A DNA stretch of 64,000 nt from Loxodes magnus (lineage: Eukaryota; Ciliophora; Karyorelictea; Loxodida; Loxodidae), in NCBI GenBank assembly GCA_946699065.1, contig CAMPDV010000098.1:496001-560000 (forward strand), read 5' to 3'. The notes beneath the pieces were generated by a model, which had not been told where the DNA came from, did no database searches, and was given only the letters and a program-made list of their open reading frames with translations. The number at the start of each line of letters is the position of its first letter. Positions within the stretch are counted from its first letter, which is position 1. Shown here one piece after another: positions 1 through 64,000 of this stretch. A program made the position numbers and the translations under genes.

Positions 1-1131
1 CTCCCGGAATGTCCTATTTGCTAGGATAAGCTTGCGAAGGAACTAGTGACAACTCCTTGTGGTCATGTATTTCACAATGATTGCATAAACTAGGCTATTT
101 TCCATAACTAGAAGTGTCCTTATTGTAGGAAGCAAGTATTAGTGTCGTAAGTAATTAGTCTTCATTTCAATGTGGAATCAAAGAATAAGCAAAACTTAGA
201 GTAATTAAGTGAATCTATTGGAGTTAGTAAAGAAGATGCTAAGAATATTCTAGTACTACAAGCTAAACTAGAAGCTTTGAATGAAACTAACTAGAAGCTC
301 AAAAAGCAAAATGAAGATTTGTAGGATACAACTGAGAACTTCAAAAGAACTAATTAAACGCTTCAAGAACTTTTAGAGAGTTAGAAAAGTGAATATAGTA
401 GATACAAAAATGAAAACTTTACCCTTAAAATAGAAAACGAATAAAAGACCAAGGAATTAATTAAAGTTAAGGAATTAAACTAAAATAAGTTTGAGGAAAA
501 TAGGAATTTATTACTGTAGAATAATGAATTAAGAAGAAAGCTAGCATTGCATAATAAATTGAACTAGAACGAGCAATTGAATTTTGAAAACTGAATTAAT
601 GAAATAAGGCATAACAGAAATTTCGAAGAGTAGTCTAAGATATTTTACGAAACTCTTCAAATCAAAAACTTAAAAGTAATGGAATTAGAAACAATAATAA
701 AAGAGCAGAAATAAGCAGTGGATAAAAGTACTGAAACTATTAAAAAGTAAACATATCAGATCTAAAAGCTAAATGAAAATAGCAAAGTCACCTGTCAAAA
801 TTATGAAGAAAGAATCTAGTTACTTTAAGCCTAGATAAATCAAGATGGAAAGAATGATATTCAGCAGCAAATCAAAAAGAGAAAAATAGAGATAGGGTAA
901 ATGACTAATATTTTGTAAAGTTAACCAGAATAAAAATTTCAATTCAACAATTAGCCTTAAATTTTATAGTAACAACAGAATAAGAATAGTTAAGTCATTA
1001 AAGGAAGCTAGGCATAGTTTGTACCTGGAACGAACTAGGAAAATTTCAATATTTATAACAACTTCAACGCAAATAAAAACAATCACAATAATTTTAAACT
1101 TAAAATAGGAAAGACAAATTTCAAGCTTTGA
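1..1131 (+). CDS. RING-H2 finger coiled-coil protein (TRAIP-like), 5' end missing
   Basis: Read from base 1 with TAA/TAG=Q and TGA=W, the frame is open to a TGA at 1129-1131. The visible first 42 residues form a RING-H2 finger: C4, C7, C20, H22, H25, C28, C39, C42 (C-x2-C ... CGHVFH ... CPYC). About 250 residues of heptad-rich, charged coiled coil follow, then a Q/N-rich tail. RING plus long coiled coil is the layout of TRAIP-type E3 ubiquitin ligases, and the 'CRKQV' stretch after the last cysteines fits; TRAIP itself is an inference. The start lies left of the window, probably close, because the RING is normally N-terminal in this family. One internal TGA (about 590) reads as Trp. The next gene is convergent. 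Confidence 0.8.
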
Positions 1132-1971
1132 CACTTATTTGATTATTCATTTCTTTCTGTATTTTTTATAATTGTAATATTTATTCTAAAATAATAACCA
1201 ATAACAACATAAATATCTAAATTTAAAGCTAATTAAGAAAAAGAGCTACTTTAAGAAATCTAAGCTTCTTTATATTTTAATTGAGTAGGTAGCTTTAATC
1301 GTTTATATTACCTAAACCTTCAATCTAAATTCATAAATCCACTCCCCGTTATTACTCTTTTAATAGCGAAGTCTGATTATAAGATTAAGTTATAAACCTT
1401 GTTCATTAAGTAGAGCTAAGTTAGTACTTTAGTTTCTACTATAGATAGAATTAATCAAATTAAAAAGGTTTAATAACACAGCTTAACACTAAGTTAAGCT
1501 TAAAGCATAAATGTATGCTTTGAGAGCTTAGCTTTACTTAAATACTCTAATATATAAAACTTTATTACTAAATCCTAAAGGTAAATACTAATAAGCATTA
1601 TAAACTAATTATAAAAGTGATGGAATTAGCAGATAATTTTTGATATGTTTCTTATCAAATTTGACTAAAAATAAGCACTGTAATTATAAACTATAAGTAA
1701 GATAAATGAATTAAAAGTAGTTAGATACAACAGTTCTTTATTTTAAATTAAAGCAAATAATTTTAGAATCTAAGTTCCTATACTTTTATTCTCACTGATA
1801 GCTAAATAGGAAAAATCTGTTCTATTTAAATGTTCAACTTTAAGATTAATTGATAGGTATAAAAAATATAAGCTAGAGTTTTAAGTTGAAGAATTTAAGT
1901 AGAAAGGGATGAAATTAATAGGAAGTTTAAGGGTATAGTAAGATAGTAGTATTTACATTAATGTTTAATTA
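1132..1971. other. AT-rich spacer between convergent genes
   Basis: About 840 bp between the RING gene and the 3' end of Elp3. I see no conserved protein, RNA or repeat in it, only AT-rich sequence with short direct repeats of AAGCTTAA type. Confidence 0.5.
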
Positions 1972-3594
1972 TCATTAAATGAATTTAACCATGTATGGCC
2001 CTTCTAAATGATACCCTAGCTTTGCATAATATCCTCTTGTTCCAACTCCACTTATTACTGCTATTTTAATACTTCCATGCTCTTCCTTTGCAATTCTTTC
2101 AGCTTCTTCCATTAGTAATGTTCCGTAGCCTTAATGCTAAAATTTATTAGGATCTCGAGAATGAATGGGTACTACTGATCCATATACATGCAATTCTCTA
2201 ACCATAGAAACTTTTCCTTCTAATTCGGGTAAAAAGTTCTGAGTCAATTTTCTTAATCTTAGCATACCTATTAAAATATCTTATTCAGGGTCTTCATAGC
2301 TTAAAAATGTTTCCCATCCCTCATTAGCTGCATAGTCTCTTCTTATTAATTCGACTTTGTTATGATTTATTTACTACTTTGAATGAATTTCTGTAATTCC
2401 TACTTCTCTTGTTCTTACATCTCTACATTTGAATTTTAGTTCTGCCATTCTTTTTTCAACTAGCTCTCTTAAATTTCCATAGTCAACTCCAGAACTTACA
2501 AGTGGCATTGGAATATCTCTTTGAATTCTGTAAATTCTGACCCATGGTGGTACTTATTCTAAGCATTTTGCTAATAAATCAACTAAAAAATCAGGATGAT
2601 AATTCTTATATTGCCCTTGTTACCACATCTAGTATAATCCTGTTCCTCTAATTACTAAAGTAGGATATACTTTCAATCCATCAGCTCGAAAAGCAGGATT
2701 TTAAAAGAATTCTTTGAAGCTTCATATATCTCTTTCGAATCCCATTTTAGGCAAGTCAGGCATCATATGTGCTATTACTTTAAATCCAGCTTCCTTACTA
2801 TTCTAAAAGCATTCTTTCACTGCTTCAACTGTATGACCACGATTAGTATCCCTAGCAATATCCTCAAAAATAGACTAAACGCCAATTTCAAGTCTAGTGC
2901 AACCATATTATAGCATATCTTATATCTATTTCTTCTTACAAAAGTCAGGTCGTGTTTCAATAGTAATTCCGATGCATTTTTATCTAGATTATTCAGAGTA
3001 TCTCACTGCTTCTTCTATATTTTTTGAAATATGTCCACTAAGAACATCATGCAGATTCCTAATAAAAAGGTCTCTATAATCAGGAGCAAGAGACATAAAA
3101 GTACCTCCCATAATGATATATTCTACTTTATCTGTTGAATGTCCTAGTTTCTAAAATTATAGGATTCTGTCTTTTGCTTGTATAAAACTATCATATCTTG
3201 CTCTTATCGCTCTCAAACTAGTTGGTTCATAACCAGTATAACTTTAACTTGAATATGTAAAATCACTATCAGGTCCTCCAGGACAGTAAACACAAATAGC
3301 TCCAGTAGTATATAAATGAGGACATCTGTGAGGTTTAGACATCACTGCTACAACAGCTATTCCACTTGCAGTTCTAACAGGTTTTGCTTTCAAAAGTGGT
3401 ATCAACTTATCTTTATATTCCGCAGGGATTGCGGCAATAATATCACACTTCTTAGGAACAGTTGACAAATGATACTTTCTAGACAACGAATATTTTAATT
3501 TTGAAAGGCTAACTTTCTTATTTTTTTCTATTGCTTAAAGTAAGTTTTGCACAATTTCCGAGATGCACTTAAGAGTTGAGACAGAATTATCCAT
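1972..3594 (-). CDS. ELP3: Elongator complex catalytic subunit Elp3
   Basis: A 540-aa protein, normal length for the family, intronless and ending at TGA (1972-1974) with residues KFIQ. Elp3 is the radical-SAM/acetyltransferase subunit of Elongator, which makes cm5 modifications on wobble uridines of tRNA. The radical-SAM [4Fe-4S] motif is C91-x9-C101-x2-C104 within [20 protein letters not shown]. The conserved '[12 protein letters not shown]', 'LEIGVQS', '[11 protein letters not shown]' and '[10 protein letters not shown]' blocks follow. The C-terminal GNAT domain (about residues 385-540) shows '[10 protein letters not shown]', '[16 protein letters not shown]' and '[16 protein letters not shown]'. 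The Met at 3594 gives the usual short N-terminal region. All Trp codons I checked here are TGG. Stand-alone gene, convergent with its left neighbour and divergent from the TTL-like gene. Confidence 0.97.
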
Positions 3595-4794
3595 TATTTA
3601 AAATATAGGCTTTTTAATATTAGAATATCTAACCTTCAAGTCTATTTAAATACCAGAAACTATAATACTTAGTACCACTTTTCTAACTCTATTATCTACC
3701 TAACTGTCTTATCAATATATTATATAACTGACCAATACTTATCTACCTATCTTACAAGTGCTATAATCATCTTATCATAAATATTAGCAAGTCAACCGAT
3801 AATCATTTCTAGCATCTACTGCTAATTAATTGAAATACATCCATTTAAAATGTTAGTTAAGCAGCCTATGCTTAATTAAGCTATTTAATCAGCAGTTAAT
3901 AGCCTGTGAGCATACTTTATACTATTAAATGCCAAATTAAGTAGAATCTAATATAAGCTAAACAGTAATCAGTAAATCTAGCTTTATTGTATAAACTTAT
4001 ATATAAACTACCTTATTTTGCTATATAACTGACTATAAGAATAATAAAGCAAAAAAGGTTTATCTAAGGTATATGACTTTACTATTCTTATAGAAATAGG
4101 TTAAAAGTGATCGGAAATATTATAATTGGTAACAAGGCTGGAATCTGATTATATGTAATGGAGTAGTAAACAACTAATAAAGTTATATAGATCTAACTGT
4201 ATAATTGCTTAAGCATTAATATCTACCTTTTTCTATTTTAGAAAATAAAAAGATGCTTATTATACTGCATGTGATGCAATATCGCTTATTAGCAAACATT
4301 TCTATCATTTATATCATTGGATGGTAATTTTCTGCTGATGGTCTTATTTGAACTTATATTATGTTAAAATATATCTAAATAGAGTCTTTTACTTTTAATA
4401 TGATGGACTAATTATTTGCATTGTAAAAATGAGATAAATCAAGTTTAACGCCCAGATTTTAATTAGAGCGGTAAAGTAAATAGTTGGAAGTAAATAATTA
4501 TGAAAGTTAAGTACAGTCAGTTATAATGATAAAAGCATGAGAGTCAAAATAAAAGAGAATTAAAAGGTAAGCTTTGCCAGTTATCAATCTCTTTTGCTAA
4601 GTAAAGCTAAATTCCGAGCATCTAGATAAAACTAAAAACTCTTAAAGCAGGAGCTTCTAAAATAATATAACAGTTATAACTGATAGAAGATGATAGGAGT
4701 AATAAATAGCTTGCTAAGGTTTAAAAGTAAAAGGTAGCAAATTACTGTTTTAGGATGTTAAAATATTATTTTCTGCTATGTTTTATAAATTAAA
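3595..4794. other. intergenic region between divergent genes
   Basis: 1.2 kb of AT-rich sequence between the starts of Elp3 (-) and the TTL-like gene (+). It must hold both promoters. I recognise no motif or conserved ORF. Confidence 0.5.
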
Positions 4795-6460
4795 ATGGGG
4801 AAAAAGGTAATCATCTTACTAGCAATCTCAGTCGCCTTTATTATTGCATTTTCCTTATTAATGTTTACTAATTCATAGTAACAATAGTAAAGCAGTCTCT
4901 TTGATATTTAGATGCATTAATAGAGATAATAAATATGAAACAAGTTTAAAAATAACTCAAAGTCTAAGGCCTGAAAAAAGCCTAAAATGATAATATCTTA
5001 AGAAAGTGAAGAGAATAAGAAACCTAAATAAACTAAATCTTGGAATAAGGAAAATTAAATGATTAAAATGGCTTCTTTTAGAAAGAGCAACCCATCTGGC
5101 TATAGAGGAATCACGAAGTTTCTCGATTTTGAGTAGGACTATTGCTAAAAGGTGCACTATTTTAGATAGCAAAATCCTATAAAAGTTAACAAAAGCTCTT
5201 TACTGCCCATTAAAGAACAGTAAATAATTTTAACAGACTATCATAAGAATATTCCAGGCTAAGTATTTAAGAACTATCAGAATATTTTTGAATAGATGAA
5301 AGCTTATGGAGAAAGCAGAATCAAAGAATAAACTGAAGAAAAGCAAGATTTATTAGCATTACCCCCTGATGTTCTTTTCTTCTTTCCAAATGGAAAATAT
5401 AGAACTGATTTATGGATTGAAAATAAAACATATGCATGTAGATGGTAAAGAGCTGAAAAAAGCTTAACTGGAGGCGGTTTAACTTCAAAAATGAACGTAA
5501 AGTCAATGGTTTAAAATTATGAAAATTAGCTATCTTGAATAAAAAAATCGCATTGCTTTGACAAAGATAAATATACACCAGAACAATACAAATTAGAGAA
5601 CAAAGAAGACTGTTTATCTTTTTTCTAAAAAATGGCTGATAAATAATAAGAAGACTTTAATTTGGTTTAATGAATGCTCAAAGGAGAAGGACATCGTGGA
5701 GAAAAAATATAAATTCTGGACTGAAACTTATTTAACTAACTAAGTAAAAACTATAGTAATGGAAAATTATGTGGCAAGATACATGGAAAATACTCATTGG
5801 CCTAAAAATATATTCATAATCCTAAGTTGCTTTAAGGACACAAATTTGATATGAGAGTTTATTTATAAATTGCAAATAGAGAACCTTTGATTGCTCTATA
5901 TTATCCTGGATATATAAGATTGGGGATTACTAAATATAGTCAAAAATCTTAAGATGTAAGGATTATTTTAATTTATGTAGTTGTGAACACATCTCACACA
6001 TTAGCCTTTGAACAAAACAGGATATAATTTGACTGAAACAGACTGGACCTTTGAAGAACTAATATAGAAATTCACAGTTTATACTAGAGAGGAATGAAAC
6101 TAAATTGACAGGTAAATAATGCAAAAGCTACTTCATCTTGTTTTAATGAATAACAAGAACTTAAAGAAAGTTCAGAACACCACATTCGCTATATATGGAA
6201 TAGACTTTGTTTTAGATGACTCTGATAATATTTGGTTTATCGAAAGTAATGCAGGACCAAGTATTAAGACAGATAAGCCAGGGAAGTTTTAGCTTTAATA
6301 CTCAATGTTTTCATAAATGGTTGATATTTAGTTTATCCTACTAGCAGAATAGAGAATAGACAGATATTTATAGACGAGTTAATGGAAACTTCTCTATGAT
6401 GAAACTAAAGAAGGAAGTCAAAGATATGGAGGGTTGTTTACCGAGGACTGTTTCATTTGA
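4795..6460 (+). CDS. tubulin-tyrosine-ligase-like (TTLL) protein with N-terminal membrane anchor
   Basis: A 546-aa protein in two exons (4795-5955, 5981-6460). TTLL enzymes are ATP-grasp ligases that add Tyr, Glu or Gly to protein tails. The core is clear: 'GHKFDMRVYLQIAN', 'YPGYIRLG', then 'THLTHQPLNKTG' (family HLTN...NK motif), 'YGIDFVLDDSDNIWFIESNAG' type ATP/Mg site and a basic tail. The HLT motif only forms after removal of a 25-nt GT-AG intron. Residues 5-28 are a strong hydrophobic helix after MGKK, a signal peptide or signal anchor, which is unusual because most TTLLs are cytosolic. I end the gene at TGA 6458-6460; reading it as Trp would add about 65 weakly convincing residues. Trp near the proposed end is written TGG. 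Whether it modifies tubulin or a lumenal protein cannot be told. Confidence 0.9.
5956..5980 (+). other. 25-nt spliceosomal intron in the TTLL gene
   Basis: Starts GTAAG and ends TGTAG. Its removal joins two frames and creates the conserved 'DLWTHLT' stretch. Without splicing the TTL motif is broken. Confidence 0.85.
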
Positions 6461-7307
6461 TCTTTAATTTAACATTTAAACTTTAGCAAAACTTTACCTT
6501 CTAGAATTTAACTAAATCTCTTTTCTAAATTCTTCAATTTACAAGCTATTCTAGTTTAATAGCAAGCATATCTCTATAGCTTTAAGTCTAAGATTAAATA
6601 AACAAATTAAAGGTAGTTTAGAAGAGAAAGTTAAAATAATGTAATAGTACAGTGAAAGGTATTAAATAAAGGAAGAAGGACTTATTATATGAATAGAAAC
6701 ACTATTTTAGCTATTTGCTTATCAAAGGATATTAGATATAGATTGTCAAATTAAACTTATATATAATAAGATACATCTATTGCTTTAACTAAAGCTTTTA
6801 GCAAGTATTAATGCTCTTATTGATCATAAAAATAATAAGGGGATTGGCTAAACTTTATTAAATATAAACAAATCATTGTATAGGTAGCTCTAGCTACTAA
6901 GTATAAAGAGCTTACTTATTTTCCTTGTAATCTTTATATTTAAAGTTCTAAAAAGGAGTAGAAAGAGAGGATATGAAGCTGATAATAAAGCTATTTTTGT
7001 AAATTGTATCTCTAAAATATAAAGAAAGCTTAGCAATTTAGATTAAAAATTCAAAATAAATTAGAAGCTAATCAGTTAGTTAACTTCATGAGATTAGTCT
7101 TAGATATATAAATATTTAAATTAGCTCAGTTCTATTTGAGTGCTAACTTAAAAAGAAGGGAATATAAATAAAAGAAGAGTCTTAGCTAGGGATATCTAAG
7201 AATAAAAAAGATAAAAAGGAGAAGGTTTAATGGGATATATTGAAAAGGTAATTAAACCTAGAATTAAAATAACAATGATAAACTTAATATAGTTTAAGTT
7301 AATAAAA
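6461..7307. other. intergenic, no feature seen
   Basis: About 850 bp of AT-rich DNA between two plus-strand genes. No gene, RNA or repeat recognised. Confidence 0.45.
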
Positions 7308-8771
7308 ATGGGAATAGCAAAATGCTTTTAAGAATGCTCAAATGAATAGCTTTCTTCTAAAAATATGCAGAAGTAAGATAAATTTTTAAATTAAGATAAG
7401 AAATAAGAAAGTAAAGGATCTAAAACTACAACAGAAAATAACTAGCAGGTATAGGAATAAGAGCTAATTAGATAAATCAAAGATTTAGGATCCACTTTTC
7501 TTTTTGCTAGTGGAGTTGAGTAATTAGGTTAAAACTAGTATGGAGAGGCGCTTAAAACCTTTCAAACTATTTAACAGCTCCATCCAGATTTTGAAAACTC
7601 TGAAGTATTAGCTATTTAATAAAGATTGTTTGGACAAATTCAAGCAAGAACTAAAATAGTATGCGAAGCAGCTAAAAGTTTGATTTAAAACTTTCATTAA
7701 GGAAACGATAGAGGTTGCATAGCAACTTTTGCAAATAAGCTTAATATAGAATAGAATTTCACCAATTAAATGGACTCTCTTACTTAGACATTAGATAAAA
7801 TAAACGTTAGTTAAACTCTTTCTTCTAACTTATTAGAAGTAATAAAAGAAGTAGTCGAGTTTTTCAGCTAGTATGGGTAATAGTAGAGACCTTGGCTGCT
7901 AATTATTTTTAGTGATGGTACTTTGAATTAGGAGTAATTTAAGGCATCAAAGGAAATAAAAGATCTGTTGAAAACAAAATTCCATACAGGGTATGATAAA
8001 TTTGCTTATATTCTGGCGCCAGGAGATTCTTAAGTGAAATAGCAATTATAATCCCTAGACGATTTCAAAAACGAAATTAACGTGATGTATATTGAGCAAA
8101 TTGATCAAATTATGCAAGGTTTCTAGCAAGTAGCTTGAAATGTCATAAATTAGATAAATGGAATTTCAAGCGCATCTTGAAAGTAATCTAAAACTATAAC
8201 ATGATAAAACATATTCAAAAACAAAGTTTTGTGTACTCAACCCATTGATTACTTTATACTCATTGACACGAGTGGATTTACTGGTGATTCTAAAGTTTAA
8301 AATGAGAATAAAGATTTGAAAGAAAAATAAAAATGATACGATGGTGACATTAAAATAGAACTAAGAAATTTTATTTAAATATATCCTTAATACTCTCGGT
8401 TATACACATTAAGTTAAAGTAATTTGCATTACTATTCCATAAATCAGTTTCAGAATGAAACAAAGAGTTCCTTGTATTATATAAAAATGAATGGTATCTC
8501 TTGAATATGTTATTTAATATAGCAGATCTTATTTAAATCAAATGAATTGTTATTATCTTTTTTAATATGCTTACTTTAAGCTATCTTGCTTTATAGATAA
8601 TATCTTTAAAGATTTTATAAATAGTCAAAAAATGCTAATGTATATTACTTTTAAATACATGTTACTTATGAATTATAAGTCTTACAAATAAAATTGTGGA
8701 TTCAAGGACTTACATGGTAAGAGTAAATTCTGTTTCATAAGATTTCTAAATTAATTGATTTAAAGTTATGA
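7308..8771 (+). CDS. vWA-domain protein with N-terminal dual-acylation motif
   Basis: Open from ATG 7308 to TGA 8769-8771 (487 aa). It begins MGIAKCF: Gly2 plus Cys6 is a typical N-myristoylation/palmitoylation signal, so membrane attachment is likely. A charged Q-rich linker is followed by a von Willebrand A-like fold: 'RGCIATFANKLN', 'LTQTLDKI', 'PWLLIIFSDGTLNQEQF', 'AYILAPGDS'. The first MIDAS strand (DxSxS) is not recognisable in this domain. A second start of such a fold, 'DYFILIDTSGF', follows around 8250. The C-terminal part from about 8300 is AT-driven and could be mis-modelled or hold an intron. Internal TGAs read as Trp; the last Trp before the stop is TGG. Copine-like or other cytosolic vWA adaptor is possible; no specific function is claimed. 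Confidence 0.65.
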
Positions 8772-10918
8772 AAACTAAATGCCTATCACAATAAGCAGAA
8801 TCTTTTTGCTTTATTTGCTTCATTTTTCTTACAAAATTTATTTCTTTAACTCATCAGGGATTTTATTATAAAGCCTAAGATCATATTTCCCTTACTTTAA
8901 TTACTTCTTTACAGTCTAAATATCATAAAATAAAATTACCCCTAATTGTCTGGCAAGACTAAATAAACTTAATATTAAGAATTAATTAAGACCTAAGTTT
9001 AATTTAACTCTGATGCTGTTTTTAAGGATAGTTTTGTTAAAGATTATTAAAAATTAAATTAACCCAAATTATTTAGAATTAGGTATATGTTAGAATATGC
9101 TAACTTTACTAAGCTTTTCTAATGCTACAATTTATTATTTTCTTCCCTATTTAGAATCTTTCTTGTTCTAAGAGTTTCTAATTTTTAGAGTTTAATTCTT
9201 TTATCCCACTACCAAACTAATTATTATCCCTTCTTTTCTTTATATCATCAGACAAAGAAACTAAATAGCAAAAGTGTTTGAGAAGTTTTTTTAAAATCCA
9301 TATAATTGGTGTTAAAAGGTAACTTTTATAGCTAAAAATTAGGTATTTCTATATATTACAGGGGAATAGATATCTTATTTAAGAATATGAAGAAACCATA
9401 TAGATAGATAATTTCTTATAGATAGACTTATATGCTTGAACGTAAACATCAGTATTATACAGTTAAAGCATTAAAAACCAAATATAGACATAATTTTCTA
9501 TACAGAGCTTAATTTTTAACTTAGTGTTTTTTTAGTATAATATAGTATTTCAACTAAGATGCTTAATAAGTTTACTACTTTAAGCTTAAAGTCTATCTTT
9601 ATGAGAAATAAGATTAATCTTTACATTTTTATTATAGTGATATAAATTAAGGAATTGATAGCTTCTTATTTCTTCTCTTTCTATTTTCACTTAATATAAG
9701 AGACTTATTATAAAAGATTTAAATAGCGAAGATTTATTTGGTTATATCTTAAAACCTATACAGTGCTTTAAATAATCTGCTGGTATCTTTATTTAAGTAT
9801 TTAAAAACTCTCTTTATCTTTAGCCATCTTTTTAACCTTAACTTTATTAAGATTTCTTGATTCTAGTATACTTCTTAGTTTTAATTGGCAAGCTTCAGAA
9901 GTTTTTAAGAGTTAAAAAAAGATTAGAACTGAAATCTTATTCCCTAACTATCATATTTTTTAGCTTCCTTTCAACTGATAAAATCATTACTAGGATAGCT
10001 TGTTAATTTATTGTACTTATAATTGAATTCTCAATCTCCGCCATATTACTTTTAATAAGAGATTTAATATGCTAGATGCTTTGCATCACCTCTATTCAAG
10101 AATATCCATTAAATTAAAAAGATGAATAAGTAGCTCAAAGTAATGACTAGCGTTAGTTAATTTAAGTATATTAAGATTAATAATTATTTAATGATATATA
10201 TAAAGAATAGAACTTAAAGGCAAAAAAGGCTTCTTTTTAGATACTAAGATTTTTCTTCTTGTCATATCTAACTAAGTTTTAGATTCAAATTTTAGCTTTT
10301 TCTCTTTAAATTTAAGCCTTATACTTAATTTTTATATAGAGCGAAAAATCAGAAAACAGGAATTAAGATAAGCCTTAATATTATAAAATAATTACTTACC
10401 TAAGTTTGATGATATGAATAATGAAAGTTAGCATTTTAGGTCTGTTTTAGATATAAAGCACAAGCTTAATCTTTCTATTAATGTTATAAGATTGATCAAT
10501 CTTTCTGTTAAAAATTTTACTTGCTTAATTACTACAAATGAATGAAGTAGTAAAATGCTTTATAAAAATGAAGATCGTATTCTACAAAGGGTACTTATTT
10601 GGATTGTATATCATGTAAAATATTTAAAAAGATCAGCATAGAAAATAGCATACTATTAGATAAAATTTTGAGCTTAAATATCTCCTTTAAACTAAAATCA
10701 ATATGAAAATAACTAAAATTAACACAAGTTATTTACTTTTACCGTTATAATTTTGACTAACTAATTTTAACTTAATTACTACTATATGAATTACTATTCA
10801 ACGTTATTTAGTTTAACTAGGAAGAGAAAAAAAGTTATATAGGTGAAGAAGAATGTTAAAGCATACTTAAGTAATAATATTATTTAATTTAGTTTTTGCT
10901 GTTTATAATTTACAAAGA
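8772..10918. other. gene-poor spacer
   Basis: About 2.1 kb of very AT-rich sequence. Reading frames are long only because two stop codons are sense here. I found no conserved motif on either strand, and no tRNA or repeat. Confidence 0.4.
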
Positions 10919-12709
10919 TCAGCTCACGTTGTTACCAAACTGTTCTATGGAGTTTTTAAGAAGTGTTATTTATTATTCCAACATCTCTTCACTTTACTTC
11001 TGCTATAGGAATTCAAAGTTTTATTTAAACCTAATTTTAAATTTTTCTCTCATAGAAATTTAAGTAACTTGCTTGCAATCTTAGTATAAAGCGTGGTTTA
11101 TTTGAGAGCTTAAGACTGGAGGCTTGAGAATTTCAATTTAACTTTTGATTTAGTTTGTAATTTTAGTTCTTCCAGAAGGTGCAGCAATAACAGTTTTTGC
11201 AAGTGTTTTAGAATTATCTGCAGTATCCTATATTGAACCTTGCATTTGAATCTAATCTTGTAGTTTTTCTTTTTAATTATAGCTTTCGTTAGTCTTTATC
11301 GTTTCATTTTGCTAGTTTTTTTCAGAAGAAGAAAACTCTTTAGATGATTGAAAAGAGACAGCATTTTCTTCTTAAGAAGTTTCTGGAGACTAGTTATAGT
11401 TATCTTTATCGTTATCTTCCTCTTTTTGTTCTTCAAATTCTATTAATTACATATTGCTGTTATCCTAATCTTCCTTAGTAGCTGGTAATAATAATAATCT
11501 TACCTATTTACTTGACACTTAAAATCTCCGAGTGATCTACTTCTACTACATGCTCACCTTTATGAGTTTTTAACATGATCACGGCATTTTCTTATACCAT
11601 GTGATCCTTTAAATATTAAGTTTCTCTTTCTTGTCTTAATCTTTTTAAACTAGAGGGAGCTAATTCTTATACTGATAAATTGCATAAAGTAGATGGACTT
11701 AGTTGACCTAATGCAACTTAAGCTCTTAGCTCTGTATTTTTGGGATCACTCAAATTAGCATGTAAAGCCCTGCATTTTTTCATATACAGTTAGTCAGTTT
11801 TATCATTATGTTAGATATAGACATTGCTTTCAATTTCCATAGCAAGGTCTCTAGCAGAGGTAGTCTATTATATTAAACCCTGCTAATCATTTACTTTTAT
11901 CTCTTCTATTGCAAGTTCTAAGGACATTTGAAAATTATCAATAATTTACTATCTTTTAAGTCCTTCTTTAGAGGAAGTACTTCTAAACATTTCTCTCTAT
12001 CTAGTTAGCGCGTTATCAATATCTTCCAGTCTTTTGGATGCTTCTTCACTTAATTCGTATTTCTAGTATTTATTCTATTCCTTCTTGCTTTAATTTGCTG
12101 AGCTGGCTTTTTAAAGAGATGTGATATAATTACCTGAACTGTTCAGTTTTCTTTTTTTAGTAATTTATTCTCCTATTTCATTACCGCAGTTGCAATGATC
12201 CTTCTTCATGAGGTTTAGACAGTCAATATGAAATGCGAAGCTACATTTTTCGCAGTTAACAGTTTTTATATCAGGGTTAAATGGTTACTTACAAAAGCAT
12301 ATTAAAGGGATTGTAGGACTAAACTTACCACTACTTATCTCATACTATTACCTTCAAACAAATGTATTCTCTAAATCCTTTTCCTAATCTTGTAGTCTCA
12401 AGTCTTGATAAGTTGGAGTATCAACAACTCTACAAAGGGAAATAACCTCAGACTTCAAAAAGTTCTTCTGCTGTGGAGGATCTGTCTTGTATACTTCGTT
12501 TTTTGCGTTATAAGCATGTCTACCAACTAAATACCATTAAAAATTAAAAAGTTAATTAAAACAAAAAACGTACGTTGAGTGTCTTCTGGATAAAAGAAAA
12601 CCTTTACTCGTATGGAGTCATTTGAAACTTCTATGACTTCACCTACGATAGGTTTTCCTGTGGGATTTTAAACTAAAACAAACTCTCCTAAATGATATTG
12701 ATTTTCCAT
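10919..12709 (-). CDS. BAH-PHD-TFS2M chromatin/transcription protein
   Basis: A 573-aa protein in three exons (12709-12574, 12526-11504, 11481-10919), ending at TGA. An N-terminal BAH domain (about 5-110; 'YHLGEFVLV...GEVIEV', 'FFYPEDTQLGRHAYNAKNEVY') is followed by a PHD finger: C122, C124, C137, C140, H145, C148, C157, C159. A TFIIS central domain (TFS2M, about 237-355: 'SARDLAMEIESNVY', 'KKCRALHANLSDPKN', 'LRAQVALGQLSP') comes next, then an acidic S/Q-rich linker and a charged tail. BAH and PHD modules usually read nucleosomal marks, and TFS2M binds RNA polymerase II, so a role coupling histone marks to transcription is likely. BAH-PHD and PHD-TFS2M proteins are known in plants and other eukaryotes. 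Both introns (47 and 22 nt) are needed to keep frame. Confidence 0.9.
11482..11503 (-). other. 22-nt intron in the BAH-PHD gene
   Basis: On the minus strand it starts GTAAG and ends ACCAG. It switches into the acidic 'ATKEDQDNSN' frame; the unspliced frame becomes Arg/Gln-rich nonsense. Confidence 0.8.
12527..12573 (-). other. 47-nt intron in the BAH-PHD gene
   Basis: On the minus strand it starts GTACG and ends TTTAG. Splicing yields 'PEDTQLGRHAYNAKNE', a normal BAH sequence. Confidence 0.8.
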
Positions 12710-13826
12710 TTACAATTACTAAATATGGATTTAAAAATTTCATTTCTTGAAATGTCAAAACCATTTCAAATATTTAATCTAACTTTACCTTTTACTTATT
12801 ATTTATATCACTCTCATCATCGCTAAAGCGATTACATTATCTATATTTATAATTAACAAACGAGATCTCTTTCAGCGTTCTCTTATATATCTGAATAATA
12901 GGATTACCTGATTGTTTACTGATAAACGTATTTATATTTAATTCACTATATTTACATATCCCTTTCTCTTTATTTCAATGCTTGCTATTTATGATATTAA
13001 CTTATATCATCTGTTTAACTTTAATTCACTTACTTTAAAGTTATTTACCACTTCTTGAGTCATAATGGCTTATTAACTAATTCTAGCTTTCTCTAGGGTC
13101 ATTTAGAAAGCTGAGTTTAAAAGATTTTTAAATTGAATTTGTTGACTTTTGGTGATAGAAAGGAAATGGTTTAATGTTGGTAGTGCTAAGCTAAGAAAGG
13201 TATATATTTACTAGAAAGATAATCACTAATTTAATAGCTTATTATTTAAATTTAGTTAAAAGGGTTAAGAAGGAAATCACTAAGTGCTAGAAAATTAGCA
13301 GTTGATAGTATAATAGCAAGAATCTATAGAATAACTATAATTAAAATCTATTAAAGTAAGGAATACCTTACTTCAGTTTTGCTATAGGTTTGCTTAGTAC
13401 TTTTTAAAATTTGAATATAATTATAATCATAGAAGAATATTAGTTCAATATGGTATTAGGTATAATTCATCTTTTATATAGATATATTTGCTAGATAAAT
13501 CTGAGACCATGCAAACTGAGTGTGTCTATTTTAAATTTGCTAACCTAGGTTAATTCTAAGTTTAGCTTTTAAATGATCTTTTATAATATAGTCCTATGAA
13601 CTTGCTTTAATTAGCACAGCATATAATTAAAATCAATTTTTATAACTAATAGCTTGGTATTTTAGAGAAATATAGTGAGAACATTTATTTAGAAATTACA
13701 AAGCAGATTCTAAGATAGAGTTATGAACTTGAAAAATGATAAAAGGATATTATATAGTTATCCATTTTTTTAGTCAGAGCTGGAATTTAATATTTTGATC
13801 TATTTAATTAAACAAAAATTTGTTTC
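12710..13826. other. intergenic, no feature seen
   Basis: About 1.1 kb upstream of the BAH-PHD gene and downstream of the WD40 gene, both on minus. AT-rich, no recognisable gene. Confidence 0.45.
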
Positions 13827-14951
13827 TCAAGTTTTGTTCTATAAATTATTATCTTCATCTCCTGGTCTTGGCCTGACCCAAAATTTAACTGTATGATCGT
13901 TGCTTGCAGTAGCTAATAAATGACCTAATGGATGAAAAGCCATATCCCAAACAGCTGCGTCATGCCCACCTTTTATTTCTGCTAATTTTTGATTTTCTCC
14001 TAAATTAGCTCCAATCATTCAAAATATGATTATGCCATCATAGCCACCAGAAACTAAAAGATTCTAGTGATGAGGATGAAATGCTAATGAGTTTATATCC
14101 TTTTAATGGCCTTTGTAAGATTCCATCTCCTTGAATGTTCTTATATCATGAAGCTTTATAAGTTAATCTCTAGAAGCAGAAACTAAAAATTTTCCATCAG
14201 GACTTCATCTTACTCTAGTAACTGTATTTTTATGACTATGCAGAGTTAAAATAGCTTAATTAGATCTTGCATCTCATAATTTAATTTGCTAATCTTTTGA
14301 ACCAGTTGCTATTAGATTTTTGTAAGGATGCCAATCACAACTTCTAACATCCCATCCATGCCCATCCAAAATAAGTTCTAATCTTCCAGTGTTGAAATCT
14401 CATATTCTAGCAGTTTTATCATCTGAACAAGTAACGAATTTCATGCCCGTCTTAGATGGTGAAAATTCTAAATCTCTCAGTTATTCATCGTGAGCTTTAA
14501 AATTTTTCATTTGGTTCATATTAGCTTCTCTATAATGAACGTTTCCTTCTGAATCTCCACTAATTAACCATTACTAATCTCTCGACCAGCGCATTGCTCT
14601 AATTGGACATCCATGAGCTGATATGATAGTTTCAAACTTGAAGGTTAAAGAATCCCACTATACAATTTCACCACTATAAGCTCCAGTTACTAGTCTTCTT
14701 CCCATAGGCATCCAAAGTACAGAGTTTATTGAACATCTTTCTTTATTTATGGCAGTATGAGCCCATCGGGTAAATAGAATTGGTTTACTATAAAATGTAG
14801 GTGCCATTCAAGGAGAGTAGTAAGGAGAAGGAAATGGAGTAGGTTACTATTCAGGAAAATAAGGTTAGGAGTGAAGCAAATATACAAGAGATGAATTTGG
14901 ATCAATAGTTTTCCTTTCAGGAAGTCTCTTTTTTTCTACATTACCTATCAT
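13827..14951 (-). CDS. WD40 pre-mRNA 3'-end processing factor WDR33/Pfs2
   Basis: A 374-aa intronless gene ending [13 protein letters not shown]...T before TGA 13827-13829. WDR33/Pfs2 is the CPSF subunit that, with CPSF30, contacts the AAUAAA poly(A) signal. The signature N-terminal region '[30 protein letters not shown]' is present, followed by about seven WD repeats, many with complete GH-WD ends ('[14 protein letters not shown]', 'DQQIKLWD', '[18 protein letters not shown]', '[19 protein letters not shown]'). The 'FWVRPRPGD' end is diagnostic of the family. It is close to yeast Pfs2 in length and lacks the long C-terminal collagen-like region of animal WDR33. Several Trp codons are TGA, but the final FWV uses TGG. 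Confidence 0.95.
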
Positions 14952-15611
14952 TTTTATATACTTATTAAAATATCCTATATTTAAGTTCTAAATGGTAATT
15001 TAAATCTATACCAAGAGATTTAGGAAATATAAAATTTAAATTATTAAGCTTATTTAACTTTTTCGACTGAGGATTCTATTAAGATTTTTTAATGAAGGAG
15101 AATATAGAAACTTGGAGACTATGATAAGAGTAAACCTCCTTATACCAATCTAGATAAGAAAATCTAATTAAAAAAGATTTTGTCAGATTATTTATAAATT
15201 ATTAGTGAGTAGTATTTATACAATGAAACAGGTTAGATATCTAAATTCAATCTGATTTATTTAAATTATACTACTATTGCTAAAATTCGTAGTCTAATCA
15301 GTAAAAAGGTAGTGAAACAAATATTGTTATAATGAATTAAATATTAGCTTATGACTATTAATATAGTAATGAAATATTAAAGCTAATCTTTTATTATTTT
15401 TACTTTAATTAATATAGATAGTTTATATACCAAACTTACAATGTTACTTAGTTATATAAATAGGTTAATTACCTCTAGTAATTTAACTAGGAAACATTCT
15501 ATTAAATAAAGAGAGATAGCTTTGATAATTTGATTCCCATTATTTTTAGAAATACATAGTCTTAGTTAGGCTAAGGAAATAAATTATTTCTTACTTTACT
15601 ATCTTGAATTC
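14952..15611. other. intergenic, no feature seen
   Basis: 660 bp, AT-rich, between two minus-strand genes. No motif seen. Confidence 0.45.
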
Positions 15612-16466
15612 TCAAGATCTAGTTATGAGTGGTTCGTTGATGCTTCTCTTATTAGTGTTATAGTAAATCATAAGGATAAGAATAAAGCTACATACTACGA
15701 AAATAATACAAAGAATTACAAACTATAGCATACTTATATCGTCCTCTACTTCATCTTATCAATCTTCTATTATTGAAAAATCAGCAAAATCAGTAACACA
15801 TGATAACTCTTCATCTAATCATTCATCTTCCAGAAATGGATTTATTAAGTGAGCTAGTTGGATAACGATTCAAAATTTGCATACTTCATCATAGTTTGGC
15901 TCTTAGTAATGCTATTGACATAAAAAATAGAAAAAATCTTCGAAAATTTAGTCATGAACACTAACAGTGCAGCGAGCTGTTCCTGTGAGACTTGGGACAC
16001 ATTGACACTTTTAGCTGGAGCACTCTTAATTATCATAGCACTCCTCAAAGTTATGCTTAAGGTTATCATTTTCAGTTTATTCTGCTAAAAATTTATTGAA
16101 GTAGCAAGTTCGCATTCCTCTCCTATTGATTATTTATTTACATCATTAAGAACAATTAAAGTCTTCAAAATGCTATTCTCTACAGAACTTAGGCTTTAAA
16201 ACATCGTAATAAAGACTATCACTATCATCATCAATTTCCATAAAAGACACTTAATCAACAATCTTAAAAGGATCTTCATAAAAAGGCAAAATAAAGCATC
16301 CCTAATCCTCTAAGTCATCATTAACCAAAATAATATTTGATTTCTGATTATAAACAAGGCACTAATTAGCTCGCAAGGCTTCAGAGCATTATCATTTAGG
16401 GCAATTTAAAGATTTCAAAGTTTATAAAATAGTAAAAAGCAGGAAGATTTGAAGAATACATATCAT
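15612..16466 (-). CDS. cysteine-rich type I membrane protein
   Basis: A 284-aa protein, intronless, ending at TGA 15612-15614. It has an N-terminal signal peptide (MICILQIFLLFTILQTLKS), then a lumenal/extracellular region with about 16 cysteines in pairs such as 'CPKWQC', 'NCSQWCK', 'ECYDNQECSSQKCQC'. An acidic stretch (EDWQDEVEDD) leads to a single C-terminal transmembrane helix near residues 245-268 and a short tail. The Cys spacing resembles small EGF-like or ciliate surface-protein modules, but I do not recognise the family. It starts 332 bp from the divergent GTPase gene, which may share the promoter region. Confidence 0.8.
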
Positions 16467-16798
16467 TTTAAACTAATTGGTTTACTTTATTATCATTTAA
16501 CTAATTCCTATTCTCCTTTATTTAGCTTATAATGTCAATTCTTTTCCTTTCTTCTCCTCATCACCTGCTTTATTTACCAACTACTTTAAAATAGATAATT
16601 TAGCATATCAGCTAGGAAGAGAATAATCTTAGCTTCTTGGTATAATAAGTTTGTATTGAATATCAGCTGTAACAAGCTCTATCTTACTACTGTAGTATAT
16701 AGAAGTGAAAATAGATAGAGTGTAAAAGTAATTTAATAGAATGTAAAAAAGGAAGTTAGATATTGATGTTATGTATACAAAGCTAGGTTTATTAAAAA
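16467..16798. promoter_or_regulatory. divergent intergenic region
   Basis: 332 bp between the start codons of the Cys-rich membrane protein (-) and the GTPase-like gene (+), so it must hold both promoters. No specific element can be recognised. Confidence 0.35.
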
Positions 16799-17869
16799 AT
16801 GAAATCATAAATACCATTTAAAGGAAAATTCTCAATTTATATAGCTGGAGCTCCAAAATCAGGTAAAACAAGCTTACTTCTTAATTTGAAAAGTGAATAG
16901 TTTAGATCGTAATAGATAGAGCAGATTGGCATTAACTTGTAAATCTTTAGGGAATAAATTGGTTAGGAAATGGTTGAGCTGAAAATAATAGACATTGCTT
17001 AGCAAATAAATAAAATATTAATTTAGAAAATTGACTCTTTTATGATTATGTTCTCTAAGGATGATAGCAATTCCTTTTAGGAGGCTTAAAAAATATTGCA
17101 GACTATAAAAAATGAAGATTAAAGCAAACTGGTAGTTCTTGTAGGGAATAAGACAGATTTATTATAAAATTTTCAAGTTAGCTACGAAGAAGGCTGAGAG
17201 ATAGCTAGGAAATACTAGAGTTATTATTTTGAAATTTCATTAAAACGAGGGAATTGTGTCAAGGATTTATTTCTTTTAATAGCTTTTTAGCTTTATAAGA
17301 ATGCAAACAAAACACTAATTTTATAACATGCTTTATTAGTTTTATACTCTATTTAGAAATAATCTTCCTAATTTTAATCTTCCTAAGCTTAATCTTTCTC
17401 AGAAAATCTTACTATAAGGCTTTTCTCTCGCAATATTCAACCCAACATATTTTCAATTTGTTACTCATTTTCAATTTTTCCTACATATTTACCTAATTAA
17501 CTTTTATTGATTTACTTCAGTAATTAAAGATCAGGTTTTTCTCAATATGTTAAGTATAGAGTCTAAGGCTTCAAATATTATAAATATATATATTAATCTA
17601 GAATACTTCAGATCTAAGCATTAGATATTTACTATATTTTTACTTTTCTTACCAAAATATAAATTTATAGCTCTTTTCCCAGTTTTTGCTATGCCCTATT
17701 TTCCAATGATTAGTCACATCAGTTTATATTTATAATCATAACCTTTTATGTACAAATATTAAGTATTATCTATCTCCTTTTAATCCTTCAAGTTAAAGCA
17801 ATAGAGTTAAACTATAACTTTATAAGCATAATGAGATCCTTCAATAGATTTGGATGTATTAAATATTGA
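16799..17869 (+). CDS. Rab/Ras-like small GTPase with degenerate switch II
   Basis: Starts MKSQIPFKG and shows the P-loop 'GAPKSGKTSLL', the guanine motif 'VGNKTDL' and a Rab-like order. The G3 motif (family WDTAGQE) reads 'IDIAQQI', losing the invariant Gly, and G5 (family SAK) reads 'SLK'. GTP hydrolysis is therefore doubtful although nucleotide binding may remain. The GTPase fold ends near residue 175. The frame stays open to TGA 17867-17869, adding about 180 hydrophobic, AT-driven residues; an unseen intron before a nearer stop is possible, so the true end is uncertain. An internal TGA ('EGWEIARKY') must be Trp, otherwise the domain is truncated. Confidence 0.7.
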
Positions 17870-18142
17870 TGTTAAGGATGATAGAAAGTGTAGTTAAATA
17901 TAGCTAAATGAAGGTAATAAAGAGCTAAGTAAAGATTAATGTTTAATAGATTAAAGACTATAACTGCTAGTGATAGTCATTAACTTACTATGCTCCTTTT
18001 TATTGTTTAGACTACTTTTTCTATTCTATTTCTGAACATTTCTGGTATTTTTAAACCAATAAAAGGTAATTTAACTTGCTTGCTCATTGCTATTTGATAT
18101 ATTTACACCTTTTTTAGTAAATTGAGTTATTGTTAAATAAAA

Positions 18143-21100
18143 ATGCAATAGTAGTAAAGCTAAACGTAATAGCTTCCTAAAAATTATAAAAGGTTGCAAA
18201 AAGAACTGGAATAGATGAAGTAAAATGTACTTTTTGTAAAAGAAGTTCACACGAATAATCAGAATTTGGATGAATGGCTAGTGTCAATTGAAGTGGCATA
18301 GAATACTTAGTTTGCTGGTAAAATCTACACAGTTCAAATCAATTTTCCCTCAAATTATCCATTTAAACCTCCAAAGTTCTAAATAAATCCTCCTGTTTAG
18401 GGAGGAAATTTTTATAATCAAGGAAACTATTGAAATGAAAACTTACAAGATAGTTGAAATCCAGCATTAACATCGATAAGCATAATATAGTAGTTATATT
18501 AACATTTGACAGAGGAATTAATGCTAGATCCATCTAATGCTTAGAGATTTCAGTAAGAGTTTCAATAATTTGAAAAGAACAAGCCTCCTTATATTTCGAA
18601 CTTAGTCGTTAAAATACCTGATTAATATTAAGAATGGAATTTAGTTTTAGAAGGGCCTAACTTTACTCGATTCCATAATAAAAGATACTAGATGAATGTC
18701 ATATTACCTCCAAAATATCCAAAGCATCCTCCAGAAATTAGCTTCATTACTAGTATAAGCAGTGATAATGTTTCAGAATAAGGACAAATATATAATGATG
18801 TTTATTAAAGCAAGTGAAAGAGCTCTGGATATCAAATTTTGAAAAGTTTCGAACAAATTTATGAAGCTTTGAAATCAGAGGATATTGTAGATATAACCTA
18901 GAACTTTTATTGTAAGAATAAGGATACTGATGAAACTGTCCCTTTGAAACATCTTGATATTAACTTCGAAACATTTCCAGGCATGCTTATCTAGACTTCA
19001 AAATAGCTTTATGTAAATAGTGAGACAAAACCTATAGAAACCGAATATGTATTCCCAGTTGATAGTACAGCTGCTATTACTAAATTCTAAATCCAAACTA
19101 ATAGCAAAACTATAGAAGGTGAAATTGAAGAAAGATAATAAGCTGTTGAAACGTATTAAGATAAGATAGCTGAAGGTTAAACTGTTGCAATTACTGTTTA
19201 TGATGGTGATCGTTCATCTGATAGAATGACTTGTCATATAGGAAACATAGGGTAAGGAGAATAAATTTAAGTAAGCATTTAAGAAATAAAGCCAATAGTA
19301 GAAGAAGGAAATGCTTGGAGAGTTTTTCTACCTTCATCTTTAGTACCTAAATACGTATTAGCTAGAATTAACCACTAAGCTTTTAAATAAGCAGAATAAT
19401 TAAATAATCAGGAAGAGAATAAAAACGCATAAGAATAAATTGACCTTCCTACTGAATTTATAATTGCTGAAGAAGTTAATTATACTATTACTTATTAAGG
19501 TGTTATTAGGTCTAAAACTCCCATAGATTAGTTATAGTGTGTAACTCATTAAATATCAGTAGAATTCAATTAAGATAGAACAGAAGCAAGGATTTAGCTA
19601 CTATAAGAGAACTGCGTACCAGATTAAGATTTTATCCTTACATATACAACCAAAAATCAATCAGATTTTTAACTTCTCCTTTAAAAAAATTCATTGCTAG
19701 ATAGATATTCAACTTTGATTTCCTTTTGTCCTTAAATTCCATAAATTTAAGAAGAAAAAGGAGAATTCATATTTATTCTTGATAGGTCAGGTTCTATGAG
19801 CGGAAATAGAATGGAAATGGCAGTAGAATCAGCAGTTTTATTCCTTTAATCTCTTCCTACAGATTGCTATTTCAATATAATAAGTTTTGGATCTAACTAT
19901 ATTCCGCTATTCTAATAAAGTAAGTAATACTAGTAAAATACTTTGCAAGAAGCATAATCAAAAGTGAAGACTTTTTCAGCTGATTTAGGTGGAACTGAAA
20001 TTTTTGAGCCTTTGTAATGAATATACAATCAGAAACAAATAGAGGGTTATCCAAGATATCTATTTCTAATAACAGATGGCGAAGTATCTAATGAATAAGG
20101 AGTCATTAAAATGATTAAAGAAAAGACTGAATAAGGAAATGGTAGAGTTTGTGCTCTTGGAATTGGCTCAGGAGTTTCAACTTCTTTAATAAACAATGCA
20201 GCTTAAGAAGGAAAAGGAGTTGCATTTTTTGTTTAACAAGGAGAAAGAATATAAGCTAAAGTGATATCCGCTCTTAATAAAATGTATTAACCTTTTTTAT
20301 CAGATCTATCACTGAAATTATCAGAAGGTCTAACTCCTTTATTACTAGAATTAGATAAAGAAAAATATCAATTTATAAGTTAAGGAGAAAGAGTCATATT
20401 TATAACAACTTTCTAATCTACTGTAAAGAATGGAATCATTGAAGTGAATGCAAAATGTGGAAGTTAAGATATATAGATTTAAATAAGTGTCAATTTGGAT
20501 GAGTATGTAGAGGGTAATTAGCTTGAAAAATTAGCAGCTAAGTAAATAATAGAAAAGGTATAAAAAACTACCAAAGATAAAGAGGAAATTGTAAGATTAT
20601 CCAAACTGTACTAAATTCTTACGCATGAAACTGCTTTTATTGCTGTTGAAAAGAGGTAAGAAGCTTTAAAAGAACTTCCTGTTCTTAAAAAAATTCCTAT
20701 TAATGCTACTAAAGATTCTAAAAAATTTCAACCAAAATCTCTTCCTTAAAATTAGTAATCAGCAGTCAGTACTTAGTAAGGCGGTGGTGGTGGTGGAGGT
20801 GGAGGAAGCTCCGGATAAAGTTTTTTAAAAACGTTAACTGGAAAAACAATTACTATAGAACAAAATCCATGAATGACTGTTCTTGAATATAAGTAACAAA
20901 TATAAGACAAAGAAGGAATTCCTGTAGATTAAATAAGACTTGTCTTTGCTGGAAAATAATTAGAAGATAATAGAACTTTAGGAGATTATAACATCCAAAA
21001 AGAAAGTACTTTACATATGGTTTTAAGATTAAGAGGAGGACCTCCAGTTGAATAAGATCCATAGCCTACTGGACCTATGCGTCCATAAGGGAAATATAAG

Positions 21101-21511
21101 AAATAAAAAGAAAAATAAGTAAAGTAATAGCCTACTTAATAAACTTAGAGTCAATAATAATAATAGTAAGTTTAAGTATCAAATGAATATATGAAATTTG
21201 TATAATTACAGTAAGTATAAGGAAATTGGAATGAGTCGTAGGAGCTTTTTTCTCATCTTAACATATAAAAATAGGAATAATTATAAACTCCTGCGAATCT
21301 GCAAAGCAATATTTAAGCATGAATTACCATATTTATTCTAGTGATATTATAAGTGGATTATAGCAACGCATGCTAAGAATGGAAACTTGTTGATAAAAAG
21401 GCTAGAAAATGGCTACAACAAAGTGCCAATTTAAGCGAGTAGGAAGTTGAAGATTATGAAAAATAGGCTAAATTTATTTGGGAAGATCTAAAAAAATAGC
21501 CCAAGCCTTGA
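18143..21511 (+). CDS. two pseudo-E2 (UBC) folds + VIT + vWA + internal ubiquitin, VWA5A-like
   Basis: A 1122-aa intronless ORF. Domains: UBC fold 1 (about 10-145; '[12 protein letters not shown]', '[11 protein letters not shown]'); UBC fold 2 (about 150-245); VIT domain (about 265-400; '[14 protein letters not shown]'); vWA domain starting at D547 with intact MIDAS 'DRSGSMSG' and 'TDGEVS'; a glycine run; a complete ubiquitin at about 893-966 ending LRLRGG; a Q-rich linker; and a C-terminal segment ('FVQLQQVQGNW', '[15 protein letters not shown]') typical of VWA5A proteins. Both E2 active-site cysteines are gone: aligned on G-x-I-C-L-x6-W, position 97 is TGA (Trp) and position 217 is TAT (Tyr). 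Ubiquitin keeps L8, K48, K63 and the V70-G76 tail but has no Met1, and K29 is Gln. The last 65 codons use only TGG for Trp; TGA 21509-21511 is the stop. Function is inferred only: a ubiquitin scaffold or adaptor. Confidence 0.93.
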
Positions 21512-21835
21512 AAAATACTTTTAATGACATTATTTTGAATTAAATTAATTTTTTAATTTTATGCTTAAATATCCTATAAATAGTTTACCTTAAATCATGA
21601 AAAAGCAATAAACTAATGAATAATCTTTACTTTTTAGTAGAAGGAATATGCATGCTCATTATCCATATATAACGATTGCAAAATCAGTTTATTAATGGTG
21701 CTTAAATTTTTGCTTATATAACTATTTAAAGCAGCTTACAATATAATTCTTTTAAGCTCAATTAAATATAAAAAAGCCAAGAAGATTTCTAAAATTGCAG
21801 TATACTAAAATAAAAATAAGTAATTAACTAATCCC
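21512..21835. other. spacer between convergent genes
   Basis: 324 bp, AT-rich, no feature seen. Confidence 0.4.
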
Positions 21836-22897
21836 TCATTACTTCATAATGAGCATCAACAATAGCAACTCTAATTATTATAGGCCTTGGTGCTTGAATT
21901 TATGATTTAAAGTAATATACAAACTTAATAAGGCTATATAATAAACAAATCCATCTTTTAATAATGTCATTAAAATCCCATTCTTTAGACTAAATTAAAC
22001 TAAAAAGCTTAATAGAAACAATATTTTAAAAAGATCAGCTAAGATAATTATTAAAGGTAGTTATTATAAAAGAGCAAGCGGTAGAGTAATTATGAAGTAA
22101 ATAATTATTTATGTTTAAAGAATTTTAAGTTTCAAAGATTTAAAAAATCCTATCAGAGAAAAATCTTCTTGCTTCCTACTTAGCATCTAGACTTCTTTAT
22201 ATCTATCAGCAAATTTTGGTACTTAGTTTTAGGAGTGTTTGGTATCTATATAAACTCCATTCAGAATGTTGATCAGCATTTCATCATTCATTTCATTAGT
22301 ATGAGGAATTATTAAAAAGGTCTATATTGATTTCATCACATAAGCAGGTAATAAATTTTTAGAATCCTCTTCCAAAAAGCCCAAAATATTACTAGTGATG
22401 GGCATAGTAGAATACATGAACATTCCGAAGAGTTATCCTTAAGATAGTCTCGCCATTCCTTTGTTTAGCTTATTTTCCCTAAAAATACTGATATCTAATT
22501 CTTGCGTCCTTTATAAGAAAGGAAAAACATTATAAGTAACATTCACTTTTCTTCCGTTATCTTAAAGCTCTAATTTTTTCAAAACTCTACTTCTGAAAAT
22601 AAAATGAGCAGAAACAAAAGGATAATAATACTTCAGTCAGAATAATACCATAGAATTCATTCCTTATTAACTAAAAAGATATGAACTTGAACAAGTCATA
22701 GCCACAGGAAACAGTGTTTTCAAGAGATATAAAGGGCGGAAATTTTTAAAAATATTAGAATTTTTATTTTCATAGACCTTTAAAAGTCTATTAGATGGTC
22801 AGTTGATTGAGAATTTCGGTGTATATATAAACTATTTGTCCAAAGATAGCTCGAAGATTCTCTTTTTTACTTCAAAGGATTTTTTAAATGACTTCAT
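21836..22897 (-). CDS. membrane protein of unknown family
   Basis: Open from ATG 22897 to TGA 21836-21838 (353 aa). A basic N-terminus (MKSFKKSFEVKKR) precedes two hydrophobic helices around residues 60-100 ('LLKTLFPVAMTCSSSYLF', 'MVLFWLKYYYPFVSAHFIF'). A beta-rich stretch 'KKLELQDNGRKVNVTYNVF' follows. That order, a hairpin of two helices followed by 'L.dnGr.v.v.', is reminiscent of small mitochondrial assembly proteins such as TMEM186/TMEM223, but this is only a weak resemblance. The last 95 residues are hydrophobic and AT-driven, so the 3' end is less certain than the first 250 residues. Two internal TGAs read as Trp. Confidence 0.6.
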
Positions 22898-23469
22898 TAT
22901 ATCTTTTTTCCCTTTTTGATTATTTAAATTTAATTAAGAACTATAAAGTTTTCCTAATATTAACAATTCATAATATCATTATCGTTTAAAATAACCAAAG
23001 CCTTACTATGTGAAATTGAGAAAATAAGCGCATTTTAAATATCAAGGTTACTAATAGAACATGCTTAGCTATTAAAACTAGTGGAATATAAGTAAGAGCT
23101 TATTGATACACTTAATCCTATTACTTTACTAAAGCGATATAAGCTAGAATACTATTCCAAATAATCTCATTATTGTATAGATCTATATCTATACTTATGC
23201 TATAAAGCTTTATAATAAAAATTAGCTTTGGTTTTAAGTATATCAGGAATGTAGTATGTCTGTATAGTTTGATAACATATGACTTAAAGCTCATTTAAAA
23301 GAATAATCTATGGTTTATTAACGAATGACACTAAACATCTACTACTTAGTAATTTCATCATGCTGGTTATTAAAATAAAAATAGTTAATTTAGCTACCAT
23401 AAGAAGATAAGAGATAGAGGATTTAAGTTACAAGATATGAACCTTTAAATAAATGGGTTAAAATACATT
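22898..23469. other. intergenic, no feature seen
   Basis: 572 bp AT-rich spacer between two minus-strand genes. Confidence 0.4.
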
Positions 23470-24880
23470 TCATGTTAAAAGGAAAATTTTTAATTTTAAG
23501 TTTATCAAATATTTTAAAATAATTTGAGCATCAAAGTTAAGGAAATTTTCTCCCGAATTTGTTCTTATATCTGTAATCTTGACACTTGTTTCTTGAATTA
23601 TATTATTAATGATACTATTAATTTTCTTCATTTAGTGTGAAAGCATCTCATATAAAAGATATCTTTTTGAAATGTCTTCCTTCAACTATTTCAAAAGCGT
23701 TCACTTTGTCAGTCTTCGTTAACTATGGAATTCATGTATCTTCAGAGTTGTACAAATATTTTTAGCAGATATCTTTTATCAGCACATTAGGAATTTAATG
23801 TTTAAACTTCTCAGAGTTCTTAGTAAGAATCCATAATAATCCTCGTAGCTAAAGCCATCGAATCCAACTTTAGTTATAAATGTCCTAATAGTATTACACT
23901 ATTTATTTGCTTTCTTAGTAGAGAAGTTTCATCTTCTTTTATTTTAAGATCTTTTCGTTAAGCATAATCGAAGGAATTTTGTTTCCAATAGCATCGTATA
24001 AAGTTTTCAAAATTTGATCATATTAGAATAAGAATTACCCTGGAAATTAGTTTTTATTTGCTTCTTATTTTAAGAAATCCTAAACTTATTATTCGAATTT
24101 ACTGATTCCACTGAATAAGATGCTAAAGCTTTTAACAAAGGTATCTTCTTTCCAAAAAGGATTATTATAATCAATGTAGATATTTATAAAATCTCCAATT
24201 AACTCATGTGCTTTTTCTAGGTTAGAGAGATTAAAATTCACTATTGTATAGCATAAAGCCTCCAAGCAATTATACTATTCAGGTCAGGATAAGTAATATA
24301 CATACAGATTCGGACTACATTTTTATTTTTTATATAGGAACTGAGATAGTATTAGAAACTTCTCGTAAATTGCTTGATGTAGTAGCGAAACAAATTACGA
24401 TAGAATTCGATAATTTCCAATATTATTTTGGCAGTTCTGATTTATCAAATCAGACCTAACACCCTTATAATTTAGTAGCTTAAGGTTAAAAAGGATTAAG
24501 ACTTTCCTGATAATTTCGTCTTAATTATTGGTATTAAAGTAATTTTGAAATTTTTAAATTATAATTTAAGAAGTAATCAAATCTTAAACTTTCTTAATAG
24601 GATTGCTCTTATACTTTTAGATAAGTTATGAGTTCTTTAGGATGTTGCTCATCTTTTAAGAGTCATACTTACTGTTCACATCAATTAACTGTTAGAGAGC
24701 CATGAAGCCATATTATTAAACTTAATTTAAGTTACCTTACTAATATAAAGCCTAGCTTTCATCTACCTAAAATTAATTATTAAAAGGGTTATTCCACTAA
24801 TTCATCTAATTGGAGTTTTAAAAGGATTGCCACTATTATTTCTCAGGATGTTGCTTCTTAACATAGTTCTTTTTAGACAT
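23470..24880 (-). CDS. Q/N-rich protein of unknown function
   Basis: Starts MSKKNYVKKQHPEKQQWQ at 24880. One frame stays open for over 400 codons: a Q/N-rich N-terminus ('NQMNQWNNPFNNQFQ') and then an apparently helical domain with clean segments such as 'EKAHELIGDFINIYIDYNNP', 'YDQILKTLYDAIGNKIPS' and 'DKVNAFEIVEGRHFKK'. A putative 31-nt intron (23585-23615) joins 'TLNEENQ' to 'KITDIRTNSGENFLNF' and the TGA at 23470-23472, giving 459 aa. I do not recognise the family. All frames here are open over long distances because of the code, so the exon structure rests on protein-like composition and is provisional. Confidence 0.55.
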
Positions 24881-26410
24881 TTTTATTTTAGTTCATTAGT
24901 TATCTTTAGTTTAAAAATCATTCTGCTTTATTATTTTAAAATTATTTCATTATCCTCTTTTAACTACAAAAGAAATCCGATTCGTTTTGAAATACCAGAA
25001 TAGCTTAATTATAGTAGCTTTCATAGTATGGAAGAAAAGTAATTAATGGTATTACATATTATGAGAACTTTATTTCTTTTCGGATTGAATATTCATATCA
25101 GAAGCAAATAGAAGCTATTTATCTAAGAGTGAAATATGGAAATATCTCATTAAACAATAAATCAGTCACCAATTAGATTAAATGAGATTTGCTGCCTTAT
25201 TTAAATCAGAGACTTTTTATTGAATTTTGAAATTTATTTTGTTATTTACTCATAATAATTAAAGATAAGACCAAATGCTTCTGTTTAGAAAACCTTATTT
25301 ATTTATCATCTATAAATACTTGATGTTACAATATTTTAGCTTCTTTAGAAGCTTGATAGGAAATTAACTTAGCCTTATATTCTTATTTTATAATTAAAAC
25401 TAAGCTTAAGTTAAATTCTTTCTTAACTTCCAAATAATTATTTGAAAAAGCTATTCATTTTCTATCAGGCTTAGGTAGCTAATTTCTAATTTGGTAAACT
25501 ACAAGTTCTCTTATTTTATAAGTTGTATAAATTAGACTAAGCTATATATTTGTTTATTTAAGTTATCTGGTATATTAAACTATATTACTAAATAAGTTTG
25601 CTAATTATTATAATTTTATAGAAGCACCATTCATTAAATCTTTGATCTATAGCGTTCCTTTAATTATTAAAGTATCTAAAAAGTTTTATTATCTGGTAAG
25701 GTTATAAATTAGTTTTAATTATAGCATACTGGTATATAGTTCATTACAAATAATAAATCTCATTTTATCTTTGGAATACTATTAAATTGCTTCATCTGTA
25801 TGAAAATTAAGATTTCATAATTACCTAATAATTAAAGGGTATTGCTATACTTTAGAGCGGCTTATTCCAAATAAATGGTAAAGTTTGCATACTTTTTTAA
25901 TTTTTTTCCCAGTTTTGTTGAAATAGGATATTGTCTTGAGTGTAGGAAAAGTGTTGCGTTAAAGTAAGAAAAATAAAAGATTTAATAATTAAATATAACT
26001 TAGAGATTTAAAATTTAGTCTAGTTTATAAGGATATTTTAGAATACTGTATTATGTATCAAAAGAACAGCAAAGAAAAAGTTTAAAATTGAAAATTATTT
26101 ATTTTCCAGTTTCGTCATTTATTAGCAGACTTATCCATTTAATTAGTTTATTCACATATTTATCTAACAATTTATATACCAAGCGCATAATTAATATAGT
26201 TATATCCAATTGATATTGCGTTATAGAAATAAATCTTCCTACTTATTAGAGCTTATTATTTAAAAGTGAAAAGTTGGGGAAAATTTGTAATTTTTACTAG
26301 AACTCAGGGAAAATAACCAAAATATAGTTATTGTTTTTTATTTTTTCTTAATATTAAGAATCTAATGTTTAATTTATTTGATAAAAGTAGATTTAGAAAT
26401 AACATATTTA

Positions 26411-27643
26411 ATGAATAAATAGCCTAGTGTTATAGATATACTAGAAATCTAAGAAGTACTGGATGAAATTAAGTCATCTACTTTGATCGGTATGCACCCA
26501 TATGCATCTACTCCTTATATGCCTCATAGAACTCTTTCGAATGCCATCTTAGCTCCTAATTTGTAAACTGCACTTTCTTTCACTTCTGCTACAATTTAAC
26601 AATCGGCTGCCTATGTAGAAGCTTAAGAGAAATAAAACAAAACTAAGACTATTCTGTTGGCTATTTATTGGATTTGGGTTTTTGTGTTTATAGGAGGTTT
26701 TTATACTGGATTTACATTTTTATATGTTACATTTCCTTTTGTGCTCAGGTTCGTATTTGCTAAGATGGGAATGCTATTTTTTTTCGGCATTTTAGCTATC
26801 AAAGAATATAGACAAATGGACTAAGCAACAGTTAATGCTGTAAAATAACTATGGGCTACATAAAAATTAAAGCTTCTCTTTTCTCTTGTAGCGTATACCT
26901 TAAATTCTATCTGCTATGTACTTCCCTCTAAATATACTACTGTTGCTCAAAATATTTTGTTCGCTAGTTGCTCAAGTATTTGCATTGTTGTGTGGAAAGT
27001 CATTAAAAGAGAACCTTAGCACTGTTTAGCTATTGTAGGAACTATTATTGGTATGTCTGGAAGTAGTTTAACTATATTAGAATAGAATGCAACTAGTTCA
27101 GAATAAACTTTTACGGCATCCTCTATGCTTTTTGGTAACAGCTTAGCTTTGATGGGATCTGCTTTTGCAGCAGCTTTCAGTATTTATACTGCAGATTTTA
27201 TGAAATAACAATTTCCAGTAGCTACATATTCAGTTATAGCTTAAATCGCTTGCTTAGCTTTTGGAATTCCTTTGTCCCTTATTCTAGAATACTCAGAATA
27301 TTCTAATATAAATTGGTCTCTTGATCTTATATGGATTACATTGCTAGTAGGCTTCATAGGATTCTACTCTGCATATGGAATATATTTCGCTCTTACTTAT
27401 GTATCGCCTCTTGTTCTTTCAACTGCAACATTATCTTAGTTTATGATTGCTGGCATTTAAGCTTGGCTTATGGGAATCAACTCTTTTCCAGGACTCTGAA
27501 TATGGATAGGGGGAACAATTTGTGTTGCAGGACTATTCATCATAATAAAAGCAGAACAAATAGATACTTAGAAGAGAATCGACAACTTGGAGAAGGATGG
27601 AAGTCTCATGTCTGTAGGATATAAGAAACTTTCTGAAAGCTGA
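26411..27643 (+). CDS. EamA/DMT-type transporter, copy A
   Basis: 410 aa, intronless, TGA stop 27641-27643. About ten transmembrane helices follow an 80-residue polar N-terminus. The two-repeat EamA layout is visible: 'YVLPSKYTTVAQNILFASCSS', 'IVGTIIGMSGSSLTIL' in the first half, and 'YVSPLVLSTATLSQFMIAG', 'GLWIWIGGTICVAGLFIIIKAE' in the second. Drug/metabolite transporters move small metabolites (nucleotide sugars, amino acids, thiamine and others); the substrate cannot be told. In GLWIWIG the first Trp is TGA and the second TGG, direct evidence of dual coding. Copies B and C are the same length with no frameshift and mostly conservative or silent changes, so all three look functional. Confidence 0.92.
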
Positions 27644-28489
27644 CTTAAAATATTTAATTTAAGCTAATATAAATATTCTATACACTATAAACATTTTACT
27701 CTCTTCACTATTTATTTAATTTACTTGAATAAAATATAAATCTTACGCTAACTAGAGTAATAATATTAAATAAGATTTGTTTTACTTTAATAGTTTAAAG
27801 AGGATTTTAAATTATAAGTAGCATTCTTAAATTATTGCTCAACTTATTATCTAATTATTGCATATCTATTTCATGATCTCTTAATTGACTTTTAATTTAT
27901 ATTAAATGATATTTATTTATTAAAGCAACCATAGTAATATCATAATAAAATATGTATCTAAGCATTTAATTATGCTAAGTTAATTAATAGTTAATATTTA
28001 TTATTTCTATAATAAAGATGCTATTATCTAGGTAGCTTAAATAATTTAAATTATTTAATCTATCTTCAATTTACTTTTAATTCTTCTAAATATCTTAAAA
28101 TAAACAAATAGGTTGGTATTCTATTTATAATGAATTTTTAAACTATATAAATTGCAAAAGAAAGTCTTTTTTATAAATTTAAAATAAGGATTTATTTAAT
28201 AGTAGATTTTCATCAATTTAGCCAAAAATAAAGATCAAGCATGTTTTCCAAAATTTTCGGGTAATATATAGAAACGGAAATTATAAAACCTTCAGAGAAT
28301 AGATTCTAAAATCTTTCTATTTAGGATGGTTAACAAATCTTATAGATCTAGAAGCATAATTAATTGCAATAATACATTTAAAAGCAAAGATATTTTATAT
28401 AAATTAGCTATCTTCAAACTAAATTTAAGAGTTTAGTATAATCATAAGAATCATCTAGTAATTATATTATTTCTAAACATCATAGATTA
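27644..28489. other. duplicated 3' flank of copy A
   Basis: No gene. It matches the sequence after copies B (33814-34181 and 35041-35214) and C (54913-55750). Contains the shared block TCTAGGTAGCTTAAATAATT. Confidence 0.7.
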
Positions 28490-29195
28490 AGTTTAAGTCT
28501 AATAAAATAAAAAATGGATTAAACCTCTACAAAAGAGCAAACAACCTTAACTATGAAATACTCAAAACAAATAAAACAAATGTTCTAAGAGAAACAGATT
28601 CTAAAAGGATAGTTTTGGAGTTAATCGAAAAATTGGAACTTGTTTCAAACCGCAGTAAAGATTCAGTAAGAAAATAATTAATTAATAAAGGAAATCAGCA
28701 GCAAATCGGAAACATCAGAAGTAAGTTTTCAACTAAAATAAAAAGAAGAAAGATCTAATTAATTTCCTTATAAATGCAATCAATAACCTAGAAAAACTAA
28801 AATAATAGAGATTCTATGGATAATGCGAAAGAATAAAAACTTAATTATATTTACAGGCAGAAAGATTTAATAGGATGCTGATTCTACAAGAGGAAAGGAG
28901 ACTGAGTGAGAAAATGCTAACAGTTTAACATAAAAAATAGAGAAAAAATATTTTAGAGAAAATTGACCTAAATATATTGCATTTGTGAAGGTGATTTAGA
29001 AAAGTAAATTATTGGAATATGAATACATAAATCAATAACAAAAGCGAATAACATAATAATGAGAAATATGTTTGAAAAAATTATAGGACGCGTAATAATA
29101 AGAGAGGAACAAAAATACGATTAAGTTCAAAAATGGTTAACCGAATAAAGGTAGATCCACTATAATTAACTATTATTATGTATATATAAAATAAA
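28490..29195 (+). mobile_element. decayed ORF1-only retroelement with zinc-knuckle remnant
   Basis: Inserted in the 3' flank of unit A. It encodes a charged Q-rich ORF1-like protein in broken frames. The zinc knuckle survives as 'CWFYKRKGDWVRKC', where the second Cys is Tyr and the His is Asp. It is a close relative of 44640-45325, sharing among others the block GAAATCAGCAG-AAATCGGAAACATCAG. The 3' end, ACCGAATAAAGGTAGATCCAC plus TTATTATTATG, matches the minus-strand terminus near 38806-38860. Confidence 0.65.
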
Positions 29196-29429
29196 ATGGC
29201 ACCTATGAAGCAATCCACCTTGATTGAGATTTATTCGATATAATCAACAAAAAAATATAGGATGCAGCACAACAATTAATTCTGCAAATAAGCAGTCTAT
29301 ATTTAAAAATTAACTAACTTTAATATGATAAAAAAGATAAAAGATAAAATTAAGTTTATAGTCTAAAAAGAGAACTTCACAGCTAATTTTCATTGGAAAC
29401 TACCCTCTCCAAACTAAAGGATTGTGTAA

Positions 29430-30163
29430 GATTTGATTAGTCCACCATCCTTATCTCCCCCAAGATTCATTTGTCTTTCTGGTTTCTTCTTCAATTGTTA
29501 TTCTATTCTTATATTCTTGAGTTATAAAATTTCTTTCTGTATATAAGTCCTGTCTTTGTTGATCAAAAGCAGAAAAATTCGTCTAATATTTTCTTCTTAT
29601 TAATTGCTTCGATTTTATTTTTCTTTCAGTCATGATTCTTTTAGCATTTATAGCACAGAATCTTTCTACGATATAAATTCATCTTATTTACATCTTACAA
29701 TTATTAATCATATACAATTTCCATTGCAATGGCTGATTACTAATCTTATGATTTTCAATTACTGCTTTTTATTATTCTTACTTTTCTTAAATTTGCTTTA
29801 TTTAATGTGAAAACTAAGAAAATTGGAATTAAAGCATTTGAGAAACTTCATTAAATTATTTATCCATCTATTCCTATTTAATTACTATTTACAATTAAAT
29901 TTTGTTGAACATTTCTTCTATAGATGGGAATTATAGGTCTAGTTATTCAATCAATTTTTCTAAATTGCTTTCTAGCTTTTCTATCTCTTTATCTTTGCTA
30001 TTTTAATTCATATTGTATATAAGTAATTCGTGCTACACTGATTATGTGTAAGCTTCCTGAGATTATTTTTCTTAAGTTTAGTAAGGTGATTACTCTGATA
30101 GGTTAGATTATTCTTAATTTTTTTAATAAATGAGCCAAGGGAGGATTATTTCTTAGGAGCCAT
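29430..30163 (-). mobile_element. coiled-coil ORF1-like retroelement gene (MAPKKQ type)
   Basis: From ATG 30163 the minus strand encodes MAPKKQSSLGSFIKKI followed by about 190 residues of coiled coil ('EIEKLESNLEKLIEQL'). There is no zinc knuckle. Its start and 5' leader (TATAAAATG) resemble the element at 34190-35039, which is an insertion by comparison with units A and C. I infer both are ORF1 genes of one LINE family distinct from the CCHC family. The exact end is uncertain. Confidence 0.5.
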
Positions 30164-30179
30164 TTTATATTAATAATAT

Positions 30180-30780
30180 AATAAAACAATGAATACAGAA
30201 TTTAGCTTACTTCAACACTTCTATTAATCAAGAAATTAAAAGATCAGAAGAAAAAATATTAGAAATTAGAAATCTCAATTAAATAAACTACTAACGAGTT
30301 ACGAATAAAGGTATTCTTGATCCAATGAAGAATGAAAAATCAAGTTTAAGTATAATAAAACATGAAAAAATTAACAATTAATTAAGTAATAGTAAGAAGA
30401 CAAATTATGTGCTGATTCTTTAGAAAGCTTGGGCACATGAAATAAAACTGTTGGAGATGCAAAAAAATTCAAAGTTGTGAAAATAAAAAATATGTAAAAA
30501 TTAGCCAAGATTTATTGTACATTTAAAGGTTTCTTTAAAGATAAAAATGATTGATGGAAATTATTACTCTAAAAATAATGGATACTCTAAAAATAACGAA
30601 ACAAATGTTTAGAAAGGTCTGAAATTGGAATAAAATACCAACAGTGAAGAAGGCCAGATTAGCAGCCATAGGTATTATTCAAAAATACAAATATGGAGAA
30701 GGAATATTTGATTTTATAAGATTTTTCAATAAGCCTTGAGAATTTTTATAAAATAATAAGTGACATGCCAAAAAAAGTCT
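30180..30780 (+). mobile_element. decayed CCHC ORF1 remnant
   Basis: Only fragments remain. The recognisable piece is 'CWFFRKLGHMKQNC', a zinc knuckle with the second Cys replaced by Phe. It lies directly before the point where homology to the 3' flank of unit C resumes. Confidence 0.45.
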
Positions 30781-31009
30781 TGCCACGTTAGTAAAATATA
30801 ATATCTAATTAAATAGAATTAATATCTTCTAACTTGACTAGTAAATGTTATTAATTATATTTATAATTATGTCTTAATATCTATTAATTATTAAAGAGTT
30901 TCAAACATAGTTGAAATCCCTTTTAAATATCTACTAAAATAATAGTTTAAAATAAGATTAAAAATAAAATTTACTTCTAAGATGATAAGCAATATTATAT
31001 TTATATTTA

Positions 31010-32580
31010 AAAGCTGCTTTTAATTAAAAAACAATTTGCTTTATTATTTTGAAAATGATTTCAAAATCTCCCTTTAGCTAAAAAACATCTGATAAGTTTT
31101 ATAATTACAAGATTAACTTAATTAAAATAGCTTTCATAGTATAGAAGTAAAGTAATTAGCAGTAATCCAGTCTTGAGAACGTTGATTTCTTTTCGGATTG
31201 AAATATTAATATCAAAAGAAATATAAGCTGCTTATCTAAGAGTGAAGTTTGAAAATATTTTATTAATCTTACTAGTTCTTAGATTATTAAAAGAGATTTG
31301 CTGCTTTATTTTAAGCGGAGACTTTAAATTTAATTTTTATTTAATTTTGTTTTTCACTCAAAATAATTAAAGTTAAGATCAAATGCCTTAGTTAAGGTAA
31401 CTTTATCTATATATCATCTATAACTGCTAAATATCTCTTGATGCTATAATATTTTAAATGCTTCAAAAGTTTGATAGGAAATTAACTTGGTTAAATGCTC
31501 TTTATTTATAATTAAAATCAACTTAAGTCAAATCTTTCTTAACTAATTATTTGAAAACGCTGTTCATTTTCTATCAGATTTAGATAGTTAAATTTCTTAT
31601 TTTATAAGATGCAAATAGTTTCTTTAAATTTGTATTTTTATTGTTAGCTTGTGATATCATTTGAGGACTTAAGTTAAATACTAATAATACTCCTTTGGTA
31701 AGTTGTAAAAATTGCATTAAATTATAAATTTGTTTATTTAAGTTGAATGTGGTTTTTTTAACTAATTATTATAGAAATTTAGTATTTCATTAGGCAAGTA
31801 GAGATCCAATAAAACATAAAATCTTTGACGTATATAATTTATTTATTTATTTATACAAATTAAGAAACTTCATTACCTAATGAGACGTTGAGATAGGTAA
31901 AGCTCTAAGCCCTACACATATATGCTTTATCTTAAATGTTAAATTTCATTTGATCCTTAGATAAAATTAAAATGCTTCTCCTATATGCAATTTTAAGCTT
32001 TCATAGTTGATTAATACTTAAAAATAACTCCTAAATTTTAAAGTAGTAGTCTAACTACTTTAAATCTTTATATCTTGCTAAGCATTTTATAGTCTAAACT
32101 GAAATAAGATAGTGTCTTTAAGTAGGAAAAGTGCTATGTTAAACTAATAATACTTAAAAGACTTAATGTTTACCTTTAACTGATCCTTAGACTAAAAATT
32201 AGAGAGTAAAAGTTAGATTCATTAATAAGAATATTTTAGAATACTTTATTATGTATCAAAAGAATATCTAAAAAAATTAAATTTACAGCATTTTAATTAT
32301 CTAAATTTATGAATATTTTATAGTCTACTCACATATTTATAAAAATCTCATATACCATCCCACATAAATAGTATATACATAATAATTGACAATACTTTAT
32401 AGAAGTATAACTATCTAATTATTAGAAGATACATGCAAAAATAATAAATTAGCGTAATCTCTTTATTAGTAAAGTCTTAGGAAAAATAACAAGTTTAGAT
32501 TTTTTTCTGTTATTTCATAATTTAAAAGTGTGGTGTTTAACTTAACTTGATTACTAGGAAATTAAATAATAACATATTTA
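31010..32580. other. duplicated 5' flank of copy B
   Basis: No gene. It holds the intact target site ATCAGATTTAGATAGTTAAA at about 31580 that is occupied by a retroelement in unit C. It is presumably the promoter region of the transporter. Confidence 0.7.
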
Positions 32581-33813
32581 ATGAATAAATAGCCTAGTGT
32601 TATAGATATACTAGAAATCTAAGAAGTACTGGATGAAATTAAGTCATCTACTTTGATCGGTATGCACCCATATGCAACTACTCCTTATATGCCTCATAGA
32701 ACTCTTTCGAATGCCATCTTAGCTCCCAATTTGTAAACTGCACTTTCTTTCACTTCTGCTGTGATCTAAAAATCGGCTGTCTATTAAGAAGCTTAAGAGA
32801 AATAAAACAAAACTAAGACTATTCTGTTGGCTATTTATTGGATTTGGGTTTTTGTGTTTATAGGAGCCTTTTTTACAGGATTTACATTTTTATACGTTAC
32901 ATTTCCTTTTGTGCTCAGGTTCGTATTTGCTAAGATGGGAATGCTATTCTTTTTCGGCATTTTAGCTATCAAAGAATATAGACAAATGGATCAAACTACA
33001 GTTGACGCTACAAAATAACTATGGGCTACATAAAAATCAAAGCTTCTCTTTTCTCTTGTAGCGTATACATTTGCTTCTATCTGCTTTGTACTTCCCTCTA
33101 AATATACTACTGTTGCTCAAAATATTTTGTTCGTTAGTTGTTCAAGTATTTGCATTGTTGTTTGGAAAATAATTAAAAGAGAACCTTAGCACTATTTGGC
33201 TATTGTAGGAACTATTATTGGTATGTCTGGAAGTAGTTTAACTATATTAGAATAGAATGCATCTAGTTCAGAATAAACTTTTACGGCATCCTCTATGCTT
33301 TTTGGTAACAGCTTAGCTTTGATGGGATCTGCTTTTGCAGCAGCTTTCAGTATTTATACTGCAGATTTTATGAAATAACAATTTCCAGTAGCTGCTTATT
33401 CAGTTATAGCTTAAATCGCTTGCTTAGTTTTCGGAATTCCTTTGTCTCTTATTCTAGAATACTCAGAATATTCTAATATAAATTGGTCTCTTGATCTTAT
33501 ATGGATTACTTTGCTAGTAGGCTTCATAGGATTCTACTCTTGTTATGGAATATATTTCGCTCTTATTTATGTATCACCTCTTGTTCTTTCAACTGCAACA
33601 CTATCTTAGTTTATGATTGCTGGTATTTAAGCTTGGCTTATGGGAGTTAACTCTTTTCCAGGACTCTGAATATGGATAGGGGGAACAATTTGTGTTGCAG
33701 GACTATTCATCATAATAAAAGCAGAACAAATAGATACTTAGAAGAGAATCGACAACTTGGAGAAGGATGGAAGTCTCATGTCTGTAGGATATAAGAAACT
33801 TTCTGAAAGCTGA
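32581..33813 (+). CDS. EamA/DMT-type transporter, copy B
   Basis: 410 aa, same length and frame as copies A and C, TGA stop 33811-33813. Differences from A are scattered and mostly conservative: GAFFTGF for GGFYTGF, TTVDATK for ATVNAVK, FASICFV for LNSICYV. Membrane topology and EamA repeats are unchanged. It is closer to copy C in parts of the 5' flank, but its coding sequence resembles A in long blocks such as 33260-33400, which may reflect gene conversion. Substrate unknown. Confidence 0.92.
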
Positions 33814-34181
33814 CTTAAAATATTTAATTTAAGTTAATATAAATATTCTATACACTATAAACATTTTACTCTCTTCACTATTTATTTAATTTACTTGAAT
33901 AAAATATAAATCTTACGCTTACTAGAGTAATAATATTAAATTAAATTTGTTTTACTTTAATAGTTTAAAGAGGATTTTAAATTATAAGTAGCATTCTTAA
34001 ATTATTGCTCAACTTATTATCTAATTATTGCATATCTATTTCATGATATCTTAATTGACTTTTAATTTATATTAAATGATATTTAATTATTAAAGCAATC
34101 ATAGTAATATCATAATAAAATATGTATCTAAGCATTTAATTATGCTAAGTTAATTAATAGTTAATATTTATTATTTCTATA

Positions 34182-35050
34182 AAGTTAAAGTTAAGGGGCT
34201 TTGTTGAAGCCTTAGTAGTCAGTCATCTGACCTATTCTATCAGCTTGTCTCCATTAGTTTGTCTTGAATTTCTACTAGGCTTAGTTAGGCGGTGTAGCCC
34301 TTTATTAGTGCAACGTCCTTTAATATTCTGAATAGTTTTGATCTTGCACATAGCTTTCCTAATTATTTATCCAAGGATTAAGATTTGAATTAAAAAAAAT
34401 CTTTCTATAAATTTTTCCACTTTATGTTGGATATATCCTAAATAGTTTTCTAAAAATATCTTATTTATTCTTTCTTTAAATTTCGCTTAATTAGTAGCAG
34501 TATTTTCATTGGTGTTATTTATTGCACACGTAGCATTTTATTCTTCTTTTAAACTATTATTCCTGTAACACTTATTTAATTTAAATTTATTACTTATTTT
34601 AAATAAACGTTTATTGTTTATTTTAGATAGAGGTTTCATTTTCTATTTCCATAGGATCTGATTAATTATGTTAAAACGAATATGGCGTTACCTGAATTTA
34701 TTATTAAATTTAAAGAATTCTTTGTTCCAGTTTGTTTTCTATTTCTTATGATGATTAATATTGTTTCTCAAGTAAAGACGTTATTAATTTTTCTAATTTT
34801 TCTACTTTATCAGTGATGTATCTATTTTTGAACATAAATCCTTTTAATGACTTAGATAATATTTCTATTTGAATTTGTTTCGGAAGTTTTTTTAATTCTG
34901 GATTTCCAATTGGTTAATGTTCGTCATATCAAGCATATTTCTCACTTTCACTCATTGTAATTATTTCGCTTTTTTATTTTTTAGAGAATTTTCCTGTTTA
35001 AATATTTTTTTCAAAGTTCTGTTATTTCTTAGAAGTCATTTTATATTATA
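34182..35050 (-). mobile_element. coiled-coil ORF1-like retroelement insertion (MTSKKQ type)
   Basis: Proven insertion: units A and C read straight through this point (CTATAATAAAG), while unit B has about 870 extra bp flanked by TATAA. On the minus strand from ATG 35039 it encodes MTSKKQQNFEKNIQ and then a coiled coil ('YITDKVEKLEKLITSLLEKQ'). The 3' end contains a short inverted repeat, GGCTTCAACAAAGCC. No endonuclease or reverse transcriptase is present, so the copy is non-autonomous. Confidence 0.75.
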
Positions 35051-35214
35051 ATAAAGATGATAATTATCTAGGTAGCTTAAATAATTTAAATTACTTAATT
35101 ATCTTCAATTTACTTTTAATTCTTATAAATATCTTAGAATAAATGAAAAGGTTGGTATTCTATTTTTATAATAAACTTTTTAACTATATAAATTACAAAA
35201 GAAAACCTTTTTTA

Positions 35215-37560
35215 TAACCTTATGATAGGCCTTTCATTTTTTCTTCCATTATTACAGAAAGGACATTGACTTTTCATAACTAGATGTCTTTCTTTTAAGC
35301 AATCCTAGCTCCCATTACATCTCGTTCTTATTCTAAATAGGTAACATATTTCTTCTTTTCTATTTTTATTGAATCTCAGATATTTGGGTGATCCTACTAC
35401 ATATTCATCAAATCACGTTTATCTATATTGTAATGTTTTAATCATTTACTCCATTCTTTCTCTATCTTCTATGTATACTCTATATTCTCATATTGCACGA
35501 TTAATTTTTTTTCTTCCCTTTTTAATTGTTATTACCATAATCTATAAATATTTCTTTGTCTTCAATTTTTAATTCTAATTTTATTGCTATGCGATATTAT
35601 TCAAATATAAAATTCTCTTCTTTACTTGGTCGAACATTAATCCGTCTACTGTTTTTCCTTAGTTTCCTATTAATTTGCCTCTTAATTTCAACGTTTTTTT
35701 TACATAGGTAATGTTTAAGTTTCATAAAATGCAATTCGTGTTCTAACATCGCATTTTGCACTTAAAAAGGCACATCTATGAATGTTCGTAAAGATCTTCT
35801 CTATATTATTTCTAATTGCTCCATCACTTATTTTCCTACAAATTATTCGCAATATGGGATCACTTCTGTCCCATAACTCAAAACTGAGCTTATGAAAGTT
35901 TTTATTAACGTTTCTGCGTTATATGGTGTTATTCCCTTATTCATTGCTATTTTTCCCAGTATTCATGTTTATATCTTTTATGCGGCTTCTAGCCTATTCT
36001 CCAAATGATTTAAAACTGATGTTCTCTTCTATTATAAAACCTAGTTACTAAAAGGCCGTTACTCTTTCGCTTCTTAAATTTCCCACCTTTATAGTATTTA
36101 CATCATTTTCTCAGTTATTATTTTTTACTGCTTTTCATAGCATTCATTTTGTTTTATCTGCAATTTCTAATTTGTTCTTTTCTGCCCATGAGGTTAAATT
36201 TTCAATTTCTTCCTCTAATTATTCACATTCTCATATTAAATCTAGGTCATCTGCATATGCTAAGCATCCTGCATATATTTCTTATGTATATCTCTCTTCT
36301 TTTTTATTGTCTATCATAATTCCTTGCTTTAGATCTTCCAAGCTATGGAGAAGTCTTGCTATTATCAAGTTAAATAGTCTCGGCGACGTTATGCTTCCCT
36401 GCTTAAGCCCTTTATTTGTCGCGAATGATTTTGCTGTTTAACTATTGATTTTCAGTTTAATTTCTTCTCACAGTAGAAGTTTGCTAGAAGATTAATTATC
36501 TATTCCGGTACTTTAGATCGTTTATGATTTTTCATATATCTTTTCTTTGCACTGAGTCATGAACTTTCAAAATATCAACAAATATCACAAAAAAATCTTT
36601 TTTATTCTTCATTAATCATTTCTATACTGTTATTATATTGTAAACTTATAGTGCGCTTGATTTACCTTTTTTGAAACCATATTAGTATTCGCTTTCATCA
36701 TTATGAAGATATCCTTACAATTGTTAGAAAATTCACGCATCTAAAATTTTTAAAGCATGATTCAATAAAGAGATTGGTCTATAGTTCATCGGTTCATCTA
36801 TCCTCCTTTTTTGTATATTAATATTATGTATTGTTGTTTCTCCTAAGGTATTACTCCCTCTTAAATCATCTTAGTTATCATTTTACAAGTTACTTCTATT
36901 AATTTTTTCCCACCAGCTAAAATTATTCCTACTTAAATTTCATCAGGGCCTGTTGCTTTTCATTTCGCCAATTAATTAAAGTTTACTCAAATTTCATATT
37001 CATTTACCACTATTTGTCTCTTGTTTAAGAATTTAGTTGGTATCATATTATTGCCATCTTCATATAACTGCTATCATTCGTCCCTGAAAATCTTAACATC
37101 TTCTTTTGATAAGAGTACTCACTAATTATTTTTTCTATTAAGCAGGTTTTTTAGTTTCTTCCACATTTCTGTCAGGTTTCCTTTATTTACATTGTCCATA
37201 AATAGGTTAAGTTAGTTTCTTTTATCTTTTTTTCTCGATCAAATGTATTCTTGTCTTACTCTTTGGTATTCTCTATTTTTCTCGTTTTTTTGATTTTCAT
37301 TTATTTCTTAAATGTTCTTTATCTTTATTTTAATTGTTTGCTGCATTTTCTGCAAATTTTATTGCACTATTTTGTTGTTTCTGAGTATTTATATATCTTA
37401 AATTTTTATGCTTTAACTGTTCCACATACCATTTGAACACTTTCTTATATCTTTTTCTTTCATCATTTGTAAGTCTACGTACCGTTTAGGCTATTAATAT
37501 CTTCTTCTTAGACATTTTCTTGTATAAATATTTCGAATTATTCTTAGATCTCTTTTTTCT
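35215..37560 (-). mobile_element. non-LTR retrotransposon ORF2 with reverse transcriptase (degraded)
   Basis: The minus strand from about 37515 (MSKKKILIAQTVRR) carries a LINE-type reverse transcriptase. In order: 'LAKWKATGPDEIQVGIILAG', 'YIILIYKKGG', then after a frame break 'NYRPISLLNHALKILDAW', 'QYGFKKGKSSALQ', 'FVIFVDILKVHDSVQ', 'KGLKQGSITSPRLFNLIIA', and the catalytic 'GCLAYADDLDLIWE'. A C-terminal Cys/His cluster (CPFC, with an upstream Cys pair and His) ends near 35215. No endonuclease is seen 5' of the RT. At least one frameshift, in the block before NYRP, means it is probably dead. Confidence 0.85.
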
Positions 37561-38440
37561 TTAAATAATAAATAAATTAATTTAAAAAATGATTATAGAG
37601 CGCTTAGCACCTCATTGGAGCGCAGCTCTTTCAATATTAATATTTAATATTAAGAAAAATATTCTCATGTTTCTTGTTAAAATTCTAGAAGTCCAATGAG
37701 TCATATCAGCTTCTCCAAATGGGGAATCTTCTTATTAAAAATTATTCTTAAATCTTGAATCAAATGCTTCAGTCTTCTTGAATAAGGTCCAAATAAGAAT
37801 TAGTTATTAAGTCATTAATTAGAAATCCGTCAGTCAAACTTTCATACTACTAGAGAGAACCCTCGAAGTAAGTTAGGCATGTCTCAATGGAGCTTATCCA
37901 TCCTTCCCCGTGGTGATATCTAGTGCGAGATTACCCGCAATGCAGTATACACTGTACCAGATTACCTACTAGTTTATCGTACGCGGCCGACATCCATTTT
38001 ATATATATTAATAATAATAGTAATAACAAACTAAAAGTTAAAAAATCTTGCATCTCTGGGATTTCAACCCGTTTCTTGCTTCTATTTTTTAACGTGGATG
38101 GATAATATGACCTAGTTTTTTACGTGGAAGATAGCCACTAAAATTCTTCTGAATTTCCTAAAAAAAATTTTCTTGTAGATTTCTACTTAAGCAATTCATA
38201 GTCTATTAAGAGTCATTCACGTTCTTTTTTGTTCTTTTATTTATATTTATTTTCAGCCAAAGCAATGTAATAGTAAATGTCAGCTTGACTTGCAAAACTA
38301 ACATTGTTTGATTTATCTTTTCTGAGGTTTTTTCTTAAATACATTTTATTAAGCTAATTAATTTTTTTTAATTAAATATTAGTCAATATTTTCATCGTTC
38401 TTTTTTCTTGGACATTTGTTTAAGTATAATCTTTTTCAAT
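37561..38440 (-). mobile_element. retroelement 3' fragments and unexplained GC-richer segment
   Basis: No intact gene. At 37820-37990 there is a GC-richer block of unknown origin. At about 37990-38110 the minus strand has GGGTTGAAATCCC followed by an ATT-rich tail, resembling the hairpin-plus-tail ends of the ORF1-only elements at 48263 and 51707. I take it as a truncated 3' end. Confidence 0.4.
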
Positions 38441-38770
38441 ATAATAATATGATAATAATAATAATTGAAAAGATGGTGGGAGCTGAGAATGACCTTCGTG
38501 ACTAAACTTTCTGGTTTTATGGCTAGGAACAAGTTCCTTTCCTACCGTTGAGAAAGTCCCTTGTCAGAGTCATTTTCTGAAGGGAACACTGTCTTTGAGA
38601 TTATCCGCTCTTGGTAGGGGCTTGAAGCCTGGCTGCTCATAGCGATGGAGCTCCCTAGCAGCTGTGCCTGGAGCACAACAGGATATCCCCGTTATTCCAT
38701 AAAAAGAGAGCGTCGTGCAATCGGAAAGGAGTTTCCGGTCCAAAAACTTTTTTAGTTGAAATTAATTAAT
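38441..38770 (-). mobile_element. SINE-like GC-rich element with ATT tail (putative)
   Basis: About 300 bp of much higher GC than its surroundings, with several potential hairpins (for example GGAACTTGTTCC). On the minus strand it ends in an ATT-repeat tail (38441-38466), like the coding retroelements here. No ORF or tRNA-type promoter boxes are convincing. It is bounded on the right by the tail of another element. Family unknown. Confidence 0.4.
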
Positions 38771-38778
38771 TAACTAAT

Positions 38779-39560
38779 ATAATAATAATAATAATAATTG
38801 ATTAACGTGGAATCACCTTTATTCGGTTGTCCACGGATTAATAGTTTATTGTTAAGTAATAGAAACTTCAAATTTGTCTGGATCAAGTTATCATAAATCT
38901 TCAAGGTTTTTAATTTATTTTTACTAATGGTTTCTTATAGGTCAATTCCTATTCATTTCTTATTGAACTCATTAACTGCTCGCTAAATATGTGGAGCTTC
39001 TTTGTTTAGTTGAAATATTTTTTTCCTATAAATTTTTCCTTTTTGTGTACAATAGATTCTAAAAATGTTTTCCCATTATTTTTCTATAATTATTTTTTCT
39101 TTAAGTCTAAATCGGAAGCAATTCCGTATTTTATGTCCAGGTCTCTTGCAATACCAGCATGTCATAATTTTCCGATAGGGAATATAAACTATCGGAGTTT
39201 ACGGTTCGACATCCATTGGATCATTCATCGAAATTTTTAGAGAAATATGCTTTCAGTTAACTCTGTGAATTGATTGAATTTTGTTTCTAGCTCTTCCATT
39301 CTGATATTTCCTACCTATTTATTTTCAATTTTTTGATCTTATTAATTAATCATCAGGTATTCGATTTTCCTTTCGAGTTCTTATACTGTTCTTAGGAGTT
39401 TAAAATTTTCTAATTACATAGCTTGGAGTTCTTAAAGTATTTTTACTAATCATAACTTGATTGAGATGCAGCCTTTTAAGAAGAGACATTTTGTAAGAAG
39501 TTTTCCATTTTTATCATAATCATGTCTTAGTTTTGTTTAAAATTCGTTTAATACTATTGT
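38779..39560 (-). mobile_element. CCHC ORF1 retroelement, 3' part with tail
   Basis: Minus strand: a coiled coil ('ENFKLLRTVQELERKIEYL', 'NIRMEELETKFNQF'), a frame break, then a perfect zinc knuckle 'CWYCKRPGHKIRNC' (C-x2-C-x4-H-x4-C) and a basic tail. The 3' untranslated end has AACCGAATAAAGGTGATTCC plus an ATT-repeat tail (38779-38805), and ATTAACGTGGA/TCCACGGATTAAT form an imperfect inverted repeat. This terminus is shared with elements at 28490 and 44640. Confidence 0.7.
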
Positions 39561-40039
39561 ATAGTTGCTATTCTGTAACTAAATTATTCTAGATTAGCTG
39601 AGTACTAATAATTAACAATTCGTTATTTGAATCTTCTATGAAATTCTCTTATTTTTCTCCTTGATTGTAAATTGTTTCTTGATACTCTTAGGTTTTAGTT
39701 TTCATTTAATCGAGCTATAAAAAGAGTTCGGACTTCTTTTATTTTACTATTGATTTACCGCTTTACTTTTTGCGCTTCTAATTTATTTTTTTGAAAGGCG
39801 AAAAGATTATTCCATCTTTTTATCTCTTTTTTCTTTAATGGTTAATTAATTTATTTTTGCTGTCTTTTATGGTTTTCTAAATTTTTTCCAATCTTTATCT
39901 GTATAACACCGAGTTTATGATCTCATATTACGTATGAGTAATAAAAATTACTTTTTTTATCACATTTTCTCTCATTATCTCTTCATTTAAAAAGTAATAT
40001 ATTTTATATTCATTTTTTTAGTGAAAAAAAGTACCTATT

Positions 40040-40740
40040 TAGTTGGCCCTATGCATATTAAATTATTCTGTTCCATGAACTGTAGCATTCTCTTTTTAGC
40101 TGAGTTTTTTTCTTTGGTAGCCATTTCTCTATGTACGCATTTCAATCTCCTATAATTATTGCATTAATTCCCTTTTCTATTGCTCATAATTTAAATTCAT
40201 TCACTAAATTGTAAAAAAGTTCATATTTCTCATCTTCATTTGCAATAGATGCTTATGCGTTAATTACTGCCAGTTTTTTTATTACTTCAATGGTAATCAA
40301 TCTCTCTCCTACAAATAGGTCATTTTATTCACTTCATTACATAATTCTCTAACCTCATTACTTATGTGTTTCTAATATAAAATACTACTCCTTTTCCTTT
40401 TTTTGACCCCACGTTTATTAAGCTTTTAAATCCTATTATATTACACATATCTTTTTGATCTTCAATCTGAATCTCTTGTATTGCCATTATGTAGATACTT
40501 TTTTAAGTTATGAATTCGGCTAGTGCTTTTTTGCACTTCTAACTCCTCTAACATTTGCTGTCTCTATTTTATTACTTATTCTTTTTTTCTTTTTCATCCA
40601 TCCTCTCTGCTTCCTCTTTGCCACTTTCTTCTTTTTATTATTAGTTCTTTCCTCTTTTTTATCTTTTTCCATTTATTATTAAAAAAAATTTTAAGACAGA
40701 GGTTCCCAAACTTTATCTTATTTTAGGGGTGGAACTTTTG
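40040..40740 (-). mobile_element. LINE apurinic-type endonuclease fragment (degraded)
   Basis: Minus strand reads 'ETANVRGVRSAKK', 'YIMAIQEIQIEDQKD', 'NVGSKKGKGVVFYIRN' and 'NAIIIGDWNAYIEKW' in more than one frame. This is the order of the AP-endonuclease domain at the start of LINE ORF2 (N-x-RG, QE, GDxN). Frameshifts separate the blocks. No RT follows in continuity, so the copy is truncated or rearranged. Confidence 0.7.
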
Positions 40741-41450
40741 AAGGAACTAAAGCCATAATCGAAGGATGAAGAAAAGGATAGCTTCATCAGAGGTTGGGGA
40801 AATTAAGTACCCATGATCGACTATGTCTTCCACTGCTTTAGCTTAACCTCGGAACCTTGGAACGAAATGATCTTAGGCTGTGGTAACCTGAAATTTGACT
40901 TGGGGTGACATGTGAATACTGCCTTGGTAGTTTTAAGAGATGCAACCTGACATGACTCCATTTTCAAGATGTATTTATTTATCAGTATTGTACATTTAAA
41001 CAGTGGTTAACCTAAAATTGGTGAAGCAACTTTAATTTATTATTTTATGTTATGTAAATTTAAAATCTTAGAATGAAGTCTTGATTTTTTCTAATAAATA
41101 TAAGTTTTTTATCTTTTTGTAAAATTAAAAAAATCGTTTTGCAGCGATATCTTCAAATGGTATTCAATTAAAGTCTATGTACTATAACTCATTTCAGCTA
41201 AATTAAGTTATATTGAACAATTTTCTAATTGCTTACCTTTAATTTATTTATTATTTTGTTTTGTAATGTTGTATTAAGCAGAATAAAGAATGATCTCGAA
41301 CAGTATTCAATTTTTAGTAGGATAAATAATTTGAATAATATCTTAAAATTAATGGGTTGTGTTTTTCTTTTTTTAGCTTTGAATTAACTTAACATAAAAA
41401 CATTTGATTGCAATATTTTTTTTATAGATGATTAACGTGCAATGTAGGTG
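40741..41450. other. non-coding region upstream of the endonuclease fragment
   Basis: 40741-40960 is GC-richer than its surroundings and could be a LINE 5' leader on the minus strand. The rest is AT-rich. No gene seen. Confidence 0.35.
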
Positions 41451-41499
41451 TATTTAGTTGGTTGATAGTATATTTTAAGTAAGTAGTTTCTTTTTTTTG

Positions 41500-42600
41500 T
41501 TAAAATTATTTAGTTTCAGAGTTATTTTTTACATTTCCTAATTTTTATTTTTTATCATGGATACAAATTCAGTTTTCTATACGTTAATTGTCATCAAAAT
41601 AGTTTAATAATCTATTTGTTTTTAGAATTAATTCTTACATTCTTTTAACTCCCGAAGGTATTAAAATCAAATCGTCTTCTCAAGCCATTGTAGTGTGAAT
41701 TTAATGTTAAATCTAAAATTCCATTTATTCATGTTTTTCTAGTTGTTTGAGGATAATATCGTAAAGTATGATAGCTAAATCAGATCCCTTATAAAATTCC
41801 ATTTTTATAGATAATTTTTCTCGAGACTTGTTAGTCAAAAATGAAGTGAACTTCTACTTATTTATAGAGTTATTTAAAGGTTGAGATTAAGTTATATGGA
41901 ATTTTAAATATTTGCATTTGTGGGAATAACAAATCAAGATTGATCGAATCAAGCATTTTTTGTATGTCAATCAGTGTAAAAAATAAATACTAACTTTAGT
42001 TGTAAATTTCTTTCTGATAGCAATTAATTATTTATTAGATCTATCATATTTTTTAATTTTTTTACATTTTTTTATGAATCTTCTTAGCTAATTGCAAAGC
42101 AATTCCACTAATAAATTCATTTGTATTTTTAATTGACTAATAATTTGTCAAAATTTTTTGTAATGAGATAATTAGAGCTATATGATGTGATTTTTTCCAA
42201 TATTATTAATTTCTCTTTTTAAAAATCTTTATAATTAACACTTTTTTTAATGTTTAGGTGTTATTTTTGGCAGTTTTATAGAGATTTTTTAATAATTTAT
42301 CAAATTAAAAGATGAGCATATTTTATTAGTTCGTTAGGAATTTAATCAAATGCAGTAGTTTTTTGTTAGGAAGGAATCTAATAATATCATGTATTTGCTT
42401 GTATAAATATATTTATAAAGTGATTCTAGCATATCTTGCTATTTGATTTTGTAAATCTAGTTAATTTTTTAGTTAATATGGAATATTTAAAGCTTTATAG
42501 TATTTAAGCGTTTATTTAATACTTTTTACTCTCAGATTTTTATTAAGTTGTGTAATTCATATTATTTTTATATTTGGAATTAAGAATAAGTTTTGCTTGC
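41500..42600 (-). mobile_element. decayed reverse-transcriptase remnant
   Basis: The minus strand retains LINE RT-like blocks in shifting frames: 'FISGIALQLAKKI', 'DSINLDLLFPQMQIFKIPYN', 'KQVEVHFIF' and 'RKIIYKNGIL'. It lies downstream of the ORF1 gene at 42680-43480 in the same orientation, so the two may be one old element. Confidence 0.5.
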
Positions 42601-42679
42601 CTTGCCATTACTTAGTTATTGCAATTTGGAATCAGTTAATTCTATTGCCTTTATTTTTCTTAACATTTTTTTATATTTT

Positions 42680-43480
42680 TCACTCTGCTTTCGATTTCTA
42701 TTTGAGTTGCATTTGAAGTCCTTATTTCTATTAACTAAATTAAAAAGTTTAAATTTGAGTTTAGTGAACTTGGAGGACTTTCAACCTCGTGTTCACAGGA
42801 CCAGCTTGATAACCTGGCTGGAACCAGCTCCCTTCAGGACTCTTTCTTCAGTCGCCTTAGATTGTATACCACTTCGGTTTGTAGATTTGACCTCCTGACG
42901 GATAAAATTAGTTACAGAATTCTCGTCTAATCTTATCCTAATATTAGTACTATTATTTTTCTTATTATTTTTTATTCCAGTACTATTATTTAATTAATTT
43001 CAATTTCTAACATTGTCTATATTTATGTCCAGTTTGTTTGCATACAAAAAATCTTGATTTATTCCTAATTCATTTCTTGTCTGGACTCCTCGGTAAATTA
43101 ATAGCTCCTTCTATGTCCATTGGATCTTGAATTGTCTACAGTTGCTACTTGCTGTTCTTTTCAAGCACAGTTGTTCTCTGCTGTAGCAATCCCATTTCCC
43201 TGAAGAAAGTGTTTTGCTCTCGATCGTAGACTTCCCAGAAGCTTTCTTTCCATTCCTTGAGCTCAGTAACTTGATTTTTTAGAGCTCTATTCTCTAATCG
43301 TAGCTTCTTTACTTCCTCCTTCAAGTCAGAGAATGCGACTAAAATTTATGCCTGTTCTTCCTGGAACTGTGGCATCGCAAACTCTCGCACGGCTGCTGCT
43401 TCTTGCGTCTCCAGCACCTTTCTAGGTCCTTCCTCTTCAATTGGTGTCATCGAGGTAGCCTTTTGGCGCTTTTGTCCCAT
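42680..43480 (-). mobile_element. retroelement ORF1 with coiled coil and altered zinc knuckle
   Basis: Unbroken minus-strand frame from ATG 43480 (MGQKRQKATSMTPIEEEG) to TGA 42680-42682, 266 aa; an earlier in-frame TGA at 42848 reads as Trp by comparison with the ORF1 at 51708. A coiled coil ('FSDLKEEVKKLRLENRALKNQ') is followed by a knuckle 'FFVCKQTGHKYRQC' in which the first Cys is Phe. Base composition is clearly richer in GC than the surroundings, as in the other ORF1 genes. Confidence 0.7.
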
Positions 43481-44639
43481 CTTTTAAATTGATCTGGAAG
43501 TTCCTAGTTGAGTCTATTATTCTTGAAGGTTTTGAGAAGAAGATTATTTCTAGGAAGAAGACGTGTTAGTTAGAGATGAGGGTTCTTGCTTTCCCTCCCC
43601 TTTTTAGGAGGTGGTATAAAAGCCTTTCTTGAACCCTTCTACCATTTTTTTAATATCCTTATTTCTATTAACTAGTTGTAAATTTTAAGTATAATATTTC
43701 CTTTCATTACTAGATTTAGTCATTTACTTAACTAAGTAAGGAGGCATTTTTTTCTTATTTTATTTAAGTACCTAAAGTTTATGAAGCAGATATATTGATT
43801 AAATTAAAAATGAAGTTATGTTATTTATCTCTATCATTCTCGTCAATCTATTTAAATGTATCATATGTTCCTAAATACTAATCCTTGTATTGTTATCCTA
43901 CTTACAAATCTTTTAATTTATTCAATTTATATTGAATTTTGCTTTACTGAAGTTATTATTTTTAATCAATTTTAGTTAAATCTAAGATAAAATCACTTGT
44001 AATTCCAATATGTTCAAAAGTTAGAGTAATTCTTGATGTATTTTTGAATAGCATTTTGATTGTTAAGGATATAATCATTAGTTTGTAAGGATTTTATTGC
44101 TTTAATTCTATGTATCTTTAATTAATTGTGATTGATATCTAATAACTCATTGAGTTCATTAAATTCATTCTATATAAACCTAAATTATTACCTTTTAAGC
44201 ACATTATTGCTCTGAAATTCTTCAGATTCTACTCCAAAATTAAATAAAAAAGTGTTGATTTTCCAAGATCAGCAATAGGCTCTCTTTTCATTAATAATTG
44301 GAAAAAGGATTTAATATGATTAAGTGTAGCAATTATCAGACCTTTATAATATAGATCTGAAGAACTAATAAAACTTTTAATAAATTTATAGAAACAAAGG
44401 AAAACAATATTTTTATAACGCAGCTACTAAAAAATTTAGGAGAATGAAGGTACCTAAAATATATATTGAGCAATTCAGTAATCTTTAACAATGTCCACTA
44501 ATAACTTATACGAAGTCGAATAATAGACGAGAAATTGTCAGTATATATATACTTAGAACCTATATATAATTTTAGAAAGGATCTAATAATCCCTATTTTA
44601 TATGTGGAGAGTATGAGATATTTGAGCATATCTTTAAAT
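43481..44639. other. AT-rich filler in the retroelement nest
   Basis: No clear gene or boundary. 43500-43650 is GC-richer and probably the 5' leader of the ORF1 gene on minus. The remainder is AT-rich and unassigned. Confidence 0.35.
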
Positions 44640-45325
44640 TTAAAATCATAGTCTCAGAGATAATCGAAAAATTAGGGTCTTGCTACAAACTGCTGTAAAG
44701 ATCCAGGAAGAAAAATAATTAATTAATAAAGGAAATCAGCAGAAAATCGGAAACATCAGAAGTAAGTTTTCAATCAAAACAAAAAGAAGAAAGATGAAAT
44801 TAATTTCCTTATAAATACAATCAATAATCTAGAAAACTAAAATAATAAAAGCCTATGATAATGAGAAATATTAAAAACCTTATTATACTTGCAAGCAGAA
44901 AATTTAATAAGATGTTGATTCTACAAGAGGAAAGGACACTTAGTGAGAAAATTTAAATTTTAACATAAAGAATTGAGAAAAAAGTCTTTATAGAAAACTG
45001 ACATAAATATATTGAACACTAGAAGGTTAAATTTAGAAAATAAAATTGTATGAAGGAATATAACTACTTAAATCAATGAAAAAAGTGAATAAAATAATTA
45101 TGAGAAAAATGTTTGAAAAGTTATATTACGTATAATAACTAAGAGAGGAGGAAAAGGACTAAAACTCTGAACAAGATTAAAACTGATATGAAGAAAAAGA
45201 AATTTATGATTAACTTCGAAAGAAGCAGCAGAAATTATATAACAAAGAATATAATTGAACTTAAAAGAGGCTAACAGAATAAAGGTAGATCCCCTATAAT
45301 TAAATATTATTATTATAAACTCTTA
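44640..45325 (+). mobile_element. decayed ORF1-only retroelement, sister of 28490-29195
   Basis: Matches 28600-29190 over about 550 bp. The zinc-knuckle remnant is 'CWFYKRKGHLVRK', with His intact and the last Cys lost. It ends with GAATAAAGGTAGATCCCC and an ATT-repeat tail, after which homology to the 3' flank of unit C resumes. This marks it as an insertion in unit B. Confidence 0.65.
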
Positions 45326-46289
45326 AAGATAGAAATATGAAGTTTATCAATATTATTTTATCTAATAACTAAAGCAAAAAATATAATTCAAGTTTTTTTT
45401 AGATGATCTGTAAAGCAGGAATGTTATCATATCTTTTTTATACGGAAAATCAATGTATTTAGAATAATTCTTATATTTAATAATGTATAAGCTAAAAAAG
45501 TAAAAGGAAATAACTTTTGTATCTTCTTTTTAGACAATATAATTTCTAATTTAATAGTATTAATGCCTGCTAACTTGTTTTTTTAATGTTATCAACTATA
45601 TTTATAATTATGTCTTAATATCTATTTATTATTAAAATGATAGCTGTCTTAAGTTTGAATGTGCTTAAGATTTCTTGAATTTCTTAAAATAGGAAATTTA
45701 TTTTACATTTTTTAAATGAGAAGATTGGTAATTGATGAGTTAAGAATCTCTTTAAATGAGATCTATTTACCTTTTACTGAACTTAAGTTGTTATTATGTA
45801 ACTCTTTTATGTTTGCTTAACACAAAGATTTCTCATTTATCAATAAACGAGTTCCAGAGTTTATTTTACAGTTCATTTAGTTCTTAGGGTTGATAATCTT
45901 TTTCGCTTAGCATAATATCGTTTTGTTGGTTTCCATTGAGTTTGAGAAATTTACCCTTAATTTGAAGCTTTTTTTGCTTCCAATAAAATTAACTGTAGAA
46001 TGAGCTTCAATTATCATTTGATTGTTTTTTCATTACATATATATCCATTTCTTGTACTCTTAATTTGCTCTTTTTGCAGCTATAATTTCATAATGGTATC
46101 TCTAGGGATTTTATCGTAATTAGTATTTTATTTGACTACTGCTGTAGTGTTTGTTACACTATTCTAACGTAATTTCGTGATGAAATTTTATTATGAGTCT
46201 AAATTGTTTTAATATACAGTTAAAAAAATTTCTTAAAATTGATTTTAGTAATTTAATCTGTCTATTGGATCAAGTAGCTTCTTGATCTT

Positions 46290-47130
46290 ATAAAGTAATG
46301 GTTATTATCTTGGAATATTTGTGGTTGCTTAGAAAACTAGAGTCATATATATTATATATCCGTGATTAGTTTATCATAATGGGCCTAAAAAATTTAATTA
46401 ATCAATATTCAAAGTGTTGGGTTCCCAATATGTAGTCATTACAGTAATATTAATGGTTGACTCTATGAATGAATGTATTAACTATAGGGATATTGATAAT
46501 CTAAAGTCATTCTATAATATAAAATCTTTAGTCGTGCAGTATTACCCTAGTTGTTAAGAGGATTGCTATCGAAATCTTCTAGTAGTTCATTAAAGTCACC
46601 AAGGAGGAATAAGCATTATAGGGAAACGTATTGATTAATTTATTGAGAATATCATAAACTTCATCTTTCATAACTGTGTTTTGTTGCTTTATGGCATGTA
46701 GCTAGACGTGCAGAGTATATCGTCAAAGTTTATTCCCTAAAGTTTGAGCTAGGTTTCTCCAACTACCTCTTAAATTGTACAAATACAAAATTATGGCGTT
46801 TTTGGAAGTATTTCAACCTCTTTCACTCCATCATCTAAATTGCTTTAGAGATTAAATATATAAGTCTGAATGTCTTACAACTCTTCTCCTTGTTGTTAAT
46901 AATGTCCTTGAGATATCCTTTTGCCTAGATAATAATTTTTATCTTTTATTTTTTATATTTTTAGAATTAATTTCAAAATAATCTTTCACTTTCTCTTTTT
47001 AGTTTTAACTGTTGTTGACTCTTCTTTTTATTCTCCAACTTCTTCTAGTAGTTTCAGTATTATTTTTAAAAATTAATAAATTTCTAGCATCTTTTTCATA
47101 GATATGTTCGAGAGTTACAATAATAACATC
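46290..47130 (-). mobile_element. LINE endonuclease-domain remnant
   Basis: Downstream of a CCHC-family ORF1 on the same strand. Broken frames contain 'LDDGVKEVEILPKTPQFCI', 'NKTQL' and 'GDFNELLEDFDSNPLNN', the last being the GDFN block of AP-type endonucleases. Together with the ORF1 it is the best candidate for an old full element in this family, but RT blocks further 3' (45660-46290) are not recognisable. Confidence 0.55.
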
Positions 47131-47139
47131 TTTTTGCTT

Positions 47140-47677
47140 TTTGTTTAGGTTTAAATATTGAGCTTTCATTCTTATTCAATTATCATTGGGTTATTTCCTT
47201 ATTCTTAAAGGTCCATATAACGCTGCAATTTTTGCTGATTTTCTTCTAATTTTCTATTTTTTCGACCAGTTCTTTCTATTTCTACTGATAGTGTTATGAT
47301 TAACTGTTCTGGTCTTGTGAAATATTTCAAAATGTAACAAGGTCTCTTTCTTAGATCATAAGCTTCGAATCTATTTCCACAGTTATTTCAAGTTCTTCCA
47401 TTAACCCCTTATTATCTTTCTTCAGCTTCTCGACCTCCCCTGGAATTCCTTTACCATTTTTATCAGCTAATCAAAGCTTATTTTTTGTTTAGTGGTGATA
47501 TTTGAAACTTCCGAGCGCATAATACTTTTAGCCTATTTTCAGGTTTTTCTTCAGAAGTGGGATTTTATTTGATGGGGTGACCTTTTTGATATTCTTTCCT
47601 GGTCCTAGCCTCTCTATGATGGTGTTAAATCCTGCTTTTTTTGGAATCGCGAAAAATCCTGATTTTAATCCTGACAT
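47140..47677 (-). mobile_element. CCHC-family retroelement ORF1 (degraded)
   Basis: From ATG 47677: MSGLKSGFFAIPKKAG, the same N-terminal pattern (M-x-G-x-K-x-GF) as the ORF1 genes at 48275 and 51708. The conserved core 'EVEKLKKDNKGLMEEL' and 'KLMIQERDLVTFWNISQDQN' follows. Frame is lost before any zinc knuckle. The endonuclease remnant lies directly 3'. Confidence 0.65.
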
Positions 47678-48245
47678 ATTTTTTTCTCTCAAATTATTTG
47701 AGTAGCATTTAGTTTCTCATTAGCCAGAATACAGATATCTCCTCCTCCATTATTTTTTTCAATAGGTACAAAATCCATTTCTTATGGCAAATACATCTGT
47801 TCCTTAGCATATATTTCGTTAATGAAAAATGTTAAAGTAGTTTTAAATGATAAATTTCTGAAGAGATAAAGTTTTAGTTGCAATAATATATATATTGAAA
47901 TTAACTAAATTTATTTATTTTATTAAGAGCCTCCTTTCAATCCAGGTTCATAAATTAGAATTTCCTTTTTATCCTCTAAATTTAGCATGGAGATATATTT
48001 TTGATGTTGTTTATATTAATCAACAAATAATATTAAATGTAGAAATATATTGGACTGTACATTTTCAAAAGTCTCTAATCTATGTTAGATTTAACAAATT
48101 GACTTTCAACCTATCCTTTTTCAATTTCTTAATAAATTCAACTTATCTATTGCAGATTACTGTTTAGTAATTAGTTCTTCTTCAGAGGCTAGATAAGATG
48201 AATTCTTTTGGTTATTCGGGTTAGCAACATAATTTTTTTATAATA
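47678..48245. other. spacer, no feature seen
   Basis: About 570 bp AT-rich, between divergent retroelement ORF1 genes. Nothing recognised. Confidence 0.4.
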
Positions 48246-49215
48246 ATATGGTTTTCTTAGGAAAAAATAAAAAAATGGAAGGAATCAAAAGAGGCTTCTA
48301 CATCACCTCCAAAAAGTTGGAGAGGAAACCTGAATCCAATCTTGGATAGTCTTCTTACCCTTAACCCTAACCTTTTTCTTAATTCTAACAATCTGAAGAA
48401 GAACAGAAACAAACTCAGAAGACAACACATGAGATAACTAAATCTCAGAAGAGAAGCCCAGAAAGCAGATGAAGTTTGCTCTGCACCAGGAGGTCTCAAA
48501 GTTCAATCCTTCTGGTCAGATGAGCATGGAACAGCTCGTAAAAGTGGTACTAAACCTCCAGGAAGAGGTTAGGAAACTGAGAAAGGACAATGAGAAACTG
48601 ATGGAAAAACTCAACCTAGCGGAAGGAATAGAATCCAGACTTATGTCCTAAGAAAGAGAACTAAGCGCTTTCTGAAACATATCTTAAGACCAGAGTAGCT
48701 AATCCTAAAATTAGCTTCAGAAACAATCTGATATGAGTATTAGACTGGAAATACTAGAAAATAAATTAGATGAACAAAGGGGAGATCCAATGATGATTGA
48801 AGAGATTAATAGGAAGACTAAGGTTAAACTTCAAAAAGTAGTGAAGAAATGTTACTACTGCAATTCGACAGAACACTTATGAAGACGCTGTAAAGAATTC
48901 CAAAATTTCGAGACGTAGTACTGGAATAAATAAAGAACCATACAAGCACAGTAGAGGAAGAAAAAACAAATGTATTAGAGACAAATAAGAGAAAGATTAT
49001 ACTTAAATGAATAAGGATACATTTACAAGAGAATATTTAATTAGAAATAAGGCTAGATCTGGAAAGGACAAGAGTAATGGGAGGAGAGAGGAGTAGAGAC
49101 ATCTAAAAGTTTATTTTTAACACTGGAGCAATCTGGTGTCCAGCATGAAGAGGTGAAAATCCTCGAAAATTACTAAACTTAATTTATCCTATTATTATTA
49201 TATGGTTTTCTTAGG
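48246..49215 (+). mobile_element. ORF1-only retroelement with 16-bp target-site duplication
   Basis: Flanked by direct repeats ATATGGTTTTCTTAGG at 48246-48261 and 49200-49215, a target-site duplication. The body (48262-49199) has an ORF1 starting MEGIKRGFYITSKK (48275); one frameshift lies before 48469. From there it runs MKFALHQEVSKFNPSG, a coiled coil ('LNLQEEVRKLRKDNEKLMEK'), the family block 'ESRLMSQERELSAFWNISQ' and a perfect zinc knuckle 'CYYCNSTEHLWRRC'. The 3' end has the small hairpin GAGG-TGAAAAT-CCTC and an ATT tail. No RT or endonuclease: a half-LINE type non-autonomous element. Confidence 0.85.
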
Positions 49216-50733
49216 TTTTGCTAATATATTATTTAAGAAACAGAAGATATTAGTATGGACATTATCTTTTCCGTTTATTTAAAGATTCTTCTGTTTAAAG
49301 GTTTTATAAATTCTCTAGTTTATAGTTTGTAGTGCGAATAAACAAAAATCTAAAAAGGTTATTTGCAAAGATTAGCTGATAGAACTGTTAAATTAGAAGA
49401 AAACTACTATATTGAAATTAAAATTTATTTCAGGTTTTCCACTTGACTAATGTTTTCTTGAACTAGTCTATCATAATCTTTGACTTAATTGATAAATTAT
49501 TTTTTAGATGATCATAAGTATTTTGCAACTTTTTATACTTCAAATCAATAAAGTCACGCTAGGAATATTCTCCAAAAATAGTAAACCTGTGTTAATAAAC
49601 GAATCTATAGTCGAAACAGTTGTCTGAGATATTTAAATGTTTTATTGAATTTCAGTCAATTTTTCTTTTATCTATAACTGAAGGATATTTGCTAGAGTGA
49701 AGATATCTTAATCTTATTTGACTCTTCAATTTTTGTAAGTTTGGTTCCTTTAATATCAATAAATTATCATTTTTAACTAATTAAAATTAAGCCTGTTGCT
49801 ACTAGCAAGATACTGTGAGTGAATGTACCTTTTAGTAGATTTTATCTATTTTATTTAATAAATTAAAATTTTATCCATTAAGATTTTAATTAAGAGCTTC
49901 CACCTACTAAAATGTTAATGTACTTCACTATATATCACTCAGCATTTAATCAATTCAGCTTGAATAGATTAAGATTGAGAAGACAGATTACTTATAATAA
50001 TGAGAATATCTTACTTGGAAGCAAGCATAACTTCATCTTGCAGTCTAAAGAAATGCATCATGTTCATTAACTCCTCTTGAAACAAAGTTTGTTCTTCAAT
50101 GCTTTGCTAGTAAATCTAAGGGAGAAGTTGACTCTAAGTCTTCAAGTTTTATATTTAAGTAAAGAAAAGGTATTTGTTGATATTGATTATTTGTTGCATT
50201 ATCTATAGAATATTTTGACTGATTATTACCTTATTTCAGTAATTATAAAGCCTCAAGATTTAATTTTCTTTCTAGATTTTCTTAAATTATTAATAAGCAT
50301 TAAATAGATAAATTAGGTACTAATCAATGTGTGTTTTATATGTATTAGATGTTTAAAGTGTCTTTAATGCGTTTTTCATTAATTTTGATTATTTTTGATT
50401 ATAGAAAATAATTTTCAGTTGTGAGAGTTTAAATTCTAAGCTAAATTCTCCAATTTAATTAAGTGTTTAACTTTTAAAAAACTTAGTCTCTTTTATCTTA
50501 TTCATACTTGAATTTTAAATTTTGCAAATTCAATTTTTATTTTTTCATTTTTATCTTGAGAGTTTCCTAATCTCTATATATGGAATCTACTTAATTTTCA
50601 GAATTAATTTACTAAGAATTATCCTAATTATTATCTTTTGCTAAAGTTTCCTTTTAGTATAAGGCAATAAGTAATTATTAAAATGAAGTTGCTATTATTT
50701 AGATTTGTACTTTAGTTATAATTTTTAATAAAG
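49216..50733. other. AT-rich spacer
   Basis: 1.5 kb with no recognisable gene or element. Confidence 0.4.
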
Positions 50734-50859
50734 AACTATCTTAAATATCTTAACTATCTTAACTATCTTAACTATCTTAAATATCTTAACTATCTTAACT
50801 ATCTTAAATATCTTAACTATCTTAAATATCTTAAATATCCCAAATATCCTAACTATCTA
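50734..50859 (+). repeat. 9-bp minisatellite (AACTATCTT)n
   Basis: About 14 tandem units of AACTATCTT and its variant AAATATCTT, with the last units degenerate (AAATATCCC, AAATATCCT). Not part of a recognised gene. Confidence 0.9.
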
Positions 50860-51214
50860 AAGTATATAAACATTTTAAAGTTTTACTAATAATCTTTGGC
50901 AGTATTCTGGCTCTTTTATCTATAGACATACTTCTTACTTTAAAAATTCTATCAATTATTCTCCATGTTTTAAGATTTAGTAGTTATTTTAGTTTAATTC
51001 GAAGGAATTTATTAGATAGTAAGTTATTAATGCTTTAATAGCCTTCTTAGTAAGTTTATAGTATAACCTAAATTTGTAATTGCAGAGACTCAAAATATAT
51101 GCTTTAGAGGCTAAGAAGTACTTGCCTATGCTCAATTCTTTTGATAATTACTTCTTTACTTTGAAATAAAAAAGGCTAAGAGTTCCCTCTTGCTATTTTT
51201 AATATTCTGACAAT
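50860..51214. other. spacer left of unit C
   Basis: About 350 bp AT-rich, no feature seen. Confidence 0.4.
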
Positions 51215-51691
51215 TTTTCCTCAGAATAACTTAATTAAAATAGCTTTCATAGTATAGAAGTAAAGCAATTAACAGTAATCCGTTCTTGAGAACGTTGATT
51301 TCTTTTCGGATTGAAATATTAATATCAAAAGAAATATAAGCTGCTTATCTAAGAGTGAAGTTTGAAAATATCTTATTAATCTTACTAGTTCTTAGATTAT
51401 TAAAAGAGATTTGCTGCTTTATTTTAAGAGGAGACTTTAAATTTAATTTTTTATTTAATTTTGTTTTTCACTCAAAATAATTAAAGTTAAGATCAAATGC
51501 CTTAGTTAAGGTAACTTTGTCTATATATCATCTATAACTGCTAAATATCTCTTGATGCTATAATATTTTAACTGATTCAAAAGTTTGATAGGAAATTAAC
51601 TTGGTTAAATGTTCTTGATTTATAATTAAAATCAACTTAAGTCAAATATTTCTTAACTAATTATTTGAATACGCAGTTCATTTTCTATCAG

Positions 51692-52692
51692 ATTTAGATA
51701 GTTAAAAATGGTTGAAGGTTTCAAATCAGGCTTCTATACCACCTCTTTCTAAGCCAAAAAGGAAGGGAGGAAGCAAGAAAGCAATTCTTAATAATCTTAA
51801 CAATCTTCTCTATCACAACCTTAACCAACACTGAACTAAAAACTTGGAATCTAACAAAACGAACGAAAGCCAACCTTGAAGAATATACACACGGAAACTC
51901 CAACCTCAAGCGAGAAACCGAGGAAACAGATGAAGTCTGTTCTCCACCAGGAGATATCAGAGTTCAACCCTTCTGGCCAGATGAACATGGAGTAGCTCAT
52001 CAAAGTGGTACTGAACCTCCAGGAAGAGGTCAAGAGATTGAAGAAGGACAATGATATGCTGATGGCAAAGCTAGACCTAGTAGAAGGAATTGAGTCAAGA
52101 CTTATATCCTAGGAAAGAGATCTTAACGCCTTATGGAATATCTCACAAAGTCAGACTAACGAATCCTAAAATTAGCTTTAGAAACAGACTGAATTGGATA
52201 ACAGATTCAGAAGAGTAGAAGAGAAATTTTAAACTTTTAAGAAAGAGTAAAGCGAAACTGGAGCTATACAAATGGAAATCGAAGCCTAGAAAGAGTAAAC
52301 AAATCAAGGAGAATAATTCAAAATAAAAAAGAAATATTTCTGCTGTGGAAGCGTATGACATTTTTATCGGAAGTGTTATAAATTCTAATAGAAATAAAGA
52401 AACTATTGGATAAAAGAACAACAAAAGAAGAAAAAAGAAGAAGCAAGAATGAAAAGAATGTATTGCAACCCGGATGGTTCAATATACAAGATCAAGATGG
52501 AACCATATCAAGTAAAAGGAAGGAAAACCTGGATAAACCCAAGTTTCTAATCTCGCTAAAATTGGACGTCCCAAACATTTATATTTAACAGCAGGGAGCA
52601 TGAACTACTGTCCTCCTGACGGGGTTGGAAATCCCTAAAACGGAAAACTCAAAATTAATATTATTATTATTATTATTATTTAGATAGTTAAA
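51692..52692 (+). mobile_element. ORF1-only retroelement with 15-bp target-site duplication
   Basis: Direct repeats ATTTAGATAGTTAAA at 51692-51706 and 52678-52692 bracket the insert. Unit B carries the same sequence once, uninterrupted, so this is a filled site against an empty site. The body ends with a hairpin (GGGGTTGGAAATCCC) and about eight ATT units. No reverse transcriptase or endonuclease, so it was mobilised in trans. Confidence 0.92.
51708..52619 (+). CDS. retroelement ORF1 protein, intact (coiled coil + zinc-knuckle-like)
   Basis: Intact 303-aa ORF from ATG 51708 to TGA 52617-52619, just 3' of the target-site duplication. MVEGFKSGFYTTSF starts it; a Q/S-rich region, the core 'LIKVVLNLQEEVKRLKKDN' coiled coil, 'ESRLISQERDLNALWNISQ', and the knuckle-like 'YFCCGSVWHFYRKC' follow. 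In the knuckle the first Cys is Tyr, though an adjacent Cys could substitute. A basic K/R-rich tail should bind RNA. Composition is markedly less AT-rich than the flanks. ORF1 proteins of LINEs coat element RNA; this one presumably needs ORF2 from an autonomous relative such as those at 35-47 kb. Confidence 0.85.
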
Positions 52693-53679
52693 TTTCTTAT
52701 TTTATAAGATGCAAATATTTTCTTTCATTTTGTATTTTTTGTAGTTAGCTTGTGGAATAATTTGAGGATTTATGTTAAATACTAATAATACTCCTTTAAT
52801 AAGTTGTATAAATTGCATTAAGTTAGAACTTTTTTTATCTAAGTTGTATGAGGTTCTTTTAACTAATTACTATAGAAATCTAGTATATCATTAGGATAAT
52901 AGAAATCCAATAAAGCTTAAAATCTTTGATGCATGTAATTCCTTTATTTATTTATTTATACAAATTAAGAAACTTCATTACCTAATGAAACATTAAAATA
53001 GGTAAAGTTCTAAACCCTACTAATAATTATTTAACCTTAAATATTATATTTCATTTGATAATTTTAAAATAGATTACCTATATGCAATTTTAAGCTTTCA
53101 TAGTTGATTAATACTTAAAAACGGTTCCTACAATTTAAATCAGTAGTCTAACTACTTTTAAATCTTTATATCTTGCTAAACCTTTTATAGTCTAAACTGA
53201 AATAAGATAGTGTCCTTAAGTAGGAAAAGTGCTATGTTAAACTAATAATACTTAAAAGACTTAATGTTTACCTTTAACTGATCCTTAGACTAAAAATTGG
53301 AGAGTAAAAGTTAGATTCATTAATAAGAATACTGTAGAATACTTTATTATGTATCAAAAGAATATCTTAGAAGAAAATTAAATTTACAGCATTTTAATTA
53401 TACATATTCATAACTATTTTATAGTCTACTCACATATTTATTAAAAATCTCATATACCATCCCACATAAATAGTATATACATAATAATTGACAATGCTTT
53501 ATAAAAGTATAACTATCTAATTATTAGAAGATACATGCAAAAATAATAAATTAGCGTAATCTCTTTATTAGTAAGGTCTTAGGAAAATAGTCAATTAGGA
53601 TTTTTTCTGTTATTTCATAATTTAAAACTGTGGTGTTTAACTTAACTTGATTTATATAAATTAAATAATAACATATTTA
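52693..53679. other. duplicated 5' flank of copy C
   Basis: No gene. Continues the flank seen in unit B (31590-32580); presumably promoter-proximal sequence for the transporter. Confidence 0.7.
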
Positions 53680-54912
53680 ATGAATAACTAAGCAAGTGTA
53701 ATAGATAGACTAGAAATCTAAGAAGAACTTGATGAAGTTAAGCCGTCTACTTTGATCGGTATGCATCCGTATGCATCTACTCCTTATATGCCTCATAGAA
53801 CTCTTTCGAATCCCATCTTAGCTCCTAATTTGTAAACTACACCTTCTTTCACTTCGACTACGATCTAACAATCGGCTGCCTATGTAGAAACATAAGAGAA
53901 ATAAAACAAAACTAAGACTATTCTGCTGGCTATTTATTGGGTTTGGGTTTTTGTGTTTATAGGAGCATTTTTTACTGGATTTACATTTTTATATGTTACA
54001 TTTCCTTTTGTGCTCAGGTTCGTATTCGCTAAGATGGGGATGCTATTCTTTTTCGGCATTTTAGCTATCAAAGAATATAGACAAATGGATCAAACTACAG
54101 TTAATGCTGTAAAATAACTATGGGCTACATAAAAATCAAAGCTTCTCTTTTCTCTAGTAGCATATACGTTTGCTTCTATTTGCTTTGTACTTCCCTCTAA
54201 ATATACTACTGTTGCTCAAAATATTTTGTTTGCTAATTGTTCAAGTATTTGCATTGTTGTGTGGAAAATAATTAAAAGAGAACCTTAGCACTATTTGGCT
54301 ATTGTAGGAACTATTATTGGTATGTCAGGAAGTAGTTTAACTATATTAGAATAGAATGCATCTAGTTCAGAATAGAGTTTTTCAACATCCTCTATGATTC
54401 TTGGTAACAGCTTAGCCTTTATGGGATCTGCTTTCGCAGCAGCTTTCAGTATTTATACTGCAGATTTTATGAAATAACAATTTCCAGTAGCTATTTATTC
54501 ATTTATATCTTAATTTGCTTGCTTAGTTTTTGGAATTCCTTTGTCTCTTATTCTAGAATACTCAGAATATTCTAAAATAAACTGAACTCTTGATCTTATA
54601 TGGATTACTTTGCTAGTAGGCTTCGTAGGATTCTACTCTGCATATGGGGTTTATTACGCTCTTATTTATGTATCGCCTCTTGTTATTTCAACTGCAAAAC
54701 TATCTTAGTTTATGATTGCTGGCATTTAAGCTTGGCTTATGGGAATTAACTCTTTTCCAGGACTGTGAATTTGGATAGGGGGAACAATTTGCATTGCAGG
54801 ATTATTCATCATAATTAAAGCAGAACAAATAGATACTTAGAAGAGAATCGACAACTTGGAGAAGGATGGAAGTCTCATGTCTGTAGGATATAAGAAACTT
54901 TCTGAAAGCTGA
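53680..54912 (+). CDS. EamA/DMT-type transporter, copy C
   Basis: 410 aa, intact, same length as A and B, TGA stop 54910-54912. It is the most diverged coding copy: N-terminus MNNQASVIDRLEIQEELDEVK, VWVFVFIGAFFTG, ISTAKLSQF for LSTATLSQF, and a Trp at NWSLD written TGA ('KINWTLD'), showing a TGG/TGA exchange between copies. Most changes are conservative or silent, which suggests purifying selection rather than decay. Transmembrane layout and EamA motifs are as in copy A. Substrate unknown. Confidence 0.92.
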
Positions 54913-56798
54913 CTTAAAATATTTAATTTTAGGTAATATAAATATTCTATACACTATAAACATTTTACTCTCTTCACTATTTATTTAATTTATTTGAATG
55001 AAGCATAAATCTTACGTTTTACAAGAGTAATAATATTAAATAAGATTTGTTTTACTTTAATAGTTTATAAGAGGATTTTAAATTATAAGTAGCATTCTTA
55101 AATTATTGCTCAACTTATTATCTAATTATTGCATATCTATTTCATGATATCTTAATTGACTTTTAATTTATATTAAATGATATTTATTTATTAAAGCAAT
55201 CATAGTAATATCATAATAAAATATGTATCTAAGCATTTAATTATGCTAAGTTAATTAATAGTTAATATTTATTATTTCTATAATAAAGAGTATAATTATC
55301 TAGGTAGCTTAAATAATTTCTTTAGCTTAACCTATCCTCAGCGTTTTTAATTATCTTAGAAGTAAAAAGAATTGGTAATTCTAATTTGATAATAAACAGT
55401 TTAACTATCTAAATTACAAAAAGAAAGCCTTTTTTATAACCTTTAAAATATAAGGATTTGGTAATCAAATAAGCAACTATTCTATTAATTAACCAAAATA
55501 GAATTTAAAATTGTATTATAAAGCTTAGCAGATAATAAAGAAGTAAGAGCTAAAGTCCTAGAAGAATAGATTCTATCTCTATTATCAATTTTTATATCTA
55601 GTATAGCTAATTAAACTTAAAATCCTAGAAATCTTATTAATACAACAATACCTATAAAGGTAAAGGAAGATATATAAATTAGCTATCTTCAACTAACATT
55701 AAGAATTTAGTCAAACTTAAGAATCATCTGGTAATTATATTACTTCTAAATCTCAAATATGAAGGTATTAATTCTAATAAACTACTAAAGGTAGAAATAC
55801 GAAGTTTAGCAGTACTATTTAATCTAATATAATAAAGAAAAAGATCAAATTAAAGTCTTGTTTAGATGCTCTACAAAGCAGAAATAATGCCAAATATTTT
55901 ATACAGAAATTAAATGAATGAAGAATAGTTATTATATTTAATAATTTATAAATAAAAACAGCGAAATTAAATAACTCTATTATTCTTATTAGATAATATT
56001 ATTTCTAATTTAATAGTATTAATACCTGCTAACTTTATCACAAGAACTATCCATTATATTATAATTATGTCTTAATATCTATTCATTATTAAAGCGAGCT
56101 TCAATTATAGTTTGAAATTCCTTTTTTCAAAATCTAATAAGACTTAAAGTTTAAAATAAGATTAAGAATGAAATTTAGTTTTAAGATGATAAGTATACAT
56201 TTATAATTTAAGCCTTGCATTTCTAGATTTTTAGAGATTACATAGATACTCAAAAGCAACACTAATAGATTTTTGCATGTTACATATTTACTTTAATCAA
56301 TAAGCAGGAGCCACTACTAATTTCAAACTTATGCAACAAAAATTCAAAATAAAAATAAAAGTCATAGTACATTTAATATCTTAGTTTCGGCTTTTAATCT
56401 ATCTAAAAATGAATTATTAAATAAGAAGTTATAAGAAACAATTTAAGTTAGAGCAAACCATATATAGTAATAAATATAATATACCATTAAAGAATTTTAA
56501 ATTATATATTTAACCTAAATTAATAGTCCAATTGGTTACTATTTTTTATCTTATTTTATTTATCTTGCTTATTAAATTATTTTTTTCAAGATTTAGTTAA
56601 AGTTTCTCTGACTAAAAAATGAATTAGTAAAATAGGATTAACTGCATTTTATTATGAGCTATATAAATTTAGATAGTTGGATATACCCTTGGTTACTGCT
56701 TAGTAAGTTAAGGGATTATATAAATAATAAAGGGACTTAACTAAATTAAAAATGATTTAAAATTATAATGAGAGTATTATAAATCAACATATTCCAAT
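54913..56798. other. 3' flank of unit C and spacer
   Basis: To about 56180 this is duplicated flank matching units A and B; beyond that it is unique AT-rich spacer before the RING gene. No gene seen. Confidence 0.55.
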
Positions 56799-58740
56799 TC
56801 AAGTGTTACTTTAGTTTGTATTTATGTTTTCATTATTTTATACAGGAGGTGATGCTGGATTTACTCGTGGAGATTAAAAATCTTCAGGATCTAAAACAGA
56901 AATATTTTAACTCTCGAGAACTGAAACATTCTAATCAGCTGCCTCTTGCTAAGCTTCTCCTTCTCCAGCTTCTTCTTCTTATTCTTCTGCATTGCCTTCT
57001 TCATCTCCATATATAGCTCTAGTAGCACTAAATACTTTAACAAATTTTCCCGGTCTAGTAAAGTCACATTAAACAACCTAGCTAATCGGTACTCGACAGA
57101 GATGACATTCTCCCGTACTTTTTCACATTTCTAGGGAGCAATTGTAGCATATCCCACCATGACCACATTCCATAATAACGGCATCTGCGATATTATCAAA
57201 GCATATGCAGCAATTTCTTTATTTATTATCTAAGGAAGGTCTTCCAACAGTAGCAATGGAAGAGTTAAATTTGTGTTGAGCTTGCTTTAACACTTGAGGC
57301 ATTGATTAATTCTTTTTGCGCTTTTTTTACTCAACAGTCTCGTCAGTTTCTTTCTCTATTTATATATTAAAGAGAATAATTTCTAAACTTACTTTGAATT
57401 ATGGCATTATCATCTTTAGGTTAAGTTTCTAGAGTTTGTAAGGCTAATTTCTTATCGTTTGCATTATTGAGCATTCCAAATCTGTGCTAAACTTTTGGAA
57501 TGAAAGCGAAGTTTGCTGGTCTACCAAAGTAAGTAGAACTCATTCTCATTAAATACTTAGGAGGCTTTTTAATTTATTGTATGACTCTCCGAATGGCAGC
57601 TTATCTTGAATTATTCTGCTAATTATTCTGATTCTAATTTGGCAAAATTTAGGCTTATGAGGTATTCTGAGACTATTAATTTGATAGCTCAGAATTATTT
57701 TCTGAATCTTGATTTTCAGCACTGTCTGATGAGAAAAATGAATTTCATCATGAAGGCAAAAATTGATATACTAGCTTTGTAATGATTAGAATAGAGCTTA
57801 GATAAACTATTGGAATGATTAGAACTTAGTAAACTTACAAGACATTATCACCATCTAGTATATCACTTAATCATATTACAAATAGACATGATGATACACT
57901 TAAACCGCTTATCACGCAAAAAAGTCATATACTTGTTATTATTTCATATAATAGTGCATCGCCCATGAAAAATGAACAAACAGAGCCACAGCATAAAAGC
58001 CATATCCCTAAATTTAATATTAATAAAAGACCCAAAATCACCCAGAAAGGCCAGAAAGTTGCTTTCCAATTCCATTCCACTAAATGTTCTACTCTAAGTA
58101 AAATTGTTAAGCATAGAAGAGCTCTGAAGAATCTTCCGATTGCTCTAATTAAGGCCGAAAAAGACTAGCAATCATGTCGGGGCCATGCGCAAAAAAAAGT
58201 ACGAATTACTAAGCCCATCCAAAGCGGAATTCCAACTAGAATAGGCTATAAGTTTTTAATTCGAATAGCAGCACAAATTAATATTTTAAAAATGATAATG
58301 AGTATTCCATCTATTATATCCTTAGCATATATCTTTTATGAACTCTAATTATAATATATTCCTCATTGCTCTTTAGGCTTTTTGTATTCAATAATAGAAT
58401 AGAAAATCACTTTCAAATCTAGAATAAACAAAGGAATAAATACCATTTCTCAAGAAATTATCTTAGGTGTAAATCAGTTTTATCCTTCTAGTAGTATAAA
58501 AAAGACTAAATAAGCTAAAAAAGATTCTATTCACTTATTTATCTATTCCTTAGTCAGTTCATTTCGCTCAGCTATTGCCTCAGGAGTATTTAACTCATTT
58601 ACTTGATTTTAATTTCTTTCAAAGTCATAAGAAGAATCCGCTGAAATCTCTGTTTATAACCTTCTGTTATGTTGTAAAATAATTTCATCTTCTTAGATAG
58701 GAGGCAATTGGTTTTAAATGATTCTATTTCTTTACGACAT
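56799..58740 (-). CDS. multi-pass membrane RING finger protein (E3 ligase-like)
   Basis: A 634-aa protein in two exons (58740-57393, 57355-56799), TGA stop 56799-56801. A polar N-terminus is followed by about eight hydrophobic helices (residues about 85-345) with 'WEMVFIPLFILDLKVIFY' and 'KATFWPFWVILGLL', reminiscent of the TMEM185 (Tmemb_185A) family. A cytosolic Q/N-rich linker and 'SSTYFGRPANFAFIPK' follow, then a C3HC4 RING: CCIC ... CGHGGICYNC ... CHLC (about 57075-57215). The C-terminus is acidic and Q-rich. The RING suggests ubiquitin transfer to membrane proteins; target unknown. Internal TGAs read as Trp, including one inside the RING ('EMWKST'). The 37-nt intron is required to keep frame. 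Confidence 0.92.
57356..57392 (-). other. 37-nt intron in the membrane RING gene
   Basis: On minus it starts GTAAG and ends AATAG. Splicing joins 'DDNAIIQ' to 'KKETDETVEQ' in frame. Confidence 0.8.
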
Positions 58741-61700
58741 TTATTTCTTATTCTAAAGAAAGAGTTAAATAAACTGCCTATTTAAATCAAATTTCATAAG
58801 GATTGATTCATCTTAGATGCCTAATTAAGTGGAAGCATCTAATACTTCAAATATTCTTGTTTCCTTATTAACAAATGTATAGTAGCTAATCTCAATTAAT
58901 TATAACATAAATTATTATTAGTTCACTACTATACCAACCTCTTTTATCCAAACTAAGCAATTATAGTACTTAACCTATTTATTTAATCATTCTGCATGCA
59001 GAACTTAGTTTATGTCTATACTTAATTTATGACTTTTTAGTGCAAGTATAGGCGAAGAGTTAGCCTTCAAATTCTTATCCTGGACTTAAATATAAAAGTA
59101 AATAATAGAAAGTTATGATTTATATGGAATGCTAGCTTTATTAATAGTAATCTTTAAATATCAAATTATCTTCATTTACTATTTGATTAAGTATGCTTAA
59201 GTACACTAGTAGTTCTTATCGTTTATTTTATACCTTATTCAAAATTATCAATATATTGCTTCAACTTCTTTACAAGATAGTATTCTTAATTCCTACTTTC
59301 TAGACAGCACACGCTTTTAATACAATTACTCTATATTCAAAACTAGTCCAAGGTGTTAGATTACTTCAATATATAAAAAGCGAATCAGAAAAGTTGAAGG
59401 AAGCTAAAGTGATGATTTAGTTTATAGTATTTATAGAATATCAGTAAAGTGATTAAACTTAAATCTCTTAAGAAATATCAATTATCTACTTGTTTATAGC
59501 TATTTTCCCCATTTCTTATATTATAGTTATTTAGACCTTTTTAAGAATATTCTTCAAAACAGATACTCAAAACATTATATTCTCATCTCATTAGTGATTT
59601 GCTAATAGTTTAATTGCTATATATTTTTAATTTAGAACTTAGATAAATTTAGAATTATTATTAGATCAAACTGAAGCATAGAAATTATAATAATCTCTAC
59701 TAAAAACTGAAAAGAAAGAAGTATCAATTAATGGATACTAACTCACACTTAGTATTTATTTTAGATTATATTTAAGCATTATCTATACAAGTTGGAAGTT
59801 TTTGGTTATATATTTAAAATTTCTATTAACCTGTTCAATGTGCTTTATATTTTTGAATTATCTCCTTTTAATTTTATTTAACTTAGATCTTAAAACTAGC
59901 ATATAAGCGTTATTACTAAAAGGCTAGAAATGCTTAATTTATTATAATCTATAATATATGATTCCAGGTGAGTGATGTCCAAAGCAAAATTGTGATATAA
60001 GTAATAATTCTAAGATTACATTGAAGGGATATTATTTAATAGGCTTTGTATTTACTATTTAATAGTTATTAATATTTACCGAAGTTTGAAGAGCAAATGA
60101 AACAAAAATTATTATTCGATGAATAAAAAGCTAACACTCTTAAATATTATTTTGAATTTGAAGTTAGTTTCAAATACTATGAATATAGCAAGTCATTTAA
60201 AAAACTAATAACTATAATCCATTTAATTCCATATTCCTAGTAACTGGATATTTTGACTTCATTAAAGGGGTTATTAAATATAGCTTAAAAGGACTATTAT
60301 GTTGAAGATTTCATTAAGAATAATAAAATAAATATTGCTTAATATTTCCTTAGCTTTCAGATGCTTTATAAAAGGAAATTAAATATATTAAAACGAAGTT
60401 ATTTCAGATAGATTATAGAAAATACCATAAATAATATTTTAATTAGTTAAATAGTCAAATATGCTTAGCAAATAGCTTATAATTATCGTTAATGCTTTTA
60501 TTGTAAATAATTTAGAATGCTTTTTTAAGTCAAAATGCAAGTGTTACTTTAATCTACTAAGCTACTAATTCTCAACTCATTTCACTTCTATAATTTTAAA
60601 GAAAGACTTATAATAACTTTATTTTAATGTCCTCAAATGTAATCTCACTTTAAAGGGTTAATTTTTCACTGTTAAACATTTTAGCATATTCTCGTAATAA
60701 AGTGAAATTGGGTGGGATCGATTTGGTTATGTGATATGTGATTTATTATAAAATGTGTTAATATAGAATTATCATTACTAATATTTGTTTAGCTAAGGAT
60801 TATTAAATTAATACAAAGAATATTTACTTTAAATTATGCTAATTTAAAAAGACTATTACTTTTTCCCTTAAGCTTTATTCTTTTCATTTATAATTAAATC
60901 ACAAATATCCTTTTTATTTTATTATGTCTAATTTATTAATTTAAATGAATAAAGTAATTACCCATATATATTACGATTCTTTTTTCTATTAAAATTGCAT
61001 TTGGTAAAATAAATTATTGTAATTAATCTATCTTAGTTCTTAAGATTGATTTCTTCATGTACTTTGATATTAAAAATCATTTGATTTTAGTAAAATAATT
61101 TCTCTTATTTGCATAAAAGAGAATACTATATGATTTGTAAATAATAGTGCTTATTATTATTATTATTTTTAATTTTTTCTTTGTTAATTTATCTTTAAAT
61201 AGCTTTCTAATAAGGCGCTTAGTTCTCTTTTGTAGCTTTTTTTATGTTTTTAGGTTTGATTTAAATACTAAATATCCATCAAATTTATTCTATCTTCAAT
61301 CTAATCTTCTTTTCTTGCAATTTACGCTATTTATAATTGTTTTTCTACCTTTTTTTAATTGATTGATCTTAAGTTTACATTCTTAACTTCAATTTTAAAG
61401 TCATTCTCATTACATAAACTTAACCTTTAGTTTTTCTGTCGTTTATCTTAGATTAAGCAATTAAAAGTTTTGACTATTTTACCTTTTTATCTATAGCAAC
61501 TAACTAATAATATGAATATCTAGTAATTTAAGTTTAAGAAAAGGAATGCTTATTTAATAAGATACCTTATTGCTTTCAAGTGCTTAAAGTTAAGATAGAT
61601 TTTTAAGTTATTTATAGTTGAAATCGTTAGACTTTGTCTTTATGCCTTTAAAGCATTTAATGCTTTATCTTAAACTCCCTTTGACTTTATTAGGAGATTC

Positions 61701-62383
61701 TTCTTACTACCTCAAAGTTTTAACTTTATAACATTTACTTCATTGATTTAAGTATAGCAGTGATCAGAGAAAAATCTTCCAATAGAGAGATTAAATAAGA
61801 TAAAATGGTAAAGTTTAGAAATATATAAAGCAAGATACTCTTTTTGCTCTAGAGAGAAAAAGCTATAAAGAAGCAATATTTAGATTGTAGACTTAAAGAT
61901 ATAATTTAAAGCATATACATATTAACCTATATAAGCTTACAAAAGTTATTATTGAATTTAACTAAAACTAATTACTTTAAAATAAGAAAGTCTTATAATT
62001 TATGAGATATTAAGAGATACTTTATAAGTGAGCTATCGCTTACAAATTAATCTTTAAAATGAAAAGTTAATAGAATGGCAAAAAGAGTAAATAAATTGCT
62101 ATTCTCTATTAAATTATCAATGCTCTACCTTTAAAGAAATACATTCAGATTAAAATGAAAATTCTTATATGATTAAAAGTTATTTAATCGATATTAGGAG
62201 TTCTAAGTATTGAAATGAGAATGTAAGTGTAATGATTTTAGGATATAAATGTAGGTTTAACTCAGATTATCTACTTGTTAGTATTTCTTGAAACAATAAG
62301 AAAACTAAAGTTAGCTAAATGATTTTTCCTTTTTTAAACGGATATAAACTTATACTTAATCATCAAACTTCTATTATTTTATA
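58741..62383. other. gene-poor AT-rich spacer
   Basis: 3.6 kb between divergent genes. I see no conserved ORF, RNA gene or retroelement block; a short ATT run lies at 61150-61168. Promoters of the RING gene (left end) and TM9SF gene (right end) must lie here. Confidence 0.4.
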
Positions 62384-64000
62384 ATGATGGGAAGAAACTT
62401 GAAATGATCCCTAATCATAATATTACTTCTATAGACTTAATCAAACGAAATTTCTCACCATTATTAGTAAGGAGAGAATATTGTGGTGTGATACAATAAA
62501 ATTGGCCCTTAATCGAATCCTTAAGAAACATATCATTATGATACTTTAGGTCTTTGCAAAGGAGAAGGATCTGAAAATCCTCATTTGCATAGTATAGGGG
62601 AAGCAATTGAAGGGCACGAACTTGTTGACTCTTTGCATAACTTATAATTCAAAGTTGATGTTTAAGATCAAGTTTTTTGTGAAATGTAGCTAGATAAATA
62701 AAAGGCTTCAGTCTTAAGAGCAGCAGTAGAAAGTTAATATTGAACTTTATTTTATATAGATGAATTGCCAATTTGGGGAGTAGTAGGTGAAGTGATTCAA
62801 GTAGAGGAGCCTATGATTCTAATATACACACATAAAAAATTTTAGATCTCATATAATGATGACTAACTAATCTAAATTAATTATACTAACACTGAGTCCG
62901 TTCCTATTGAAGATGGTATGCAAATTTCGTTTAAGTACTCTATTAATTGGGTCCCTACTACAATGAGCTTCAAAAATAGATTCGCTAGATATTTGGAATT
63001 CGATTTTTTCGAAGGTTCAATTCATTGATTTTCACTTCTAAATTCCTTTTTACTAGTTCTATTTTTACTAGGAGTAGTCGCTTTTATACTTCTAAGAGTG
63101 ACATCTAATGATATAGCAAGAATTTAGAAAAAGGATTAAGAAATGGAAAAGGGATAACTTGACTTTGTCGAAGAGACTGGATGAAAGAGAATTGCAAATG
63201 AAGTTTTTAAGCCTCCTGGACTTTTGACAGTTTTCACCGCTATGGTTAGCTCAGGGCATCATTTAATATTTGTTGTTTTAATGATAATAGCTTTATGCCT
63301 ACTTGAGCAATTCTATGAAGAGCATGGAAGTTTTACTACTATGCTATTTGTGGTTTGGGTTTTTCTAGGTATAGTTGGTGGATTTAGCAGTGGTAGGCTA
63401 TATAAATAAAGTGAAGGCAAAAAATGAATTAAAACTATGACTATCAGCGCTTTTTTTATTCCTACAATCATAACTTTTGAAATGGTTCTACTAGAAATTT
63501 TTGCTGCTATTTATCATTCTGCTAATCAAATACATTTAACCCATACAATGTTATTGCTTTTAACAGTTACTGCTATCTATTTCCCTTTATATGTATTTGG
63601 TACAATCTACGGAAGGAATATTTTAAAAAGTGATCCTCCAATAAAATCGAATTTAGTAAAATAAGCTGTCATTAAGAGAAAATCATGATACGTTTAGCCT
63701 ATTATACTTTATATCTGCTCAGGAGGATTAATTTTTCTAGCAATATATACAGAAACGTATTATGTCTTCTAGTCATTTTATAACTATAAATTTTATTATG
63801 TTTATGGTTTCGCTTTAGCCGTTTTCTTTATGCTATTGATTTGTTCATCATGCGTAAGCATAGTTTCTACATATATTTTTCTTAATTCTGAAGATTATCG
63901 TTGGCAGTGACATAGCTTCTGAAGTTCAGCAACTACAGGGTGGTTCGTATATTTCTACGCTATTTATTTCTTCTTACATACCAAAATGCATGGCATCTAT
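62384..64000 (+). CDS. transmembrane 9 superfamily protein (nonaspanin), 3' end missing
   Basis: Starts [17 protein letters not shown], a signal peptide, and is open through the window end (539 codons visible). TM9SF proteins sit in the Golgi/endosome and help load transmembrane cargo and support adhesion and phagocytosis. Diagnostic blocks: 'GENIVVWYNKIGPQSNPQET' with the N-terminal lumenal domain, '[10 protein letters not shown]', 'SINWVPT', the first helix '[20 protein letters not shown]', then '[13 protein letters not shown]', 'GFSSGRLYK' and '[20 protein letters not shown]'. Trp in 'WQWHSFW' is written both TGG and TGA. No intron is needed in the visible part. ATG 62384 and 62387 are adjacent; either may be the start. 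Confidence 0.95.

Follow-up and report, generated by a model that had tools for sequence, protein, structure and literature searches.

The window, by which we mean the whole stretch of 64,000 nucleotides analysed here (G000:C98:496001-560000), belongs to a 705,730,643-base assembly of Loxodes magnus, whose published macronuclear assembly is of 706 Mbp and is read with genetic code 27 (PMC11441545). On the forward strand of the window, positions 18143-21511 translate with table 27 into a single frame of 1122 amino acids, closed by the TGA at 21509-21511. Pfam finds UQ_con in two stretches of this protein (119.8 bits over both), followed by VIT, VWA_3 and ubiquitin, all of them above their gathering cut-offs; the RWD model scores just above its cut-off. 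The C-terminal domain (CTD) has no Pfam match and was placed by its resemblance to the C-terminal parts of Loxodes paralogues and by the position of the CTD published for VWA5A/Vwa1 (PMC10539598). A search of PDB with the VIT-vWA part gave no match at E 0.01. The sequence-only reading of this locus had described a single polypeptide with the order E2-like, E2-like, VIT, vWA, Gly linker, ubiquitin, CTD. As far as can be judged from sequence, the single polypeptide stands, and so does the order, with Pfam identifying five of its elements and paralogue similarity the CTD (Table 1).

Table 1. Features of the window gene; positions are those of the window, residues those of its product
Feature	Position	Strand	Basis and remarks
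E2-like domain 1, residues 14-142	18182..18568	+	Pfam UQ_con; best PDB match UBC4 8j1r, E 6e-14; catalytic Cys column is Trp97; HPN lost
Codon 97 (TGA, Trp), E2 catalytic-Cys column	18431..18433	+	Alignment; TAA/Gln in L009
E2-like domain 2, residues 143-252	18569..18898	+	Second UQ_con stretch; PDB 3e95, E 9e-15; HPN lost
Tyr217, catalytic Cys column of E2-like domain 2	18791-18793	+	Alignment
VIT, residues 269-379	18947..19279	+	Pfam PF08487, E 1e-21, 77.4 bits; alignment
vWA, residues 542-694	19766..20224	+	Pfam VWA_3, E 2e-25, 90.1 bits
MIDAS: DRSGS 547-551, T618, D645	within vWA	+	Columns invariant in 15/15 aligned rows
Hybrid-1b / helical / VITpt2-like region, residues 701-870	20243..20752	+	Aligned with paralogues; names by analogy with PMC10539598
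Gly-rich linker, residues 871-890	20753..20812	+	Weakly conserved against L009, amino-acid identity 0.40
Internal ubiquitin, residues 891-966	20813..21040	+	Pfam ubiquitin 894-964, E 2e-24, 85.5 bits; RLRGG end, then Pro-Pro
Pro/Gln-rich linker, residues 967-1020	21041..21202	+	Translation, codon alignment
VWA5A-type C-terminal domain (CTD), residues 1021-1122	21203..21508	+	phmmer to CTDs of L009, L010, L012, L013, L014, L016 and of 14/18 loci without internal ubiquitin

A second copy and its selective constraint

A whole-genome search revealed a second gene of identical domain order, L009 (G000:C98:693974-697330), which lies 180 kb from the window gene and is 68% identical to it in that search. 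When both E2-like domains served as the query, matches spanning the pair were confined to these two genes (85 of 85 candidates scored). A misassembly that joined three separate genes is unlikely, because L009 repeats the order on the same 816-kb contig while the flanks have nothing in common: blastn and six-frame blastp found no shared sequence between the window and 2.9 kb upstream or 2.1 kb downstream of L009.

The second copy also clarifies the reading of internal TGA codons. The window gene contains six of them, and L009 carries there three TGA, one TGG, one TAA (Gln) and one CAA (Gln); at three further sites TGG of the window gene is TGA in L009. The copies thus swap TGA and TGG at codons 45, 105, 165 and 1090, which backs read-through as Trp and led us to reject genuine stops. 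Depletion of in-frame TAA and TGA ahead of true stops has been reported (PMC11441545), and the last 30 codons before the final TGA of the window gene, free of both, fit it; L009 runs contrary to this pattern, having four TAA among its final 20 codons and five among its final 30. ARAGORN found no tRNA.

Aligned over 1121 common codons, the copies share 75% amino-acid identity, with dS of 0.73, dN of 0.16 and dN/dS of 0.22 for the whole gene (bootstrap 0.18-0.26). By part, dN/dS amounts to 0.26 and 0.18 for the first and second E2-like domain, 0.25 for VIT with its flank, 0.11 for vWA, 0.20 for the helical region, 0.086 for ubiquitin and 0.07 for the CTD, where dS of 2.8 is near saturation. The Gly linker reaches 1.29 (bootstrap 0.42-3.82) and the second linker 0.21. 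Since dS of the VIT part is only 0.25, gene conversion between the copies may have occurred there. Conservation of the ubiquitin does not stem from recent copying of polyubiquitin, because its dS (0.64) is close to that of the whole gene. Taken together, these comparisons indicate a real architecture that is present in two copies and maintained by purifying selection.

Relatives within and beyond the genome

Altogether we examined 27 VIT-vWA loci, namely the window gene and L009-L034; counts of such loci are lower bounds, 41 of 885 and 48 of 740 candidates having been scored in the genome searches. In nine of the 27, ubiquitin follows the vWA/helical part; these are the window gene, L009, six genes clustered within 67 kb of contig C74 (L010-L015, with one to four ubiquitin units each) and L016 on C104. 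In the last of these, VIT is preceded by a ubiquitin-like domain, vWA is followed by ubiquitin, and a further, weakly matched unit (E 7.5e-4) stands in front of the CTD. Built-in ubiquitin is therefore a property of a gene family, not a single oddity. A CTD match stands behind the ubiquitin in seven of the nine loci, L011 and L015 being without one. The MIDAS, which had been called intact from the window sequence, is so indeed, its DRSGSM, T and DG being the same in every aligned row; that alignment included neither L011 nor L015, in both of which the motif is broken by eye.

The remaining 18 loci (L017-L034) have no ubiquitin after vWA, and in 14 of them the CTD follows vWA across a linker of variable length. 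This arrangement backs the earlier proposal that ubiquitin was inserted between vWA and the CTD of the family, as the ubiquitin HMM detects no unit between the two. The same HMM, which recovers the known units of L009-L016, finds none at all in 17 of the 18. The exception is L019, where a match (E 3e-19) lies in a different frame some 1 kb beyond the CTD; we took it for a separate gene. In the VIT-vWA tree of 26 rows (L031 left out), one branch separates the nine ubiquitin-bearing loci from the rest, with support of only 78/49. The ubiquitin tree, with a bootstrap that had yet to settle, groups units of the window gene and L009 with that of L016 at 88/78, apart from the C74 units. A single origin of the insert in all nine loci is possible.

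Outside Loxodes, a search with the VIT-vWA alignment yielded at least 105 prokaryotic relatives (80 kept) and at least seven loci from the viral collection. Among the 87 listed, vWA was matched in all and VIT in 52, and none gave an E2, ubiquitin or CTD match at E < 1e-3. We rejected a prokaryotic or viral source for the fusion, since none of the listed relatives has such a partner domain. Viral contigs searched with the single protein as query returned nothing.

Two E2-like domains and a probably permanent ubiquitin

The E2-like domains were aligned with UBC4, with 3e95 (a ubiquitin carrier protein of known structure) and with L127, a conventional E2 encoded in this genome, in which HPN and the catalytic Cys are intact. 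In domain 1 the catalytic Cys column holds Trp in the window protein and Gln in L009, in domain 2 Tyr in both. The HPN column reads GGN and GTY (window and L009, respectively) in domain 1 and SDN in both copies of domain 2. Selenocysteine or cysteine at the catalytic-column TGA was rejected in view of the TAA (Gln) of L009 together with the loss of HPN. The E2 folds noticed at first sight are borne out, at the level of sequence, by two UQ_con stretches, with catalytic Cys and HPN lost from each, and both domains of both copies look catalytically dead. We would call them UEV-like, meaning that they combine an E2 fold with the absence of catalytic residues; their best sequence matches are active E2s (UBC4 and 3e95) and none is a known UEV. 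The TSG101-type UEV model (PF05743) reaches 24.6 bits in L009, below its cut-off of 27, and is absent from the Pfam matches of the window protein.

Ordinary ubiquitin of Loxodes is found fused to a ribosomal protein, presumably L40, and also forms extensive arrays of units of the polyubiquitin type (150 of 854 candidates were scored). The internal unit of the window protein differs from it at 21 of 76 positions (55/76 identical) and shares 56 of 76 with human ubiquitin. What had been called a complete ubiquitin is hence full-length but diverged, and it begins with Gly in place of Met1 (Ser in L009). Fifteen derived substitutions are identical in the two copies. Changes of the window copy are unevenly spread: 12 of 20 interior ones fall within residues 15-29, and a window of 15 residues with equally many changes arose in just 1 of 20000 placements made at random. 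Of the 13 residues that we take to make up the Ile44 face, a single one is changed (I44V), and L8, V44, H68 and V70 are present at the patch. Lysines 6, 11, 27, 33, 48 and 63 are kept and Lys29 is lost.

At its C-terminal junction the ubiquitin continues as RLRGG-PP in the window protein and ends as RLRGD (G76D) in L009. Most DUBs cleave any ubiquitin-X junction, with Pro at X excepted (PMC3692480). Because of this exception and of the GG-P and GD junctions, the ubiquitin of both proteins should stay in the chain, and it should be neither removable nor conjugatable. The suggestion that the gene encodes a precursor releasing ubiquitin is not supported. Considering its clustered changes as well, the unit looks specialised as well as permanent. 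Permanence is no rule of the whole family, as junctions of other members look cleavable: the first unit of C74 genes ends in GG-M in L010 and L012-L015 (RLRGG-M in three of them) and in GG-K in L011, and that of L016 in GG-GF. Later units of the C74 genes have lost GG and are more decayed.

A possible adaptor of the ubiquitin system

Several known systems resemble parts of the window protein. Among the closest is VWA5A/Vwa1, which has VIT, a MIDAS-bearing vWA, a helical/VITpt2 region and a similarly placed CTD (PMC10539598). Vwa1 of Dictyostelium co-precipitates with FbxwD, an F-box protein, and with the cullin CulE; its CTD was modelled as a helical bundle that a long disordered loop holds to vWA, and autoinhibition was proposed (PMC10539598). 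Beyond this plan, the window protein has a pair of dead E2-like domains at its N-terminus and ubiquitin in the loop preceding the CTD; the available text on Vwa1 mentions neither addition (PMC10539598). In the BRCA1-A and BRISC complexes, BRE (BABAM2) and MERIT40 (BABAM1) likewise bring paired inactive E2 folds and vWA together in ubiquitin signalling (PMC7692841, PMC5199339). BRE is composed of UEV-N, RWD and UEV-C; it uses UEV-C to bind MERIT40, a vWA protein, and together the two bind ubiquitin with Kd of ~20 uM (PMC7692841). We draw the likeness as an analogy only. BRE and MERIT40 are two chains, RWD separates the UEVs, and the available texts describe no VIT or ubiquitin domain.

Two further comparisons concern fusions as such. 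The algae Bigelowiella and Guillardia possess genes with ubiquitin fused N-terminally, C-terminally or internally (PMC6332867), yet the partners are actin, NiSOD, RING, HMG-box and others, and neither 'vWA' nor 'Willebrand' occurs in the available text. PARP4 has VIT-vWA and some PARPs (fungal PARP-UBCc fusions) have E2-fold domains, whereas the available text of PMC2964712 contains no protein joining UBC to VIT-vWA and no built-in ubiquitin. No paper describing VIT-vWA joined to ubiquitin, or to a pair of E2-like domains, came up in our literature search, which left most subscription papers, bioRxiv and ciliate protein databases outside. The parts are known and their combination is new within the literature searched; the mechanism given below is a proposal only.

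From the partners and CTD loop of Vwa1, and from BRE-MERIT40, we derive an adaptor role. We suggest, as a tentative reading with a fair amount still speaking for other ones, that the window gene encodes an intracellular VWA5A/Vwa1-like VIT-vWA adaptor of the ubiquitin system, equipped with its own permanent ubiquitin. The two dead UEV-like domains would form an N-terminal arm, and the VIT-vWA core would bind partners, perhaps via MIDAS. Ubiquitin would occupy the loop by which the C-terminal helical domain is held to this core. Its retained Ile44 face would most likely be read by the UEV-like arm of the same protein, either in cis or between molecules, or by outside proteins, and the face that has changed (residues 15-29) would lie against the host protein. 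Binding or release of ubiquitin could then open or close the contact between vWA and CTD and in this way control attachment to an E3 or DUB complex. For the window protein we infer the cellular location, the resistance to DUBs, the binding of ubiquitin, the switch and the E3 or DUB partner.

A family-wide variant of this idea is improbable to us. Ubiquitin would serve the Loxodes proteins that carry it as a structural latch between vWA and an autoinhibitory CTD; in the C74 cluster and L016 DUBs could cut it, freeing the core with a C-terminal ubiquitin, and in the window pair it would be uncuttable and read by the protein's own dead E2 pair. If this were true, signal and reader would reside in one chain, without a writer or an eraser.

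Equally doubtful is a built-in degron, that is, an uncleavable ubiquitin sending the protein to ubiquitin-fusion degradation (UFD) and giving it a short half-life. Uncleavable N-terminal ubiquitin fusions are indeed degraded by the UFD pathway (PMC3507821), and Lys48 and Lys63 are kept in the window unit. The signal of that work is N-terminal, however, and the window ubiquitin is internal, flanked on both sides and deprived of Lys29; in addition, changes clustered at residues 15-29 and conserved vWA, CTD and E2-like domains suggest more than a degradation signal. The protein could also be a decoy that competes with ubiquitinated proteins for their readers and has no internal switch, in favour of which are the kept Ile44 face and the loss of a free or cleavable Gly-Gly end. 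VIT-vWA, the CTD and two dead E2 domains would be needless in such a decoy, yet they evolve at dN/dS of 0.07-0.26, and we regard this explanation as unlikely too.

Cleavage by DUBs after the ubiquitin, splitting vWA from the CTD or releasing ubiquitin, is a still poorer candidate for the window gene. Natural linear fusions, both polyubiquitin and ubiquitin with other proteins, are processed in this manner (PMC3692480), and the GG-M, GG-K and GG-GF junctions of L010-L016 would permit it, but GG-P in the window protein, G76D in L009 and the missing Met1 oppose it. Precursor processing is thus disfavoured for the window gene, where a permanent adaptor domain is favoured, but may apply to L016 and the C74 genes. 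That the gene is decaying and functionless, or a recent fusion by accident, is scarcely credible, for even though decay does occur in the family, as the broken MIDAS and unmatched CTD of L011 and L015 (two of the nine ubiquitin-bearing loci) attest, the window gene and L009 have kept all domains through dS of ~0.7 with dN/dS of 0.22 (0.18-0.26), and of 0.086 in ubiquitin.

The initial interpretation is partly supported on the whole, and a permanent ubiquitin within a possible adaptor is the reading we retain. Ubiquitin usually works by attachment and removal; here it is fixed within a protein, with one face altered and the reader face kept. Paired with dead E2 domains, it offers a natural test of the role of ubiquitin as a permanent domain. 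The earlier link of VWA5A/Vwa1 to ubiquitin that we found in print is the Dictyostelium work on co-precipitation and fragment expression (PMC10539598), and the Loxodes genes would tie this poorly understood family closer to ubiquitin signalling.

Ubiquitin units in related VIT-vWA genes

Among the VIT-vWA genes that carry ubiquitin after the vWA domain, six (L010-L015) are clustered on contig C74, with one to four ubiquitin units in tandem at this position. The first unit terminates in GG-M in five of them and in GG-K in L011, and the units beyond the first are decayed. Two members of the cluster, L011 and L015, have MIDAS motifs that appear broken when inspected by eye, together with no match to the VWA5A-type C-terminal domain (CTD). 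The protein on C104 (L016) bears a ubiquitin-like domain N-terminal to VIT; ahead of its CTD lie a ubiquitin with a GG-GF junction and then a weak, degenerate unit.

At L019, a VIT-vWA locus lacking ubiquitin after vWA, a coding stretch resembling ubiquitin (HMM E-value 3e-19) occupies approximately nt 5890-6105 in frame 0. Lying about 1 kb 3´ of the CTD of the VIT-vWA gene and in a different frame, it is probably a separate gene.

Surroundings of the window gene

Eight of the ten window frames tested against Pfam gave no match. Sequence lying immediately 3´ of the window (L035, 6484-7416) is repeated within it at 48269-49200 (96.6% over 933 bases), with a second, partial copy at 51896-52228 (77% over 333 bases).

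Coordinates of neighbouring genes and related VIT-vWA loci
Feature	Position	Strand	Source
ELP3 N-terminal/radical SAM gene, ordinary neighbour	window 2722-3594	-	Pfam
TFIIS central domain gene, ordinary neighbour	window 11433-12209	-	Pfam
VIT-vWA protein L016	G000:C104:316325-319162		
VIT-vWA gene cluster, n=6 (L010-L015)	G000:C74:293270-359893		

E2 and polyubiquitin coding sequences

Codon 97 of the window gene (18431-18433), which occupies the column of the catalytic Cys in one of its E2-like domains, is TGA (Trp); its counterpart in the paralogue L009 is TAA (Gln). Elsewhere in the assembly, an E2-domain coding stretch forms a tandem array with 716-base spacing and at least 32 copies listed (G000:C32:80341-102779, minus strand). 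Polyubiquitin-type coding units likewise form large tandem arrays, at G000:C32:1232547-1288044 and on C537, C930, C1577 and C2553, their spacing often being about 1.06 kb among the 150 of 854 candidates scored.
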